The notes under the pieces are model-generated. The model saw nothing but the letters and a program-made list of their open reading frames with translations, ran no database searches and was not told where the DNA came from. A stretch of 64,000 bases of DNA from positions 1 through 64,000 of the forward strand of contig JAFEDK010000002.1 in NCBI GenBank assembly GCA_018241665.1, written 5' to 3'. This document shows, one piece after another, positions 1 to 64,000 of this stretch. The position numbers were made by a program, and so were the translations under genes. How positions within the stretch are numbered: position 1 is the first letter of the stretch; each line of letters starts with the position of its first letter. Origin of the DNA: Pseudomonadota bacterium (GTDB lineage Bacteria; Pseudomonadota; Gammaproteobacteria; Burkholderiales; Rhodocyclaceae).

Positions 1-40
1 ACTCTTCAGTGAAGCGTTGCTGTGACTTCTTCGTGTCCAT
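1..40 (-). CDS. IS3-type transposase OrfA, N-terminal fragment
   Basis: The 13 visible codons read MDTKKSQQRFTEE, which resembles the start of IS3-family OrfA proteins (basic residues followed by R-F-T-x-E-F). GGAGGTG sits 4 bases upstream of the ATG. The reading frame is open to the window edge. The call rests on the short N-terminus plus the IS-like terminus behind it. Confidence 0.5.
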   Translation of the reverse strand, partial: MDTKKSQQRFTEE

Positions 41-103
41 GAACACCTCCGATTTGCCCCAGTTGTGAGGCTACAGGGTGTGTAGGAAACCCGGGGCGAT
101 TCA
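1..103 (-). mobile_element. IS3-family insertion sequence, left end (truncated by window edge)
   Basis: Read on the minus strand, the element begins with TGAATCGCCCCGGGTTTCCT at 103-84. I recognise this as the type of terminal inverted repeat used by some IS3-family elements. About 60 bases further in there is a Shine-Dalgarno GGAGGTG and an ATG at 40 opening a transposase-like reading frame. The rest of the element lies outside the window. The outer boundary at 103 is inferred from the TGAATC terminus. The target-site duplication cannot be checked because the other end is not visible. Confidence 0.6.
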
Positions 104-634
104 GTCATTGAACACCGCTAGTGGCTGAACGGCGGGAAACTGGTGTATCGCTGCCAGATTCTGGCCCAAGCCCCAAGGTCGGCTCCGGCCTACAACCAGA
201 CGCACAGCCCGACCTTCCCGAGATCACCGCTTCGCGATCTGCGTCTGCGTAAAACCGTCAGTTCTCCAGGCTTTCACAATACCGCCAGATGCCAGGCATC
301 GCGGCCATCTGGCAACACCCTACACGCGCTCCCTTCCTCCCCGCTCATCCACAACCGGAGATCCGCGCCCTCAATCGTCGCCGGCGTTGCTGCGGGTCAT
401 GGCGAGCAGGGCTTGGCGTTGCGCGAGGCGGACGTTGAGTTGGTCGACTAGGGGGCCGGGACTACGGGAGGTGATTATCTGCAGACAAAACTAGCAGGGA
501 GTCCGGTCTGGGTTTCAGGCCCATGGAAGAAACGCTGGCGGACGAAGTCAGGTGGTGTCGCCAGCGATTGACTGAATCAGCCTTGCTGCCCTGGGTAACT
601 CGAGAGCCTCGTGCTGAGGCTCTACAGGACTGCG
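104..634. other. intergenic region without a convincing gene
   Basis: About 530 bases between the IS end and the ProQ-like gene. Short open frames are present on the plus strand, but their translations are Arg/Ser/Pro-rich, lack a ribosome binding site and match no family I know. Apart from a small hairpin at 603-623 I see nothing in it. It may be debris from the insertion of the neighbouring IS element. Confidence 0.5.
603..623 (-). terminator. hairpin downstream of the proQ-like gene
   Basis: A perfect 8-bp inverted repeat, AGAGCCTC / GAGGCTCT with a 5-base loop, lies 12 bases past the stop of the ProQ-like gene. No U-tract follows, so this is a weak terminator candidate. Confidence 0.35.
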
Positions 635-1075
635 TTACTTCCGTCCGAACTTTTCCGCCAGTGTTGCTAACTTGCGCATGCGTTCTTGCTCGGCTGCAAC
701 GGCCTCTGCTGCGACTTTTTCGGCTCTGCGCTTCTCGGCGCCAGCCTTGAAGTGTTCACGCAATTGTTGCGCGGCGAGTTCCTGTTGTGCCGGGGTGACC
801 GGGTCCGCAGACGTTCCGTCGATATTGAAGCGATGGGTGGCGTTTTGCAGGGCCTTCAGATAAGAGATAGACCGCGTGTGTGATCCTATCGCGGACTTCA
901 GGAGCTTCTTGTCGAAGTCGGGGCGATTGGCGATTGCTTGCTTGTCTATACCGATGGCCAGCGGTTTGTACTCCGCGAACACGGGGAACGCTTCGCGCAG
1001 TGCCTTAAGCACGTCTTTTACGGTACGGAGCTCGGCGGGTGCCCTCGGTGCGAGGGACGGTGTGTGGTCTTCCAT
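635..1075 (-). CDS. ProQ/FinO-family RNA chaperone
   Basis: The 146-residue protein carries a FinO/ProQ domain over roughly residues 18-85, with the family pattern LREAFPVF, the G-I-D-K segment and a run resembling SYLKAL. This domain binds structured RNAs such as sRNAs and 3' ends of mRNAs. The C-terminal third (about 95-146) is Ala/Glu/Lys-rich and probably an extended basic helix, as in short ProQ proteins. It lacks the Tudor-like C-terminal domain of E. coli ProQ, so it belongs to the short ProQ-domain proteins common in betaproteobacteria. The family call is from motif recognition; its RNA targets are unknown. It stands alone, next to a partial IS element. Confidence 0.8.
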   Translation of the reverse strand: MEDHTPSLAPRAPAELRTVKDVLKALREAFPVFAEYKPLAIGIDKQAIANRPDFDKKLLKSAIGSHTRSISYLKALQNATHRFNIDGTSADPVTPAQQELAAQQLREHFKAGAEKRRAEKVAAEAVAAEQERMRKLATLAEKFGRK

Positions 1076-1434
1076 GGGTCAGAGGTACTTGGCTTTCAAC
1101 GGGATGCGATGGTAGCACTGCGATGCTCCCTGGCTTCAGTCCTCAATCATCCCCATTTCCTTCAACACCTCCTTGGTGGATGTAGAGCAACGGGTGCCAG
1201 CGACCACACGCTGTCCTACGCCAGCTTGGAGCTCATTAGCCTGAAGCAACCGTTGCCTACGTGCAGTCAGTAGGCGCCGAGATGGCCGCACACAGCATCC
1301 AGATGGGCAATTTGCCCGATAAAGAAGTAGGAATTTCCACGCTCCCGGGTTGGGGCCTGGCGGATGGCATTTGTCTCTCTAGAATCGGGCTCCAGCGCGA
1401 CGTTGGGCTTATTCAAATAACCTGGAGACACAAC
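1076..1434. other. intergenic region with a gene remnant and PQQ dehydrogenase leader
   Basis: The 359 bases hold the decarboxylase remnant at 1136-1171 and the leader of the PQQ dehydrogenase gene. An open frame continues upstream of 1435 in the dehydrogenase frame as far as 1261. Its translation does not resemble a signal peptide, so I treat it as non-coding. Confidence 0.5.
1136..1171 (-). pseudogene. 3'-terminal remnant of a carboxymuconolactone decarboxylase-type gene
   Basis: These 36 bases match 3908-3943, the 3' end of the intact decarboxylase-type gene, at 34 positions. Read on the minus strand they encode EVLKEMGMIED and a stop codon, the same C-terminus as the intact protein. Similarity ends abruptly upstream of this stretch. 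It is therefore a leftover of a second copy or the scar of a rearrangement. The PQQ dehydrogenase gene lies between the two copies. Confidence 0.7.
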
Positions 1435-3234
1435 ATGCCTGCCCATGGCTTTCGAGCACTGCGGCCACTTTGCCTTGCCGCTCTCTTCGCTGCGTCTCCT
1501 GTGTTGCTGGCGCAAACCAGTGAGGCGTTGCTTGGCGCTGCGGATGATGACGCCAACTGGCTCACCTACGGCCACGGGTACGCAAATCAACGCTATTCGG
1601 GATTGACCCGGATTCATCGTGGCAACGTCTCTCGTCTGGTGCCGAAATGGATATACCAGACGGGGGTGGAGGGCACGTTTCAAACCAACCCCATCGTCTT
1701 TGACGGGATGGTGTATCTGACCACGCCGCGCAATCACATCGTGGCGCTGGATGGCAGCACGGGTGAGGTGCGTTGGAAATACACGCACAAGATGGAGACG
1801 GACGTTCTGTGCTGCGGCGCCCACAACCGCGGGCTGGCGGCAGGCTATGGGCGGCTGTACGAGATCACCGCCGACGGGCGGCTGATCGCGGTCGACCGCA
1901 ACAGCGGCAAGCTGCTCTGGGATGTGCCGGTGGTGGATCCCGCGACCGGAGCCGCGGATGCGCCACGGCAAGTACAGAACATGGCCGATCTTCCCAAGGA
2001 GGAAACGTCGCAGTGGCCGCGCTTTGCCGGGAACATGGCGCCCCTTGTTTACGACGGGCTGGTCATCGTCGGTACCACCGGGGCCGGGTACTCCAATGTT
2101 TTCCGGGATGAGGATGATACGGCGAGAGCCGCCTTTGGCCGATCCGGCCCACGCAGCGGAATGCGCGCTTTCATCTCGGCCTACGCGGCAGACTCGGGGC
2201 GTCTTGTCTGGCGTTGGTATTCGACCAAGGACCAGGGTTGGGAAGGAAGCTTTGTCAGCCAGACGTCGATGGGGGATGCGCTGGATCGGGATCTGGATGC
2301 CGAACGTGCGAATGCGGAGCGGTTTCGTGATGCCTGGAAACGTGGAGGCGGTTCCATTAGTTCGTCGCCCGCACTGGATCCGAAGCTGGGCTTGCTCTAC
2401 TTCGGCACCGGTAACGCCGCGCCCTACGCAGACCTGTATCGCCCCGGCGACAATCTGTATACCTCATCGCTGGTGGCGCTGGATGTGCGGACCGGCCAAC
2501 TGCGCTGGTTCCATCAGGTGACGCCGCATGACGTTTGGGGCTACGACCTGGCCTCGTCGCCGATGCTGATTGATGTCCCGACGAGCGAAGGGAAAGTGCC
2601 GGGCGTGGCCTTGGTGACCAAATCGGGCTGGATGTATTTCTTCAACCGGCTCACGGGCGAGGTCATCCGGCGTTCGGACGGGTTTGTGCCTCAGACCAGC
2701 TTGTTCAAGCGTGCAAAGGATGCCCAGGGGGTGCTTGCGGTGCCGGGTGAGGCGGGTGGTGCGAACTGGCCACCCATTGCTTTCAGCGGCGAGACGGGCT
2801 GGGCGTATGTCGGCGGCAGCCATTATCCGAGCCGCTTCACGCTGGAGACTGACGAGAAGGGCAACAAGGTCAACGTGCTCAGCTTTCCAAAGGACGTGGA
2901 AACCTACGGAACGCTCAGCGCGATCGATCCGGCGACTGGCAAGCTTGCATGGCAGGAACGCATCGGCCGGCCATTCTCCGGCGGTGTGACGACCACCGCA
3001 GGAGGTTTGGTGTTCATGGGGGAGGCGGACGGGCACTTCACGGCGCGCGATTCCCGCACCGGCAAACTGTTGTGGCGCTTCCAGACGGGCGCCGGCGTCA
3101 ATGCACCGTCCGTCGTCTATCAACGCAAGGGCAAGGAATATCTCGTCGTCGCGGCAGGGGGGAACAAGCTGTTCAACATCCCTCCGGGGAATGCCGTGAT
3201 CGCGTTCGGGTTGCCTGACGAGAATGGTGAGTGA
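1435..3234 (+). CDS. PQQ-dependent (quinoprotein) dehydrogenase, periplasmic, no cytochrome domain
   Basis: A quinoprotein dehydrogenase of 599 residues with an eight-bladed propeller fold. Such enzymes oxidise alcohols, sugars or aldehydes in the periplasm using pyrroloquinoline quinone. An N-terminal signal peptide (LCLAALFAASPVLLA) is followed by the W-x-x-Y-G-x-x-x-x-N-x-R-Y-S family entry. An adjacent cysteine pair, C126-C127, would form the ring disulphide above PQQ. Blade repeats with A-L-D-x-x-T-G-x-x-x-W recur. There is no C-x-x-C-H haem motif, so it is not a quinohaemoprotein. Where relatives usually have W-D-x-D near the active site, this one reads W368-G-Y-D371, so the catalytic Asp may be missing or shifted. 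I chose the ATG at 1435 for the signal peptide and the GGAG just upstream; the frame opens earlier but without sense. Substrate unknown. Confidence 0.8.
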   Translation: MPAHGFRALRPLCLAALFAASPVLLAQTSEALLGAADDDANWLTYGHGYANQRYSGLTRIHRGNVSRLVPKWIYQTGVEGTFQTNPIVFDGMVYLTTPRNHIVALDGSTGEVRWKYTHKMETDVLCCGAHNRGLAAGYGRLYEITADGRLIAVDRNSGKLLWDVPVVDPATGAADAPRQVQNMADLPKEETSQWPRFAGNMAPLVYDGLVIVGTTGAGYSNVFRDEDDTARAAFGRSGPRSGMRAFISAYAADSGRLVWRWYSTKDQGWEGSFVSQTSMGDALDRDLDAERANAERFRDAWKRGGGSISSSPALDPKLGLLYFGTGNAAPYADLYRPGDNLYTSSLVALDVRTGQLRWFHQVTPHDVWGYDLASSPMLIDVPTSEGKVPGVALVTKSGWMYFFNRLTGEVIRRSDGFVPQTSLFKRAKDAQGVLAVPGEAGGANWPPIAFSGETGWAYVGGSHYPSRFTLETDEKGNKVNVLSFPKDVETYGTLSAIDPATGKLAWQERIGRPFSGGVTTTAGGLVFMGEADGHFTARDSRTGKLLWRFQTGAGVNAPSVVYQRKGKEYLVVAAGGNKLFNIPPGNAVIAFGLPDENGE

Positions 3235-3248
3235 GGTTTCAGGCTTAT

Positions 3249-3881
3249 CTATGGCCTATCCGGCTGTTTCGATTCCGTCAGAAAAGCCCCGATTTCCGGC
3301 GCCAGCGTTGCCGGCAGGTCCATCCCCATCGAGTGCTCTCCGCCTGGCACGATGATCAGCCTCGACTTGGGAATCCTGTCGCTCAGATGACGCCCGACGG
3401 CGACGGGGCTGATGGTGTCCCGGTGGCCCCAGATCAACAGGGTTGGCACGTTCAGCTTGGCGAATTGATCGCTCAGGTCTGCTCGTTCCGTCAGGATCCA
3501 GGGGGCGGTATCGGGAAAGGCTGCGAGGAATTGCGGGCGCCAGTCGCTTGCACCGAAGGCCGAGACGTCCATGCCGCCCGACGTGGCGACGAGGACCAGG
3601 TGGGTGACCAGCTCTGGGTGCTTCAAGGCCAGCTGGATGGCGATGATGCCGCCCATGGACTGGGCCACGATGGCGGAAGGCTGGGTCAGTTCGCGCTCGG
3701 CAAGGCTCAGCAGGTCGGCGAGGCTATTTACGGTGGGCGACTTTGCTTGCGTACCAAGGCCGGGCCAGTCGAGATAGCGTTTTGTCCAGGCGGCGGGGAG
3801 GCGGGTGCCGACGCCTTGCCAGAACGAACCGTCGCCCGTTGCGCCGGGCAGGAAGATCAGGTTTGTTTCAGTGGTTGTCAT
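3249..3881 (-). CDS. alpha/beta-fold hydrolase
   Basis: A compact alpha/beta hydrolase of 210 residues. Visible parts are the oxyanion-side segment FLPGATGDGSFW near the N-terminus, the nucleophile elbow A-Q-S-M-G-G, the acid W-G-H-R-D and the histidine in GGEHSMG near the C-terminus. The elbow has Ala instead of the first Gly of G-x-S-x-G, which occurs in some members. The start at 3881 (MTTTETN) was chosen because the longer frame upstream runs through the neighbouring gene and is Arg/Pro-rich nonsense. It lies 26 bases downstream of the decarboxylase-type gene on the same strand and is probably co-transcribed. That pairing recalls enol-lactone hydrolase with carboxymuconolactone decarboxylase, but the substrate is not established. 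Confidence 0.75.
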   Translation of the reverse strand: MTTTETNLIFLPGATGDGSFWQGVGTRLPAAWTKRYLDWPGLGTQAKSPTVNSLADLLSLAERELTQPSAIVAQSMGGIIAIQLALKHPELVTHLVLVATSGGMDVSAFGASDWRPQFLAAFPDTAPWILTERADLSDQFAKLNVPTLLIWGHRDTISPVAVGRHLSDRIPKSRLIIVPGGEHSMGMDLPATLAPEIGAFLTESKQPDRP

Positions 3882-3907
3882 CACAGTCTTGCGCTTGGCG
3901 GGGTGTG

Positions 3908-4297
3908 TCAGTCCTCGATCATGCCCATTTCCTTCAACACCTCGTGGGCCGAGCGGAAGGCGTCGATGGCGAGCGGGACGCCGCAATAGACAGTGGCGTG
4001 CAGCAGCGTCTCCTGGATTTCCTTCATGCTTGCGCCGTTGTTGATGGCTCCGCGCACGTGGCCCTTGAGTTCGGTTGACCGGCCGAGGGCGGTCAGCATC
4101 GACAGGGTGAGCAGGCTGCGGGTCTTCAGGTCGAGTCCGTCGCGGCACCAGGTGGTGCCCCAGGCGTTGCGGGTGACGAATTCCTGGAGAGGGGCGGTGA
4201 AGGCGTCCACATTGGCGAAGGCCTTGTCGACAAAGGCCTCGCCCATCACCTGCTTGCGCATTTGCAGGCCCTGTTCGAATTGTGCGTCACGACTCAT
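3908..4297 (-). CDS. carboxymuconolactone decarboxylase-family protein (PcaC-like)
   Basis: At 129 residues it has the size of PcaC, the 4-carboxymuconolactone decarboxylase of the protocatechuate pathway. It shows the all-helical CMD domain with the typical stretches GHVRGAINNG and HATVYCGVPLAIDAF. It lacks the C-x-x-C pair of the AhpD branch, so a decarboxylase-like rather than peroxidase-like role is more likely. The start at 4297 follows an AGGAG. It leads a two-gene unit with the alpha/beta hydrolase. No other protocatechuate genes are nearby, so aromatic catabolism is only suggested. Its last 36 bases are duplicated at 1136-1171. Confidence 0.75.
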   Translation of the reverse strand: MSRDAQFEQGLQMRKQVMGEAFVDKAFANVDAFTAPLQEFVTRNAWGTTWCRDGLDLKTRSLLTLSMLTALGRSTELKGHVRGAINNGASMKEIQETLLHATVYCGVPLAIDAFRSAHEVLKEMGMIED

Positions 4298-4398
4298 GGT
4301 GAAGGCTCCTGATGGAAATGACCATGAGCTTATCTGCCGCAATTCCCGGCTGGCAATTGAAACATCGGGAACTGGCGTATTTCTGGGTACGCCTGATT

Positions 4399-4716
4399 TC
4401 ACCTGGATTGATGGTATGCCGCCACCAGAACCTTGGCCTGGAGCCGCATGATGTCTTTCAGCATGCGTATCTTGCGGCCATGTTCCTGATGCGCCAGATC
4501 GTAGATCTGTTTCTTGAGCGTTTCATCACAGGCTTCAGGAAGGCTCAGGGACCATTGAGTGAAATAGCCGTCGTAGCTGTCAATCGTCTTGATCAGTTCG
4601 AACCTGAGCTTTTCCCGGCTCTTCACCGGGATGGATGCCAGTATTTCTTCAATATCGGCATCGTAATCGTGATTGCGCTGGCTGTTCGGGACGGGAAAAT
4701 CGATGATCTGGGTCAT
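4399..4716 (-). CDS. hypothetical protein, partner of the J-domain protein
   Basis: A 105-residue soluble protein that I do not recognise. It is rich in charged residues and probably helical, with no signal peptide or membrane segment. Its ATG lies 8 bases beyond the stop of the J-domain gene, so the two are almost certainly co-transcribed and may act together. The frame continues far upstream in the antisense of the J gene, but translation from 4716 is the only part with ordinary amino-acid composition. Confidence 0.6.
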   Translation of the reverse strand: MTQIIDFPVPNSQRNHDYDADIEEILASIPVKSREKLRFELIKTIDSYDGYFTQWSLSLPEACDETLKKQIYDLAHQEHGRKIRMLKDIMRLQAKVLVAAYHQSR

Positions 4717-4724
4717 GGCTGCAT

Positions 4725-5264
4725 TCACCTGTTTATCGTTTCGAGCAAGGCGGAGCGGGCCTTGGTGATGCGTACGAACTGTTCGTGGCTGCCCCCGGCG
4801 TCGGGGTGCGCCTTCTGGGCGAGCTTTCTGAATGCGGCGTTGACCTGGCTGCGGTCGAGTTTTCCGTCCGCCGGCAGATTCAGTGCCGCGCGATGTGCCT
4901 GTTCGTCCGGGGGCTGGCGCATGTTCTGGTGGCGGCTTTGCCGGCTTGAGAAGCGCGCGAATTCCTCGTTCATGCGCTGCTGGGCGGCCCGGCGCAAGTG
5001 GATCGATTCGACGCGCAATTCCACCTGGTCTTCTCGCCAGCGCTGGCGCGACATGACGACGCAGGCCGCAAAGGCGATTCTGCCGTGGGTTTCGAGTTCG
5101 TCGAGGCTGAAAGGCCCGACCATGTCGAAGGGATCGTCCAGCCAGGCCCTCCGGCCACCGGCGCCGGCCTCGACGCGACCGAGAGTGGCGGTGGTGACCA
5201 GCCCGAGCCCTCCATTCCAGATGACCCATTCCTCGTCGTAGTCAGGCGGCTGCTTGTCATCCAT
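4725..5264 (-). CDS. protein with a C-terminal J domain (HPD motif)
   Basis: A protein of 179 residues. The last 55 or so form a J domain: helix II is R-K-L-A-Q-K-A, followed by the diagnostic H-P-D and helix III with FVRITKARSALLE. J domains stimulate the ATPase of Hsp70/DnaK. There is no Gly/Phe region, zinc finger or DnaJ C-terminal domain, so this is a class C (type III) co-chaperone. The N-terminal 120 residues are unlike anything I know and presumably recruit a client. The start at 5264 (MDDKQPPDYDEEW) avoids a long upstream extension of poor composition. It forms a two-gene unit with the 105-residue protein downstream. Confidence 0.7.
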   Translation of the reverse strand: MDDKQPPDYDEEWVIWNGGLGLVTTATLGRVEAGAGGRRAWLDDPFDMVGPFSLDELETHGRIAFAACVVMSRQRWREDQVELRVESIHLRRAAQQRMNEEFARFSSRQSRHQNMRQPPDEQAHRAALNLPADGKLDRSQVNAAFRKLAQKAHPDAGGSHEQFVRITKARSALLETINR

Positions 5265-5510
5265 GCCCGGTCTCCCCGGGGCTGCTCGCGTGATATCGAT
5301 CGGGCCGCGCGCTTCCGCAAGGCGGCCGCCTGTCCAATCCCGGACCGGAGCTGGCCAGGTTGGTGGCTTGAATTGAAGGAAACATGACAAGAATCGCCCG
5401 TTAGAACGCTGTTCCCAACCGGGTTGCAAATAGCGCACCAAGCGTTCTTGCAGAGCGGCGGCATCCTCGGCAAGGGGCGGGGCCCTGGCGGCCCGCTGGC
5501 GCGCAAGAAA

Positions 5511-5537
5511 CGAAAAACCCGCCACGGGGGCGGGTTT
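5511..5537 (-). terminator. intrinsic terminator of the PEP-CTERM gene
   Basis: On the minus strand, AAACCCGCC and GGCGGGTTT form a 9-bp perfect stem with a 5-base loop, followed by further T residues. It lies 28 bases past the stop of the PEP-CTERM gene. Confidence 0.8.
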
Positions 5538-5564
5538 CGTCATGCCTTGAGCGGTGTGGCGGGC

Positions 5565-6251
5565 TCAGGCCGTCTTCTTGCGGCGGAAGATGCCAGCGCC
5601 GAGGATGCCCAGGCTGACGAGGGCCATGCTGCCGGGTTCGGGTACGCGGGAGGCGGCGCCATTGAAGTTCGCCGTCCAGGCCAGCGAGCCATTGATCCAC
5701 GGACCGTCCCAGGTCTGGCTGTTGAGCAGGGAGAGGTTGGCGTTGTTGTTGAACCAGACAACCTTGCCGTCGTTGGCGACGTTCGAGTCAGCCCAGATGA
5801 AGCCCCAGGAGGCGCCGCCGGCTTGATTGCTGTCGGTGACCGTCAGCAGTGCGACATACTCGTTGCCAGCGGTCAGGGCCAGGTTGCCGGTATTGACGGT
5901 GATCGGCTGCAGGCCGTTGCCGAACACGGACACATTGCTGCTGAAGAGTGCCGGGCCACTGGCCGGGCCGTTGCCACCGAGGGCGCCGCTCCATGCATAA
6001 ACCTGGGCCAGCGCGGAGATGGTGTTGCCATTGGTGTTCACGTAGAACGTGAAGTCATTCAGCGTGCTGCCGGCGGCCAGGAAGGTTTCGCCATAGGTGC
6101 TGGTGCTACCGCTGCCGCCCCAGGAGGAGAGGCTGGAGCTGCCATCCCACACGGGAACGGTGTTGATCACTGCGGCGTGAGCCGCTTGCGTCATGCCGAT
6201 GGAGAGGCAGGCAACAGCGATGGAAGCACCCAGCTTTTTCAGATCGAACAT
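5565..6251 (-). CDS. PEP-CTERM sorting-domain protein
   Basis: An exported protein of 228 residues. The N-terminus is a signal peptide ending in A-H-A (about residue 26). The C-terminus has the complete PEP-CTERM tail: V-P-E-P-G, a hydrophobic stretch (MALVSLGILGAGIF) and R-R-K-K. In bacteria with exosortase EpsH/XrtA such tails direct processing and anchoring at the cell surface, usually in strains making exopolysaccharide. The 170-residue middle is Gly/Ser/Asn-rich and beta-strand-like, with no catalytic motif seen. No exosortase is in this window, so the sorting enzyme must be elsewhere. It is monocistronic with its own terminator. Confidence 0.85.
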   Translation of the reverse strand: MFDLKKLGASIAVACLSIGMTQAAHAAVINTVPVWDGSSSLSSWGGSGSTSTYGETFLAAGSTLNDFTFYVNTNGNTISALAQVYAWSGALGGNGPASGPALFSSNVSVFGNGLQPITVNTGNLALTAGNEYVALLTVTDSNQAGGASWGFIWADSNVANDGKVVWFNNNANLSLLNSQTWDGPWINGSLAWTANFNGAASRVPEPGSMALVSLGILGAGIFRRKKTA

Positions 6252-6523
6252 TCTTGTTTTCCGTTAAATATTAGAGCCGGCGAGCTTAAGCAATGGTTGT
6301 GCCATGAAGGAAAATCAAGGGTTTATCAATATTTTTGTTGTTTGCGAGCAAAATTTGTAAAAAACGTCGACAACAACTATTTCACGGTCGCTCGGCGAGC
6401 CGTTGTTTTAAACCCCATCGATAAAACAGTTTTTCAGATCCATGCATGGACCTATCCTAGAGTGACATTGAGTGCCGTGCGTCGGTGTGCGGCTTTACGA
6501 CATCTTTTCCAACGAGTTCGCCC

Positions 6524-7414
6524 ATGGGTTCCTTGATCTCTCCGCAAGACTTGCCCACCTGGGTGCCGGGAAGGGTGTTGTCGGCCAGCGATGGGCTGGG
6601 ATGGAAGGATGTTGGCCATCGGACCTACCTGTATACCGGGCTCGATGTCGCCATTCCGCCGATGGATCACTTCATGGTGGTGCGCTACCAAACCGGGCAG
6701 ACGCCGATGGACAGGCAGGTGGAGGGGCGATGGACGCGGCGGCAGTGTGCGCCGGGGGAGTTTTCCCTGTTGACCCGCTCGGAGCCGTCCCACTGGCATT
6801 GGACCGAGTGCATCGAGGTGTCCCATACCTATCTGTCGGATGCGCTGATGCAGCGGGTGGCGGCGGACATCACCGAGCGGGCGGTGGCGGATATCAGGCT
6901 GCACGATGTGCTGCAGGCGCGGGATCCGGTGGTGATGAACGTCGTCGATGCGATCAGCGCAGAGGCAGGGCGGCGGGGTTTTGGCGGCAGTCTGTACGTG
7001 GAAGCGCTGTCCATCCAGCTGGCGGTACATCTGTTCCGCCAGTACGCCTCCATCCAGTTTCGTGACGAGGTGCCGGCGGGGCCCTTGTCGCCGGCGCGCA
7101 TGCGGCGGCTGGCCGAGTTCGTGGATACCCATCTGCAGGACAGTATCTCCATCGAGCAGATGGCGGCGACGCTGGGGCTGGGGGTGTGGACCTTCTCGAA
7201 GCATTTCCGCGCGACGACGGGGGCTTCGCCCTACGACTACGTGACCCGGCGGCGTCTGGAGCGGGCGGTGCGTCTGCTCACGGCGGGGGAACTGGCGATC
7301 AAGGAGGTGGCCGCGGATTGCGGTTTCTCCGACCAGGCGCATCTGACGCGGGTGATGCGGGCACGGATGGGTACGACGCCGGCACGCATGCGCAAAGAGG
7401 GCGGCAGCGAGTAA
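6524..7414 (+). CDS. AraC-family transcriptional regulator
   Basis: A regulator of 296 residues from the chosen ATG. The C-terminal 100 residues carry the two helix-turn-helix units of the AraC/XylS family: LAEFVDTHLQDSISIEQMA, then the hallmark region F-S-K-H-F-R, G-x-S-P-Y-x-Y and the second helix around IKEVAADCGFSDQAHLTR. The N-terminal half is a cupin-like effector domain of the type that binds small molecules. An in-frame ATG at 6485 adds 13 residues without family character. The gene runs toward the monooxygenase operon and stops just before it. It is the obvious candidate regulator of that operon, but this is positional inference. Confidence 0.85.
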   Translation: MGSLISPQDLPTWVPGRVLSASDGLGWKDVGHRTYLYTGLDVAIPPMDHFMVVRYQTGQTPMDRQVEGRWTRRQCAPGEFSLLTRSEPSHWHWTECIEVSHTYLSDALMQRVAADITERAVADIRLHDVLQARDPVVMNVVDAISAEAGRRGFGGSLYVEALSIQLAVHLFRQYASIQFRDEVPAGPLSPARMRRLAEFVDTHLQDSISIEQMAATLGLGVWTFSKHFRATTGASPYDYVTRRRLERAVRLLTAGELAIKEVAADCGFSDQAHLTRVMRARMGTTPARMRKEGGSE

Positions 7415-7445
7415 AAAGGGGCGCAACGGCAATGCCGATGCGCCC
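7413..7445 (-). terminator. terminator of the monooxygenase/hydrolase operon
   Basis: Read on the minus strand, GGGCGCA..TGCGCCC encloses an inner CGGC/GCCG stem. The long hairpin is followed by C and then TTTTT. It lies 64 bases past the stop of the MetX-like gene. The oligo-T on the minus strand shows it serves that operon rather than the AraC gene, whose stop it touches. Confidence 0.75.
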
Positions 7446-7508
7446 GAAAGGCGCGTCCTGAAGAACGAGGGGCGCCTGCGCTTGCAGCCGGTCAGGGCCG
7501 CGGGGACA

Positions 7509-8567
7509 TCACCTTCCGGAGGTGATCGGTTGCGCCAGCAGTTCCTTCAGATGGCCGTCCACTTCGGTGATGCAGTTGGCGTCGGTGCCGAACAGGGCGA
7601 GGTGGCCGTCGATGCTGTTGAGCGGCCGGAACTCGCTGCCGGGGATGAGCTGCTGCTCGGCCAGGCAATCGGTGGGCGGGAAGAACATGTCGTGGCTGAT
7701 CGGCATCACGAAGGTTTTGGCCTTGATACGGCCAAGGGCTTCGGCGAGATTGCCGCCGGTGTGGCGGCTCACGTCGCCGCGCTGCCACTTCCAGGCCATG
7801 CACAGCAGGTTATTCGGGTCCATCGGGCCGAAATAGCCGTTCATGAACTGCTCGACGAAGCTCTGCATGGAATCGAAGCCGAGTACCCGGTGGCGGCCGC
7901 AGCGGAAGAACTCGGTGCTCCAGCCCATCACTGTCCATAGCTTGGCGTGCCGGCGAAGGCCGGCGGCTACGTCGGCTGGAGAGGCATAGGTGCCGTCGCG
8001 AAAGCCGGGATCGGTGGTGATGGCTTCCATCAGCGTGTCGGCAAACACGAAGTCGTGCTCGGTGTTGCGGGCCGTGCCGGCAATCGGCGCGGCGCGTTCG
8101 ACCATGTCGGGGTAGCGCACCGCCCATTCGTAGGTCTGCTGGGCGCCCATCGAACCACCGACCACCAGCGCCAGCCGCTCAATGCCGAAATGCTGGGTGA
8201 GCAGCCGGTGCTGGGCACGCACGTCGTCGCCGATGCGCACGCGGGGGAAGCGCGGCCCGGCGATGTCGGCCGGCGCGTTGCTGGGCGACAGGGACAGGCC
8301 GCTGCCGATCTGATTGACGACGATGATGAAGTAGCGCTCGGGGTCGAGGGCGTGGCCGGGACCGATGTAGACCTGCTCCATGATCTTGCTGGTGCCGGAA
8401 TACCAGGTCGGCACCAGGATGGCGTTGTCCCGCGCGTCGTTGAGGCGGCCGTGGGTGGCCACGGCGAGCGTGCAGTCCTCGAGCACGCCGCCTTCTTCGA
8501 GTTCGAGGCGGCCGATGTCGATGAGCTTGAAGGGGCCGTGGTTTTCCTGGGTGTAATAGGTGTTCAT
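7509..8567 (-). CDS. MetX-like alpha/beta hydrolase (homoserine acetyltransferase superfamily)
   Basis: A protein of 352 residues with the homoserine O-acetyltransferase fold. Visible are the nucleophile elbow G-G-S-M-G (Ser139), the acid region ISHDMFFPPTD and the histidine in DGHLALFG near the C-terminus. The N-terminal region lacks the conserved substrate segments of true MetX, so it is more likely a hydrolase or acyltransferase of this superfamily acting on another ester. It is the second gene of an operon with the Baeyer-Villiger-type monooxygenase, 33 bases downstream of it. Both genes have the same GGAGACAAG-type leader before the ATG. A BVMO makes esters or lactones and a hydrolase opens them, so sequential action is plausible. 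Confidence 0.75.
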   Translation of the reverse strand: MNTYYTQENHGPFKLIDIGRLELEEGGVLEDCTLAVATHGRLNDARDNAILVPTWYSGTSKIMEQVYIGPGHALDPERYFIIVVNQIGSGLSLSPSNAPADIAGPRFPRVRIGDDVRAQHRLLTQHFGIERLALVVGGSMGAQQTYEWAVRYPDMVERAAPIAGTARNTEHDFVFADTLMEAITTDPGFRDGTYASPADVAAGLRRHAKLWTVMGWSTEFFRCGRHRVLGFDSMQSFVEQFMNGYFGPMDPNNLLCMAWKWQRGDVSRHTGGNLAEALGRIKAKTFVMPISHDMFFPPTDCLAEQQLIPGSEFRPLNSIDGHLALFGTDANCITEVDGHLKELLAQPITSGR

Positions 8568-8600
8568 GGTCTTGTCTCCTCCTGAGGTCGGTGGCTTTGC

Positions 8601-10250
8601 TTAGCGCATCGCGAAGCCGGGGTAGCCCTGGCTGGCGAGGTCGTCGCACTGGCGGTTGTAGTTGCCGACGCCACCAATGTAGGAGATCAGCCGGCGCGGC
8701 TTGCCTTCGACGTTGGAGCCCATGTACCAGGAGTCGGTCTTGACGACGAGGGTGGCGGCGGCGGTTTCGTCATGGTGCTGCACCCAGGCGTCCTCGAAGT
8801 CCTGCGTGGCTTCGATGACCTGCTTGCCGTTCTGGCGGGCGTAGGCGATGCAGTCGGTGATCCAGTCCACCTGTTGTTGCAGGCAGGTCGTCATGTTGCA
8901 CAGGGCCGCGGAGGGAGCGAGGGGCGCGCCGGTGGTGAACAGGTTGGGGTAGCCGTGCACCTGCAGGCCCATGGAGGTGCGGATCTCCTGGCTCCATTGT
9001 TCCTTGAGGGAGCGCCCGCCGCGGCCGCGGATGTCGATACGGCTCAGGGCGCCGGAGCCGGCGTCGAAGCCGAGGGCCAGGATGATCACGTCTACCTCAT
9101 GCACGGTGCCGTCGGCGGTCTGGATGCCTTCCGGCACGATGCGCTCGATGGGCGCCTTGCGGCAATCGATGCCTTCCACGTTGGGCTGCAGGTACACCTC
9201 CAGGTACTTGTTCTCCAGCGGCACGCGGTGGGTGCCGAAGCCGTAGTCCTGCGGGATCAGCAGGTCGCACAGGTCGGCCCGGTGCTGCAGGCGGTCGCGC
9301 ATCTTGGCGCGCACGAACTTCGATACTTCCTCGCTGACGGCCTCGTCGAAGAACATCTCGGGGAAGGAGGCCAGCCACAGGGCCAGGGAGCCGTCGTTCC
9401 AGTTGCGCTCGAGGATGGCGGTGCGTTCTTCTGGCGTCTTCTCGTCCCAGGGGCCGGCGTCGAAGTCGTAGTCGAAGCCGGCGAAGGTGGTACGCACGCG
9501 CTGCTTGGTCTCATGGAAGCGCTCGCCCCATTTCTGCCAGTCCTGCGCTGAGTACTTGGGGTTCTGCATCGGGATGATGTACTGCGGCGTGCGTACGAAG
9601 ACTTTCATCGAGCCGACTTCCGGCGCGATGGTCTGGATCACCTGGATGCCGGTGGCGCCGGTGCCGACCACAGCGACCCGCTTGCCCTTCAGGTCCACCG
9701 GCTCCTTCGGCCACAGGCCGGTGATGAGCACCTCGCCCTTGAAGCTGGATTGGCCGGGGAAGCGGTCGACGATGGGGGCCGACAGCATGCCGCAGCAGGC
9801 GAGCAGGTACTGGGCGGTGATCGTTTCGCCAGCGGCGGTGGTGATGCGCCACAGGTCCTCGGCCTCGTCGAAATGGGCCGAGGCGATGCGGGTGTTGAAC
9901 TGGATGTCCTTCTTGAGATCGAGCGTGTCGGCCACGTGGTTGAGCCAGCGCTCGGTTTCCGGCTGCGCGGGGAAGCGCTCGGACGGCTGCCAGGATTTGT
10001 ACAACTCTTCGGAGAACCAGTACTGGTAGATCTCGGCCTGAGAGTCGAAGCGGGCGCCGGGGTAGCGGTTCCAGTACCAGGTGCCGCCGACGCCGCTGCC
10101 GGTTTCGTAGGCGCGCACCTTCAGGCCCATCTCGCGCAGCCGATGCAGCTGATACAGGCCGGCGACGCCGGCGCCGATCACCAGCGCGTCGAGATGTTCG
10201 GTTTGGCCTTGAGGGGCGATGACGCTCTGCGGGGTGTATTGCGTACTCAT
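8601..10250 (-). CDS. flavin-containing Baeyer-Villiger-type monooxygenase
   Basis: A class B flavoprotein of 549 residues, close to cyclohexanone monooxygenase in length. It would insert oxygen next to a ketone using FAD, NADPH and O2. Seen in order: FAD Rossmann motif GAGVAGLY (about 27-34), the BVMO signature GGTWYWNRYPG, the second Rossmann motif VVGTGATGIQ, and an Arg in the GTHRVP region matching the catalytic Arg area. The linker fingerprint F-x-G-x-x-x-H-x-x-x-W-P reads FKGEVLITGLWP, so the usual His is Ile176. Start 10250 has GGAGACAAG upstream; the longer frame is GC-rich noise. First gene of the operon with the MetX-like hydrolase. Substrate unknown. Confidence 0.85.
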   Translation of the reverse strand: MSTQYTPQSVIAPQGQTEHLDALVIGAGVAGLYQLHRLREMGLKVRAYETGSGVGGTWYWNRYPGARFDSQAEIYQYWFSEELYKSWQPSERFPAQPETERWLNHVADTLDLKKDIQFNTRIASAHFDEAEDLWRITTAAGETITAQYLLACCGMLSAPIVDRFPGQSSFKGEVLITGLWPKEPVDLKGKRVAVVGTGATGIQVIQTIAPEVGSMKVFVRTPQYIIPMQNPKYSAQDWQKWGERFHETKQRVRTTFAGFDYDFDAGPWDEKTPEERTAILERNWNDGSLALWLASFPEMFFDEAVSEEVSKFVRAKMRDRLQHRADLCDLLIPQDYGFGTHRVPLENKYLEVYLQPNVEGIDCRKAPIERIVPEGIQTADGTVHEVDVIILALGFDAGSGALSRIDIRGRGGRSLKEQWSQEIRTSMGLQVHGYPNLFTTGAPLAPSAALCNMTTCLQQQVDWITDCIAYARQNGKQVIEATQDFEDAWVQHHDETAAATLVVKTDSWYMGSNVEGKPRRLISYIGGVGNYNRQCDDLASQGYPGFAMR

Positions 10251-10431
10251 TTTCTTGTCTCCATTGCCGTGTCGTTGTGGAAATGGCCACCGGCCCTGTG
10301 CCGGCCCGGGTGGCGACACGCGCTCCACGTGGGGCGGAGTCCTTGCGTGCTGGAGACAATCTATGAGCGATGGGCCTGGGCTTTCTTGTCGATCCTTGGC
10401 GTTGTTTTGAATAAAACGGGAAAGGATGTGA

Positions 10432-11346
10432 TCAGCGTCCGAATACGGTGTTGAGGAGATTCGCCAGCCGCGCGCCGGCGAGGGGGAGTTGCTGGCGTAC
10501 CACCGATCGGGCGTTGGAAATGTAGGTCGGCGACAGGACGATGAGCGTGTCCACCGGCTCGTAACAGGCGAATCCGTTGAAGCGGTAGGCGCGGTTGCGG
10601 GCGAGGTGGTTGCTCTCCAGCGCCCAGGCTTCCGGCGCGAAGGCGAGCGTGTCGGCGTCCAGCTTGCGGGCGGACTGGAGCATGCGCTTCAGCACCGGTG
10701 CCGGAGCCTGCTGCTGGTTGCTGACGGCGACGCCGAAGGCCAGGTTGACGAATTCCTTGTCCCACACCCCGTGCAGGTTGCGTGCGCCCTTCGTGTTGGT
10801 GCCGGACAGGGCGACCTCGATGTTGTTGCCACCCCGGTCCGTGTGGCTGCCGTGCTGGTCGGTGACGTCATCGGCGTAGACATTGCTGGCCGCATGCAGC
10901 GGCTGATGCAGGTCTCCGACGAGATGGACGATCCATTTGAGGGCTTCGGCGCGCTCGCGGGCCGGGCGGCTTGTGTCGCCGAGTACGCCGCTCAGCTGCC
11001 TGATCCTGGCCGGCGCACATTGCTGCTGGGAGCAGTCCGGCACCGAGGCGTCGCAGGCAGTGATGTCGATGTAATGCCAGGACGGGCGGTTGGCGGGCGT
11101 GGAGCGAATCTCGTCGGCCCAGACGGAGACCGCGGCGAGGGTGCTGCGCCCCGAGGCCGTCTGGCCGTCGGCCAGCAGATCGTCGATAAGCAGCGTGCTG
11201 ACCTGCGCCCGGGCCTTGTCGGTGAGAAGGGCGTCGGCGATGGCGCCGACGGTTCTGTGCCCGGCGGCGCCCCAGGCGTGTGCCGCAGGAGAGACGGCAA
11301 ACAACAGCGCGGCAAGGCCGGATAAGGCGAGATGGGCGGGTTTCAT
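10432..11346 (-). CDS. S1/P1-type zinc nuclease, secreted
   Basis: A protein of 304 residues with a 24-residue signal peptide ending in A-H-A. The mature protein then begins with Trp25, whose free amino group and side chain are zinc ligands in P1/S1 nucleases. His30 in WGAAGHR and the motif H-L-V-G-D-L-H-Q-P-L-H supply further zinc ligands. Such enzymes cut single-stranded DNA and RNA in the periplasm or outside the cell, probably to scavenge phosphate or nucleosides. The length is typical of bacterial members. It is monocistronic and divergent from the TonB receptor. Confidence 0.88.
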   Translation of the reverse strand: MKPAHLALSGLAALLFAVSPAAHAWGAAGHRTVGAIADALLTDKARAQVSTLLIDDLLADGQTASGRSTLAAVSVWADEIRSTPANRPSWHYIDITACDASVPDCSQQQCAPARIRQLSGVLGDTSRPARERAEALKWIVHLVGDLHQPLHAASNVYADDVTDQHGSHTDRGGNNIEVALSGTNTKGARNLHGVWDKEFVNLAFGVAVSNQQQAPAPVLKRMLQSARKLDADTLAFAPEAWALESNHLARNRAYRFNGFACYEPVDTLIVLSPTYISNARSVVRQQLPLAGARLANLLNTVFGR

Positions 11347-11747
11347 CTGCGGTCTCCTGTTTGTGAGAGAGCTTCTGAAGTATGGACCGGGATCGTATCT
11401 CCTTGAAGGATTTCACCATGCGTCACCGCGAATGTCCGGACGACGGGCTGGCCGTGCGCCATTTGCCAGCGCTGTTGATGGGCAGGCAGATTGTTTCGCA
11501 GGTGTTTGCTGTGCAGCCCGTTTTAAATAAACGCGTCTTTGTTTATTGGTTTTTATTCGCTGCCATGAGGTTTTTCCTGAAAGGAGGGCAATAAAAGAAT
11601 AAATGGTCATGCCGCTTGGCCTGTGGCTCTGGATATATCCGGTGCCTGCGGCAGGATCAGGCCATAGTCATTGATTTTCTTCTTCGTGGGCATGGCGCCT
11701 GCAATGCCGATCCCATTTTCAACGCGTCTGAAAACGAAAGGGAACGC
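11347..11747. other. divergent intergenic region (S1/P1 nuclease / TonB receptor)
   Basis: The 401 bases are AT-richer than the surroundings around 11520-11605. They contain a perfect palindrome GGATATATCC at 11631-11640. A 23-codon open frame at 11603-11674 lies 15 bases after an AGGAGG; the spacing is too long for a convincing start, so it is not called as a gene. The rest probably holds the promoters of the two divergent genes. Confidence 0.4.
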
Positions 11748-14531
11748 ATGGCATTGGCTATTTCGAGGTTGCCTGATCAAAGCGGGAGTGGCGGGCCAAT
11801 TGGCCCGTGGACTTTCTCCCCGTGGGCGCTGGGGATTCTGGCGGGGTTTTCCGCGTTGAATATGTCTCCCGCCCTGGCTGCAGAACCGCCCGCATCGCTG
11901 GGCAGCCTGCAGGCGGAAAATGCCCAGTTGCGTGCGGAGGTCGAGGCCTTGAAGAAGCGGCTTGGCGAGACGACTCCGCCGCAGCCCGCTCAGCCGCCGG
12001 CGGCCCCGGCATTTTCCGCGGAGCAGCCGGAGGCGCCGGGCGTGGCGCAGCCGTCGCTGGAGAGCGTGCGCGTCTCATCACGGAGAACGACGCCCCTCGC
12101 CACCTTGAAGGAAGTGCCGCAGTCCATCTCGGTGGTCTCCGGCGAGGAGTTGAGCAGGCTTGAAACCAACAGCTTTCGCAACATCCTCACGCGTATCGGC
12201 AATGTCGGCGCCACCTACACCAATCCGCAGGCCGGCAGCCTGATGATCCGGGGTGTCGGGTGGGCAAGCGGCGCAGGCCCGCTGGATCCGAGCGTCGGCG
12301 TGACGGTCGATGGGGTCAGCTACGGCATCAGTGGCCTGGGCGCCGCGTTCAACCATATCGACGTGGATACCGTCAGCGTGGCGCGTGGCCCCCAGGGCAC
12401 GCTGGGGGGAAAGAACTCGAGCATGGGCGAGATCGTCATCCGCAATAACGTGCCGAGTTTTACACCGGAAGCGAGTGCCTCGATCACCTACGGCAAGCTC
12501 AACACGGTGAGCACCCGGGCCACTGTTGGCGGCCCCCTCATCGACGGCTTGCTGGCGTGGCGTGCGAGCTTCTCCCGCGAGCAGGCGGACGGCCCGTACA
12601 AGAACCTCAACGATCCCAACTACAGCTACAAGAATACCGATCGCACCTATGCGCGGGCGCAGTTCCTGCTGACGCCCTCGAAAGATTTCTCGGCGCTGCT
12701 GAACCTCGATTTCTCGCCGGTCAGCAAGGAGTTCTCGGACAACTACGTGAATTTCCCGCGGGCGACTCCGGGCTATTACGACTCGCGCAATGCTAGCGGC
12801 GGGTTGATTGCGGTGGAGCAGCGCAATGAGCCGACGGGCCGGCTCGCCCGTCCATGGTTTGCGCGGGAGGCCAGCTACAGCACGGCCGATTACACCTCCA
12901 GTCAGATCAACCGGCTCAGTCAGAATCCGAACAATTATGGCTCCAAAGGCGGTTCGGCCACGCTGAACTGGAACCTCGGCGGCTTTACCCTCACTTCGAT
13001 CAGCGCCTATCGTGATTTCTATTTCGACTCGGGCGGCGGGCCGATTTCGGTATTCGATATCGACCGTTCGCCTTCCACCGGCCATGTCGAATACCAGCAG
13101 GTCAGCCAGGAACTGCGGCTCAGCTCGCCGAAAGGCGGGGCGGTGGATTACCAGGCCGGTCTCTACTATTTCAACAGCAAGATGCCCGAGCGCTGGACGA
13201 CTGCACGCTATGGTTCGGACGCGGGCGCCTACTACGCGAGCTATCAGCAGTATGCGCGGCTGGATGCGGATCATGCGGGGCGGGCTCTGATGCAGGATTC
13301 GATCAGTCGCCTGTTCACAAAGACGCGGGACCAGATCGACAACACCAGCTTCGCGATCTACGGAAATGCCGACTGGCACCTCAGCGATGCACTGAAACTC
13401 AATACGGGCCTGCGCCTGACCCAGGAGAACCGTCACACCACGTCGAGCCGGCTGGTGGAAGATCAGGGCTACGCGGCGGACCTGAACCCGCTGGCCATCA
13501 ACAACGTGCGCCTTGCGGCGGCCGGCGTCACGCAGACGCAACTGGACGATTCCCTTGCCCGCAAATATTTCGGTGCGTCGTCCTATGGCGCGCTGAGCGC
13601 CGCGCAGAAGCAGCAGATCACCGATGCCCGCGCAATCCGCCGTGCGCGTCTCGGCAGCCTGTATGCGGAGACCGAGGCCGAGTCTTTTGAGCAACTCCTT
13701 CCCACGTTTACCGTCAGCCCCAGCTACCGCTTCAATGACCAATACACCGGCTATGTTTCGTGGCAGCACGGGGAAAAGGCCGGCATCTCGCAGATTGTCG
13801 GCGCATCGGCAAGCGGCGGCAGTTCTGCACCGGTAAAGGCCGAGAAGAGCAATGCCTACGAGCTGGGCCTCAAGGCCAGCCTGCCGCAACATGACCTGGC
13901 CTTTGGCGCGGCCGTGTTCCTGCAGGACATCAGGAACTACATCCAGCCTATGTACTTCTATGATGCGGTTCAGACGGCCCTGAACAATGACGGGAACCTG
14001 GCCTATACGGCGGGCCTCGGGAACGTGCCGAAAGTGCGGACCAAGGGCCTTGAGCTGGACGTGAGCTATTCGGGCTTCCGCTACACGACCCTGCGCTTTG
14101 CTGGCGCCTATACCGATGCGCGCTACCGGGAATTCCCGACCCTGGCCAAGCCTGCGGAGCTGGGCGGCACCGCGACGCCTTATTACGATGCATCGGGAAT
14201 GACGCTTCCGGGATCGGCCAAATACAGCTTCAACCTGTCCGTCGATTACGCGCGCCCGGTATTGAACGACAAGCTGTTCCATTCGACGGTGAATTACCGC
14301 TATACGAGCAGCTTCAACAACGATCCTTCCCTGTCGCGCTATTCCGAGGTCGATGCCTTCGGCGTGACGGATCTCGCCGTTGGCCTCGGGCGCAGGGACC
14401 GCCTGGTGGATGTCAATCTGATCGTGAAGAACGTGTTCAATACGAACTCGGGCTTTCTCGGAACGTGGAACAACTACTATCCCAGTCTGCCCCGCTGGAT
14501 AGGGATCAGCATCAGCACGCGTCTGCAGTAG
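11748..14531 (+). CDS. TonB-dependent outer membrane receptor with N-terminal coiled coil
   Basis: A receptor of 927 residues. A signal peptide (about 1-45, ending A-L-A-A) is followed by a short heptad segment (52-73, SLQAENAQLRAEVEALKKRL) and a Pro/Ala-rich linker to about 103. The plug domain (about 105-240) has the features of the family: VPQSISVVSGEEL, the M-I-R-G box and RGPQGTLGGKNSSMG. A 22-strand barrel fills the rest. TonB receptors import scarce ligands such as metal chelates; the ligand cannot be read from sequence. The start at 11748 follows AAAGGGAA. The gene precedes mosBA on the same strand, with a 362-base gap and a hairpin between. Uptake of a molybdate or other metal chelate is a hypothesis from position only. 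Confidence 0.85.
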   Translation: MALAISRLPDQSGSGGPIGPWTFSPWALGILAGFSALNMSPALAAEPPASLGSLQAENAQLRAEVEALKKRLGETTPPQPAQPPAAPAFSAEQPEAPGVAQPSLESVRVSSRRTTPLATLKEVPQSISVVSGEELSRLETNSFRNILTRIGNVGATYTNPQAGSLMIRGVGWASGAGPLDPSVGVTVDGVSYGISGLGAAFNHIDVDTVSVARGPQGTLGGKNSSMGEIVIRNNVPSFTPEASASITYGKLNTVSTRATVGGPLIDGLLAWRASFSREQADGPYKNLNDPNYSYKNTDRTYARAQFLLTPSKDFSALLNLDFSPVSKEFSDNYVNFPRATPGYYDSRNASGGLIAVEQRNEPTGRLARPWFAREASYSTADYTSSQINRLSQNPNNYGSKGGSATLNWNLGGFTLTSISAYRDFYFDSGGGPISVFDIDRSPSTGHVEYQQVSQELRLSSPKGGAVDYQAGLYYFNSKMPERWTTARYGSDAGAYYASYQQYARLDADHAGRALMQDSISRLFTKTRDQIDNTSFAIYGNADWHLSDALKLNTGLRLTQENRHTTSSRLVEDQGYAADLNPLAINNVRLAAAGVTQTQLDDSLARKYFGASSYGALSAAQKQQITDARAIRRARLGSLYAETEAESFEQLLPTFTVSPSYRFNDQYTGYVSWQHGEKAGISQIVGASASGGSSAPVKAEKSNAYELGLKASLPQHDLAFGAAVFLQDIRNYIQPMYFYDAVQTALNNDGNLAYTAGLGNVPKVRTKGLELDVSYSGFRYTTLRFAGAYTDARYREFPTLAKPAELGGTATPYYDASGMTLPGSAKYSFNLSVDYARPVLNDKLFHSTVNYRYTSSFNNDPSLSRYSEVDAFGVTDLAVGLGRRDRLVDVNLIVKNVFNTNSGFLGTWNNYYPSLPRWIGISISTRLQ

Positions 14532-14538
14532 AGGCGGG

Positions 14539-14568
14539 GGCGGATGGGCATTGCTACGCCCGTCCGCC
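14539..14568 (+). terminator. hairpin terminator of the TonB receptor gene
   Basis: GGCGGATGGGC and GCCCGTCCGCC form an 11-bp stem with one G-U pair and an 8-base loop, 8 bases past the stop codon. Only two T residues follow, so termination may be imperfect and read-through into mosBA is possible. Confidence 0.55.
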
Positions 14569-14704
14569 TTGACCTGACTGGCTCGGCGGGGAGTCGTATT
14601 GGCTTTTTTGTTATGCAAATAGAAAATCTGGATGCACGAGATGTGGGCGATTCTCGAAAAGTAAGTTCAATCATGGTGCATAACAGGGAAATTGAATCGC
14701 TATT

Positions 14705-14734
14705 CACGCTGTACGGTTGAATCTATATAGCGAT
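14705..14734. promoter_or_regulatory. candidate ModE (molybdate-responsive) binding site upstream of mosB
   Basis: TATATAGCGAT at 14724-14734 matches the right half of the Mo-box as I recall it (ATCGCTATATA-N6/7-TATATAACGAT) at 10 of 11 positions. The left half, at 14705-14715, is weak (CGCT-x-TA preserved) and the spacer is 8 rather than 6-7. The site is 160 bases before the mosB start codon. ModE with bound molybdate regulates Mo transport and storage genes in other bacteria. The site is seen; its function here is inferred. Confidence 0.45.
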
Positions 14735-14893
14735 ATTCCTATCCTTTCCATTCGATGTGCTTTCTACGCACTTCTGACACGCACTGGCCAATCTCTCGAA
14801 AAACTGCCCCGGTGTATTACGCGTGTGGCTGGCAGCTGAATCGCCAATTCTTCGAGACGGACTGCAGTGGATAGACACGATGAAAGGATCCCT

Positions 14894-15706
14894 ATGACCA
14901 ATACGACAACGGAGCTCGAAGAGCTCCTCATGCAGCGCTCGCTGACCGATGCGCAGCTTCTGGCGGCGGCCGAGAAGGCGGCTGATTTCCGGATCCTGCC
15001 GGACGCCACGGTAATCAAGATCGGCGGGCAGAGCGTGATCGACCGCGGCCGCTCCGCGGTGTATCCGCTGGTGGAGGAGATCGTCGCGGCTCGCAAGGCC
15101 CACAAGCTGCTGATCGGTACGGGGGCCGGCACGCGTGCGCGCCACCTCTATTCGATCGCCGCGGGGCTCAACCTGCCGGCCGGCGTACTGGCTCAGCTGG
15201 GGGCTTCGGTGGCGGACCAGAACGCCGCGATGCTGGGGCAGCTGCTGGCCCAGCACGGTATTTCGATGGTCGATAGCGCAGGCATGTCGGCGGTGCCGCT
15301 GTTCCTGGCCGAGGTGCATGGCGTCGTCTTCAGCGGCATGCCGCCGTACAAGCTGTGGATCCGTCCGGGTGCCGAGGGCGTGATTCCGCCGTACCGCACC
15401 GATGCGGGTTGTTTCCTGGTGGCCGAGCAGTTCGGCTGCAAGTCGATGATCTACGTGAAGGACGAGGACGGCCTGTACACCGCCAATCCGAAGACCTCGA
15501 AGGACGCCAAGTTCATTCCGAAGATCTCGGTCGATGAGATGAAGGCGGCCGGGCTGCACGACTCCATCCTCGAGTTCCCGGTCCTCGACCTGCTCAAGGA
15601 TGCCCGCTACGTCCGCCAGGTACAGGTTGTGAACGGCCTCGTCCCCGGCAATCTGACCCGCGCGCTCGCAGGCGAGCACGTCGGAACCCTCATCACCGCG
15701 AGCTGA
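14894..15706 (+). CDS. mosB: molybdenum storage protein subunit beta
   Basis: A 270-residue protein of the amino-acid-kinase fold, nearly identical in pattern to the beta subunit of Azotobacter vinelandii MoSto: [12 protein letters not shown] at the N-terminus, [40 protein letters not shown] and [10 protein letters not shown]. The length equals the Azotobacter subunit. In that system three alpha and three beta subunits form a cage that stores about a hundred Mo (or W) atoms as polyoxometalate clusters, loaded with ATP. The fold derives from UMP kinase, so automated annotation may say PyrH. The start at 14894 follows AAAGGATC and fits the known N-terminus. mosA follows after 11 bases. A ModE-like site lies upstream. 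Confidence 0.93.
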
Positions 15707-15717
15707 GAACAACCGCC

Positions 15718-16551
15718 ATGGCTGAAACCACCAACACCACCAAACATCTGGCCTCGCCGCTGGCGCGTCAGACCCTCCTCGACGGCGATCTCGTCCGTCC
15801 CGTTGCGGGCGTTCGCCCAATCCGCCTGCTGCCGTGGCTGCAGGTCGTCAAGATCGGCGGCCGGGCGATCATGGACCGCGGCGCCGAGGCGATCCTGCCG
15901 ATCGTCGAGGAACTGCGCAAGGTGCTGCCCGAGCACCGCCTGCTGATCCTCACCGGCGCAGGCATCCGCGCCCGCCACCTGTACGGCGTGGGCCTCGATC
16001 TGGGCCTGCCGGTCGGCTCCCTGGCGCCGCTGGCGGCCAGCGAGGCGGGGCAGAACGGTCATATCCTGGCATCGCTGCTGGCGCCGGAAGGGGTGTCCTA
16101 CGTGGAGCATCCGACCATCGCGAGCCAACTGGCAATCCACTTGGCGGCTGCCCGTGCAGTGGTTGGCAGCGCCTTCCCTCCGTATCACCACCACGAGTTT
16201 CCGGGGTCGCGCATTCCGGTGCACCGTGCCGACACTGGCGCCTTTTTGCTGGCCGACGCACTCGGCGCGGCGGGGCTGACCATTGTCGAGGACGTGGATG
16301 GCGTTTACTCCGCCGATCCGAAGGGGGCCGATGGGGCGCAGGCGCAACTGCTGCGTGAAACCAGTGCCGAGGAACTCGCCAAGCAGGACGGCACGCTACC
16401 CTTCGACCGCGCGCTGCTCGAGGTGATGGCCAACGCCCGTCACCTGGAACGCGTGCAGGTCGTCAATGGCATGGTGCCGGGCCGCATCACCGCCGCGCTG
16501 CGCGGCGAGCACGTCGGGACGATCGTCCATACCGGCCTGCGTCCGCTGTAA
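15718..16551 (+). CDS. mosA: molybdenum storage protein subunit alpha
   Basis: A protein of 277 residues, paralogous to mosB and matching the alpha subunit of Azotobacter MoSto: [46 protein letters not shown] and [10 protein letters not shown]. The His-rich H-H-H-E segment is one of the molybdate-cluster binding features of the alpha subunit. It is translated 11 bases after mosB and ends in an intrinsic hairpin, so mosBA is a two-gene operon. Stored molybdenum would supply cofactor synthesis for nitrate reductase or nitrogenase; those genes are outside the window. Confidence 0.93.
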
Positions 16552-16561
16552 TCACGAGGCC

Positions 16562-16583
16562 AAGGGGCGGGGTTGCGCCCCTT
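16562..16583 (+). terminator. terminator of mosBA
   Basis: AAGGGGC and GCCCCTT form a 7-bp stem with an 8-base loop, 10 bases after the mosA stop. The T-tract is poor (TTGCGTT). Confidence 0.55.
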
Positions 16584-16639
16584 GCGTTCCCTCTTGCATC
16601 TCTTGTTGGGGGCGAAGACTGTGGGGGGCGACGAAAACT

Positions 16640-16707
16640 GTGGGGGCGAATTCATTCGCCCTGACGCTGGTTAAACAAGCTCCGTGGGCGAATGAATTCG
16701 CCCCCAC
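16640..16707. repeat. REP-like inverted pair (BIME-type), locus 1
   Basis: Two 22-base elements, 16640-16661 and 16686-16707, are perfect inverted copies of each other with a 24-base spacer. Each contains its own small palindrome; the shared core is GGGCGAATGAATTCGCCC. The same element occurs at 26424-26488, 28658-28679 and 31516-31582, always between genes. The arrangement matches bacterial REP/BIME elements. No REP-associated transposase (RAYT) is in the window. Confidence 0.8.
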
Positions 16708-16770
16708 AGGGCAGCCCCCACAGGGCAACCCCCACAGGGCAACCCCCACAGGGCAACCCCCACAGGGCAA
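16701..16770. repeat. minisatellite of 14-bp units attached to REP locus 1
   Basis: Starting from the cccccac end of the right REP arm, the unit agggcaacccccac is repeated four times (16708-16763; the first copy has one change) plus a partial fifth copy ending at 16770. It fills the gap between mosA and the Usp gene on the side of the Usp stop. Such perfect short repeats are expected to vary in number between strains. Confidence 0.85.
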
Positions 16771-16800
16771 GCCAGTGGCTTTGACCGGAGGGCGTCGTTC

Positions 16801-17274
16801 TTAGCGGTCTATCGGCACGAGGATGACCGGCACGTCGGCTTTCATCGTGACCTTGTGGGCGACGGAGCCGAGGATGAGTTCGCCGATGGCGCTGTGGCCG
16901 CGGGAGCCCATCACGATCACGTCTGCCAGTACATGCTTGGCCATGTCCAGGATGCAGCGGGCGGGGTCGCCCTCCACTGCGCGGATGCTCGCCAGCACGT
17001 CTTCCGTGTTCATCTCCGGGTGGGCTTCGCTGAAGACCTCGATGCGCTTGCGCAGCAGGTCTTCGTCCTTGCTCTGGCCGGCGGCGCGCATGGCGTCGAA
17101 TTTCTCCTCGGACATGAATTCCATGTAGGGCAGGCCGGTGGCCGGCAGGGAAACGGTCATCGCGTGGAGCTTTGCCTCGAACTTCGCCGCCAGTCCGACG
17201 GCGTGGCGGAAGACTGCCGGGGAGCGCGGGGTCAGGTCCGACGCGTAGAGGATCGATTTGATCTGGTAAGCCAT
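16801..17274 (-). CDS. universal stress protein (UspA family)
   Basis: A single-domain Usp of 157 residues. The N-terminus KSILYASDLTPRS is the first strand with the conserved Asp. The C-terminal G-S-R-G-H-x(9)-G-S-V-A-H-K-V is the ATP-binding signature G-2x-G-9x-G(S/T), so this is probably an ATP-binding member. Usp proteins help survival under energy or oxygen stress. It is monocistronic, convergent with mosA, with the REP/minisatellite between the two stops. Confidence 0.88.
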   Translation of the reverse strand: MAYQIKSILYASDLTPRSPAVFRHAVGLAAKFEAKLHAMTVSLPATGLPYMEFMSEEKFDAMRAAGQSKDEDLLRKRIEVFSEAHPEMNTEDVLASIRAVEGDPARCILDMAKHVLADVIVMGSRGHSAIGELILGSVAHKVTMKADVPVILVPIDR

Positions 17275-17490
17275 GTCTGCCTCCTGGAGCTTTGTTGTGT
17301 GCGCCCGAGTCTAGGGGCTTTGCGGCGTAACGGAAGCGTCGGAAGCTGATGTGCACTATTAGCGCCGGGATATGGACTTGCGTTGTGGCTTGGGTCAGCC
17401 AGAATTCGGTGGCATCGAACCTGCTTGATTGCGACATGCATGGGGAACAGCCCCTGTTTTTGTCGCAAATCTTCCATGGAGACCTGCATC

Positions 17491-17964
17491 GTGCCCACAT
17501 TGGCCGAGAACACGACACACATCGATCTGGCGCCTGCCAAGCCCAAGGGCCTGAGCCTGACGCAACTGGGGGTGCCGCTGCTGGAGGGCACGGTGATCAA
17601 GAAGGGGAAGCTCCCCGAGTTCCTGCAGCTGTTCGCGGACGGCAGCAAGGCCGGGCGCCGCTATCAGAACATCCGCATCACGGCGGCCAAGGCGCAGGAA
17701 GGGGCGGTCGAGACGGCCCGCGTGATCGTCCAGTTCGAGGTCTTCGGGGACGAGAACGTGCCGGAGGCGGACAACAGCGGTTTCGGCATCACCCTGTGCG
17801 CGGGCGGCGAGGCGCTGCTGGAACTGCCGCAGACCTCCGCCTTTCTGCCCTACGCGGCGTGCTGGTACGAAAACCAGTTCTTCTACGAGGTGCCGACGGC
17901 CTTGTTCGATCAGGTGGACGGGCTGCACTTCACGGTGAAGGCGGATCAGGTCCGGCCGCTCTGA
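17491..17964 (+). CDS. hypothetical protein
   Basis: I do not recognise this protein of about 157 residues. It looks soluble and beta-rich, with no signal peptide or membrane helix and few charged clusters. The GTG at 17491 was chosen because a GGAG lies 9 bases upstream. In-frame ATGs at 17476 and 17383 lack a ribosome binding site. It is divergent from the Usp gene and convergent with the next gene. Codon use resembles the neighbours, which supports a real gene. Confidence 0.6.
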   Translation: MPTLAENTTHIDLAPAKPKGLSLTQLGVPLLEGTVIKKGKLPEFLQLFADGSKAGRRYQNIRITAAKAQEGAVETARVIVQFEVFGDENVPEADNSGFGITLCAGGEALLELPQTSAFLPYAACWYENQFFYEVPTALFDQVDGLHFTVKADQVRPL

Positions 17965-18009
17965 TCCAGGCGGGGGGCGGGCCCCGCATCCGGCCGGGCC
18001 CGTTGCTGC

Positions 18010-18561
18010 TTACTGGCGGTGGCCGACCCGTGCCGCCAGTGCGTCGGCGGTGGCGCCGATGTCCTGTACGCGCTGGCGCATCAGCGCCAGCATCTCCCAC
18101 AGCAGTTGTTCGGGCGTGGCTTCCACGACGCCTTCGCCGATCAGCCAGCAGGCCAGGGTGGCTTCGTCGCGCCCCAGCGCCCTGGCGGTTTCCCGCTGCC
18201 AGTCGCTGCCATAGAGCTTGCGGGCGCAGTCGCGGAACAGTTTGCGGGCCTGCTCGTCGTTGATCTGGCCGGGGGCGCTGTCCAGGTCTGCTTCCGGTGC
18301 GCAGGGGGTGTCCTGCATTGCCTCGGCGAGGCGGCTTAGTTCCGGCATGACCGAACGGACCAGTTCCAGCCCGCCCAGCGGCACGATCCAGCAGCGCTGG
18401 CGGGCGCTCCATCTGGCCTTGGGCACCCAGCGCAGCATGCGCTCTATGGTGTCGGTGTATTCGGCCTTGATGATGATGGCGTCGTCGGTCGCATAGACCC
18501 ACGGGTTGGCCGGCAGGGGGTGGCTGGCCAGGCGGGCGAGGGCTTCGTCCTTGCTTAGCAT
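18010..18561 (-). CDS. hypothetical protein with a HARP-like segment
   Basis: A protein of 183 residues. Residues about 27-60 (YTDTIERMLRWVPKARWSA, then a Trp-x-V-P) resemble the HARP motif that binds DNA in SMARCAL1-type annealing helicases. The second half (about 100-165) is helical and includes a segment like a helix-turn-helix (TARALGRDEATLACWL). No helicase motor is present. A small DNA-binding protein is a reasonable guess, but the HARP resemblance is by eye only. It is monocistronic and convergent with the preceding gene. Confidence 0.5.
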   Translation of the reverse strand: MLSKDEALARLASHPLPANPWVYATDDAIIIKAEYTDTIERMLRWVPKARWSARQRCWIVPLGGLELVRSVMPELSRLAEAMQDTPCAPEADLDSAPGQINDEQARKLFRDCARKLYGSDWQRETARALGRDEATLACWLIGEGVVEATPEQLLWEMLALMRQRVQDIGATADALAARVGHRQ

Positions 18562-18649
18562 TGTTGTTGCTCCGTTCTCGTGTTCGGGATGAGGCGATCG
18601 AGGTCAGAGAGCAACGAAAGTGCCAGCAGGCCGGGCAAACCGCCGGGCC

Positions 18650-21600
18650 TCAGGAGGGCGAGGGCGGCAGGCCGGTCTGTGGTGCCGGATGCAGCCACTT
18701 CTGGAGAACCCGGTAAAAATCGACGGGATTGAACGGCTTGCTGAGGTAATCGTTCATTCCCGCCTCCAGGCAGCTTTGCCGGTCTTCGGCGAAGGCATTG
18801 GCGGTGAGCGCCACGATGGGCGTGTGCCGGTGCAGCTCGAATTGACGCAAGGCCCGCGAGGCGCTCAGGCCGTCCATGTTGGGCATCTGCATGTCCATCA
18901 GGATCAGGTCGTAACGGGTGGCGTGGGCCATGTCGAGCGCGATAAGGCCATCGTCCGCGACGTCGACATTGATCCCGGCATCGCGCAGCAGTTCGCGGGT
19001 GATCTCCTGGTTCACCAGGTCGTCTTCGACCAGCAGGACATGTGCCCCGCGGAGTCCGTCGGCGGCGCTTGGCTCTGAGGGCTGGGCTTTTCGGCGGGTG
19101 GCTTGCGCAGGGAGCGGGGCGGCGCCGGCATGGGAGCGGGCGAGGCGGAGCGAGAAGGCGAAGCGGCTGCCGGTGCCGATGCTGCTGTCCACTTCCAGTT
19201 GCCCGCCCATCAGCTGGATCAGTTGCCGGGTGATCGACAGCCCGAGGCCGGACCCGCCGTATTTGCGGGTGGTCGAGCCGTCCGCCTGCTCGAAGGGGGA
19301 GAGCAGGCGGGGAAGCTGGTCGGTGGCGATGCCGATGCCGCTGTCGACGACCTGAAAGCGGATGCTCAGATCGGCGGGCGTCCGGTCCTCGACCGTGACC
19401 GAAACCTGCACGGCGCCGCGTTCGGTGAACTTGATCCCGTTGCCGATCAGGTTGATCAGCACCTGCTGCAGCCGCAAGGGATCGAAGAGCAGCGTCAGGC
19501 CCTCGAGTTCCGGGTCGATGGACAGCTCGAAGCGCAAGGCTTTTTCCGTGGCCTTGTCGCTGAGCAGGTCCTCCACGGTGTGCAGCACGCTGGCCAGGTT
19601 GCCGGGCGTGGCCTCGAGGGTCAGGCGTTCGGCTTCAATCTTGGACAGGTCGAGGATGTCGTTGAGCAGGCCGAGCAGGTGGTTGGCAGCGTTGGCGATC
19701 CGGTCGACCCGGTGGCGCTGGACGGGGTCCAGGGCGCTGCGGGCGAGCATGTGGGAGAAGCCGATGATGGCGTTCATCGGGGTGCGGATCTCGTGGCTCA
19801 TGTTGCTCAGGAAGGTGCTCTTGGCACGGCTGGCGGTCTCCGCCGCTTCCTTGGCGATGGACAGCGCGGTGGTGCGTTCGGCGACGAGTTCTTCCAGGTG
19901 TTCGCGGTGGCGGGTGAGTTCGGCGTCGCGCCGGACTTCCTCGGTGATGTCCTCGACCAGGGACCAGATGTAGCGGCTCCCGTCGGCGCTCTTGATGGTC
20001 ACGCCGTTCAGCCGGATGGCGACCAGGCTGCCGTCTTTGCGCCGGTATTCCTTTTCGTAGGGGCCGTACTGGCCGGTGCGCTCGAGGGATTCCAACTGCT
20101 GCATTTCGGCGGCGCGGTATTTCTCGGGCGTCAGGTCCCAGTAGTCGATGGCCTTCAGTTCGGGTTCCGAATAGCCGGAGATGTGCCGGAAGGCTTCGTT
20201 GAACTCGAGGAAGTGGCCATTCATGTCGGTCAGCGCGATGCCGACCGGCGCCATCGTGAACAGGCCCCGGAGCTTCTCGTCGGTCTCTGCGACCTGTTCC
20301 TGAGCCTGGCGCCTTTCGATGGCGGCACCGATCCAGCGGCTGATGAGCAGCATGAACTCCTCGTCCCGCTCGTCGAACTCCCGCCCGTAAGGGGATGGTG
20401 AGCTGAAATTCACCGTTCCATACAGGCGTCCGGCGACATGGACCGGGGCGCCGATATAGGCCTCGAGCTTGAAGGCCTTGTAGCAGGGGTGGTCGGCGTG
20501 GGGTGAGCTGCCCATGTGGGGAATGGCCAGTACGCCTTCGCCGCGGCCCAGGGTGATGGCGCAGTAGGTGTCAGGGAGATTGAATTCCTGGCCGTCCTGC
20601 AGCGTATCCGGCGGGGAGACCTGGGACACCACCTTGTAGAGGTCCCCGTCGATGCGGCTGATGATGCCGATGTCGAGCCCGAACTGGGTGACGCCGATGC
20701 GCAGCATGGCCCGCAGCTCCTCTTCCAGGGCGTCGTAGTGGAGGACCCCCAGCTCATTGAGGGCCTTCAGGCCGGCGAGCTGGCGTTGGCGTGCCTGGTC
20801 GCTGGCGCGTTGCTCGTTGATGTCTTCGAGGATCCAGATGCTGTCGTGTTCGGACGGCGCGCCGACCAGCGGCCGGCCGGACAGCCTGATCCACAGGGGC
20901 GTTCCGTTGCGGTGGTGCATGCGGAGTTCCAGCGTGTGTTGCTGCCCCTTGGCCAGCGCTGGATAGGACGTCTCGCCGAGTCCGGTGTAGTCCTCGTCGT
21001 TCCGGTAGAACAGGCGCGTCGGCTGGTTCTCCATTTCGGCGGGTGTGTAGCCGAAAATCTCGCCCATCTTCCGGTTGGCCCAAAGGATCCGCCGGTCCTT
21101 GATCAGCGAGATGCCGACCCCGGCGTTGTCGAGGATGTCGGCGAGTTCTTCATGGCGTACCGTGGCGTTGAGCAGATCGATGCTCATGCGCTGCTCGCGC
21201 TGTTCCACTTCGATCAGGCTGGCGTGCATGTCGTGGAGTTCGCGCACGAAGGTCCGCGGGGCGGGAACGGCATCGCCCCGCTGCAATGCACGCGGTACTT
21301 CGGCAAGCAAGGCGATCTGCCGGGTCAGGGTGCGGGCGAGCCACAGGGCGCCAAGGGCCCCGAAGGCGGCGCAGCCGAGGCCGACCAGCAGCAGCTTGCG
21401 CAGCGGGTTGTAGAAGGTGGGGTTGAGCGCGTCCACCGGAGCGCCGACGATGACCCGCCAGCCCCAGTCCGACACGTAGGTGACCGTGGTGTTGACCCGC
21501 ACGCCGTCCAGTGTGGAGGCCTCGAAGACCCCGTGCTGGCCTTGATCGAGAGCCCGCTGCACCGTCGGCGAGATCCTCTTGCCGATGAATTCGTCGGGAA

Positions 21601-22252
21601 CCCGGGAGCGGGCCAGCACCAGACCCTGCTCATCGACGATGACGCCGGTCCAGTCACCGGGGAAACGCTGGTCGACGAGGAGCCGGTTGAAGGATTCCGC
21701 CGCGAGATTCATGCGCAGGCAGGCGGTGGGACGGCCATTCAGGAAGACCGGCACGTTCAGGGCAATTTCGAAGCGGCCGGAGGTAAGGTTCTTCAGCGCG
21801 CCGGACACGATGGGCCTGCCGGTCGCGAACACGCGCTCCACATCCTCCGGGCTGCCTACCGCCGGCGTCGGGCTGCCGAAGGGGCTGGCGGTGGAGAACA
21901 GGCTGCGCCCGTCCGCGGCGAGCAAGGTGATCGAGGTGGCATCCGGGTTCAGGTTGATGACCCGTTTGGCGTGATCGTAGATGCCCTTCAGGTCCCCGTT
22001 CTGCGCCGAGGCGGAGGTGGCGATGCCGTTGAGCTGGCCGAGGGCCATTTTCAGGCGTTCGTTGGCGGCGCTGGCGGCGGCCTCGGTGCGTTGCTGCAGG
22101 CCGACCTCCATCGCCGTGTGCCGGGCCGCATTCATTTCGAAGACGGTGTAGACGGAGAACAGGAAGAAGGGGATCACGCCGAGGGTGGCCAGCACCAGCA
22201 GCCACACCCGCATGCCGAGGCGGGGAAAGCGGAGTCTACGCATGGTCGTCAA
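18650..22252 (-). CDS. hybrid sensor histidine kinase (Cache-like/PAS/GAF/PAS/HisKA/HATPase/REC)
   Basis: A large membrane kinase of 1200 residues. Order: a transmembrane helix (about 14-37), a periplasmic sensor of Cache type to about 285, a second helix (about 287-308), a PAS domain (about 365-480), a GAF domain (about 500-640), a second PAS with PAC (about 655-780), then HisKA with SHEIRTPM (His820). The HATPase_c domain shows the G1 box DSGIGI and G2 GGSGLGLSI. A C-terminal receiver has the phosphoacceptor D1120 in L-M-D-M-Q-M-P. It would pass phosphate internally and then to an unknown partner. No output regulator is adjacent. A second PAS kinase lies directly upstream on the same strand. 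Confidence 0.88.
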   Translation of the reverse strand: MTTMRRLRFPRLGMRVWLLVLATLGVIPFFLFSVYTVFEMNAARHTAMEVGLQQRTEAAASAANERLKMALGQLNGIATSASAQNGDLKGIYDHAKRVINLNPDATSITLLAADGRSLFSTASPFGSPTPAVGSPEDVERVFATGRPIVSGALKNLTSGRFEIALNVPVFLNGRPTACLRMNLAAESFNRLLVDQRFPGDWTGVIVDEQGLVLARSRVPDEFIGKRISPTVQRALDQGQHGVFEASTLDGVRVNTTVTYVSDWGWRVIVGAPVDALNPTFYNPLRKLLLVGLGCAAFGALGALWLARTLTRQIALLAEVPRALQRGDAVPAPRTFVRELHDMHASLIEVEQREQRMSIDLLNATVRHEELADILDNAGVGISLIKDRRILWANRKMGEIFGYTPAEMENQPTRLFYRNDEDYTGLGETSYPALAKGQQHTLELRMHHRNGTPLWIRLSGRPLVGAPSEHDSIWILEDINEQRASDQARQRQLAGLKALNELGVLHYDALEEELRAMLRIGVTQFGLDIGIISRIDGDLYKVVSQVSPPDTLQDGQEFNLPDTYCAITLGRGEGVLAIPHMGSSPHADHPCYKAFKLEAYIGAPVHVAGRLYGTVNFSSPSPYGREFDERDEEFMLLISRWIGAAIERRQAQEQVAETDEKLRGLFTMAPVGIALTDMNGHFLEFNEAFRHISGYSEPELKAIDYWDLTPEKYRAAEMQQLESLERTGQYGPYEKEYRRKDGSLVAIRLNGVTIKSADGSRYIWSLVEDITEEVRRDAELTRHREHLEELVAERTTALSIAKEAAETASRAKSTFLSNMSHEIRTPMNAIIGFSHMLARSALDPVQRHRVDRIANAANHLLGLLNDILDLSKIEAERLTLEATPGNLASVLHTVEDLLSDKATEKALRFELSIDPELEGLTLLFDPLRLQQVLINLIGNGIKFTERGAVQVSVTVEDRTPADLSIRFQVVDSGIGIATDQLPRLLSPFEQADGSTTRKYGGSGLGLSITRQLIQLMGGQLEVDSSIGTGSRFAFSLRLARSHAGAAPLPAQATRRKAQPSEPSAADGLRGAHVLLVEDDLVNQEITRELLRDAGINVDVADDGLIALDMAHATRYDLILMDMQMPNMDGLSASRALRQFELHRHTPIVALTANAFAEDRQSCLEAGMNDYLSKPFNPVDFYRVLQKWLHPAPQTGLPPSPS

Positions 22253-22338
22253 TGCGGTAATTCAGTCGGGGCGGATATCGTTGGTGGTCGTGGGCGTCGT
22301 GGGACGGTCTGGATCATGCGTGTCCTGATGGGCGTACC

Positions 22339-23601
22339 TCAGGCCACGGTTTGCTGGCTGGTGAAGCGGAAGGTCGAGCCGGCGCCGGGCTGGCTATGCA
22401 CCACGATTTCTCCGTTCATGAGATGGACCAGCTTGCGGCTCAGGGCCAGGCCGAGCCCCGTTCCGCCATAGCGGCGGGTGGACGAGCTGTCCCCCTGTTC
22501 GAAGAGGGTGAATAGCCGGGCCTGATCCGCCGTCGAGATGCCGATCCCCGTGTCCTGCACATCGCAGCGCAGCATGAGCACGCTGTCCGTCTCCCGTTCC
22601 ACGCAAAAGCGGATGTCGATGCGCCCTTGGGTGGAGAACTTGACCGCGTTGTCGGCGAGATTCAACACCACCTGGGTCAGGCGGGGCGCGTCGCCGACGA
22701 GTGGCCGCGCCGCCAGCGCCGGGGTGATGTCGATGCGGAATTCCAGCCCCTTGCGGCTGGCCGCGGGCTGGATGATCTGGACCACTTCCTTGCAGATGTC
22801 GGCCAGCAGGAAGGGCTGGTGTTCGAGCACGACCCGTTCGGCCTCGATGTCCGCGATGTCGATCAGGTCGTTGATCAGCGACAGCAGGCGCTGGGACGAG
22901 ATGCGCGCTTTGCCGAGGCAGTCCTTCACCTTCGGGTCGTCGCTCTTCCGCATCGCGATATCGGTCATGCCCATGATCCCGTTCAGTGGCGTGCGCAACT
23001 CATGGCTGACGTTGGCGATGAACATGTTCTTGGCCCGGTGGGCACTCTCCGCGGCTTCCTTGGCGATGCGCAGGGCCATCGTGCGCTCGGCGACGACGGA
23101 CTCGAGGTATTCCTGCTGCTCGGCAAGGGCCAGTTCGGCGCGCTTCTGGTCCGTGATGTCCATCAGGGCGCCGAACAGCGCTTCACCGCTGCCATCGCCG
23201 TAAACCACGCGATCGGCGAGTTCCCGGTGCCAGCGCTCCTCGCCGGAGGGCAGGACGAAGCGGTACTCGGCGTTGAGCGGGGCATCCCCATTCTTGCAGG
23301 CGATTTCCGCCGCCAGCAGGCGCGCCCGGTCGTCCGGATGGACGCGGGCATAGAAGGCTTCCGGGCTGACGTAATGCTCGTCCTTGGGAAAACCGCGAAT
23401 CTCGAAGACCTTGTCCGACCAGAACCACTTGTCGCTGGCGGATTCCCAGCGATACAGGCCGATGTTGGAGAAGCGCAGGGCCTTTTCGTACCAGTTGCCG
23501 AGTTGCTGCAGGCGTACCAGTTCGGAACCGGATGTCGTCGATTGGGCGGAGGGCTCGGGTTGTTGGTCGGGGAAAGCGTTCATGGTCTGTTGTCGGTTCA
23601 T
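22339..23601 (-). CDS. PAS-domain sensor histidine kinase, cytoplasmic
   Basis: A kinase of 420 residues without membrane segments. A PAS fold with PAC (about 40-155) contains V-H-P-D-D, a linker coiled coil follows, then HisKA with ANVSHELRTPLNG (His200) and HATPase_c with N-box NLADNAVKF, G1 DTGIGIS and G2 GGTGLGLAL. It has no receiver. It is transcribed before the 1200-residue hybrid kinase with an 86-base gap, so they probably form one operon. The receiver of the larger kinase could accept its phosphate. The start at 23601 or 23583 is equally possible; neither has a clear ribosome binding site. Confidence 0.85.
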   Translation of the reverse strand: MNRQQTMNAFPDQQPEPSAQSTTSGSELVRLQQLGNWYEKALRFSNIGLYRWESASDKWFWSDKVFEIRGFPKDEHYVSPEAFYARVHPDDRARLLAAEIACKNGDAPLNAEYRFVLPSGEERWHRELADRVVYGDGSGEALFGALMDITDQKRAELALAEQQEYLESVVAERTMALRIAKEAAESAHRAKNMFIANVSHELRTPLNGIMGMTDIAMRKSDDPKVKDCLGKARISSQRLLSLINDLIDIADIEAERVVLEHQPFLLADICKEVVQIIQPAASRKGLEFRIDITPALAARPLVGDAPRLTQVVLNLADNAVKFSTQGRIDIRFCVERETDSVLMLRCDVQDTGIGISTADQARLFTLFEQGDSSSTRRYGGTGLGLALSRKLVHLMNGEIVVHSQPGAGSTFRFTSQQTVA

Positions 23602-23791
23602 GCTGGGCTGACCAGGCTTCGCATTATCGCCGGGTTGGCAGTGACGCTTGTCATTTACATCACGGCTGCTCTTCATTCCCTGCAGAGTGACACCTCCTGT
23701 CTGTTGCCGGGTGTGTCAGCTTCGCCACAGCGCTGCCATTGGCGCGGTGATGGTGCAAGAATGCTTGTGTCGACAACGGGAGGAGCAGGCC

Positions 23792-24076
23792 ATGAGTCAC
23801 AAGCATCGGAACGTGCTGGAGGCGATCTTTCGCGACCCGCTCAGCAGCAATATCCAGTGGCGTGAAGTGGAATCCCTGTTGAATCACCTGGGGGCGGACG
23901 TCGAGCCGAATCACGGGGCGCGTTTCCGCATCGTGCTGAACCGGCACGAGTTCTTCATCCATCACCCGCACCACGGTAACGAGTTCACCAAGCAGGAAGT
24001 CAAGCACCTGCGCGAGGCGCTGGCCGGCGCGGGAGTCACGTTGTCGGCCTACGACGAGCTGGAGCGCAAGTCTTGA
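23792..24076 (+). CDS. HicA-family toxin-like protein (no HicB partner)
   Basis: A 94-residue protein of the HicA mRNA-interferase type: WREVESLLNHLGADVEPNHGARFRIVL is the double-stranded-RNA-binding-like core with the catalytic His in N-H-G-A-R-F, followed by F-F-I-H-H-P-H-H and KQEVKHLREALAGAGV. A strong GGGAGGAG precedes the ATG. The antitoxin HicB normally follows; here the next gene is on the other strand and no HicB is found. This longer, His-rich form occurs alone in many proteobacteria and may not be a toxin. Confidence 0.75.
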   Translation: MSHKHRNVLEAIFRDPLSSNIQWREVESLLNHLGADVEPNHGARFRIVLNRHEFFIHHPHHGNEFTKQEVKHLREALAGAGVTLSAYDELERKS

Positions 24077-24101
24077 GCGGGTCGCTGCGGTACGCGCCGG
24101 C

Positions 24102-26420
24102 TCATTCGTAAAGCAGGAAGGCCGCCCGGCGGGCGAGATAAGTGGTCAGTTCGTCGTGCCAGGCGGCGGCAATGGCCGCGGGCGGCGTGCCGGCGCGGAT
24201 TGCCTCGAGGGTGGCACGGCTGCCCAGGTTGCCGAGGATCCGCTCCAGCGTGAAGTGGCGGGGATCGAGGCGGTGCAGGCTGGCGGCGAGGGCAATGCCG
24301 AGGGTCGGCATGTCAACGGCGTCGCGGTCATCGACGATGATCCGGACACCATTGCAGTTTTCCCCCGCGTAAGGGCCCGCCACAGGCTGGAAGCGCGTGG
24401 CGCCAAAACGCACGCCGGGCAGGTGCAGGGCGTTCAGTTTGTTCGCCAGCCGCGGGCCGTCGATCCATGGCGCTCCAAGCACTTCAAAGGGCGTCGGCGT
24501 GCCGCGGCCGACCGATACTTCGGCGCCCTCGACGATGCCGACGCCGGAATAGCGCTCGACTGCAGCGAGGCTGGTCAAGTTGGGCGACGGCGGCAGCCAG
24601 GGCAGGCCGGTATCGTCGTACCACATGTCACGGCGGTAGCCCTGCATCGGGATTACCTGCAACTGTACGTCCACCCTGGCTTCGGCCCGGAACAGGCGCG
24701 CGAATTCGCCGAGGGTCAGGCCGTGGCGCAGCGGCAGCGGCCAGTAGCCGGTGAAGCCGCGGCGCTCCGCGTCGAGCAGCGGGCCCTGCACCCGGTCGGC
24801 GCGCAGCGGGTTGGGGCGGTCCAGCACGATGACGCGCACGCCCTGTGCGGCAGCGGCCTCCATCAGGTAGGCGAGGGTGCTGGCGTAGGTGTAGAAGCGG
24901 GTGCCGGCGTCCTGCAGGTCCACTACCACGGCGTCGAGGCCGTCGAGCATTGCCGCTGTCGGGCGGCGGGTGGCGCCATACAGGCTGTGCACCGGCAGGC
25001 CGCTGAGGCTGTCGCTGTCGTCGCCGATGCGCCCTTCCCGGTCGGCGGCGAGTCCGTGCTCGGGGCTGAACAGCACGGCAAGCGTGACCCCGGAGGCCCG
25101 GGCCAGCACGTCGATGCTCCGCCGCCCGCTGGCATCCACGCCGCTGCGGTTGGTCAGCAAGCCGATGCGCAGGCCGCGCAGGGGGGCGAAGGCATCCGCT
25201 TCGAGTACGTCGATGCCGGTCTTGACCGGCTGCGGGACTGCCTTGCTGATGTAGGGCTCCACCCGCTCGCCCAGTTCGGGGTAGGCCGAGGCGATGCGCT
25301 CCGCCGGCAAGGCCGGCAGGGATGCGGCGACGGCCTCGATGACGCGTGCCCGTAGCGGTGCCGCATCTCCGCCGCCGTCTGGATGGACGCGATTGCTGAG
25401 GATCACCACATAGACGCCGGACAGGGGATCGATCCACAGCCCGGTGCCGGTATAGCCCAGGTGGCCGATGGCGCCGAAGGGCGGCAGCGCGGCGCGGTTG
25501 GCGGCCAGCGGAGCCTGTGGGCGCCAGCCCAGGCTGCGCGGCGAGGCGGCCGGGTAGGTCTGGGGTACGAAGAGGCCCCGGAGCGAGGCGGGCTTCAGCA
25601 GGGCGGGATCCTGGTCGAGTACGGCGCGGGCAAAGCGCCCCAGATCGTCGGCGGTGCCGAACAGGCCCGCATTGCCGGCGACGCCGCCGAGGCGGGCGGC
25701 GAGGGGGTCGTGTACGACGCCACGGCGCACCTCTCCGCCGCTCCAGGTGCTGGGTGCGATGCGTGGCCGTCGGGCTGCCGGCGGCAGGAAACCGGTGTCG
25801 TGCATGCCAAGGGGCTGGAACAGCCGGCGCCGGCAGTATTCGTCGAGGGGCAGGCCGGAGGCGCGGCGCACGAGCTCGCCGAGCACGATGAAATTGACGT
25901 CGCTGTACAGCGGGTCGCCACCCGCGCGTCCGCCTTGCTTGAGCGCGGCGATGCGGGCGAGCAGATCCTCAGGGCCCTGGGCCTGGCGGATGTCCATGCC
26001 GGCGGGAAGCCCGGAGGTGTGGGACAGCAACTGGCGGACGGTGATCGCCTCCTTGCCCTGGGCGGCGAACCGGGGCCAGTAGCGGGCGACCGGGGCGTCG
26101 AGGCTGAGCAGGCCGCGCTCGACGAGTTGCAGCACGGCGGGCGCGGTGGCGACGGCCTTGGTCAGGGAGGCCAGATCGAAGATCGTGTCGACGGTCATCG
26201 GCTCGGGCGCCGGTATGAGTGCACGCTGGCCGAAGGCATGGCGGTAGACCACCGTCTCGCCTTCACCGACCAGCACCACCGCGCCGGGAATGTGCTTGGC
26301 GGCGATCTCGGCTTCGACGATCGGGGTAATGAGCGCATCGAGCCGGCGTTCGTCGAGTTGGCCGGCGAAGGCGCTTAAGGACAGGGTCAGCACAAGCAGC
26401 AGCCAGAGTCGTCCAAGCAT
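24102..26420 (-). CDS. beta-lactamase-like serine hydrolase fused to NamZ-type N-acetylmuramidase (DUF1343)
   Basis: A two-domain exported protein of 772 residues. Signal peptide 1-19. Residues about 25-370 form a class C beta-lactamase-like domain with S85-L-T-K88, Y172-S-D and the H-x-G-Y-T-G box. The usual Asn after Tyr is Asp. Residues about 380-772 are a DUF1343 domain of the NamZ type: LTNRSGVDASG, F-S-P-E-H-G, V-D-L-Q-D-A-G-T-R-F-Y-T-Y and Y-A-G-E-N-C-N-G. NamZ enzymes remove N-acetylmuramic acid from the non-reducing end of peptidoglycan fragments. The fusion suggests peptidoglycan recycling or turnover in the periplasm. A REP-like palindrome ends 3 bases before the start codon and no Shine-Dalgarno is visible. 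Confidence 0.85.
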   Translation of the reverse strand: MLGRLWLLLVLTLSLSAFAGQLDERRLDALITPIVEAEIAAKHIPGAVVLVGEGETVVYRHAFGQRALIPAPEPMTVDTIFDLASLTKAVATAPAVLQLVERGLLSLDAPVARYWPRFAAQGKEAITVRQLLSHTSGLPAGMDIRQAQGPEDLLARIAALKQGGRAGGDPLYSDVNFIVLGELVRRASGLPLDEYCRRRLFQPLGMHDTGFLPPAARRPRIAPSTWSGGEVRRGVVHDPLAARLGGVAGNAGLFGTADDLGRFARAVLDQDPALLKPASLRGLFVPQTYPAASPRSLGWRPQAPLAANRAALPPFGAIGHLGYTGTGLWIDPLSGVYVVILSNRVHPDGGGDAAPLRARVIEAVAASLPALPAERIASAYPELGERVEPYISKAVPQPVKTGIDVLEADAFAPLRGLRIGLLTNRSGVDASGRRSIDVLARASGVTLAVLFSPEHGLAADREGRIGDDSDSLSGLPVHSLYGATRRPTAAMLDGLDAVVVDLQDAGTRFYTYASTLAYLMEAAAAQGVRVIVLDRPNPLRADRVQGPLLDAERRGFTGYWPLPLRHGLTLGEFARLFRAEARVDVQLQVIPMQGYRRDMWYDDTGLPWLPPSPNLTSLAAVERYSGVGIVEGAEVSVGRGTPTPFEVLGAPWIDGPRLANKLNALHLPGVRFGATRFQPVAGPYAGENCNGVRIIVDDRDAVDMPTLGIALAASLHRLDPRHFTLERILGNLGSRATLEAIRAGTPPAAIAAAWHDELTTYLARRAAFLLYE

Positions 26421-26423
26421 GGT

Positions 26424-26488
26424 GCGGGCGAATTCATTCGCCCGCAGTCGCTTATTCGAAGTCCGTGGGCGAATGAATTTGCCCCTAC
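26424..26488. repeat. REP-like inverted pair, locus 2
   Basis: Elements at 26424-26445 (a perfect small palindrome around CGAATTCATTCG) and 26465-26488 are inverted relatives of the pair at 16640-16707, with small differences. The pair lies between the DUF4015 gene and the NamZ fusion gene, directly against the start codon of the latter. Confidence 0.75.
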
Positions 26489-26536
26489 GGAGAGGGGCTT
26501 GCAGTCTCGGCCCGTGAGGTGGCGACGTGAGCTTCT

Positions 26537-27784
26537 TCATTTCTTGCCGAGCCCGTCGGCGGAGTAGGTGTTGCGGGGGTTCCACAGCATCCAGCCGTTG
26601 GTGCCGAGCTTTTCCGCCGCGTCGATTTGCTGGCGGATCTCCGGACCGTCGAAGGCTCGGTGGTCGAAGGCATAGTCGCGGAAGCCCTGGATCCAGGGGC
26701 GCAGCCTCAACGGGGCGATGCCGGTACGCTCGAGGCCGTGCTTGAGCGTGAGGTGGACGATCTCGTAAGGGTTGGCGACCGGGTTCGGATAGCCCGGAAT
26801 CCCGAACTTGAAGCCCGATGGGTAGAGCATCGGCGACAGGTAGTCGAGGCGGTTGATCAGCACCTCGAGTTTCTGCCCGATCTGGGTGTCGTTGGTGTTC
26901 CAGAACACGTAGCCGAAGATGTCGGCTGCCACGAAGACGTTGTACGGCAGGAGGCGTTGTCGTGCCGCGGCCAGGAAGCCGGAAATGGCGGCGATGCGGT
27001 TGGCCTCCGTATTGGCGACGGAAAAGACCAGGCCCGGCGTATCGGGAAAACGCACGTAGTCGAACTGGATCTCGTCGAAGCCCAGGCGGGCGGCCTCCAC
27101 GGCCAGGTCCAGGCTGTAGTTCCAGGCCTCCTGGCGCGAGGGATCGATCCAGGCCAGTTCTTCCCTGTCGTGGAAGAGCGCGCCGCCGGCAGTCCGGACG
27201 GCCCATTCAGGATGGGCGTTGGCGAAGGGGTCGTCCTTGAAGACGACGATGCGGGCGATCAGGTAGATGTGCTTTTCCCGAAGCTGGGCGAGCAGCTTGC
27301 CCATGTCCGCGATGGTTGTCGTGTGGCGCGCGCCGACGGCGTCGGCCATCGCGACGGTGGTCGGGTAGGGGATGCCGCCCCGGTCGCCCTTCACGTCGAT
27401 CACCAGGGCATTGAGCTCGGTGCGTTCGATCAGCTCGAGGGCGGCGTCGCGCAGGCCCTGGTGGCCGATGCCCCAGAAGGACAGGTACAGGGCTTTCGGG
27501 CGGATCGCGGCGAGCCGCATCGTTGGTGCGGACTCTCCGTCGGGGGGCATGACCGACGCACGGCGGTAGCCGATGGCGCGGGCGGCCACCGTGGCGCAGG
27601 TGCCGGGAAAGGCGTAGCGGCCGTCGGCACCCGTCGTCAGCACGTCCTTGCCGCGGGTGACCAGTGCCCCGGCCAGGGGCTTGCCGCTGCCGGCATCGAT
27701 GACCAGGCCGGTGCACGCCTGGACTTCGGTGGCGAGCAGCAGCAGGGCGAGGAAGATCAGCGCGTACTTACAGGTTCTTTTCAT
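26537..27784 (-). CDS. DUF4015-type putative glycoside hydrolase, exported
   Basis: A protein of 415 residues with a signal peptide (KYALIFLALLLLATEVQA) and then a short Cys-containing beta domain of carboxypeptidase-regulatory type (G-K-P-L-A-G-A-L-V). From about 100 onward it has the (beta/alpha)8 pattern of DUF4015 proteins, with the conserved D-E-I-Q-F-D-Y-V-R-F-P-D strand and Y-L-S-P-M-L-Y-P-S. This family is related to the glycoside hydrolase half of PgaB. The start at 27784 overlaps the stop of the polysaccharide deacetylase gene by 4 bases (ATGA), showing translational coupling. Together the two genes reproduce PgaB's two activities as separate proteins. Substrate unknown. Confidence 0.8.
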   Translation of the reverse strand: MKRTCKYALIFLALLLLATEVQACTGLVIDAGSGKPLAGALVTRGKDVLTTGADGRYAFPGTCATVAARAIGYRRASVMPPDGESAPTMRLAAIRPKALYLSFWGIGHQGLRDAALELIERTELNALVIDVKGDRGGIPYPTTVAMADAVGARHTTTIADMGKLLAQLREKHIYLIARIVVFKDDPFANAHPEWAVRTAGGALFHDREELAWIDPSRQEAWNYSLDLAVEAARLGFDEIQFDYVRFPDTPGLVFSVANTEANRIAAISGFLAAARQRLLPYNVFVAADIFGYVFWNTNDTQIGQKLEVLINRLDYLSPMLYPSGFKFGIPGYPNPVANPYEIVHLTLKHGLERTGIAPLRLRPWIQGFRDYAFDHRAFDGPEIRQQIDAAEKLGTNGWMLWNPRNTYSADGLGKK

Positions 27785-28620
27785 GGTCGTGCTCCGCTTG
27801 CGGAACCTTCCCCGGCCTGCAGGTTGTGGAGCAGCCCACTGACGCCGCTCCGGTCGGCGATCAGGTAACGCGGCAAGGCCAGCGGTGAATCGCGGGCGGT
27901 GGCGCGGCGCTCGCCGAGGGTGAAGGCCGCCTGGTAGCCGGCGTCCCTGGCGGCATCTTCCAGTCCGGCATCCACGATACCGAAGGGCCAGGAAAGATAG
28001 ACCGCATCGACGCCGAGCCGGCTCTGCAGAATCCGGCGGGGGGTGTCGAGCTGCTTGCGGACAAACTGCCGGTAGGCTGCAGGGTCCAGCCGCCGCCGCT
28101 CGATCCGGAAGTCCGGGTGCCACCAGGTGTGCGACTGGATGCTCACGCTGCCGGTGGCGAGCAGCTCCTGCAGCTGCTCCCAGGTCATTGCATAACTGGC
28201 GTTGGAGATGGCCGACGGGTAGATGAACAGCGTGACGGGAAGGTGTTCCCGACGGATGATCGGTAGCAGGTCGGTGTAAACCGTGCGATGTCCGTCGTCG
28301 ACGGTGATGGCCAGCGCCTTGGACGGCAGCGACACACGGCCGGCCAGGCCATCGACGACGGTGGCGAGGGGGACGACGGTGTAGCCGGCGCGCCGGAGTC
28401 CCGCCAACTGGGCGACGAAGACTTCGGTGCGGGTCGTCATGCTGTCGGCCACCTGCGGGCCGAAGCGGTGATAGACGAGGATGGTGGCGGAAGACGGTGC
28501 TGCACGCGCCGGCCAGCCGGTGAAGACGGCGAGAACGATGCATCCTGCCCGCAGCATCTGCAAGCAAAGACTCAAAAGCGACAACTTCCTTTGGCTCTCC
28601 ATTTCGACGGGCTCTGCCAT
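27781..28620 (-). CDS. polysaccharide deacetylase (NodB-like, PgaB N-domain type)
   Basis: A protein of 279 residues with an N-terminal hydrophobic signal (about 13-40). The NodB homology domain has V-D-D-G (metal/catalytic D108-D109) and S-H-T-W-W-H (metal ligands H164, H168), and W-P-F-G for motif 4. Such enzymes remove acetyl groups from N-acetylhexosamine polymers using a divalent metal. LVYHRFGP near the mature N-terminus is typical of PgaB/IcaB-like members. Alternative starts at 28602 and 28557 exist; none has a good ribosome binding site. It overlaps the DUF4015 gene and begins a three-gene envelope operon. A REP palindrome lies 38 bases upstream. Confidence 0.82.
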   Translation of the reverse strand: MAEPVEMESQRKLSLLSLCLQMLRAGCIVLAVFTGWPARAAPSSATILVYHRFGPQVADSMTTRTEVFVAQLAGLRRAGYTVVPLATVVDGLAGRVSLPSKALAITVDDGHRTVYTDLLPIIRREHLPVTLFIYPSAISNASYAMTWEQLQELLATGSVSIQSHTWWHPDFRIERRRLDPAAYRQFVRKQLDTPRRILQSRLGVDAVYLSWPFGIVDAGLEDAARDAGYQAAFTLGERRATARDSPLALPRYLIADRSGVSGLLHNLQAGEGSASGARP

Positions 28621-28657
28621 CGTCAAGTGTTGCCGTTGTTCCGCTATGGCGTGGAGC

Positions 28658-28679
28658 GGGGGCGAATCCATTCGCCCCC
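28658..28679. repeat. REP-like palindrome, locus 3 (single)
   Basis: GGGGGCGAAT..ATTCGCCCCC, a 22-base palindrome centred on a two-base change from the core of the other loci. It lies between the small membrane protein gene and the deacetylase gene. Only one copy is present here, without inverted mate or minisatellite. Confidence 0.7.
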
Positions 28680-28758
28680 ATGTGGGACAGGGATTTCTTC
28701 TTTCAGGATAGTCCGATGAAGGCCGGGCTGGGGCGGCCTGTCAAATCCGGCATGGGGC

Positions 28759-29181
28759 TTACACGATCAGCACGCCCGCCGCCTTCAGGGCGATGAAGAG
28801 CACGGCGCCGATCAGCAGGTTCTTGAAGCTCACGTAGCAGATCATGTCCATCACGGTCGCGCGGCGGTACAGGCGGCCCCACCAGGGGCCTTCCTTCACG
28901 TAGGGCTTGGCGTCGAGGCGGACCAGCACCTCGAAGACGCTCCAGCCGAACCACCAGCCGATGATGGCGCCGGCTTCCAGGCGGCCGAGCGCGGCCATCA
29001 CCCAGGCCAGCGTGGCCGCGATGGCCAGCGCGAAGCCGGCCCCCTGGATCGCCTTGCGGGCTGGCTGGCCCTTGCCGGCCCACGGCCACAGGTGGTCGCG
29101 GATTTCGGCGACGAGCCAGGGCAAGCCGTGGGCTTCGCCGTAGGCGGGCTGGCGCAGTTCGTTGCGGTCGGCGATGGTCAT
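28759..29181 (-). CDS. small membrane protein of the nos cluster
   Basis: A protein of 140 residues with about three hydrophobic segments: ALAIAATLAWVMAALG, AGAIIGWWFGWSVFEVLV and the C-terminal LLIGAVLFIALKAAGVLIV. Its ATG overlaps the nosR stop by 4 bases, so it is translationally coupled to nosR. I do not know a named family for it. The coupling suggests an accessory role in electron supply to, or assembly of, nitrous oxide reductase. Confidence 0.7.
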   Translation of the reverse strand: MTIADRNELRQPAYGEAHGLPWLVAEIRDHLWPWAGKGQPARKAIQGAGFALAIAATLAWVMAALGRLEAGAIIGWWFGWSVFEVLVRLDAKPYVKEGPWWGRLYRRATVMDMICYVSFKNLLIGAVLFIALKAAGVLIV

Positions 29182-31358
29182 GCCGTGGCTCCTTTCTTCT
29201 GCGGTTCGGCCGGCACTTGATGGATGGGGATGAAGTAGCCCTTGCCGTTGATCGGTGTGAGCGGCTGGCCGGCCTTGGTGCGGCGCTTGCGTTCCTGGGC
29301 CAGCGGCGGGCAGGCGTGGTCGTCGTAGTAGAGCACCATGCAGTCCAGGCACAGCATGCATTCACGTTGGTCGATATTGCCCTTGGCGTCGATGGCCTGG
29401 GAGCCGCAGCCCTTGGCGCAGGCCTTGCACGAGGTGCATTCGTCCTTGCGCTTGAGGCCGAACCAGCGGAAGGTGGTCGGCATCGCCAGCGAGGCGCCGA
29501 GGGGGCACAGGTACTTGCAGAACGGCCGCTCGGTGAAGATCGACAGGCCCAGCAGACCGGCCGCGAACAGGCTGTAGGGCCAGCTGCGGTTGGTGATGCC
29601 GACCAGAAAGGTGGTCTTGAAGGGTTCCACCTCGGCCAGCTTCTCGGCCAGGCCCATGCTGAAGAAGGACACCGCCAGCAGGCCGAAGAAGACCACGTAC
29701 TTCACCCACTTGAGCTTGTCGTGCAGCGGCTTGGGCAACTGGAACTGGAAGCGCTTGAGACCGACCAGCCGGCCGAGGCGGAACAGCAGTTCTGACAGGG
29801 AGCCGAAGGGGCACAGCCAGCCACAGAAGAAGCCGCGTCCCCAGATGAAGACGGTGACGATGATGAAGACCCAGAACACGAAGATCAGCGGGTCGGACAG
29901 GAACAGCTCCCACTTCCACTGGAACAGCAGGCTGTGGAACCAGGTAAGCACCTGGGTGATGGACGGCTGGGCCATGGCCGAGAAGCCGACGAAGCCGATG
30001 GAGATCACCCAGCCGGTGTACTTGAAGGCATTGACCGGCCAGCGGCGCTGGCGGTTGGCACGTCGGACCAGCTTGTCGCGGCTGGCGTAGGCGGCGGAGA
30101 TGGCGAGCAGGAAGACGACGAAGCCGGCGATCTCGACGGCACGTTCCTTCCACACCTTGAGCCAGGTCGGATCGGGCTTGATCACGACCGGGCGGCCGCC
30201 TTCCAGGTATTTGTCGGCCAGCCAGTATTCCTTGTCGAAGTTGGCGAAGGTCTTGGCGGCGGTTTCCTTGTCGATCTTGTTGCCGAGGAAGACCAGCCGC
30301 CACGGATAGGCGGCGGAGAAGCCCTTGCCGCGGATGATGAAGATCGCCGATTCGCTGAAGGCCGGCGCACCGGCGGCGGCGACGCTCCACAGGTTGACGT
30401 AGTCCAGATCGCGGAAGGTGAAGGCGTCCTTGTCCTGGCGCACCTGTACGCGGTCGTAGATTCCGCCGCGTACGAAGCCGGAGCCCTTGAAGGAGTCCAT
30501 GCCGGCGGGCTTGATGATGAAGATGGCGTGTTCGCCGTCCTTCAGGCGGCTCATCAGGCTGGCGTAGCCGTCCTTGCCGAGGATGGCCTGGCCGATGGCG
30601 GGCTGGTTGAGGTAGCCGAACCACAGGTCCATGTAGGGGCCATCGCCCTTCAGGCCGACTTCCTCGGGCTTTACGGTGAGGCGCTGCACGCTGCCGTCGG
30701 CGACCAGTTCGCTCCACGACGGCGTGCCCGTGGCGGGCGGGAACTTGGCCTGCGGGCGGATCACCGGCTTGAGGATGCCGACCTGTTTGGCAACCGTGGT
30801 GCCGGAGGTCATCATCACCTGGTTCTGCGCGATGACGGTGACGGTGGCGCCGGTGATCGCGTCGAGGCCGATGATGTTCTCGTCGGGGCGCGATCTGCCG
30901 ATCTCGATGTTGTCGCCGACGAACTTGCCCAGATACTGATTGTTGAACTTGATCAGCAGGGATTCGGGAATGCCGAGCAGCAGGATCGGCTCTGAGTGCT
31001 TGAGGATCTTCACGCCGACGAACTTGCCGGCGGTGTCCATGCCGATCAGCGTTACCACCGGCTTGCCGGAGTAGGCCGGTGTGTCGGTGATGTCGGTGGA
31101 CAGCATCACATAGCCAAGGAGCTTTTTCTGGCCGCCTTCGTCCTTGTAGGCTTCGACGAAGGGGGGCTGGCCCTTGCGTTCCGAGAAGCTGGTGGCGCCG
31201 GGCATGACCTCGGCGCAGGGGGCGTAGTCGCACATTTTCGGCGACGTGCCGAGTTCGGGGGGGAGCTTGACCTCGTAGGTGTCGGCATGGACCGCGCTGG
31301 CAATGACGAGTCCGGCCAGGGCGGGGAGAAAGCGGCGCAGGGCGCGCAGGGCAAACAT
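29178..31358 (-). CDS. nosR: NosR, membrane flavoprotein/iron-sulphur protein for N2O respiration
   Basis: A protein of 726 residues, the usual NosR length. A signal peptide ending V-H-A is followed by a periplasmic FMN-binding domain with D-A-I-T-G-A-T (FMN attached through Thr). Next come several membrane helices with two C-x-x-x-C-P motifs (FCGWLCPFG and FCKYLCPLG) and a cytoplasmic ferredoxin domain with C-x-x-C-x-x-C-x-x-x-C (CTSCKACAKGC and CMLCLDCM). NosR passes electrons to NosZ or maintains its CuZ site and is needed for nos expression. It lies downstream of nosZ, separated by a terminator and a repeat region, so it is transcribed from its own promoter. Confidence 0.95.
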   Translation of the reverse strand: MFALRALRRFLPALAGLVIASAVHADTYEVKLPPELGTSPKMCDYAPCAEVMPGATSFSERKGQPPFVEAYKDEGGQKKLLGYVMLSTDITDTPAYSGKPVVTLIGMDTAGKFVGVKILKHSEPILLLGIPESLLIKFNNQYLGKFVGDNIEIGRSRPDENIIGLDAITGATVTVIAQNQVMMTSGTTVAKQVGILKPVIRPQAKFPPATGTPSWSELVADGSVQRLTVKPEEVGLKGDGPYMDLWFGYLNQPAIGQAILGKDGYASLMSRLKDGEHAIFIIKPAGMDSFKGSGFVRGGIYDRVQVRQDKDAFTFRDLDYVNLWSVAAAGAPAFSESAIFIIRGKGFSAAYPWRLVFLGNKIDKETAAKTFANFDKEYWLADKYLEGGRPVVIKPDPTWLKVWKERAVEIAGFVVFLLAISAAYASRDKLVRRANRQRRWPVNAFKYTGWVISIGFVGFSAMAQPSITQVLTWFHSLLFQWKWELFLSDPLIFVFWVFIIVTVFIWGRGFFCGWLCPFGSLSELLFRLGRLVGLKRFQFQLPKPLHDKLKWVKYVVFFGLLAVSFFSMGLAEKLAEVEPFKTTFLVGITNRSWPYSLFAAGLLGLSIFTERPFCKYLCPLGASLAMPTTFRWFGLKRKDECTSCKACAKGCGSQAIDAKGNIDQRECMLCLDCMVLYYDDHACPPLAQERKRRTKAGQPLTPINGKGYFIPIHQVPAEPQKKGATA

Positions 31359-31515
31359 CGGTGACTCCGCTCGATCAGGATGTCCGCCGATTGTGAGGAT
31401 GTGTGGCGGCGAGCGCCTTAAGCTGAGTCAATTTGCCCTGGACGGCGGGCCGCGCAGGGGTCTTGGCGGGTGGGGCGGATTGCAGCTGAGGTGATGGCCG
31501 GTGAAGTGATGGCCT

Positions 31516-31582
31516 GTGGGGGCGAATTCATTCGACCGCGGAGATGGAGCGACGCACTGCGGGCGAATGAATTCGCCCCCAC
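31516..31582. repeat. REP-like inverted pair, locus 4
   Basis: Elements at 31516-31534 and 31561-31582 are inverted copies of the REP core, with a spacer of about 26 bases. The right element is identical over 22 bases to the right element of locus 1. The left element is cut short after CATTCG. It lies between the nosZ terminator and nosR. Confidence 0.8.
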
Positions 31583-31687
31583 AAGGAGCAGCCCCCACAA
31601 GGAGCAGCCCCCACAAGGAGCAGCCCCCACAAGGAGCAGCCCCCACAAGGAGCAGCCCCCACAAGGAGCAGCCCCCACAAGGAGCAG
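31583..31687. repeat. minisatellite of 16-bp units attached to REP locus 4
   Basis: Six perfect copies of aaggagcagcccccac (31583-31678) plus a partial seventh to 31687 follow directly from the cccccac end of the right REP arm. The unit differs from the 14-bp unit at locus 1 but shares the last seven bases, so both arrays appear to have grown from the REP end. It lies in the nosZ-nosR gap, downstream of the nosZ terminator. Confidence 0.9.
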
Positions 31688-31707
31688 CCTGGATTGCACT
31701 TCGAGGC

Positions 31708-31736
31708 AAAAAAAGGGGAGACGCGGACGTCTCCCC
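31708..31736 (-). terminator. intrinsic terminator of nosZ
   Basis: On the minus strand GGGGAGACG and CGTCTCCCC make a perfect 9-bp stem with a 4-base loop, followed by seven T residues (complement of 31708-31714). It lies 39 bases after the nosZ stop. It would end most nosZ transcripts before the repeats and nosR. Confidence 0.92.
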
Positions 31737-31775
31737 AAGTTGCTTCTTCGATAAGGAACGGTTTGCTGGAGGGCC

Positions 31776-33719
31776 TTACTTCTCCACGATCATGCGGCTA
31801 CGCATTTCGAGGTGCAGGGCGTGGCAGAAGTTCGTGCAGTAGCACCAGTACACGCCCGGCTTGTCGGCCTTGAAGGTGACGGACTTGGTTTCCAGCGGGT
31901 TCACGATGAAGTTGATGTCGTACTTCGGAATCGCGAAGCCGTGGGTCAAGTCTTCGACCTTGTCCAGGTTGGTGAGGATGAGGGTGACTTCGTCGCCCTT
32001 CTTGACGGTGAATTCCGGCAGGCTGAAGGCCGGTGCCTGGGACACCATCTTGACCGTGACCTTGTTGCCCTTGCGCTCGACGCCGGACTCCTTCGGGTCC
32101 TTCACGGCGTTGGGGAACTCGTCCAGGTTGTAGACCTGACGGGTCTTGATCAGCTCGCGCTTGACGATGATGGAGTCGTGGGGTTCGGACCACACGGCGT
32201 GGTCGGCCACCACCTTCATCTTGTCACCGCTGATGTCGATGAGTTGGGCGGTTTCCGGGTGCAGCGGGCCGACGGGCAGGAAGCGATCCTTGGAGAACTT
32301 GTTGTCGGACAGGAAGTACTTGCCGTCCGGCGCCTTGGTCTCGCCCATCGAGGTGAAGCCGTGGCCGGGCTGGTAATGCACGTCCACGCGGTCGAGTACG
32401 ACCTTGGCGTTCTTGTCGCCCTTGAAGGACTGGATCGCCGCTTCCACGTTCCATTTCACGATCTGGCTGTCGAGGAACAGGGTGGTGTAGGCGTTGCCCT
32501 TGTTGTCGAAGCCGGTGTGCAGGGGGCCGAGGCCGATTTCCGGTTCGGCAACCACCGCCTCGCGGGCGTCCTTCAGGTCGCCGTCGAACCACTTCAGCAC
32601 GAGGTCGAGCTGGATGACGGTGGCCGTCGGCGACAGCTTGCCGGAACACACGAAGTACTTGCCGTCCGGGCTGGCGTTGACGCCGTGGGGGTTCTTCGGG
32701 ATCGGCACGTAGCAGGTGAGGGCGGTCTTCGGGTCCTGGTTGGCGGCCTTGGTGCCGTCCACCACGGGCACCTTGGAGCTGCCGTAGGTCCGGGTCTTGC
32801 CGGCCTTGACTGCTTCTTCGATACGGGCGATGTTGAAGAACAGGCAGGCATCGCGCTCGGAGGACATCATGTCCTGGTAGTGGGCGCCCATCTCGGTGTT
32901 GTACTGGTTGGTGGCGGCCAGCTTGCCGTCGTAGGAGGTGGCGACGAGGTCGCAGTTGCCGTCGATCAGCATCTGCCAGCGCACTTCCATCGACTCCGAA
33001 TCCACACAGGTGAACAGGGAGTGGTACTTGGTCGGGTCGTTCATGTCGTTGCCGTCATTGGGCAACGGAATGGAGAACTCGGCGCCGCAGAACACGCGGG
33101 TGGTGTGGTTGATCTTCTCGTCCACCGGGTCGCGCTTGTCCGGGAAGGTACCGTGGAAGCCCTGGATGTTCGGCAGCTCGATGATCTTGTCGGTTTCCAT
33201 CGTATCCATGCGGATACGGGCCAGACGGCTGTGGATCTTGTCGTTCACGAAGATGTACTTGCTGTCGTACATGCCGTCCGTGTAGGACTGGTGAACGTGG
33301 TGGGTGTCGCCGGTGTGGTACTTGAGGCTGCCGTCCGGCTTGGTGCCGATGATGGCCTTGGATTCGTTGGTGATGCCCCAGCCGATCAGGCAGTCCATGT
33401 TGAAGACCGGGATGCGCTTGAACAGGCGGCCGGAGGGCATGCCGTAGATGCGCACTTCGCCGGAGTGGCCGCCACTGGAGAAGGAATAGTATTCGTCGAG
33501 CTGGCCGGGGGGCACTTCGTACTTGCCGAATTCACCTGCGCCATGGGCGGCCGGGGCTGCAGCCGGCGTGCCGGCGGGGGCAGCGGCTTCCTGCTTGCAG
33601 GCGGACAAGCCGACGGACAGGCCGGCACCGGCCAGGCCGGCGAGGGCGGCGGAGTTCAGGAACCTGCGGCGCGCCGGAACGGGGTTGGCGTCGTCGTGCT
33701 TGATGTCTTCGATACTCAT
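31776..33719 (-). CDS. nosZ: nitrous oxide reductase, clade I (Tat-exported)
   Basis: Reduces N2O to N2 in the periplasm, the last step of denitrification. The 647 residues begin with a Tat signal (R17-R-R-F-L-N-S), which marks clade I. The seven-bladed propeller carries CuZ histidines, including DTHHVH. The C-terminal cupredoxin domain has the CuA motif C628-T-N-F-C632-H-A-L-H636-L-E-M639. The residue that is Trp in the best-studied enzymes (C-S-W-F-C) is Asn here; it contributes only a backbone ligand. It has its own terminator and an FNR-type box 157 bases upstream of the ATG. nosDFYL, needed for CuZ assembly, are not in the window. Confidence 0.97.
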   Translation of the reverse strand: MSIEDIKHDDANPVPARRRFLNSAALAGLAGAGLSVGLSACKQEAAAPAGTPAAAPAAHGAGEFGKYEVPPGQLDEYYSFSSGGHSGEVRIYGMPSGRLFKRIPVFNMDCLIGWGITNESKAIIGTKPDGSLKYHTGDTHHVHQSYTDGMYDSKYIFVNDKIHSRLARIRMDTMETDKIIELPNIQGFHGTFPDKRDPVDEKINHTTRVFCGAEFSIPLPNDGNDMNDPTKYHSLFTCVDSESMEVRWQMLIDGNCDLVATSYDGKLAATNQYNTEMGAHYQDMMSSERDACLFFNIARIEEAVKAGKTRTYGSSKVPVVDGTKAANQDPKTALTCYVPIPKNPHGVNASPDGKYFVCSGKLSPTATVIQLDLVLKWFDGDLKDAREAVVAEPEIGLGPLHTGFDNKGNAYTTLFLDSQIVKWNVEAAIQSFKGDKNAKVVLDRVDVHYQPGHGFTSMGETKAPDGKYFLSDNKFSKDRFLPVGPLHPETAQLIDISGDKMKVVADHAVWSEPHDSIIVKRELIKTRQVYNLDEFPNAVKDPKESGVERKGNKVTVKMVSQAPAFSLPEFTVKKGDEVTLILTNLDKVEDLTHGFAIPKYDINFIVNPLETKSVTFKADKPGVYWCYCTNFCHALHLEMRSRMIVEK

Positions 33720-33875
33720 TGTTGATGGTCTCCGTATGTCCCTAAGCTGAGTGCGAGCGGGCCGCGGAATGCGGGCTGCATGTCCAGACCCGGCGGGGAG
33801 GGGCGCCGGCTGCGACGCTCAGCCCCTGCGGCAATCTGTCGCAGCGCACTGTAGGAGGGTTGGCGCGGAAAAAAA

Positions 33876-33889
33876 TTGACCGCGGGCAA
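33876..33889. promoter_or_regulatory. candidate FNR/Dnr box upstream of nosZ
   Basis: TTGAC-CGCG-GGCAA differs from the FNR/Dnr consensus TTGAY-N4-RTCAA at one position. It lies in the nosZ upstream region, which holds no gene (33720-34008). Oxygen- or NO-responsive Crp/Fnr regulators control nosZ in denitrifiers, and such a regulator is encoded at 54.4 kb. Use of this site is inferred. Confidence 0.5.
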
Positions 33890-34008
33890 GAATCGCCAAA
33901 GACCAGCCCGCGAACCTCACCAAAGGGCCGGGTTCGCGGGGGAGTATTAGAAGATACTGAAATGTAAGGCGAAAATTCCGGCCGGCGGAGGGCTGCGCCG
34001 GCGTGGAT

Positions 34009-35010
34009 TCAGCCGCGCGGAGAGCCGCCGGCTTGCAGGAGCACCAGTAGTGCGCCGTCGCCGCCGTCATGGGGCCGGGCCTGGCAGAAGGCGAGGATGT
34101 CTTCCCGCTGGGCCAGCCAGCCGCGGGACAGGTGCTTGAGGACCGGTATGCGGCCCGGTGAGCCGTGGCCCTTGCCGTGGATCACGCGCAGGCAGCGGCG
34201 GCCTTGCTGCAGGGCCTGGGCGATGAAGTGGGCCAGGGTGGCACGGGCCTCGTCGCGGGTCAGGCCGTGCAGGTCCAGCTCACCCTGGACCACCCAGCGT
34301 CCGCGGCGCAGGTCGGTGAGGATCCGGCGCGGCAGGCCGACCCGCAGGTAGGCGGCCTCGTCACCCATGTCGAGGCGGTCCTCGAAGCTCAGCGGGGTTT
34401 CCAGGGCTTCGCGCAGGACTTCCCGCTCGTCCTCCTCGCGCTTGCGAGGTAGGGGGGCGGGCATCGGCTTGGCCACTGCGGCGAGGTTCTTGTCTTTCAG
34501 TGGTGCGACCTTGCCGGCGATGTGGCGGAACAGTTCGGCGGGGTCGTGCAGCGCGCGCTCGTCGACGGCGGCTTCCGGGGCTTCCCAGTCATCGAGGGCG
34601 CGGACCTGGGGATTGGCCTGCTGGCGCTGGCCGCTCAGGTCGACGCGGTTGAAATCCTTGATCGGGGCGATGTCGCCGAGGGCGGCGCGGAACACCGCGG
34701 ACGGATCGTTCTCGTCGATGCGCTTGGGCCGGCGGGGCATTTCCGGTTCCGGCTCGATGATCTGCGGGCGCGGTTTTGGGGTGGGCTTGGGCCTGGCGAT
34801 CTCGGCCCGGTCCTGGCCACGTACGGGCTGCAGGGCGCCGACCTGCTTGCGGAAGAAGGCTGCGTCGTCTTCGGCGGGCGGCTCCGTTGCCGCCGGGCGT
34901 GCCGGGGCGGCAGCCGGACGGGTAATGACCGTCTTCAGCGTGCTGTTCGGTACCTGGTGCCGGATCGCCTTGAGGGCGTCGAGTCCGGTGGGGCGCTTGT
35001 CCTTGGACAT
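34009..35010 (-). CDS. Smr-domain protein with three degenerate N-terminal repeats
   Basis: A protein of 333 residues. The last 100 or so form a Smr domain: E-L-D-L-H-G-L-T-R-D-E-A and I-H-G-K-G-H-G-S. Smr domains nick or bind nucleic acids; stand-alone bacterial ones include SmrA and the ribosome-collision nuclease SmrB. The N-terminal 200 residues are Pro/Arg-rich and contain three copies of a module with the pattern D-x-x-x-x-F-R-x-x-x-G-x-x-x-P at about 49-62, 102-116 and 156-170, spaced about 54 residues apart. It follows trxB on the same strand after a terminator. Confidence 0.82.
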   Translation of the reverse strand: MSKDKRPTGLDALKAIRHQVPNSTLKTVITRPAAAPARPAATEPPAEDDAAFFRKQVGALQPVRGQDRAEIARPKPTPKPRPQIIEPEPEMPRRPKRIDENDPSAVFRAALGDIAPIKDFNRVDLSGQRQQANPQVRALDDWEAPEAAVDERALHDPAELFRHIAGKVAPLKDKNLAAVAKPMPAPLPRKREEDEREVLREALETPLSFEDRLDMGDEAAYLRVGLPRRILTDLRRGRWVVQGELDLHGLTRDEARATLAHFIAQALQQGRRCLRVIHGKGHGSPGRIPVLKHLSRGWLAQREDILAFCQARPHDGGDGALLVLLQAGGSPRG

Positions 35011-35038
35011 GGTCGTGAAAAGCGGGGATCCAAATGGA

Positions 35039-35064
35039 AACGGACCGGGTTGCCCCGGTCCGTT
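35039..35064 (-). terminator. terminator of trxB
   Basis: AACGGACCGGG and CCCGGTCCGTT form a perfect 11-bp stem with a 4-base loop, 20 bases past the trxB stop. On the minus strand the stem is followed by T-C-C, so the U-tract is short. Confidence 0.7.
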
Positions 35065-35084
35065 CGGGTGCCCTTGCGGCGGTC

Positions 35085-36209
<1,125 letters not shown>

Positions 36210-36259
36210 TTAGTCACGTCGCCGAAAAATTAGTTAGCGCCCCGCCGAGGAGAGGCTTT

Positions 36260-36931
36260 ATGACCGTCACCAGCTCCGTGTCCACCATTGCCCTGAGGAC
36301 CTTCCCGATCTTCCAGGGCCTGAGCGACGACCGGCTGGCAACCGTGGCACGCGTGGCGATGATGCGGCGCGTACCAAGGGGGGCCGCGGTGGTTCATGAG
36401 GGCGACCGCACCGATTTCGTGTACTTCGTGCTGACCGGCAACCTGAAGGTGATGGTCAGCGACGAAGATGGCCGCGAAGTGATCCTGACCATCCTGGGGC
36501 AGGGCGAAATGTTTGGCGAGATGGGGGTGCTGGATGACAGCCCGCGTTCCGCGTCGGTGGTGGCGGTGGCGCCGTCCGACCTGGTGACCATCGCCAAGAC
36601 GGATTTCAAGCGCCTGATGCAGGATAACTTCGAGCTGTCCTGGCACGTCATGTGCAATCTCACCCGCCGCCTGCGCGACGCCGACCGCAAGATCGAAAGC
36701 CTCGCGCTGATGGACGTCTATGGCCGGGTGGCGCGCCTGCTCCTCGAGATGTCGGAGGAGATCGACGGTGTGAAGGTGGTCAAGAAAAAGATCTCCAAGC
36801 AGGACATCGCCAAGATGATCGGGGCCTCCCGCGAGATGGTCAGCCGGGTGATGAAAGACCTGGGGCTGCGCGGCCTGATCGAGGAGACCGATGGCGGTGT
36901 GATCCTGCGAGAGAAGATCTACGACTTGTGA
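36260..36931 (+). CDS. Crp/Fnr-family transcriptional regulator
   Basis: A regulator of 223 residues. An N-terminal cyclic-nucleotide-binding-type beta barrel (G-E-M-F-G-E-M-G-V-L then S-A-S-V-V-A) is followed by the dimer helix and a winged helix-turn-helix KQDIAKMIGASREMVSRVM. The G-E-M-G and P-R-S-A-S sequences resemble the cAMP pocket of Crp (G-E-L and R-x-A). No N-terminal cysteine cluster exists, so it is not an oxygen-sensing FNR. A GAGGAGAG precedes the ATG. The target promoters are unknown. It ends in a strong terminator and stands alone. Confidence 0.88.
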   Translation: MTVTSSVSTIALRTFPIFQGLSDDRLATVARVAMMRRVPRGAAVVHEGDRTDFVYFVLTGNLKVMVSDEDGREVILTILGQGEMFGEMGVLDDSPRSASVVAVAPSDLVTIAKTDFKRLMQDNFELSWHVMCNLTRRLRDADRKIESLALMDVYGRVARLLLEMSEEIDGVKVVKKKISKQDIAKMIGASREMVSRVMKDLGLRGLIEETDGGVILREKIYDL

Positions 36932-37006
36932 CTGATCAGGAAATCCTTCCTTACGTATTCGCAGACGGACAGGGAAGGGACGACCAGAGACCCTGGTTTA
37001 TAATCG

Positions 37007-37037
37007 AAGCGCGGTGACGAACCGCGCTTTTGCTTTT
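37007..37037 (+). terminator. intrinsic terminator after the Crp-type gene
   Basis: AAGCGCGG and CCGCGCTT make an 8-bp stem with a 7-base loop, followed by TTGCTTTTTT. It lies 76 bases past the stop codon and directly before ftsK. Confidence 0.88.
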
Positions 37038-37075
37038 TTGGTATCGCATCCGTAGTGCCCGACCCTCGCCGACCC

Positions 37076-39367
37076 ATGTCAGAACTTCCCTCCACCCGCC
37101 CGCTTCCGCTGCCCGAAAAAATCGCCAGCCTGTTGCAGGAAGCCCGCTGGCTGTTCCTCGGTGTGCTGGCCCTGTATTTCTCGATGATCCTGTTCGGCTA
37201 TTCGAAGGCTGACCCGGGCTGGTCCCACGCGGTGCAGGTCGAGCGCGTCAGCAATCCGGGCGGTCGTTTCGGCGCGTGGCTGTCGGATCTGCTTCTGTAT
37301 CTGTTCGGCGTTTCCGCCTGGTGGTGGGTGGCCTTCCTGGGCTTCGGCCTGGCCATCGGATTCCGGCGGCTGAAACTGGTGTTCGGTGCCGACCGGCGCT
37401 CCCTCTTCATCGTCGTGTTCGGTTTCGTGATGGTACTGATCGCCAGCAGCGGACTGGAGGCGATGCGCTTCCATTCGATCAAGGCGACCTTGCCCCTGGA
37501 GCCCGGTGGGGTGATCGGCATTGAGCTCGGCAATCTGGTTCTGCAATACCTTGGCTTCACCGGCGGAACCCTGCTGCTGCTCGGTACCATCGCCGGTGGC
37601 CTGAGCCTGTTTTCCGGCGTGAGCTGGGTCGAGGCCTCCGAACTGCTCGGCACCGGCCTGGAGCGCTTGTGGGTTTTCGCCACCAACGGCTTCCAGACCT
37701 GGGAAGACCGTCGCGTCGGTCGTGAGATCGCGCAGAAGCGCGAAGAGGTGGTGGAGACCAAGCGCAAGAAGGAAGAGGTTGCCCCGCCGCCCCCGGTGCG
37801 CATCGAGCCGGCCGTCGTAAAGGTCGAAAAGTCGGAGCGGGTCGAAAAGGAGCGCCAGCCGCATCTGTTTACCGAATTGCCGGGTGGCGCACTGCCGCCG
37901 CTGTCGCTGCTCGACGAGCCGTCCCACGACGTCGAGCCGCCGTCCGTCGAGACGCTGGAATTCACGTCCCGCCTGATCGAGCGCAAGCTGGCTGATTTCG
38001 GCGTCGAGGTGAAGGTACTGGCGGCCTATCCGGGTCCGGTGATCACCCGTTTCGAGATCGAGCCGGCGGTGGGGGTGAAAGGCAGCCAGGTAGTGAACCT
38101 GGCCAAGGATCTGGCCCGGGCCTTGTCGCTGGTCAGCGTCCGTGTCGTCGAGACGGTGCCGGGCAAGGCCTGCATGGCGCTGGAGTTGCCCAATCCCAAG
38201 CGCCAGACCGTGCGCCTGTCGGAAATCCTCGGTTCCCGCGCTTACCACGACATGACCTCGCCGCTGACCGTGGCGCTGGGCAAGGACATCGGCGGCCAGC
38301 CGATGGTGGCGGACATCGCCAAGACGCCCCACCTGCTGGTGGCGGGTACGACCGGCTCGGGCAAGTCGGTGGGCATCAACGCGATGATCCTGTCGCTGCT
38401 CTACAAGTCCGAGCCGAGCGACGTCCGCCTGATTCTCGTCGATCCGAAGATGCTCGAACTGTCCATCTACGAGGGCATCCCGCATCTACTGGCGCCGGTC
38501 GTCACCGACATGAAGCACGCCGCCAACGCGCTCAACTGGTGCGTAGCGGAAATGGAGAAGCGCTACAAGCTGATGTCGGCGGTCGGTGTGCGCAACCTGG
38601 CGGGCTACAACAAGGCGGTGGCCGAGGCGGCCAAGGCGGGCGCGCCGCTGAAGAACCCGTTCTCGATCACCCCGGAAAGTCCCGAGCCGCTCGACAAGCT
38701 GCCTTACATCGTGGTGGTCATCGACGAGCTGGCCGACCTGATGATGGTCGTCGGCAAGAAGATCGAGGAACTCATCGCCCGCCTGGCCCAGAAAGCCCGG
38801 GCGGCCGGTATCCACCTGATCCTCGCCACCCAGCGCCCCAGCGTGGACGTGATCACCGGCCTGATCAAGGCCAACATCCCGACCCGCATGGCCTTCCAGG
38901 TTTCCAGCAAGATCGACTCCCGCACCATTCTCGATCAGATGGGGGCAGAGAGCCTGCTGGGCATGGGTGACATGCTCTACCTGGCACCGGGCACCGGCCT
39001 GCCGACCCGTGCCCACGGTGCTTTCGTGGCGGACGACGAGGTCCACAAGGTGGTCGAGTTCCTGAAGGCCACCGGCGAGCCCGACTACATCGAAGGCGTG
39101 CTGACGCCCTCCGAAGAAGAGGGCGGCGATCTGCTCGGCGGTGGTGAAGGCGGGGAGGGCAGCGAGGCCGACCCGCTCTACGACCAGGCGGTGGAGATCG
39201 TCGTCAAGACCCGCCGGCCGTCTATTTCCCTGGTTCAGCGCCACCTGCGCATTGGTTACAACCGCGCGGCACGCCTGATCGAACAGATGGAGCGCTCCGG
39301 CCTGGTCACGCCGATGGGCTCCAACGGCAACCGCGAAGTGGTTGCTCCAGCCCGCGAAGGAGAATGA
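37076..39367 (+). CDS. ftsK: DNA translocase FtsK
   Basis: A protein of 763 residues that pumps the chromosome terminus through the division septum and activates XerCD. The N-terminal domain has four membrane helices (about 25-190). A Lys/Glu/Pro-rich linker of only about 100 residues follows, short compared with E. coli. The motor has Walker A G-T-T-G-S-G-K-S, Walker [10 protein letters not shown] and the gamma winged helix at the C-terminus ([20 protein letters not shown]). The ATG at 37076 was chosen over a GTG at 37055. lolA overlaps its stop. Confidence 0.95.
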
Positions 39368-39993
39368 TGATTCGCCGCACCACCACCCTGCGTGCCCTCG
39401 GGCTCGCGCTCGCGCTGGCTGCCGGCTCGGCCCAGGCTGATGGGCTGGGCCAGCTCAAGCAGTTCATGGAAGGCACCCGCAGCGCCAAGGGCAGCTTCAC
39501 ACAGCAGGTCCTTTCCAAGTCCGGCCGCAAGCCCCAGCAGGCCGCCGGGACTTTCGCCTTCGCGCGTCCCGGCAAGTTCCGCTGGACCTACGAGAAGCCC
39601 TACGCCCAGCTGTTGGTGGGTGACGGCAGCAAGCTGTGGGCCTACGACCAGGAGCTCAACCAGGTCACCACCAAGAAGCTCGGCCAGGCCCTCGGCACGA
39701 CGCCGGCGGCGATCCTGGCCGGCGACAACGCCCTCGACAAGAACTTCGTGCTGAAGGACGCCGGCAGCGCCGACGGCCTTGAATGGGTCGAGGCGACGCC
39801 GAAGGCCAGCGACAGCAGCTTCGAACGCATACGCATGGGCTTTGCCGGCGGGCAGCTGAAGGCGATGATCCTCAACGACAACTTCGGCCAGACCACCTCG
39901 CTGAACTTCGGCCACATGGAGCGCAATCCCTCCCTGGACGCCGGGTTGTTCCGCTTCGTGCCGCCGAAGGGCGCCGACCTGGTCGGCGAGTGA
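39367..39993 (+). CDS. lolA: outer membrane lipoprotein carrier LolA
   Basis: The periplasmic chaperone that carries lipoproteins from LolCDE to LolB. It has 208 residues with a signal peptide ending A-Q-A. The half-barrel starts with G-S-F-T-Q-Q-V and contains F-R-W-T-Y-E-K-P-Y and W-A-Y-D-x-E-L-N-Q-V, the family hallmarks. Two adjacent ATGs (39364 and 39367) sit in ATGATGA at the ftsK stop. I chose the second for its spacing from AAGGAG. It is co-transcribed with ftsK and rarA. Confidence 0.95.
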   Translation: MIRRTTTLRALGLALALAAGSAQADGLGQLKQFMEGTRSAKGSFTQQVLSKSGRKPQQAAGTFAFARPGKFRWTYEKPYAQLLVGDGSKLWAYDQELNQVTTKKLGQALGTTPAAILAGDNALDKNFVLKDAGSADGLEWVEATPKASDSSFERIRMGFAGGQLKAMILNDNFGQTTSLNFGHMERNPSLDAGLFRFVPPKGADLVGE

Positions 39994-40008
39994 GCCCGTA
40001 CGTCCTTC

Positions 40009-41337
40009 ATGGCTGATCTTTTCGACGCCCTCGACCCGCCGCGCCTGCCTCTGGCGGAGGCCATGCGGCCCAAGACGATCACCGAGGTCATCGGCCAGAA
40101 GCACCTGCTCGGGCCGGGCAAGCCGCTGGCGCTGGCTTTCCAGTCCGGCAAGCCCCACTCGATGATCCTGTGGGGACCGCCCGGTGTCGGCAAGACGACC
40201 CTCGCGCGCCTGATGGCGAAGTCCTTCGACGCGGAGTTCACAGCGCTGTCGGCGGTGTTCTCGGGAGTAAAGGACATCCGCGAGGCGATCGCCCAGGCCG
40301 AGGTGGCGCGGACCCGCGGGCGCCATACGATCCTGTTCGTGGACGAGGTGCATCGCTTCAACAAGGCCCAGCAGGATGCCTTCCTGCCCTTCGTGGAGCA
40401 GGGGCTCGTCACGCTGGTCGGGGCGACCACCGAGAATCCGTCCTTCGAGGTGAATTCGGCGCTGCTGTCACGGGCCGCGGTGTATGTGCTGCAGCCCCTG
40501 GGGGCCGACGAACTGGCTGAACTCTTCGAGCGGGCCCGGGCGTTCGCGTGTCCGGAACTGGCGTTTGAGGATGATGCCCGGGACCGCCTGACAGGCTTCG
40601 CCGATGGTGACGCGCGGCGCATGCTCAACCTGCTCGAGCAGGTGCAGACGGCCGCCACGACTGCGGGCGTGAACCCGGTTACACCGGCCTTCATCGACGA
40701 AGCCCTGTCGCGCAACCTGCGCCGTTTCGACAAGGGCGGTGAAGCCTTCTACGACCAGATCTCGGCGCTGCACAAATCGGTGCGCGGCTCCGATCCGGAC
40801 GCCGCGCTGTACTGGCTGTGCCGCATGCTCGACGGCGGTGCCGAGCCGCTCTACATGGGGCGGCGCCTGGTGCGTATGGCGATCGAGGACATCGGGCTGG
40901 CCGACCCCCGGGCGCTGGAGATCTGCCTGAACGCCTGCTCCACGTATGAGCGCCTCGGCTCTCCGGAAGGGGAACTGGCGCTGGCCCAGGCGGCGGTCTT
41001 CCTGGCCTGCGCGGCCAAATCGAACGCGGTATACAAGGCGTATAATGCGGCGCGAAAATTCGTGGCCGATGACGTGTCGCGTCCGGTGCCGATCCACCTG
41101 CGCAATGCGCCGACCAAGCTCATGAAGGAGCTGGGTTATGGCAAGGCCTACCGCTATGCCCACGACGAACCGGGCGCCTATGCGGCGGGGGAGGACTACT
41201 TTCCGGAGGGTATGGCGAAACCGGGTTGGTACGTGCCGGTAGAGCGGGGCATGGAGGCGAAGATCGCCGAGAAACTGGCCCGCCTGCGCGAACTGGATCG
41301 GGACTACGCGGCCCGCGCAGGCGACAGTGATGCTTAG
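40009..41337 (+). CDS. rarA: replication-associated recombination protein RarA (MgsA)
   Basis: An AAA+ clamp-loader-like ATPase of 442 residues that acts at stalled replication forks. Walker A is G-P-P-G-V-G-K-T-T, Walker B F-V-D-E-V-H-R-F-N-K, sensor 1 G-A-T-T-E-N-P-S. The C-terminal tetramerisation domain has SVRGSDPDAALYWLCRML. The length is typical. It lies 15 bases after lolA; the order ftsK-lolA-rarA-serS is a common proteobacterial arrangement. Its last codons overlap the stop of a small gene on the other strand. Confidence 0.95.
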   Translation: MADLFDALDPPRLPLAEAMRPKTITEVIGQKHLLGPGKPLALAFQSGKPHSMILWGPPGVGKTTLARLMAKSFDAEFTALSAVFSGVKDIREAIAQAEVARTRGRHTILFVDEVHRFNKAQQDAFLPFVEQGLVTLVGATTENPSFEVNSALLSRAAVYVLQPLGADELAELFERARAFACPELAFEDDARDRLTGFADGDARRMLNLLEQVQTAATTAGVNPVTPAFIDEALSRNLRRFDKGGEAFYDQISALHKSVRGSDPDAALYWLCRMLDGGAEPLYMGRRLVRMAIEDIGLADPRALEICLNACSTYERLGSPEGELALAQAAVFLACAAKSNAVYKAYNAARKFVADDVSRPVPIHLRNAPTKLMKELGYGKAYRYAHDEPGAYAAGEDYFPEGMAKPGWYVPVERGMEAKIAEKLARLRELDRDYAARAGDSDA

Positions 41338-41597
41338 TGCTGGATAGGATGGCTGGCGATGAAACGGTCGCGGGCTGCACGGAAACGCTGCGCCCGGCTG
41401 CGATCGCCGCTCTCCTCGGCTTCGTCCACCAAGTCGCGCATGAACTGGGTCAACATCAACGTACCCTCGGGGGTTTGCACCAGGCCGCAGGCAATCTGGG
41501 CGGCCGCAACCTCGGGAATGTCGTGGTGTTCGGCGATGATGGCAACGTCTTCGTCGGTCAGGTCGCAGTAATCCAGGCAGTCTCGGATGGACAACAT
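41334..41597 (-). CDS. small hypothetical protein, acidic
   Basis: An 87-residue helical, acidic protein that I cannot name. It begins MLSIRDCLDYCDLTDEDVAIIAEH and has a charged C-terminal half. GGAGACAC lies just upstream of the ATG. It is convergent with rarA and the two stops overlap by 2 bases. Similar short proteins occur beside rarA/serS in related genomes as far as I recall, which supports a real gene. 266 gene-free bases separate it from serS. Confidence 0.65.
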   Translation of the reverse strand: MLSIRDCLDYCDLTDEDVAIIAEHHDIPEVAAAQIACGLVQTPEGTLMLTQFMRDLVDEAEESGDRSRAQRFRAARDRFIASHPIQH

Positions 41598-41851
41598 TGG
41601 TGTGTCTCCTTCAATGGATTTGGTCGCAGGAAAACAGCGCCGTCTTCGGACGCCTTTTCTTTAATTGTGACCGGTGGGTTCGTTAAATCAAGAAAACTTT
41701 GGCTCGAAGCGAGCTATTAACTTCTTGATTTCTATTGAGTCTTGTATTTCGACGGGCAGCGCTTGATGTTGCGCTGCAATATAACTGAAAACTGGAGCTT
41801 GTGTTCGGCATTTTCCGAGGCCGTCTTCCAGACCTGCTAGCTTTGATTTGA

Positions 41852-43150
<1,299 letters not shown>

Positions 43151-43157
43151 GGTCAGG

Positions 43158-43187
43158 AACCGGGCGGGCAACAGTCCGCCCGGTTTT
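43158..43187 (+). terminator. intrinsic terminator of serS
   Basis: AACCGGGCGG and CCGCCCGGTT make a 10-bp stem with an 8-base loop, then TT. It starts 8 bases after the serS stop. Confidence 0.85.
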
Positions 43188-43248
43188 CAGCGAAGGTCGT
43201 ATCCTATATATTAGTAGTTGTTAATGTACTAAATATCGGAGGACGACC

Positions 43249-43614
43249 ATGAGTAGCAAATCCTTTACCCAGATTACCGGTGATCTTTCCAAAGGACTCG
43301 CCACGCTACGTTCCGAAATCCCGGAAACCATGAGCGCCTTCAACACGCTGGCCAAGGAATCGATGAAGGCGGGAGCGTTGAGCGCACTGCAGAAAGAGCT
43401 CATTGCACTTGCGATTGGTGTGGCAGCCCGCTGTGATGGGTGTATCGGCTTCCACGTCAAGGCCTTGATCCGGCTCGGTGTGACCCGGGAACAATTGATG
43501 GAGACCCTGGCCATTTGCACTTATATGGGCGGCGGTCCGAATCTGATGTATGCGGCAGAGGCCGTGCGGGCTTACGAGGAGTTTACCGCGGCACAAACAA
43601 AAATCGCCGAATAG
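43249..43614 (+). CDS. AhpD-like carboxymuconolactone decarboxylase-family protein
   Basis: A small all-helical protein of 121 residues with the redox motif C62-D-G-C65 and H69, the E-x(11)-C-x-x-C-x-x-x-H pattern of AhpD-like proteins. These act as thiol peroxidase or disulphide partners in oxidative defence. GGAGGACG precedes the ATG, and an AT-rich stretch at 43200-43235 looks like its promoter. It is distinct from the PcaC-like protein at 3.9 kb, which lacks the cysteine pair. Confidence 0.85.
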   Translation: MSSKSFTQITGDLSKGLATLRSEIPETMSAFNTLAKESMKAGALSALQKELIALAIGVAARCDGCIGFHVKALIRLGVTREQLMETLAICTYMGGGPNLMYAAEAVRAYEEFTAAQTKIAE

Positions 43615-43657
43615 CTGGCTTTTTCTGCGAAGTGCTATATAATCGTGGGCTTCGAGC

Positions 43658-43747
43658 GGAAAGGTGGCAGAGTGGTCGAATGCGCCGGACTCGAAATCCG
43701 GTATACGGTTCTCCGTATCGAGGGTTCGAATCCCTCCCTTTCCGCCA
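43658..43747 (+). tRNA. tRNA-Ser (anticodon CGA)
   Basis: A 90-base class II tRNA including an encoded CCA. The acceptor stem pairs GGAAAGG with CCTTTCC. The anticodon stem CCGGA/TCCGG encloses the loop CTCGAAA with anticodon CGA, reading UCG. A long variable arm (ACGG..CCGT) follows, as expected for serine, and the T-arm has GGTTCGAATCC. An intrinsic terminator lies just downstream. Confidence 0.97.
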
Positions 43748-43756
43748 TTGTTTTAA

Positions 43757-43787
43757 GCAAAAAGCCCTGATCTTCAGGGCTTTTTGC
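43757..43787. terminator. bidirectional terminator after tRNA-Ser
   Basis: GCAAAAAGCCCTGA and TCAGGGCTTTTTGC form a 14-bp stem with a 3-base loop. The A and T tracts let it work in both directions. Confidence 0.92.
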
Positions 43788-43866
43788 TTTTCTGCGTGGC
43801 GCTCGCTCGACCGCCGCCTGGCAGCGAGTCTGTCCGGCTTTTCGATCATTTCCACGTCCCGTTCCC

Positions 43867-44787
43867 ATGCAAGCACTCCTCGACGCCATCGCCGAAATCA
43901 CCATGCCGGGGGATGCCGGGCGTGTCTTTCACGGGCGGGGTGGTTTGTTCCCCGGCTGCGAGCACTGGACCCTGGATGTCTACCCGCCCGTGTGGGTACT
44001 GACCAGTTTCCTGCCGGCCAGCGAGGAGGAACTGGCAGCGGTCCATGCGGCCCTGAGCCGTCGCTGGGACCAGCTGAATCCCGGGCAGCCCTTGAACTGG
44101 GTTTATCAGTACCGCTTCGAGGCCCGCGCCGAGACGCGTCTGATGGCAGGTAGTGTTCCCGAGCCCCATGAGGTGGCGGAAAACGGCGCGCGCTTCCGGG
44201 TGCATCTGCTGCGGGGCCTCAATCACGGCTTCTTTCTCGACATGGCCGAGGGGCGGCGCTGGGTTCGCGAATACGTGGCAGACCGTCCGGGCTGCCGGGT
44301 GCTCAACCTGTTCGCCTACACCTGCGCGTTCTCCGTGGTAGCCCTGCAGGCGGGCGCGGGGGAAGTGGCCAATGTGGACATGAGTGATGGCGCCCTGGCC
44401 ATCGGAAAGCGCAATCACCTCCTCAACGGACTCACCGAAGGCGCCCGCTTCCTGCCCCACGACATCTTCAGCTCATGGGGCAAGATCGGGCGGGGTGGAC
44501 CCTACGATTTGATCGTTCTCGATCCGCCGAGCTACCAGAAGGGCAGCTTCATCGCCGAGAAGGATTACGTCCGCCTGATGCGGCGCCTGCCGGACCTCCT
44601 GGCGCCGGGCGGGCATGCCTTGCTGTGCCTCAATTCGCCGAAGCTGGGGGTCGCCTTCCTGCAGGAGCGGATGCAGGAGAGCGCCCCGGCGCTGCAGTTT
44701 GTCGGGAGGCTCGCCAATCCCCCCGCGTTTGCCGATGTTTCAAGCGAGCGTGCGCTGAAGGTACTGGTCTACCGGAAGCCGGACTGA
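43867..44787 (+). CDS. class I SAM-dependent methyltransferase (RlmI/RlmK-like)
   Basis: A methyltransferase of 306 residues. An N-terminal segment with W-V-Y-Q-Y-R-F-E-A-R is followed by the Rossmann domain with motif I V-L-N-L-F-A-Y-T-C-A-F-S and the catalytic motif IV D-P-P-S-Y-Q. These features fit the C-terminal half of RlmI/RlmK, which methylate 23S rRNA cytosine or guanine. The PUA domain of RlmI is missing. The substrate is inferred. Confidence 0.8.
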   Translation: MQALLDAIAEITMPGDAGRVFHGRGGLFPGCEHWTLDVYPPVWVLTSFLPASEEELAAVHAALSRRWDQLNPGQPLNWVYQYRFEARAETRLMAGSVPEPHEVAENGARFRVHLLRGLNHGFFLDMAEGRRWVREYVADRPGCRVLNLFAYTCAFSVVALQAGAGEVANVDMSDGALAIGKRNHLLNGLTEGARFLPHDIFSSWGKIGRGGPYDLIVLDPPSYQKGSFIAEKDYVRLMRRLPDLLAPGGHALLCLNSPKLGVAFLQERMQESAPALQFVGRLANPPAFADVSSERALKVLVYRKPD

Positions 44788-44815
44788 GCGCTGCAGGCGC
44801 CGGCCGGGTATCCGT

Positions 44816-47398
44816 TCATCGGGCCTTTCCGGCGACGAGCCGCCGGCTCCAAGTGTTGTCCGGGTATTCCTGCTGCAACCGTGCTTCGGCGGCCAGGGCC
44901 CGCTCCGGCTTGCCGTCTTCCCGCAACAGGCGGGCGTAAGTGAACAGGCTTTCCGGAACCCAGTATCCATGGCTGTTTTCGAAGAGCTCCCGGTAGCCAG
45001 CGCGGGCCTGGTCGCGCTGTCCCGCCTGCTCGAAAGCCTTGGCTGCCCAGAACAGCGCTTCTTCCCTGGCGGGGGCGCTGCGGCGGTGCCGGTACGCTTC
45101 AAGGAATAGGGGCGCTGCGTCGGTGGGGCGTTCAGCATTCATCGCCGACCATGCCGCTGCGTAGATCCTTTCCGGTGCGCTGGCGTAGAGCCAGATGCCA
45201 ATCCCGAGCATGAGCGCCAGCAGCGCAAGGTGGACGCGCCAGCGTGGCCGTGGACTGTCCGCCGCGTGGGTGGAAGGCTCCCCGCGGCGGCGGCGGAGCA
45301 GGAGGAGGCCGGCGCCGAGCAGGCTCAGTCCGCTGGCCCATTCTCCCAGGTATCCTGCCGGAGTGGTGCCGAAGACCAGGCGTACGGATGTCTCCTCCGG
45401 CACGACGAGCAGGAAGCCTGGCGCGGCGAGATGCACGCTGCCCCGGGTTTCGAGCTGCCAGCGGGGGTGGTAACTCATCCGGATCAGGAGGGCTTGTCCC
45501 GGAGCGGACGTGGAGAAGCTGATTCGTTCCCGTTCGACCCGCAGGTCGCTGATTTGCGCCGGCTGCGGGCGAGGGCTGAATGCGCTCCGCAGCGACGGTC
45601 CGGGCGCGTCGATGTAAACCGGCCATTCGGTGTTCAGTCGCGAGCGCGACCGGAACCAGGCGTGGCTGTCCTGCATCCAGTCCGCGCGGGGTTTCAGTTG
45701 CCAGGGATGCGGGTCGCCATCGACCAGCCGCTTGTCAATGGATCGTGGGCGCAGCAGCTGGAAGGGCGGGCTGTCCGCCACTGTTTCGAAGAGGCCGCTG
45801 TCGAGCAGGCTGCGCTTGGCTTCGGCGCTTCTGAGCAGGACCTGGTCAGCCCGCAGCATGCGCATGTGGATGGCGGCCATGGCGGGGTCCAGGTGGCCGC
45901 TGGGGAAGCGGGCCAGCGGTGACGAGGGGTGGGCGGAGACCTCTGATTGCAGCTGATATATGGCCGGGCTGAGGATTGCGGATTCCATATACAGCCCTTC
46001 GAGCACCGGGCGTCCGCCCAGTAGCATGGGAAGCGCCTCCAGGCTGCGGGTGGAGCCCAGGTCCACGTTGGCGGGATCGTGCTCGAAGAGCAGGCGTGGA
46101 GAATCGGGATGGCCTGTCATGGCCGGGAGCAGTGGAGCCAGCGCCTGCCAGCCGGGCTTGTCCGTGGTGCCACTGAAGTTCCAGCGTGCCCACTCGGTGG
46201 CCTGCCGGGCGTGCGGGGCCAGCCAGGCCGCAAGGCTGGCCAGCAGCAGCGTAGCCACCAGGGCATGGCCACGCACCGGCAGGCGGCTGGCGATGGCGCC
46301 GATCGCCCAGCCAGCGGCGACGGCACCGAAAAACCACGCCATCGGCAGGAAGCGGATATCCGCCAGTCCGATACGGTCTGCCGCCATCCACAGGATGACG
46401 GCGAGGGACGCCAGCTGCATGAAGAACAGGATGACGCGGAGTTGCGGCGCGACTGTGCGGCGGTCCAGGTACAGGAGCCCGGCAAACGCCGGCAGGCCGC
46501 CAGCAAGGACCGGCCACAGGCTTGCGGGAATCAGGGTGATCCACGGGTCGTTAGTACTGCTGCCGTCATTCGCGATGGTGATGCCGTGCATCTCCAGTAG
46601 TGGCCACAGCCAGCCACCCGCCAGCAGGAAGGCGAAGGCATGTCCTTTGAGCAGGGTGAGGGCTGCCGTGCGACGGCAAGGGGCGTCGATGAGCAGGAGC
46701 CAGCTCCCGAATCCGCAAACGAGCAGCGGGTAGCCATGGCTGAGGGTGGTCAGGGCTTCCAGCGCACCGGCAAGGATCCAGCCGCGTGGCTCGCTGTGCA
46801 CGGCCCGTGTCCATGCCGCCAGCGTTACGAAGGCCAGCAACAGCCCCCAGCTGTAGGCGAACTCGCCGGCGAGCAGGCTCAGCAGGTTACCGCCCCAGAT
46901 GGAGTTCTGCTCGTGGGTGAGGAAGGACAGTGCGCCGAGCGCGCCTCCGAATGCCGCCAGCGGAGAGAGGCGGAAGGCGTGCCGGGACAGTAGGAACACC
47001 GTGCCGGGCAGCAGCAGGGCCGGCAGGACGATGGTCCATTTCAGGCCGGCGGCCAGGCCGACAAGCTTGCCGAGCAGGCTGGCGACCACGAAGGGCAGCG
47101 GGAAATAGTAGGCGTGCAGCGGGAAGCCGCCGAACACCTCGGGCATCCAGGTGGTCAGTTGCCCGCGTGGCAGCACGACCTGGTCGAAAAGCCACGCGTA
47201 AAGGACATGGGACGCGGTGTCGCCACCGGTTGGCAGCGCCGGGCTGCTCACCAGGTCCAGGCGCAATAGTGGCGCCAGCAGGCCCGCAAACAGCAGCGCG
47301 ACCAGCACGTCGACAAAAAGCGAACCCGGCCTGGGCCGGGGTTCGGCGGGGTGGGCCGGGTGAGGGAAGTCAGCTGCCATGACAGGCCTGGAATGCAC
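44816..47398 (-). CDS. large polytopic membrane protein, GT-C glycosyltransferase-like, with TPR-like C-terminus
   Basis: A protein of up to 860 residues (a later ATG at 47380 is possible). The first 400 residues contain about ten hydrophobic helices. After the first helix lies a polar loop with L-P-T-G-G-D-T-A-S-H, in the place where GT-C glycosyltransferases keep an acidic catalytic motif. A soluble periplasmic region (about 400-690) follows, another helix pair near 690-760, and a helical TPR-like tail (AAKAFEQAGQRDQARAGY). The fold assignment is mine and unverified. It is the last gene of the minor pilin operon, 41 bases after pilV. An imperfect hairpin at 47399-47423 separates them. Confidence 0.6.
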   Translation of the reverse strand: MHSRPVMAADFPHPAHPAEPRPRPGSLFVDVLVALLFAGLLAPLLRLDLVSSPALPTGGDTASHVLYAWLFDQVVLPRGQLTTWMPEVFGGFPLHAYYFPLPFVVASLLGKLVGLAAGLKWTIVLPALLLPGTVFLLSRHAFRLSPLAAFGGALGALSFLTHEQNSIWGGNLLSLLAGEFAYSWGLLLAFVTLAAWTRAVHSEPRGWILAGALEALTTLSHGYPLLVCGFGSWLLLIDAPCRRTAALTLLKGHAFAFLLAGGWLWPLLEMHGITIANDGSSTNDPWITLIPASLWPVLAGGLPAFAGLLYLDRRTVAPQLRVILFFMQLASLAVILWMAADRIGLADIRFLPMAWFFGAVAAGWAIGAIASRLPVRGHALVATLLLASLAAWLAPHARQATEWARWNFSGTTDKPGWQALAPLLPAMTGHPDSPRLLFEHDPANVDLGSTRSLEALPMLLGGRPVLEGLYMESAILSPAIYQLQSEVSAHPSSPLARFPSGHLDPAMAAIHMRMLRADQVLLRSAEAKRSLLDSGLFETVADSPPFQLLRPRSIDKRLVDGDPHPWQLKPRADWMQDSHAWFRSRSRLNTEWPVYIDAPGPSLRSAFSPRPQPAQISDLRVERERISFSTSAPGQALLIRMSYHPRWQLETRGSVHLAAPGFLLVVPEETSVRLVFGTTPAGYLGEWASGLSLLGAGLLLLRRRRGEPSTHAADSPRPRWRVHLALLALMLGIGIWLYASAPERIYAAAWSAMNAERPTDAAPLFLEAYRHRRSAPAREEALFWAAKAFEQAGQRDQARAGYRELFENSHGYWVPESLFTYARLLREDGKPERALAAEARLQQEYPDNTWSRRLVAGKAR

Positions 47399-47439
47399 GG
47401 GCCTGTCCGGAGAGGACAGACCCGCTTGCCGGCAGGTGC

Positions 47440-48240
47440 TTACATGTTGAGGGTGACGGTGCTGCAGTTGGCGGTGGTGGTCTTTGTGGACTGTACCGAC
47501 GAGCCGTTCAGTTCCGTGAGGGTAATTGTCGTGTCCCGCGCAGCCGTCACGCTGCAGCTATAGGTCTTGTTGTCGTGGGTGCAAGTGCCGGCCGGGCTGC
47601 TCGAGACCGAATCGTTGTTCTTCGCGGTATTACCGGAGACGGTGGTCACGCACTGGGTGGTGGTGGTCGTGCTGGTGGTGGTGGTCGTTGTGGAACTGCT
47701 GCTCGAGGTGGACGTCGATGAGCTGCTTGTCGTGCTGCTGCTCGTCGAGGAGGAACTCGTCGAGGACGTGCTGCTGGTGGACGACGTCGGCACGGTGGTC
47801 GTCGTGGTCGTGGCGATCAGTTGCCCGGTATTGAGCGGGTCATTCGCGGCGATATTGGTGTTGAGCGTATAGGACTGGCTGCCACCGCTGTTGTCGGTCC
47901 AGGTGATGGTGACCGCAACGGTCGTGTATTGCGGGGCGGTGGAAGTGGTATGCGGCGTGATCGTCCATGTCCGGGTGAAGGACGAACTGGTGCCGGTAAT
48001 TGTGTCGTTGCCGGATGTCATGCCGGTGTAGGTGGACATCAGCGAGTAAGAGCGCAGCATCTCGATCTTTTGCTGCGCATACATGGTGGCTTCGGTCCGC
48101 TGTTTGGACAGTGCGTTGTCCTGCATCAGCGTGCCCTGGAACTTGGCCAGCGCGAGCAGGCCGGTGGCGAGGACGACGAGTGCCACCAGGACTTCGAGGA
48201 GGGTGAAGCCGCGGACTGCAGGGGCGATGCTGGTTTTCAT
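47440..48240 (-). CDS. pilV: type IV pilus minor pilin PilV-like, with long Ser/Thr tract
   Basis: An exported pilin-like protein of 266 residues. The prepilin signal is R-G-F-T-L-L-E-V-L-V-A-L, cleaved after Gly11. The head domain (about 40-140) is followed by T144-149, then V-P, then an uninterrupted run of 44 Ser or Thr residues at 152-195, and a Cys-containing tail (C197 onward). PilV proteins of usual length lack such a tract. It is encoded by low-complexity DNA at 47655-47812. Ser/Thr runs like this are typical targets of O-glycosylation. Fourth after pilE in the operon. Confidence 0.82.
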   Translation of the reverse strand: MKTSIAPAVRGFTLLEVLVALVVLATGLLALAKFQGTLMQDNALSKQRTEATMYAQQKIEMLRSYSLMSTYTGMTSGNDTITGTSSSFTRTWTITPHTTSTAPQYTTVAVTITWTDNSGGSQSYTLNTNIAANDPLNTGQLIATTTTTTVPTSSTSSTSSTSSSSTSSSTTSSSSTSTSSSSSTTTTTTSTTTTTQCVTTVSGNTAKNNDSVSSSPAGTCTHDNKTYSCSVTAARDTTITLTELNGSSVQSTKTTTANCSTVTLNM

Positions 48241-48274
48241 GATCCGCTGCCTTTTTTGTGGGGGCTGCCCTGGC

Positions 48275-49414
48275 TCAGAAGTCGCGCCACGATCCGCTCA
48301 CGCGCGAGATGATGGGTTGCACCGGGTAGTTGATCGGATTATCCGCCGCGGCGTTGAAATTGATGGTGGTGTTGGCTGTAAATTTTGTTATCGCGCTGTC
48401 GGATACGAGCGATCCATAGATGTTCGTATTCCCCCAGCCGGTCATGTCGAGGCCGCTGTTGCAATAGACGATCCCGTAAAGGGTCATGTTGCCGTTGAGC
48501 TTGGGGCAATCACTGCCGGGCGGGTTGTCGAAGATGACGATCACCGGCGAGGTGGGCGAGCCGGTTGAGCCAGCCGGCGGGTTCCAGACGTTACCGACGG
48601 TATTGACGACGTAGTCGTAGTAGAAAATGGGGCCGGCGACCGCACCGCCCGTCTGACGCTGGGCCATTCCCAGCATCTTATCCTTAGGCGTGGAGAAGGT
48701 CTGGTCCCAGGCGGAGCCGGCGAAGCCGTTGGCCACGGTCTGCCCGGTAACTGCGAAGTGGCCCGGATCGATACATGCGCTGCCGACTGGCCCGGTGGAA
48801 GAAACGATCGCGTTGGAGACGGCGTTCTGGGCATTGATCGACGGGTTGCCGGTCACGTTGCTGATGCAGCCATTGACTGTCACCGGCGGCAGTGCGGGCG
48901 AGGTGAACATCAGGGCATTCACGCTGACGATCTGGCGGACCGTCGCGGTCGCGTCGCCCGTGGCCACCGACACGATTTCGACAAGCAGGGGCGAGGCGCT
49001 GTTGCGCCACAGGGTCACCGTCGCCGTGTAGCCGTTGAAGGTCTGGGCGGCGACCGAAACCGTATTTTTCTGGTTGTAGGGCGGATGGGTGGTGGTATCG
49101 ACGACCCACGCTGCTCCTGTGCCGCCCACCGGCACGTTATAAGGGCAGGTCGCCGGGTCTGCGTTGCAGTTCGGATTGCCATTGGTGCCCAGCCAGGCAA
49201 TGGCGTATTCGAGGCCGCCGGCGGCCGCTTCGAAAGCCTGGCTGTAGCGATAATGGTTGGCCGAGGTCACCTGCTCGAAGATGGCGTTCCGGTTGGCGAA
49301 CAGAGTTGCCAGGGTGATCAGGACCAGGGCAACCAGCGAAACGAAAAGGGTTGCCACGCCGCGCTGACGTCGCGGGAACATGCTGGGTTGATGTGAGCGG
49401 ATCATGGACGTCAT
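48275..49414 (-). CDS. pilX: type IV pilus assembly protein PilX-like
   Basis: A protein of 379 residues. An N-terminal R-R-Q-R-G-V-A-T-L-F-V-S-L-V-A-L-V is the PilX/PilX_N membrane anchor, followed by a helix with E-Q-V-T-S-A-N-H-Y-R. The rest is a Gly/Asn/Ser-rich secreted domain, longer than in Pseudomonas PilX (about 195 residues). Start options are 49414 and 49405; upstream codons belong to the pilW region. It lies between pilW and pilV. Confidence 0.8.
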   Translation of the reverse strand: MTSMIRSHQPSMFPRRQRGVATLFVSLVALVLITLATLFANRNAIFEQVTSANHYRYSQAFEAAAGGLEYAIAWLGTNGNPNCNADPATCPYNVPVGGTGAAWVVDTTTHPPYNQKNTVSVAAQTFNGYTATVTLWRNSASPLLVEIVSVATGDATATVRQIVSVNALMFTSPALPPVTVNGCISNVTGNPSINAQNAVSNAIVSSTGPVGSACIDPGHFAVTGQTVANGFAGSAWDQTFSTPKDKMLGMAQRQTGGAVAGPIFYYDYVVNTVGNVWNPPAGSTGSPTSPVIVIFDNPPGSDCPKLNGNMTLYGIVYCNSGLDMTGWGNTNIYGSLVSDSAITKFTANTTINFNAAADNPINYPVQPIISRVSGSWRDF

Positions 49415-49419
49415 GCCTC

Positions 49420-50088
49420 TCAGCTCGGGCTGAACAAGTCGTTCCCGAGCCTGATCGTTTCCTGCAGGGTCTGCTGGATCTTGGTGTCGGTGGCGCATTG
49501 GGCCGTAAGCGTGATGGTCACGTAGCGCACCTTGATGTTCGGCCCGGAAGACGTTCCGTTGGTGTAAACCGGGGACGAATCGGTTTCAGCAAAAGTCAGG
49601 CCGGTAACCTTCAGGTTGGACAGGTTGGTGAGGTTGGTCCACCCGCTCGAGCCGCCGCAGGCGTTGCCACTGCTGCCGTTGCTGAGCATCTGGATGCCGG
49701 TGCCGCTTAGCTGGAAACCGAAGTATTCACCGGACTCCAGCGTACTGTTGCCGTTCTTGTCGTAGCGGTAGAGGATGCAGCCGGCGGTGCTGGTATCCAC
49801 GTTCGCGAAGGGGTTCGAATAGGCCGTGCCGAAGCCTACGCCGGACAGGGCGCCGGCGGTGTAGTTCGGGCTGCCCCAGTAGCCGGCGCGCCGGAGGTCG
49901 CGGACCATCATGGTCATGGCGGCCCGCATCTCCTGATTGAACTGGATGGTCTTGATGGAGCTGGTGTTGTTGACCACCGTGCCGCTCATGAAGGTCGTCA
50001 GCCCGAGCATCAGCAGGACGCCGATGCTCAGGGAGATCATGAGTTCGGTCAGCGAGATGCCCCGCTGGCCTGCGGCGGATTTCAGCAT
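49420..50088 (-). CDS. pilW: type IV pilus minor pilin PilW-like
   Basis: A protein of 222 residues with a prepilin leader Q-R-G-I-S-L-T-E-L-M-I-S-L, cleaved after Gly10, the conserved Glu at position +5, and a PilW-type region R-A-A-M-T-M-M-V-R-D-L-R-R-A-G-Y-W-G. The start overlaps the stop of the fimT gene by 7 bases. It belongs to the minor pilins that prime pilus assembly and fill the pilus tip. Confidence 0.88.
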   Translation of the reverse strand: MLKSAAGQRGISLTELMISLSIGVLLMLGLTTFMSGTVVNNTSSIKTIQFNQEMRAAMTMMVRDLRRAGYWGSPNYTAGALSGVGFGTAYSNPFANVDTSTAGCILYRYDKNGNSTLESGEYFGFQLSGTGIQMLSNGSSGNACGGSSGWTNLTNLSNLKVTGLTFAETDSSPVYTNGTSSGPNIKVRYVTITLTAQCATDTKIQQTLQETIRLGNDLFSPS

Positions 50089-50612
50089 GACGAATATCCT
50101 GCGGAGCTTGAACCGCTGGGGGTGCAGATCGAAACCATGCCCAGCAGGCTGAGGCCGATTTGAGCCTGGGTGCCTGCGGTGGATTGGAAGGTGACGCTGC
50201 CAGCCTGGGATACCAGACCCTGCAAGGGGTCGATGGTCGGGTCGGCCGTGAAGGCGCTGGACGCCATCGTGACGCCACTGTTGGTCTGGGCATTGACCAG
50301 CTTCAGCGAGCAGTAGTTGGCATCGCTGGCGGGCTTGGTGCAATCGCAGCTGCTGCCGACCTTCATCCCGTAACACCAGTTTGCGCCGGTCGCGAAATTG
50401 ACATAGACGGTGCTGTTGTTGCGGATGGCTTCCATGCGGGCGGCCTGGAGGTCGCCAAACAGGGCATCGGCGGCGCCGCGCAGCCGGTAGCGGTCGAAGA
50501 AGCTGCTGAACGACGGGACTGCAACGCTCGCGATGATCGAGATGATGACGATCACCACCATCATTTCGATGAGGGTGAAACCGGATTGGCGGTGCCGGAG
50601 AAGGTTTTTCAT
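50082..50612 (-). CDS. minor pilin of GspH/FimT type
   Basis: A protein of 176 residues with the class III leader [14 protein letters not shown] and the GspH/FimT signature [19 protein letters not shown]. Six or more cysteines in the head suggest disulphides. It corresponds in position to fimT/fimU of Pseudomonas. Its start overlaps the pilE stop by 4 bases (ATGA). Confidence 0.88.
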
Positions 50613-51055
50613 TTGGCCCAGCATGTCTGGCTTGGTCCGTAGTACAGGCCGGGCTGGCCCGTGACGACGGAACCGTAGTAGGTGGGGGACAGCGCGCCGT
50701 TGACTGTGATCGTCATGGACGTGCAGCCGGTATCCGACGCCTGAGACGATCCGCTGACCGCACTGGCGGTGGCGACGTAGCTGGTGGCCGACGGGTTGGT
50801 GACGCTCAGGGAGTAGTAGCCCTGGTCCGAGTTGGCGGACACGCCGATGGACGCCAGGCTGCCGTAGCTCGGGTTGTTGGCGCGCCACTTCTCCTCGGCG
50901 AGCTGGATGCGGCTGAGGGCGACGAGCGCGTCGGCACGGCGCGCCTTGCGCATGTAGCTCTGATAGGAGGGGATGGCGATCGAAGCCAGGATGCCGAGAA
51001 TGGCGACGGCGACAAGCAGTTCGATCAGCGTGAATCCGGTAAGGCGCGATTTCAT
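50609..51055 (-). CDS. pilE: type IV pilin PilE-like
   Basis: A protein of 148 residues: short leader MKSRLTG, then [16 protein letters not shown] with Glu at +5, and the segment [20 protein letters not shown] typical of PilE minor pilins. One cysteine pair (about C109 and C145) can close the D-region loop. First gene of a tightly overlapping operon (pilE-fimT-pilW-pilX-pilV). The tip adhesin pilY1, usual in such operons, is absent. No clear Shine-Dalgarno precedes the ATG; a palindrome lies 22 bases upstream. Confidence 0.88.
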
Positions 51056-51483
51056 TTTATTCGTATTGCGTTTGTTTATTTAAATGACGTAGCTCATTTA
51101 AATGGTGATCGGCTGAATTCCCTTTGAGATCCTGAGCTTGTTCGCGGGGCTTGATGCCGATTCCGATCTTACCGTCGGCGTCTTTTTCGTTCCTCGCGCA
51201 GCACGGGTTCCGCCGAAGCCTCCTGCTGGCATGAATTCAGTTTGTTTTCATATGCCTGATAGCGGCCCCCGTCACCGATTCTTTATATCGCAAGAGGCGG
51301 CTTCGTGCGTGCGTCATGCAATGTTTCACATTGAAGGCGCTAATCGGGAACTGCTTGGGCCGCCTCTTGCACGGCCATCGATCGCTATCGACCAGCGGCT
51401 GGCCCCGCAGGCGATGCATTAATTCTGAAGGGAATTGGGTGAGGTAGTGCGGTCTTATTTCTCACTGGCCGAAGTGTATTTCC
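51056..51483. other. intergenic region upstream of pilE
   Basis: The 428 bases contain the palindrome at 51078-51103 near pilE. A plus-strand open frame at 51138-51422 has no ribosome binding site or family resemblance. The rest appears non-coding and includes the region downstream of narL. Confidence 0.45.
51078..51103. promoter_or_regulatory. perfect AT-rich palindrome before the minor pilin operon
   Basis: ATTTAAATGA and TCATTTAAAT, 10-bp perfect arms with a 6-base spacer, end 22 bases upstream of the pilE start codon. It could be an operator or an mRNA hairpin near the ribosome binding region. No known regulator motif fits. Confidence 0.5.
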
Positions 51484-52137
51484 TCATGACCGCAAATTCT
51501 GGTCGATGGCCCACACGGCGGCCTCCAGTCGCGAGCGGAACTTCAGCTTTTTCAACAGGTTCTTGATGTGTACCTTGACAGTGCCTTCGGCAATGTTGAG
51601 GTCGCGGGCAATCAGTTTGTTGGACAGGCCGCTGGCCAGACAGCCGAGGATGTCCTTCTCCCTTTCAGTCAGCGGCGCCAGGCTGCGTTCGGCGGCCTGG
51701 GCCTCCTCCCGCAGGGAGCGGGCCAGCAGGCCATTGAGGCTCGGGCTGATGACGATGCGGCCACGCTGGGCCTCGACGATTTGCGCCAGCAATTCTTCGG
51801 GTTCCATGTCCTTCAGCAGGTAGCCGTCGGCGCCGGCCCGGATGGCCGCCACCAGGTCATCGGCGGCATCGGAGACGGTCAGGATCAGGATGCGTGCGGC
51901 CAGATCGGCGTCGCGCAGGGCCTTGAGGGTCTCGATCCCGTTCATGCCCTTCATGTTCAGGTCGAGCAGGATCAGGTCGGGTTCGAGGGCCTTGGCCAGT
52001 TCAAGCCCGTCCTCGCCGCTGGAGGCCTCGCCGATGAGGTGCAGTTCGTTGTTGAGGGCGATCAGCTGGGACACGCCTTTGCGGAACAGAGGGTGGTCGT
52101 CGATGATGATGACGGAACTGAGGGCGGGGGTTGTCAT
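51484..52137 (-). CDS. narL: nitrate/nitrite response regulator NarL
   Basis: A protein of 217 residues: receiver domain with D13-D14 and the phosphoacceptor D59 in I-L-L-D-L-N-M-K-G, Lys in L-L-K-D-M, then a LuxR-type HTH (LTEREKDILGCLASGLSNKLIARDLNIAEGTV split across the motif; key residues T-E-R-E and G-T-V-K-V-H). It overlaps the narX stop by 4 bases. In response to nitrate NarL binds heptamer sites; a 7-2-7 pair is present at 54219-54234. Confidence 0.9.
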   Translation of the reverse strand: MTTPALSSVIIIDDHPLFRKGVSQLIALNNELHLIGEASSGEDGLELAKALEPDLILLDLNMKGMNGIETLKALRDADLAARILILTVSDAADDLVAAIRAGADGYLLKDMEPEELLAQIVEAQRGRIVISPSLNGLLARSLREEAQAAERSLAPLTEREKDILGCLASGLSNKLIARDLNIAEGTVKVHIKNLLKKLKFRSRLEAAVWAIDQNLRS

Positions 52138-54011
52138 GGCAGCTTTCCTTGGCCGGAGGCCTGGTTCTCGTTGATCGGGGGGGCGGCGGGGAAGCGCAGC
52201 TCGACGCGGGTTCCACCCCCTTCGCGGGGGACGATGGCGAGCTCGCCGCCCAGGCTCTGGGCGCGGTCGCGCATGATCACCAGGCCGTAGCGGTGCAAGG
52301 GCAGGGCCTGGGGGTCGAAGCCGACGCCGTCGTCGTCGATGCAGACGTGGAGGAGTCCGTCCGCCGCGTTCTCAAGGCGGACCCGCACGTGTGCGGCGCC
52401 GGCGTGGCGTTCGATGTTGGACAGGGCTTCGCGGATGATCTGCAGCACGTGGATTTCCCGGCTGGGGGAGAGGGCAATGCCGCCGATGCGGTTGTCGAGC
52501 GCCGGCGTCAGGCCGGTGCGCCGGTGGAAGTCGCGTACCGCATCGTCGATGGCGGCCGGCAGGCCACGCCCGTCGATGCGCAGGCGGAAGGTGGTGAGCA
52601 GCTCGCGCAGTTGCCGGTAGGCCTCGCTGAGGCCGTCGCGCAGCTCCCGCACCACTTCATTGACGGGTTCGGGCGTCGGGCTGCGGCCGAGCATGGTCTG
52701 CAGGCGCGTGACCTGGATCTTCAGGTAGGACAGGGATTGGGCGAGGGAGTCGTGCAACTCGCGGGCGATCACCGAGCGTTCGTCCAGCAGTGCCAGCCGG
52801 TGCTGTTCCTCGTTGCGCTGGCTGGTGGCGAGGGCGGCGCCCACATGGCGGCCCACGGTTTCCAGCAGCTCGATCTGCCAGGGGGCAAGTGCCTGGTTGG
52901 CGGCCTGGGCCAGCAGCATCGCGCCATGGCTGAGGGTGCCGTCGAAAAGCGGTACCGCGATCAGCGGTGCACGCCCCGGTATCGGCCCCAGCCGGCGTAC
53001 TTGTCCGTCCGCCGCGTCGTCCGCGGCGCGGGTCAGGGCTTCGAGGGCCGTTGGCGTCAAGCTGTCATCCACCGGGACGACGTCCACGTATTCGGCCTTC
53101 TTCAGGCACAGGGCCACCGCCCGGATGCCGATGACCTCATCGACCTCCTGCAGGACCTGCAGCAGGGTCTCCCGGGTGGCGGTTTTCTCGGACAGGGCCC
53201 GGGTGGTGCGGTAGAGGAGGCGCAGGGACTGGTTGCTGAGGGCCAGCTCCTCGGTCTTTTCCTGCACCCGGTTTTCAAGCTGGGCGTAGAGCTGGGACAA
53301 ATCCTCGACCATGTAGTTGAAGGCTGCGCCGAGTTGCCCCAGTTCGTCCTGCTCCCGTTGCGGAACCCGCACCCCGAAGTCGCCACGCCGGACGATGCGC
53401 GCCGAGGCGAGCAGGTGTGCCAGTGGCAGCACGACGTGCCGCTTCAGCTGGAAGACGGTGCTGGCACCGACGATCAGCAGCAGGATCAGGGAAATGCCCT
53501 GGACGATGCGCAGGAGCTGGAGCTTGGCTTCCAGTCCGTGCTCGACGAGGGCGACCAGGCGATCGATCTGCCCGACGATGTCCTCGGTGGCGGACTGGAC
53601 CTCCCGGTCGCCGGCGTGGCCTGCCGCCGATCGTTCGGCGACTGGGCGGAAGCGCTGCTGCCAGGTTGCGCCCACGGTGGTGTAGGCGCGCCGTACCGGA
53701 TCGTCGGCGCGGGAGGGGAGCACCTGGGTCAGGTCGGTACTGCGGTAGCGGGTTTCAAACTCGGTCAGCGCCGCCGCGAGACGTTGCGGGTCATCGTGGC
53801 GGCCTGCTGCGGCGCCAACGACGTAGGACTGCATGCGCAGGGAGCCGGCCAGGTTGATCGCCCGGGCTTCGCCGGACGACAGCTCCGCCACGGTGATCGA
53901 CGCGACGATGGACACCACGGCAAGACAGGCGATCGCGGCGATCCACAAGCCCAGGCGGCGGACGACGGACGGAGCGCCCGCCGGGCTGGCGGCGGAACGG
54001 GCGAGATTCAA
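52134..54011 (-). CDS. narX: nitrate/nitrite sensor kinase NarX
   Basis: A protein of 625 residues: first membrane helix about 19-42, then the P-box-like nitrate motif (A-I-N-L-A-G-S-L-R-M-Q-S-Y), a periplasmic four-helix sensor, a second helix about 166-186, HAMP, a GAF-like central module, and a HisKA_3 domain with E-R-S-V-I-A-R-E-L-H-D-S-L-A-Q-S-L-S typical of NarX/NarQ. The HATPase has D-D-D-G-V-G-F. It overlaps narL by 4 bases; both form an operon divergent from the Crp/Fnr gene. No nitrate reductase is next to it. Confidence 0.92.
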   Translation of the reverse strand: MNLARSAASPAGAPSVVRRLGLWIAAIACLAVVSIVASITVAELSSGEARAINLAGSLRMQSYVVGAAAGRHDDPQRLAAALTEFETRYRSTDLTQVLPSRADDPVRRAYTTVGATWQQRFRPVAERSAAGHAGDREVQSATEDIVGQIDRLVALVEHGLEAKLQLLRIVQGISLILLLIVGASTVFQLKRHVVLPLAHLLASARIVRRGDFGVRVPQREQDELGQLGAAFNYMVEDLSQLYAQLENRVQEKTEELALSNQSLRLLYRTTRALSEKTATRETLLQVLQEVDEVIGIRAVALCLKKAEYVDVVPVDDSLTPTALEALTRAADDAADGQVRRLGPIPGRAPLIAVPLFDGTLSHGAMLLAQAANQALAPWQIELLETVGRHVGAALATSQRNEEQHRLALLDERSVIARELHDSLAQSLSYLKIQVTRLQTMLGRSPTPEPVNEVVRELRDGLSEAYRQLRELLTTFRLRIDGRGLPAAIDDAVRDFHRRTGLTPALDNRIGGIALSPSREIHVLQIIREALSNIERHAGAAHVRVRLENAADGLLHVCIDDDGVGFDPQALPLHRYGLVIMRDRAQSLGGELAIVPREGGGTRVELRFPAAPPINENQASGQGKLP

Positions 54012-54218
54012 GGTGAGGACTCCTGCTCAGGGCGACAGCCGGGATTGTGGGGCCGCCGGGCCCTCGGGCGCGACAGCCGGTTTTGGGGGATGGCTGGAAA
54101 ATGGTAGTAGGAAATGATGCCGCCGGGCTTTCCCCAGAATTTACCCATGCTGCCCGCTTCGGGAATCAAATCATTTTAAAAACAATGGCGTGATCTGTTT
54201 TTTTGTCTATTTTTCGAT

Positions 54219-54234
54219 TACCACCTAAGAGGTA
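54219..54234. promoter_or_regulatory. candidate NarL 7-2-7 site
   Basis: TACCACC-TA-AGAGGTA. The right heptamer, read on the other strand, is TACCTCT, a perfect match to TACYYMT. The left heptamer matches at 5 of 7 positions. The spacing of 2 bases is the high-affinity NarL arrangement. It lies between divergent narXL and the Crp/Fnr gene, so phospho-NarL could control either or both. Confidence 0.55.
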
Positions 54235-54263
54235 ATTTACGCGTTTGTGCTGACTTGGCGACT

Positions 54264-54277
54264 CTGATCTAAATCAA
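54264..54277 (+). promoter_or_regulatory. candidate FNR/Dnr box before the Crp/Fnr gene
   Basis: CTGAT-CTAA-ATCAA matches TTGAT-N4-ATCAA except for the first base. If used as a class II site (centre at -41.5), transcription would start near 54312, with TAGACT around 54300 as a possible -10. The gene would then be activated under low oxygen or by its own product. Confidence 0.6.
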
Positions 54278-54373
54278 ACTTCGGGCCGGATCGAGCTTCT
54301 AGACTGCGCTTCATACCAAACGAGGCGCTGATGTTTTTCCGGCGCCCCCGACACGAGATTGGCGAGGTGAGCG

Positions 54374-55177
54374 ATGCATACCAGTTTTGATGACCTGAGC
54401 CTGATGCTGGGTGAAATAGCCTTGTTCCGCGGACTGCCCCTAGCCGTGATTGCTGAGGTGGCGCGGGCTTCGCAAGTGCTCAGCCTGCCCAAGGGGCGGG
54501 TCATCTACGCAGCCGGCGACCGGCCGCGCGGCCTGTATTACGTGATGTCGGGCCACCTGAAGACGGTGGTGTCGTCACCGGATGGCGGCGAAAAGGTCAT
54601 CGAGATCCTGTCGCCGCGCCAGGTGTTTGGCGTTGCCGAGCTGTTCGCCGATGCGGCCTGTGTGTCCACCGTGGAAACGGTGACGCCGGTGGTCGTGATG
54701 GCGGTCGGGCGGGATGGCCTGTTCCGGGCAATGGAGCAGGAGCCCGAAGTCGCCCGCCGCATGCTGAGCGCGATGGCCGAGCGCCAGTCGTCCATCGAGC
54801 GGGATATTGCCGCTGACTGTTTCCAGAGCGGCAGTGCGAAGGTCGTGGACTATCTGGCGCGTCTCGCCGTGGAGCACGGCTGCGAGGCTGGCCAGGTCGA
54901 GCTGGAGCTGGAGATTCCGAAGCATGTGCTGGCGGCGCGTCTCGGCTTCACGCCCGAGACCCTGTCGCGCATCTTCCGGGAGCTCTCCGATGCGGGAATG
55001 ATCCATGTCCATGGCAAGCAGGTGACGCTGATGGAGGCGTTTTCCCGTCAGTACCTGACCCGCCCGGGCGTGCGTCGGTTGGCTGCGGTTACCCCCCGTC
55101 GGGCGGAGCGGCCGGTCGGGAACTGGCGCGATCGCGCTCCGGCCCCCGGCGTGACCGGAATGGTCGCCTGGGGCTGA
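54374..55177 (+). CDS. Crp/Fnr-family regulator, Dnr/Nnr-like
   Basis: A protein of 267 residues: N-terminal beta barrel (about 15-125), dimer helix, then a winged HTH with KHVLAARLGFTPETLSRIFREL. S-R-I-F in the recognition helix is shared by Dnr/Nnr-type regulators that read FNR-like sites. No [4Fe-4S] cysteine cluster is present, which also fits the Dnr group, whose members sense NO through haem. It has an unusual C-terminal extension of about 30 Arg/Pro-rich residues. The promoter carries an FNR-type box and a NarL site. It is divergent from narXL and may link nitrate and NO signals to nosZ. Confidence 0.8.
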   Translation: MHTSFDDLSLMLGEIALFRGLPLAVIAEVARASQVLSLPKGRVIYAAGDRPRGLYYVMSGHLKTVVSSPDGGEKVIEILSPRQVFGVAELFADAACVSTVETVTPVVVMAVGRDGLFRAMEQEPEVARRMLSAMAERQSSIERDIAADCFQSGSAKVVDYLARLAVEHGCEAGQVELELEIPKHVLAARLGFTPETLSRIFRELSDAGMIHVHGKQVTLMEAFSRQYLTRPGVRRLAAVTPRRAERPVGNWRDRAPAPGVTGMVAWG

Positions 55178-55262
55178 GCTCGGCCAGACTCCAGAGCAGC
55201 GTTCTGTTCCACCCGGGGCATGGGGTATCCTTGCCGCCTTGTGCAAGTACGAGGTGAATTGG

Positions 55263-56135
55263 ATGCTGGTCGAGGATTCGGACTTCAACTGCCCGGTGCC
55301 GGGACTTCCTCTCAGTCGCCAGGTCTTTGTAAACGATGCGCTGGCTGCGGGTTATGCGCTGGCCGTGCGCCCGCGCAGCGGGCAATCCGTGATCCAGACT
55401 TCGGCCGATGGCCTGGTGGCCGGCGACATCCATATCAGGGGTGTCGACAAGACCGCCGTGCGTGCCTATTGGGTGCAACCTGCAGGCAAGGGCCCGTTCC
55501 CGACGGTGCTGGTGGTGCAGGAAATCTTCGGCATCCACGAGTACATCCGTGACACCTGCCGCCGCCTGGCCCGCCAGGGCTACCAAGCCATCGCCCCCAA
55601 TCTGTTCCAACGCTACGGCGATCCGATGGGCACCCCCACCGTCCAGGAGATCATGTCGGACCTCGTGGCCGAGGTTGCCGACGCTCAGGTGCTCAGCGAC
55701 CTCGACGCCTGTGCCGCGTGGGCTGCGACGAACGGTGGTGATCCGCAGCGCCTGGGCCTCACCGGATTCTGCTGGGGCGGGCGGATTGCCTGGTTGTATG
55801 CCGTGCACAATCCCCGCCTGAGGGCGGCGGTGGCTTGGTACGGCCGCCTCACTGGCACCTCCACCCCGATGACGCCGCGCCATCCCGTCGAACTGACCCG
55901 CGCCTTGCAGGCGCCGGTGCTGGGCTTGTATGGCGGCAAGGACGCAAGTATTCCGCCGGAAGATGTGGAGGCGATGCGCGAGGCAATCGCCAGCGCCGGC
56001 AAGCGGGCCGAGATCGTTCTCTATCCGGAGGCCGGCCACGCCTTTCACGCCGACTACCGGCCCAGTTTCCGCGCGGCAGATGCCGCCAACGGCTGGGCCC
56101 GGATGCTGGAGTGGTTCCGCACCAACGGCCTGTGA
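55263..56135 (+). CDS. dienelactone hydrolase-family protein
   Basis: A cytoplasmic alpha/beta hydrolase of 290 residues with the DLH triad: nucleophile Cys in G-F-C-W-G-G, Asp in G-G-K-D-A-S-I-P and His in A-G-H-A-F-H-A-D. True dienelactone hydrolases open muconate lactones, but most relatives have other ester substrates. An N-terminal extension of about 60 residues precedes the fold. GAGGTG lies 6 bases before the ATG at 55263; an in-frame TTG at 55239 is less likely. Confidence 0.82.
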   Translation: MLVEDSDFNCPVPGLPLSRQVFVNDALAAGYALAVRPRSGQSVIQTSADGLVAGDIHIRGVDKTAVRAYWVQPAGKGPFPTVLVVQEIFGIHEYIRDTCRRLARQGYQAIAPNLFQRYGDPMGTPTVQEIMSDLVAEVADAQVLSDLDACAAWAATNGGDPQRLGLTGFCWGGRIAWLYAVHNPRLRAAVAWYGRLTGTSTPMTPRHPVELTRALQAPVLGLYGGKDASIPPEDVEAMREAIASAGKRAEIVLYPEAGHAFHADYRPSFRAADAANGWARMLEWFRTNGL

Positions 56136-56159
56136 CCGCCGGTGCGAAAGCCGCGGAGC

Positions 56160-56825
56160 TTAGCTCCGCAGGCTGATCACCGGCCAGCCGAGGGTGCTGG
56201 CGTGGGCGCGCAGGGTGTCGTCCGGATCGACTGCCACCGGGTCACTGACCTTGCCGAGCAGCGGCAGGTCGTTGTGGGAGTCGCTGTAGAACCAGCTGCG
56301 CTGGAAGCTGCCCCAGCACAGGCCGAGGCTTTCCAGCCAGGCCTCCACGCGTTCGATCTTGCCGCCCTTGAAGGCCGGCGTGCCACGCGGCTTGCCGGTG
56401 AAGGCGCCGTCTTCCTGGGCCGGAATGGTGGCGACCAGGTGCGGAATGCCGAAGGCACGGGCGATCGGGCCGGTCACGAAGCTGTTGGTGGCGGTCACGA
56501 TGGCGACGATGGCGCCGGCGTCCAGATGCTTGTTAACCAGCGCCACCGACTGGGGCGTCATCATCGGCAGGATGCGCGTGTCCATGAACTCGCGATGCCA
56601 GGCGTCCAGTTGTTCGCGGCTGTGGCGGGCCAGCGGCTTCAGCTGGAAGTCGAGGAATTCGAAGATGTCCAGCGTGCCGGCCTTGTACTGGTCGAAGAAC
56701 TCCTGATTGCGGGCCTCATAGACTTCCTTGTCGAGCACGCCGCGGGAGATCAGGTATTGGGCCCACTCGAAGTCCGAGTCGCCGGCGAGCAGGGTGTTGT
56801 CCAGGTCGAAGAGTACGAGTTCCAT
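56160..56825 (-). CDS. HAD-superfamily hydrolase, subfamily IB (SerB-like)
   Basis: A protein of 221 residues with the HAD motifs: I D-L-D-N-T-L (nucleophile D7), II V-T-A-T-N, III K in G-K-P-R-G / K-G-G-K, IV Y-S-D-S-H-N-D-L-P. The IB subfamily contains phosphoserine phosphatase-like enzymes; the substrate here is unknown. It lies 24 bases downstream of hda on the same strand, an arrangement seen in many betaproteobacteria. Confidence 0.85.
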   Translation of the reverse strand: MELVLFDLDNTLLAGDSDFEWAQYLISRGVLDKEVYEARNQEFFDQYKAGTLDIFEFLDFQLKPLARHSREQLDAWHREFMDTRILPMMTPQSVALVNKHLDAGAIVAIVTATNSFVTGPIARAFGIPHLVATIPAQEDGAFTGKPRGTPAFKGGKIERVEAWLESLGLCWGSFQRSWFYSDSHNDLPLLGKVSDPVAVDPDDTLRAHASTLGWPVISLRS

Positions 56826-56849
56826 CGGGGGCTCTGTTCAGGAAGGTTC

Positions 56850-57530
56850 TTATAGTGTGCTGTCCCGCTGCAGGATTTCCCGCAGCAGAGGGAGGGTGAT
56901 CGGGCGCTTGCGCTCCAGCGATGCCGCGTCGAGGGCGTCGAGGGTGCGCAGCAGGCTGGCCAGGTCGCGGCGGCCGTGGCGCAGCAGGTATTGCACGATT
57001 TCCGGTTCGAGGCGCAGGCCGCGGGTGGCTGCCTGGGCGTCGAGGATCGCGTGGCGGTCTTCGTCGGTCAGGGCCTTGACCTCGAAGATCAGGCATTGGC
57101 CGATGCGTGTGCGCAGGTCTTCGCGCACATGCAGGTGCATTGGCGCCGCACAGCCGCTGGTGATGAGGGTCATGCGCAGGCCACGGGAGGCGTTGAAGGC
57201 ACGGAACAGGGCGATCTGCGCCTCCGGGCCGAGGGCTTCCACGTCGTCGATGGCCAGCAGCAGGCCCGGCGCTTCCGGCAGATAGTTGTCCACGTCGCCG
57301 GCGCGCAGGTAGCAGGCCGGGCGGCCGGCCTGGGCCGCCGCGCTGACGACATTGCGCAGCAGGTGGCTACGCCCGCTGCCGGGGTCGCCCCACAGGAACA
57401 GGTGCTGGGGCACGTCCGACACGGGCACCGCCTCGTAGAGGGAGGCGAGCAGGTCGGCATTGGCCGCGGCGGCGTAGTTCTCCAGCAGCGGGGGGGTGTC
57501 GGAGTGCAGATCGAGAGTGAGTTGCTTCAC
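56850..57530 (-). CDS. hda: DnaA regulatory inactivator Hda
   Basis: An AAA+ protein of 226 residues homologous to DnaA's ATPase domain. With the beta clamp it makes DnaA hydrolyse ATP after initiation. The N-terminus MKQLTLDLHSD contains Q-L-T-L-D-L, the clamp-binding motif. The Walker A region W-G-D-P-G-S-G-R-S-H-L-L has Arg for Lys, as in E. coli Hda. It is divergent from purM, as in many relatives. Confidence 0.93.
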   Translation of the reverse strand: MKQLTLDLHSDTPPLLENYAAAANADLLASLYEAVPVSDVPQHLFLWGDPGSGRSHLLRNVVSAAAQAGRPACYLRAGDVDNYLPEAPGLLLAIDDVEALGPEAQIALFRAFNASRGLRMTLITSGCAAPMHLHVREDLRTRIGQCLIFEVKALTDEDRHAILDAQAATRGLRLEPEIVQYLLRHGRRDLASLLRTLDALDAASLERKRPITLPLLREILQRDSTL

Positions 57531-57756
57531 GGGGCGCTCTCGCGGGAACGCACCTGAAAGGGGCGGTCGGGCGACATTTCGGCTAAAATTCGGGTTTATT
57601 TGCGTGCGCAGGGCGGGTGAAACCCAGTCTTTAGCGCCGCAAGGCCTGTAATGTAGCCGGTCGCGGCGGGGCGCTCAACCCGAAGAGCGTATTCCTTCCG
57701 TGCCGGATGCCTGCCGGGCCGCCCCGCAATTTTCTTGAAAGAAGATCACAGAACCC

Positions 57757-58791
57757 ATGAGCTCCCTTACTTATCGCGATGCCGGTGTGGATATCGATGC
57801 CGGCGATGCCCTGGTCGACCGTATCAAGCCCTTTGCCAAGCGCACCATGCGCCCGGAGGTGCTGGGCGGCATCGGCGGTTTCGGCGCCCTGTTCGAGATC
57901 TCCAAGAAGTTCAAGGAGCCGGTGCTGGTGTCCGGCACCGACGGCGTCGGCACCAAGCTCAAGCTGGCCTTCCAGCTCAACAAGCACGACACCGTCGGCC
58001 AGGATCTGGTCGCGATGAGCGTCAATGACATCCTCGTGCAGGGTGCCGAGCCGCTGTTCTTCCTCGACTATTTCGCCTGCGGCAAGCTGCATGTGGACAC
58101 CGCCGCCACCGTCGTCGAGGGCATCGCCCGCGGCTGCGAGCTGTCCGGCTGTGCGCTGATTGGCGGCGAAACCGCCGAGATGCCGAGCATGTACCCGGAC
58201 GGCGAGTACGACCTGGCCGGTTTCGCAGTCGGCGCCGTGGACAAGTCCAAGATCATCGACGGCTCCACGATCCGTCCGGGTGACGTGGTGCTGGGCCTCG
58301 CTTCCAGCGGTGCCCACTCCAACGGCTACTCCCTGATCCGCAAGATCATCGAAGTCAGCAAGCCCGACCTGGAAGCCGATTTCCACGGCCGCAAGATGAA
58401 GGACGTGATCATGGAGCCGACCCGGCTCTACGTGAAGTCGCTGCTGGCGCTGATGGAAAAGCGCGACGGCCTGGTCAAGGGTCTGGCCCACATCACCGGC
58501 GGCGGCCTGCTCGACAACGTGCCGCGCGTGCTGGCCGACAACCTGACCGCCGTCCTCAAGAAGGACGCCTGGACCCTGCCGCCGCTGTTCCAGTGGCTGC
58601 AGCAGGCTGGCAACGTGGACGCCCAGGAAATGTACCGGGTCTTCAACTGCGGCATCGGCATGGTCGTCATCGTCGCCAAGGAAGACGCGGCCGCGGCAGC
58701 CGAGCAGCTGCGTGCCACCGGCGAGACGGTGTACGAGCTGGGCACCATCGAAGCGCGCGCTGAAGGCCAGGCCCAGACCGTGGTGGTCTGA
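57757..58791 (+). CDS. purM: phosphoribosylformylglycinamidine cyclo-ligase
   Basis: Fifth step of de novo purine synthesis: ATP-dependent closure of the imidazole ring to AIR. It has 344 residues, standard length, with [10 protein letters not shown], the conserved [27 protein letters not shown] and [12 protein letters not shown]. It is monocistronic with its own terminator. Confidence 0.97.
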
Positions 58792-58829
58792 TCCTGCGGG
58801 GCCGCGGCCCCCGGAATATGCGTTCGATC

Positions 58830-58854
58830 AAAGCGGGCCCTTGTGGCCCGCTTT
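58830..58854 (+). terminator. intrinsic terminator of purM
   Basis: AAAGCGGGCC and GGCCCGCTTT make a perfect 10-bp stem with a 5-base loop, then A-C-ATTT. It starts 39 bases after the purM stop. Confidence 0.85.
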
Positions 58855-58988
58855 ACATTTGCGGGGTGGAATCCACTCTCGGTGCGCCGCCTTAACGCAG
58901 CTTTACGGCGGGCTAACCGCGGCTTACCCGCAGAAAGGCAATGATCGGCCGGTCGCTGCACTGCATGCGCAGCCCTTCCGCTCTCCTT

Positions 58989-60431
58989 ATGTCGATCGAA
59001 CACTTGCGTCGCTTGCCGGCGTTGCTGGCCTGCCTGCTGGCCGCCTGCGCCAGCGTCGGCCCGGACTACCGGACCCCTCGGCCCGATGTGCCGGCCGCCT
59101 GGCAGTCCGTACCCGTGGAAGGTACGCTGCGGGCCGACCCGCAAGCCCTGGCCCGCTGGTGGACCCAGCTGGCCGACCCGCAACTGAGCGCGTTGATGGA
59201 CGCCGCACTGCAGGCCAACCCGGACCTGAAGAGCGCCCGCGCCGCGCTGCGTGCTGCCCGGGCCAGCCGTGACCTGGCCTCGGCCAAACGCTTCCCGACC
59301 CTCAGTGCGTCCGCCGGCGCCAGTCGCAGCACCGCCCTCGGTGCCACGCGATCACTCTATGAAGCCGGCTTCGACGCAGCCTGGGAGCCGGACGTTTTCG
59401 GCGGCACCCGCCGGGCGCTGGAGGCCGCCGAGGCCGACCTCGAGGCGGGCCTGGCCGACCTGCACGCCACCCAGGTGAGCCTGACCGCCGAAGTGGCCCT
59501 CAACTACGTCGAGCTGCGGGCCTTCCAGGCACGCCTGGCGATCGCCCGCGACAACCTGGCCAGCCAGTCGGAAACCCTGCAGATCACCGACTGGCGTGCC
59601 CAGGCCGGGCTGGTCGGCAGCCTCGACGTGGAGCAGGCGCGCAGCAACCGGGAAAGCACCCGCGCAGCGATTCCAGTTCTCGACACCGGCCGCGCCGAGG
59701 CCGAGCACCGCCTGGCGCTGCTCACCGGGCGCACGCCGGGCAGCCTGCACGAATGGTTGGCCGTGGCGGAGGGCGCCCGCCGCGGACTGCTGCCGCAACT
59801 GCCGGAGGCCACCGGGCTGCTGATCCCCGCCGAGGTGCTGCGCCAGCGCCCCGACGTGCACGCCGCCGAGCGGCGCCTGGCGGCCGAGACAGCCCGCGTC
59901 GGTCAGGCGGAGGCCGCGCTGTATCCATCCTTCAGCCTGTCCGGCTCCATCGGCCTGCAAGCCCTCGGCCTGTCCACCTTCAGCGGCGGCGGGCAGGTGG
60001 CGCGCTCGCTGGCCGCAGCGGTCAGCGGGCCCTTGTTCGATGCCGGTCGCCTGCGTGCCCAGGTCGAGGTGCAGGACGCGGTGCGCGAACAGCAGCTGGC
60101 AGCCTACGAGAAAACCGTGCTGACTGCGCTGGAGGACGTCCAGAACGCTCTCGTTGCGCTGGCCAACAGCCGCCAGCGGCGCGAAGCCCTGGCCTCGGCT
60201 GCCGAGGCGGCTCGCAACGCGGCGCTGCTGGCACGCCACCAGTACGCTTCCGGCCTGATCGACTTCCAGACCGTGCTGACGACCGAGCGCAGCCTGCTCA
60301 GCATCGAAGACAGCCTGGCCTCGGCGGAGGCTGAGCGCGTGACGGCGCTGATCCAGCTCTACAAGGCCCTCGGCGGCGGCTGGTCCGCCGACAGTGCCGA
60401 GGCCGCTCCCCAATCCGGAAAAGACGCATGA
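58989..60431 (+). CDS. TolC-like outer membrane efflux lipoprotein (NodT/OprM family)
   Basis: A protein of 480 residues. A lipoprotein signal ends in L-A-A-C, the mature protein continuing A-S-V-G-P-D-Y-R-T-P. Two OEP repeats (about 60-250 and 265-460) follow, with long helices and A-N-P-D-L-K-S-A-R-A-A-L typical of the tunnel. It makes the outer membrane channel for the MacAB-type pump encoded downstream; its stop overlaps the start of the adaptor by 4 bases. An earlier in-frame ATG at 58941 would make an unusually long signal peptide. Confidence 0.88.
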   Translation: MSIEHLRRLPALLACLLAACASVGPDYRTPRPDVPAAWQSVPVEGTLRADPQALARWWTQLADPQLSALMDAALQANPDLKSARAALRAARASRDLASAKRFPTLSASAGASRSTALGATRSLYEAGFDAAWEPDVFGGTRRALEAAEADLEAGLADLHATQVSLTAEVALNYVELRAFQARLAIARDNLASQSETLQITDWRAQAGLVGSLDVEQARSNRESTRAAIPVLDTGRAEAEHRLALLTGRTPGSLHEWLAVAEGARRGLLPQLPEATGLLIPAEVLRQRPDVHAAERRLAAETARVGQAEAALYPSFSLSGSIGLQALGLSTFSGGGQVARSLAAAVSGPLFDAGRLRAQVEVQDAVREQQLAAYEKTVLTALEDVQNALVALANSRQRREALASAAEAARNAALLARHQYASGLIDFQTVLTTERSLLSIEDSLASAEAERVTALIQLYKALGGGWSADSAEAAPQSGKDA

Positions 60432-61726
60432 ACAAGCCTGAATCCCCGTCCGCGGACACGCTCCGTGAACTCGTCCTCAGCAGCGGCCAGGGCCGCTTCG
60501 GTGGGCGCCGTCGCCTGCTGATCGGTGGCGCCGCAGCTGTGCTGGTGCTGGCTGCCGCCATCGCCCTGTTCGGCAACGGTGGCGACGAAGGGCCGCATTA
60601 CCGTACCCAGCCGGTCCGCAAGGGTGAGCTGGTCATCAACGTGTCGGCCACTGGCAACCTGCAGCCGACCAACTCGGTGGATGTGGGCAGCGAGCTGTCC
60701 GGCATCATCGAGACGGTGCTGGTGGATGTGAACGACCACGTGAAGAAGGGGCAGGTGATTGCCCGTCTCGATACCTCCAAGCTCAAGGACCAGGTCCGCC
60801 AGTCGAAGGCCGACCTGGCAGCGGCCGAAGCCAAGGTGCGCCAGGCCCAGGCGACGGTGGCTGAAACCGCAGCGAGCCTGGCCCGCCTGCGCGAGGTGGC
60901 GCGCCTGTCCGGCGGCAAGGTGCCGTCGAAGGCCGAGCTGGACAGCGGCGAGGCTGCCGCGCTGCGCGCCGTGGCCGACCAGAAGGCCGCCGAGGCCGCC
61001 GTCGCGTCGGCCAAGGCGCTGCTCAGCACCTACGAGATCAGCCTGTCCAAGGCCACCATCCATTCGCCGATCGACGGCATCGTGCTGACCCGCAAGGTGG
61101 AGCCGGGCCAGACCGTGGCGGCGGCGATGACCGCGCCAGTGCTGTTCACGCTGGCCGAGGACTTGCGCCGCATGGAACTGCAGGTGGATGTGGACGAGGC
61201 CGACGTGGGAAAGGTGAAGGAGGGGCAGGATGCGCGCTTTCATGTGGATGCCTGGCCGGGGCAGAATTTCCCGGCGACCGTCACGCGGGTCGGCTGGGGT
61301 TCCCAGACCAAGGACCAGGTGGTGTCCTACCTGACCATCCTGGCTGTGAAGAATGACGAGCTGATGCTGCGCCCGGGCATGACCGCCACCGCCGAGATCA
61401 CTACCGCCCGCCGCCAGGACGTGCTGCTGGTGCCCAATACCGCGCTGCGCTTCTCGCCGCCGGTGCAGCACGAGGCCCAGAAGCGTAGCCTGCTGGCCAG
61501 CCTGATGCCGCGCCCGCCGGCCCCGCCGCCCAAGGCTGCGTCGGACGCCGCTGCCAAGGACGGCAGCCAGACCCTGTGGCTGATGAAGGATGGCCAGCCG
61601 CTGGCCGTGAAGGTGAGCGTGCTCGGTACCAACGGCCAGGTGTCGGAGGTCCGTCCGGTGGATGGGGGCGCGGCGTTGCCGCCCGGCGCCGAGGTGATCA
61701 CCGAGGCACTGGCGGCCAAGAAATGA
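60428..61726 (+). CDS. macA: MacA-type periplasmic adaptor (membrane fusion protein)
   Basis: A protein of 432 residues: one N-terminal membrane anchor (about 32-50), the lipoyl half-motifs (V-S-A-T-G-N-L-Q-P and I-D-G-I-V-L-T-R-K-V-E-P-G-Q-T-V), a coiled-coil hairpin of about 100 residues between them, and the beta-barrel and MP domains after 220. These features and the neighbouring MacB-like parts identify MacA rather than an RND adaptor. It couples the ABC pump to the outer membrane channel. Confidence 0.88.
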   Translation: MNKPESPSADTLRELVLSSGQGRFGGRRRLLIGGAAAVLVLAAAIALFGNGGDEGPHYRTQPVRKGELVINVSATGNLQPTNSVDVGSELSGIIETVLVDVNDHVKKGQVIARLDTSKLKDQVRQSKADLAAAEAKVRQAQATVAETAASLARLREVARLSGGKVPSKAELDSGEAAALRAVADQKAAEAAVASAKALLSTYEISLSKATIHSPIDGIVLTRKVEPGQTVAAAMTAPVLFTLAEDLRRMELQVDVDEADVGKVKEGQDARFHVDAWPGQNFPATVTRVGWGSQTKDQVVSYLTILAVKNDELMLRPGMTATAEITTARRQDVLLVPNTALRFSPPVQHEAQKRSLLASLMPRPPAPPPKAASDAAAKDGSQTLWLMKDGQPLAVKVSVLGTNGQVSEVRPVDGGAALPPGAEVITEALAAKK

Positions 61727-62442
61727 GCGAGCCACTGATTGCCCTCACGGGCGTCACTCGCAGCTTCGGCAGCGGGGCTGCGGCATTCCAGGCCCTGCGC
61801 GGCGTAGATCTGACCGTCGAGGAGGGGGATTTCGTCGCCATCATGGGCCCCAGCGGCTCGGGCAAGTCCTCGCTGATGAACATCCTCGGTTGCCTCGATA
61901 CCCCCAGCGGCGGCAGCTACCGCTTCCGTGGCCTGGCTGTGGAGAGTCTGAACCGCGACCAGCGGGCCATGCTGCGCCGCCATGCGCTGGGCTTCGTCTT
62001 CCAGGGCTTCAACCTGCTGGCGCGCACCTCGGCCCAGGAGAACGTGGAGTTGCCGCTGCTCTACCGCGGCGAGCCGGCGGTCCGGCGCCACGAGCTGGCG
62101 CGCGCCGCGCTGGCCTCCGTCGGCCTGTCGGGCTGGGAACACCACACGCCGGCCGAGCTGTCCGGCGGCCAGCAGCAGCGCGTGGCGATCGCCCGGGCGC
62201 TGGTCACCGGGCCATCCCTGCTGCTCGCCGACGAGCCCACCGGCAACCTCGACACCGAACGCAGCCGGGAGATCATGGACCTGCTCGCCGGCCTCAACCG
62301 GGACCAGGGCATCACCGTGCTGATGGTCACCCACGAACCGGACATGGCCGAGTACGCCCACCGTATCGTGCGCCTCGTCGATGGACGCATCGCCAGCGAC
62401 ACGCGCAAGACGGCGGTGCCCGCCGAGGAGGGGGCGCAATGA
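61723..62442 (+). CDS. MacB-type ABC transporter ATPase
   Basis: A LolD/MacB-type ATPase of 239 residues: Walker A G-P-S-G-S-G-K-S-S, Q-loop F-V-F-Q-G-F-N-L-L, signature L-S-G-G-Q-Q-Q-R-V-A, Walker B L-L-L-A-D-E-P-T-G-N-L-D, and the switch His. In E. coli MacB this domain is fused to the permease; here it is separate. It overlaps macA and the permease gene by 4 bases each. Confidence 0.92.
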   Translation: MSEPLIALTGVTRSFGSGAAAFQALRGVDLTVEEGDFVAIMGPSGSGKSSLMNILGCLDTPSGGSYRFRGLAVESLNRDQRAMLRRHALGFVFQGFNLLARTSAQENVELPLLYRGEPAVRRHELARAALASVGLSGWEHHTPAELSGGQQQRVAIARALVTGPSLLLADEPTGNLDTERSREIMDLLAGLNRDQGITVLMVTHEPDMAEYAHRIVRLVDGRIASDTRKTAVPAEEGAQ

Positions 62443-63647
62443 TCTGGAATGCGCTGCTGCTCGCGCTGCGGGAGATCCGCCGCAACCTGATGCGCTCCTT
62501 CCTGACCATCCTCGGCATCGTCATCGGCGTGTCGGCGGTGATCACCATGGTCACTCTCGGCAACGGGGCGACTCAGGCGGTGTCGGATCAGATCGCCAGC
62601 CTGGGTAGCAACCTGCTGATCATCCGCCCGGGCCAGCACCTCGGGCCGGGGCGGGATTCGGCGGGGGCTGCCCAGTTCAAGGTGGCCGACGCGGACGCCC
62701 TGCGCAACCAGGTCAGCGGGTTGGCGGCGGTGGTGCCGCTGAGCAGCAAGAGCGTCACCCTGGTGGCGATGTCGCGCAACTGGTCGTCCGGCGTCACCGG
62801 CACCAGCCGCGACTGGTTCGCCACCGGCAAGTGGCAGGTCGCCGGCGGGCGGATCTTCAACGAGGCGGAAGAGCGCGCTGGCGCCGCGGTGTGCGTGATC
62901 GGCGACACCATCCGGCGCGAACTGTTTGGTGGACAGGATCCGGTCGGCCAGCAGATCCGCGTCAAGCAGTTCTCCTGCGAGGTGATCGGCCTGCTGGCGT
63001 CCAAAGGCCAGTCCACGATGGGTAGCGACCAGGACGACCTGGTGGTGATGCCGCTGCGCACCGTGCAGCGCCGCCTCACAGGCTCGGTGGACGTGGCGAC
63101 GCTGATGGTGTCGGTGCGCGACGACGCCTCCATGGACACTGCCAAGGAGCAGGTGACCTGGCTGATGCGCGAGCGCCGCCACATCGGCCTGGGCGACAAC
63201 GACGACTTCGCGGTGATGGACACCCGCCAGATCGCCGAGACCCTGTCCGGCACCACCAAGGTGATGACCGGCCTGCTCGGCGCGGTGGCGGCGGTGAGCC
63301 TGCTGGTGGGCGGCATCGGCATCATGAACATCATGCTGGTGTCGGTCACCGAGCGGACGCGGGAGATCGGCATCCGCCTGGCCATCGGCGCGCTGGAGCG
63401 GGAGGTGCTGCTGCAGTTCCTCATCGAGGCGGTGGTGCTGGCCTCTCTCGGCGGCATCGTCGGCATTGTGCTGGCCACGCTGGCGTCGGTCGGTGGAGCG
63501 GCGCTGATGCATGTGCCCTATCTGTTCAACCCCGGCATCAACCTGCTGTCCTTCGGTTTCTCGGCGGCCATCGGCGTGCTGTTCGGCTATGTGCCGGCGC
63601 GTCGGGCGGCCCGCCTCGACCCCATCGAAGCCCTGCGCCACGAGTAG
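62439..63647 (+). CDS. MacB-type ABC transporter permease
   Basis: A protein of 402 residues with the MacB layout: one N-terminal helix (about 17-40), a large periplasmic domain (about 45-265) and three C-terminal helices (about 275-395). The hallmark L-V-G-G-I-G-I-M-N-I-M-L-V-S-V-T-E-R-T-R begins the second helix, and R-R-A-A-R-L-D-P-I-E-A-L-R closes it. With the ATPase, MacA and the TolC-like protein it forms a tripartite exporter for peptides, macrolides or lipopeptides; the substrate is unknown. Confidence 0.92.
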   Translation: MIWNALLLALREIRRNLMRSFLTILGIVIGVSAVITMVTLGNGATQAVSDQIASLGSNLLIIRPGQHLGPGRDSAGAAQFKVADADALRNQVSGLAAVVPLSSKSVTLVAMSRNWSSGVTGTSRDWFATGKWQVAGGRIFNEAEERAGAAVCVIGDTIRRELFGGQDPVGQQIRVKQFSCEVIGLLASKGQSTMGSDQDDLVVMPLRTVQRRLTGSVDVATLMVSVRDDASMDTAKEQVTWLMRERRHIGLGDNDDFAVMDTRQIAETLSGTTKVMTGLLGAVAAVSLLVGGIGIMNIMLVSVTERTREIGIRLAIGALEREVLLQFLIEAVVLASLGGIVGIVLATLASVGGAALMHVPYLFNPGINLLSFGFSAAIGVLFGYVPARRAARLDPIEALRHE

Positions 63648-63871
63648 GCCGCGCCTTGCTTGCGGCGTCGTGCGGGGCGGGTGCGCTGGCCCGTGAAGCC
63701 CAATTCGGGGCACAAAAGTCGGAACTTAGCGTGCCGTGCTGCCTCTACGAAGAACGCCCCCCGCGCCAGCGCAGCCAAAAAGGCTGGTGCGGGGATTCAT
63801 GACTCGCCGTTCTTCGACGGTCCGCGCCTGCGTCTGATGCCGGTTGTGCGATCGTCCGGAAGGAGATTGCA

Positions 63872-64000
63872 TGGCGCCCGATCTTTCTTTTCTCCCCGGT
63901 TGGATTGCCCCCCTCGACACCAGCTTCTGGCTGGCCATGTTGCTGGTAATTGCTCCATTGGCAGGTGAAGCGGTGTTCCGCCTGCTCGGCTGGCCTCGCA
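63872..64000 (+). CDS. membrane protein, N-terminal fragment (possibly a cation:proton antiporter)
   Basis: The open frame of 43 codons to the window edge begins MAPDLSFLPGWIAPLD and continues with a hydrophobic helix (FWLAMLLVIAPLAGEAVF). AAGGAG lies 7 bases before the ATG. The start resembles that of KefB/CPA2-type antiporters, but the fragment is too short for a firm call. Confidence 0.5.

Follow-up and report, generated by a model that had tools for sequence, protein, structure and literature searches.

The window analysed here, a stretch of 64,000 nucleotides, belongs to a genome of the genus Zoogloea (5.43 Mb in 55 contigs) and carries a palindrome at four sites (16644 and 16686; 26426 and 26467; 28660; 31520 and 31561), where a search of both strands allowing at most three mismatches returned 14 matches, compared with a mean of 0.14 and a maximum of 2 in shuffled sequence. 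These sites comprise seven palindromes, four of them exact on either strand and three with one mismatch on the better strand. The original prediction had placed a 22-base element at the four sites; the sites were recovered, whereas the element is not a lone 22-mer, being arranged as an inverted pair (REPIN) at three of the four. In the first REPIN, the heads GTGGGGG and CCCCCAC face outward, with A outside both. Two of the sites bear tandem arrays that had been described as perfect and as starting from the CCCCCAC end (Table 1). Both do start there; the 16-bp array is perfect, whereas the 14-bp array is slightly imperfect, with G ending its first spacer and A ending the rest. The strict array pattern was also matched at C22:16605-16649, among the degenerate head copies to the left of the first REPIN.

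Table 1. Repeat features of the window and the evidence for each
Feature	Position	Strand	Description and evidence
REPIN	16640..16707	.	Inverted REPs 16640-16661 and 16686-16707; sequence, pattern, hairpin -32.7 kcal/mol
Tandem array, unit CCCCCACAGGGCAA (14 bp)	16701..16770	+	5.0 copies, 98% match; from right head; TRF, sequence
Two degenerate additional head copies (GTTGGGGGCGA, GTGGGGGGCGA)	16605..16639	-	Outside left head; sequence
Degenerate REPIN without array	26424..26488	.	Left head altered; right head CCCCTAC, then G
Lone degenerate palindrome without array	28658..28681	.	Pattern match
Weak 15-bp repeat, two units, 88%	31487..31518	-	Adjoins left head; TRF; counted as two-unit array
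REPIN	31516..31582	.	REPs 31516-31537 and 31561-31582; pattern, hairpin -31.8 kcal/mol
Tandem array, unit GCCCCCACAAGGAGCA (16 bp)	31575..31689	+	7.2 copies, 100% match; from right head; TRF

Both array sites fall between open reading frames (ORFs). The 14-bp array lies between the 3′ ends of the convergent ORFs 15718-16551 (+) and 16801-17274 (-), the latter of which we take to be universal-stress-protein-like, and its REPIN is missing in three aligned relatives (G013, G014, and the sister species G006), where the spacer is unalignable. The 16-bp array lies between the minus-strand ORFs 31776-33719 and 29178-31358, presumably resembling NosZ and NosR, respectively. Together with its REPIN, it occupies the spacer 31359-31775 between these same-strand ORFs, so that array length might influence a denitrification operon. 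The bare CCCCCAC motif is not overrepresented in the window (20 occurrences against 18 expected), and the signal resides in its spacing and anchoring rather than its count.

The palindrome GGGCGAATTCATTCGCCC is preceded by GTGG, which is the arrangement characteristic of REPs, a short palindrome after GTRG, and either GTGG or GTAG forms the majority of sampled heads. Many copies had been anticipated, and a genome-wide search for the 22-mer (GGGCGAATGAATTCGCCC with the CCCCCAC end, at most two mismatches) returned 406 + 393 = 799 matches, in which a palindrome with heads at both sides may be counted twice, compared with 0 for the backwards control. The main sample covered 1.247 Mb, comprising the window, 20 stretches around listed REPs, and much of contigs C51 and C54; it is non-random, since REPs guided part of the choice and the two contigs were already known to carry arrays. 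This sample holds 279 REPs, with 115 adjacent pairs called, 13 of which represent the same palindrome on both strands. Among the remaining 102 pairs, 96 are inverted, with heads outward and the REPs 22-25 nt apart (23 nt in 84 pairs), and such inverted doublets at fixed spacing match the REPIN anatomy of PMC3116915. The hairpin of a lone REP amounts to -7.7 kcal/mol.

The RAYT gene that had been proposed as a search target is present. The genome contains one PF01797 match, at C3:133924-134235 (31.5 bits, cut-off 23), and this Y1 gene also matches NF047646 (REP-associated tyrosine transposase; 148 bits, cut-off 80) and PDB 4er8 (TnpArep; E 1.6e-5), with REPs flanking it on both sides (C3:133792-133813 and 134415-134436). 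The REPIN population is presumably mobilised by this single RAYT. At L031 1429-2124 (C3 at about 134 kb), the gene is adjoined by a REPIN carrying a 15-bp array, which the open frame of the gene crosses as PPQHQ repeats upstream of the likely start. Tandem clusters whose unit holds a whole REP or REPIN also exist in the genome (C3, spacing about 115 bp); clusters of REP matches with a period of 113-116 bp are located near the gene (C3:129473-130070 and 137325-137685).

Arrays attached to REP ends are also found beyond the window. Screening the genome for REP ends with two further CCCCCAC copies behind them gave 44 overlapping matches, with 0 in the control; these represent 28 distinct entries, 27 of them with an intact REP core, and with one locus duplicated, 26 loci remain. 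As expected from the two window arrays, units differ between loci and are mostly locus-specific, for example CCCCCACAGCTTTA, CCCCCACAGTGCTCT, CCCCCACAAGG, and CCCCCACAGGTGAGGCAG. In the 34 exact arrays, which were retained from 49 rows by requiring at least two exact units, a shared depth of at least 4, and an uncut end, the unit measures 9-18 bp (13-16 bp in 29) and consists of 4-11 bp of REP end, usually 7-8 bp, joined to 2-10 bp of local DNA. Wherever at least two exact units are present, the REP part is at least 4 bp, that is, the GTGG tetranucleotide, and the five dropped rows with a depth of 1-3 all contain fewer than two exact units. Many REPs carry units with several differing spacers in succession.

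The association is equally apparent when minisatellites are collected by TRF from the 1.247-Mb sample, where 38 of 68 merged loci have a period of 8-30, at least 2.5 copies, and a score of at least 60. Of these, 29 adjoin a REP head and 2 begin within 13 bp of one, and among those scoring at least 75 all 22 adjoin a head. When one test was applied to both sides in the first sample, with 158 heads and 158 tails, arrays were found at 15 heads and at no tail (7 of 790 random places), in agreement with the proposed confinement to the cccccac side, and a single strict pattern found 0 arrays running into a REP tail. The idea that arrays grow from the same end of the element is correct insofar as they are headed by CCCCCAC, but the arrays are not one-sided, because a REPIN carries two outward cccccac ends. 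Both heads can bear arrays, with units that are unrelated and opposite in direction, as in the REPIN at L075, 4010, whose two ends carry CCCACAGCAAGTAG and TCCACAGTTTTCC. The outward flanks of REPINs showed no likeness beyond that of shuffled pairs (0.306 versus 0.300 for 95 pairs).

In 13 of 39 arrays, AG forms the end of the spacer, directly ahead of the C-run, compared with a background of 9.8% (p = 5e-5). Beyond the regular part of these 39 arrays, the head is conserved at 71% and the spacer at 53% (p = 0.007). The outer array ends were examined for junction homology, and the leftover part-units there are spread over the full unit length. An assembly N-run falls within the head array at L069, about 11870-12060, with GGGACCAGCC flanking it on both sides, so the assembly may miss longer arrays.

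The new element of the finding is that arrays hinge on the base outside the head. The 279 REPs were reduced to 272 by removing repeated or N-containing flanks and to 254 by requiring a CAC/TAC head, and the base outside these 254 ends is A in 129, G in 107, and C and T in 9 each. Arrays, called at two or more units with at most 15% mismatch, occur at 39 of the 129 ends followed by A and at 0 of the 125 followed by G, C, or T (A versus G, p = 3.7e-12). Perfect 22-mers give the same picture (36/81 A-ends versus 0/57 others), and A stands outside the head at each of the 26 loci found genome-wide, 13 of which lie on contigs beyond the sample. The second base outside the head is irrelevant (arrays at 32/105 with G and 6/21 with A). 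A requirement for C plus T at this position was considered and rejected, since in this genome T alone matters.

Two properties of the element itself also influence array formation. Among heads followed by A, arrays are far commoner at GTGG than at GTAG (38/109 versus 1/19; p = 0.007), and an intact palindrome bears them much more frequently than a mismatched one (37/93 versus 2/35; p = 8e-5), while the rates for unpaired and paired perfect REPs are similar (5/10 and 31/71). Slippage and incomplete REP mobilisation, the two mechanisms named in the original prediction, continue to be an apt pair, with a part for the mobilising enzyme favoured both by the strict dependence on A and by the requirement that the palindrome be intact. 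The restriction to A suggests a contribution of the element's own enzyme to array formation.

The array layout, W'-(X'T GTGGGGG)n-CGAATTC, is readable as copies of (GTGGGGG X'T) placed exactly at T|GTGG. The best explanation, for which confidence and doubt are evenly balanced, is that RAYT-assisted slippage at T|GTGG seeds minisatellites at REPIN heads, and we infer a RAYT step that includes nicking and rejoining. RAYT would bind the intact REP and nick at T|GTGG, after which synthesis would carry the freed 3′ end a few bases into the head, and the end would slip back and recopy the flank. The extended strand would then be rejoined to the GTGG end by RAYT, which needs a 3′ T, such that each cycle would insert a single unit (GTGG(GGG) + flank + T), restoring the site, while subsequent growth or loss of the array may be ordinary slippage. 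HUH transposases of the RAYT group act on the lagging-strand template, yet no replication-strand bias was detected (21:18 versus 50:41), which speaks against this model.

Plain replication slippage, in which a polymerase stalled by the stem would let the new strand move back by about 14 nt and duplicate head and flank, with RAYT having merely placed the element, is unlikely though far from negligible. Array starts coincide with the foot of a strong hairpin, C-rich sequence is frequent at the ends of array units, and one REPIN common to this genome and the sister species, with flanks approximately 95% identical, bears a 16-bp array shared by both, at 4 units here versus 15 in G006, in which no Y1 gene was detected. 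The hairpin-induced replication slippage presented in the available part of PMC4134008 is comparable in that a hairpin makes the polymerase slip, but slippage itself leaves the dependence on the outside base unexplained. The hairpin alone does not suffice here, since none of the 125 sampled ends at which a base other than A follows the hairpin carries an array, and other GC-rich hairpin ends bear arrays in only 4 of 674 cases, each of just two 9-bp units. Furthermore, 200 kb of E. coli K-12 contained arrays at 0 of 26 REP heads, 20 of which have A outside.

It is improbable that the duplication was made once, by repeated or faulty strand transfer during insertion of the REPIN beside T, and that the array has been passive since then. 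Arrays do track perfect, and presumably young, palindromes, and at L069 7577-7808 the array spacer is missing from the empty site of the sister species, both of which such an origin would explain. However, the successive differing spacers seen at many REPs are difficult to reconcile with a single event, and the REPINs C51a 216909 and 220943, common with G006, carry arrays here only, although the element is decayed in G006 and the arrays may possibly have been lost there. These two array-free counterparts, together with the differing units at the two ends of one REPIN, bear out the predicted independence of the arrays. Among 35 comparable REP clusters, G006 has a recognisable core at 17 and none at 18, and most intergenic spacers are too diverged from the sister species for the inserted piece to be delimited. 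Very improbable indeed is the reverse order, in which CTGTGG-containing minisatellites came first and RAYT inserted REPINs into them: although the REPIN C51a 243383 sits precisely at a CY|GTGG site that is element-free in the sister species, pre-existing arrays as insertion targets were rejected on account of the oppositely directed, unrelated arrays that flank a single REPIN, and in addition the minisatellites farther off heads are few and imperfect (7/38, scores 60-73), and the sequence that units typically have in common with the REP extends beyond GTGG.

Returning to RAYT-assisted slippage, the need for T fits the cutting behaviour of RAYTs, as the E. coli and S. maltophilia enzymes cleave single-stranded REPs at CT, whereas the Marinomonas RAYT cuts at CT and CA, with the GTAG motif thought to steer the choice, according to the available part of PMC8266576. 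The exact placement of the REPIN C51a 243383 at a CY|GTGG site, empty in the sister species, also speaks for this explanation. In the relative G003, the REP palindrome differs (GGGCGACTGAAGTCGCCC, with a GTAG head), and A is outside 44 of 46 ends, equivalent to T 5′ of GTAG at 44 of 46 REPs, as would be expected if T is the signal in the genus. Duplications were found at 11 of the 44 A-ends with a wider start window than in the main sample, several of them being a 12-13 bp half-REP. In G003, G005, G011, G012, and G017, arrays of 11-15 bp consist mainly of half-REP (e.g., AAGTCGCCCCTAC), with little or no flank. The outward base of GTGG heads in the present genome is G about as often as A, while that of GTAG heads in G003 is nearly always A, a contrast that agrees with the proposal that the third guide base pairs with the cutting site.

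Several observations argue against the participation of RAYT. The base before T is free, though the two best-studied RAYTs do not cut at TT in the available part of PMC8266576; the same source describes a GTGG guide redirecting the Marinomonas RAYT to CC, which predicts cutting at the G-ends that are array-free here. GTAG A-ends rarely bear arrays in this genome, yet do so at an appreciable rate in G003. In G006, arrays occur at 3 of 38 A-ends and at 1 of 37 G-ends, the unit of the latter being chiefly REP arm. The strict pattern detected arrays in 7 of 23 Zoogloea genomes, with REP families having different heads escaping it, and PF01797, which is not RAYT-specific, was matched in 4 of these 7 and in 5 of the 16 array-free genomes, indicating that gene presence is no predictor of arrays at the genome level. 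The array-bearing G005, G006, and G012 gave no PF01797 match, and it is G006 that holds the longest common array. TRF applied to 45 Y1-transposase loci (15 from Zoogloea and 30 from the wider family, about 3 kb each) identified gene-side head arrays, judged by eye, in L221 alone, which is another Zoogloea. A broader proposal, offered tentatively and with doubt somewhat outweighing belief, is that RAYT, a domesticated transposase, writes minisatellites: it would nick T|GTRG at intact REPs, cycles of nicking, extension, slipping, and rejoining would add units and rebuild the site, and the strong minisatellites of this lineage would be mostly a by-product.

Related systems have been reported, as far as the available parts of the cited papers extend. 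Tandem repeats of whole REPINs are already known (PMC3116915, PMC3733652, PMC8049555). The REPIN/RAYT system of PMC3116915 shares with the present one REPs paired in inverted orientation with outward heads, copy numbers in the hundreds, a REP-flanked RAYT gene, and larger tandem REPIN clusters, but its published units are whole REPs or REPINs with flanks, at least 70 bp in size, whereas the units here are REP end plus local DNA and hold 4-11 of the 22 bp. GTAG-tagged REP clusters in Pseudomonas, Thauera, and others, those of Thauera having been discovered via a tandem-repeat database, likewise contain tandem REPs with flanking DNA; in the part of PMC3733652 available, they are described as whole singletons or dimers, with neither a site-specific spacer joined to a REP end nor a next-base rule. 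The minisatellite of a Porphyromonas gingivalis MITE (PMC4596501) is also linked to a bacterial mini-transposon, although it lies inside the element, whereas those considered here are outside and vary with the site. No description of head-seeded minisatellites was found in the accessible portions of the open-licence literature searched. REPs, REPINs, and RAYTs are already known, and the arrays apparently seeded from REP heads, as judged from sequence, would be the new part.

The birth of a minisatellite is seldom observed because grown arrays alone get noticed. The present genome offers dozens of apparently independent births, all at defined sites, and a natural control, the same hairpin with another next base, sets them apart from slippage at a bare hairpin. 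Should RAYT prove responsible, these arrays would preserve, in a form readable from genomes, a trace of what the enzyme does in living cells, and the role of RAYT would be testable in a wastewater bacterium.

Two further repeats lie close to REPs. At L069, about 7720-7800, a 7-bp AAAGCCC array of about nine copies is located about 25-35 bp beyond a REP head, on its outer side; at this position a single GAAGCCC stands in the sister species. At C51, about 301720-301830 (C51a), a GGGGCT hexamer array lies directly outside a REPIN with a GTAG head.
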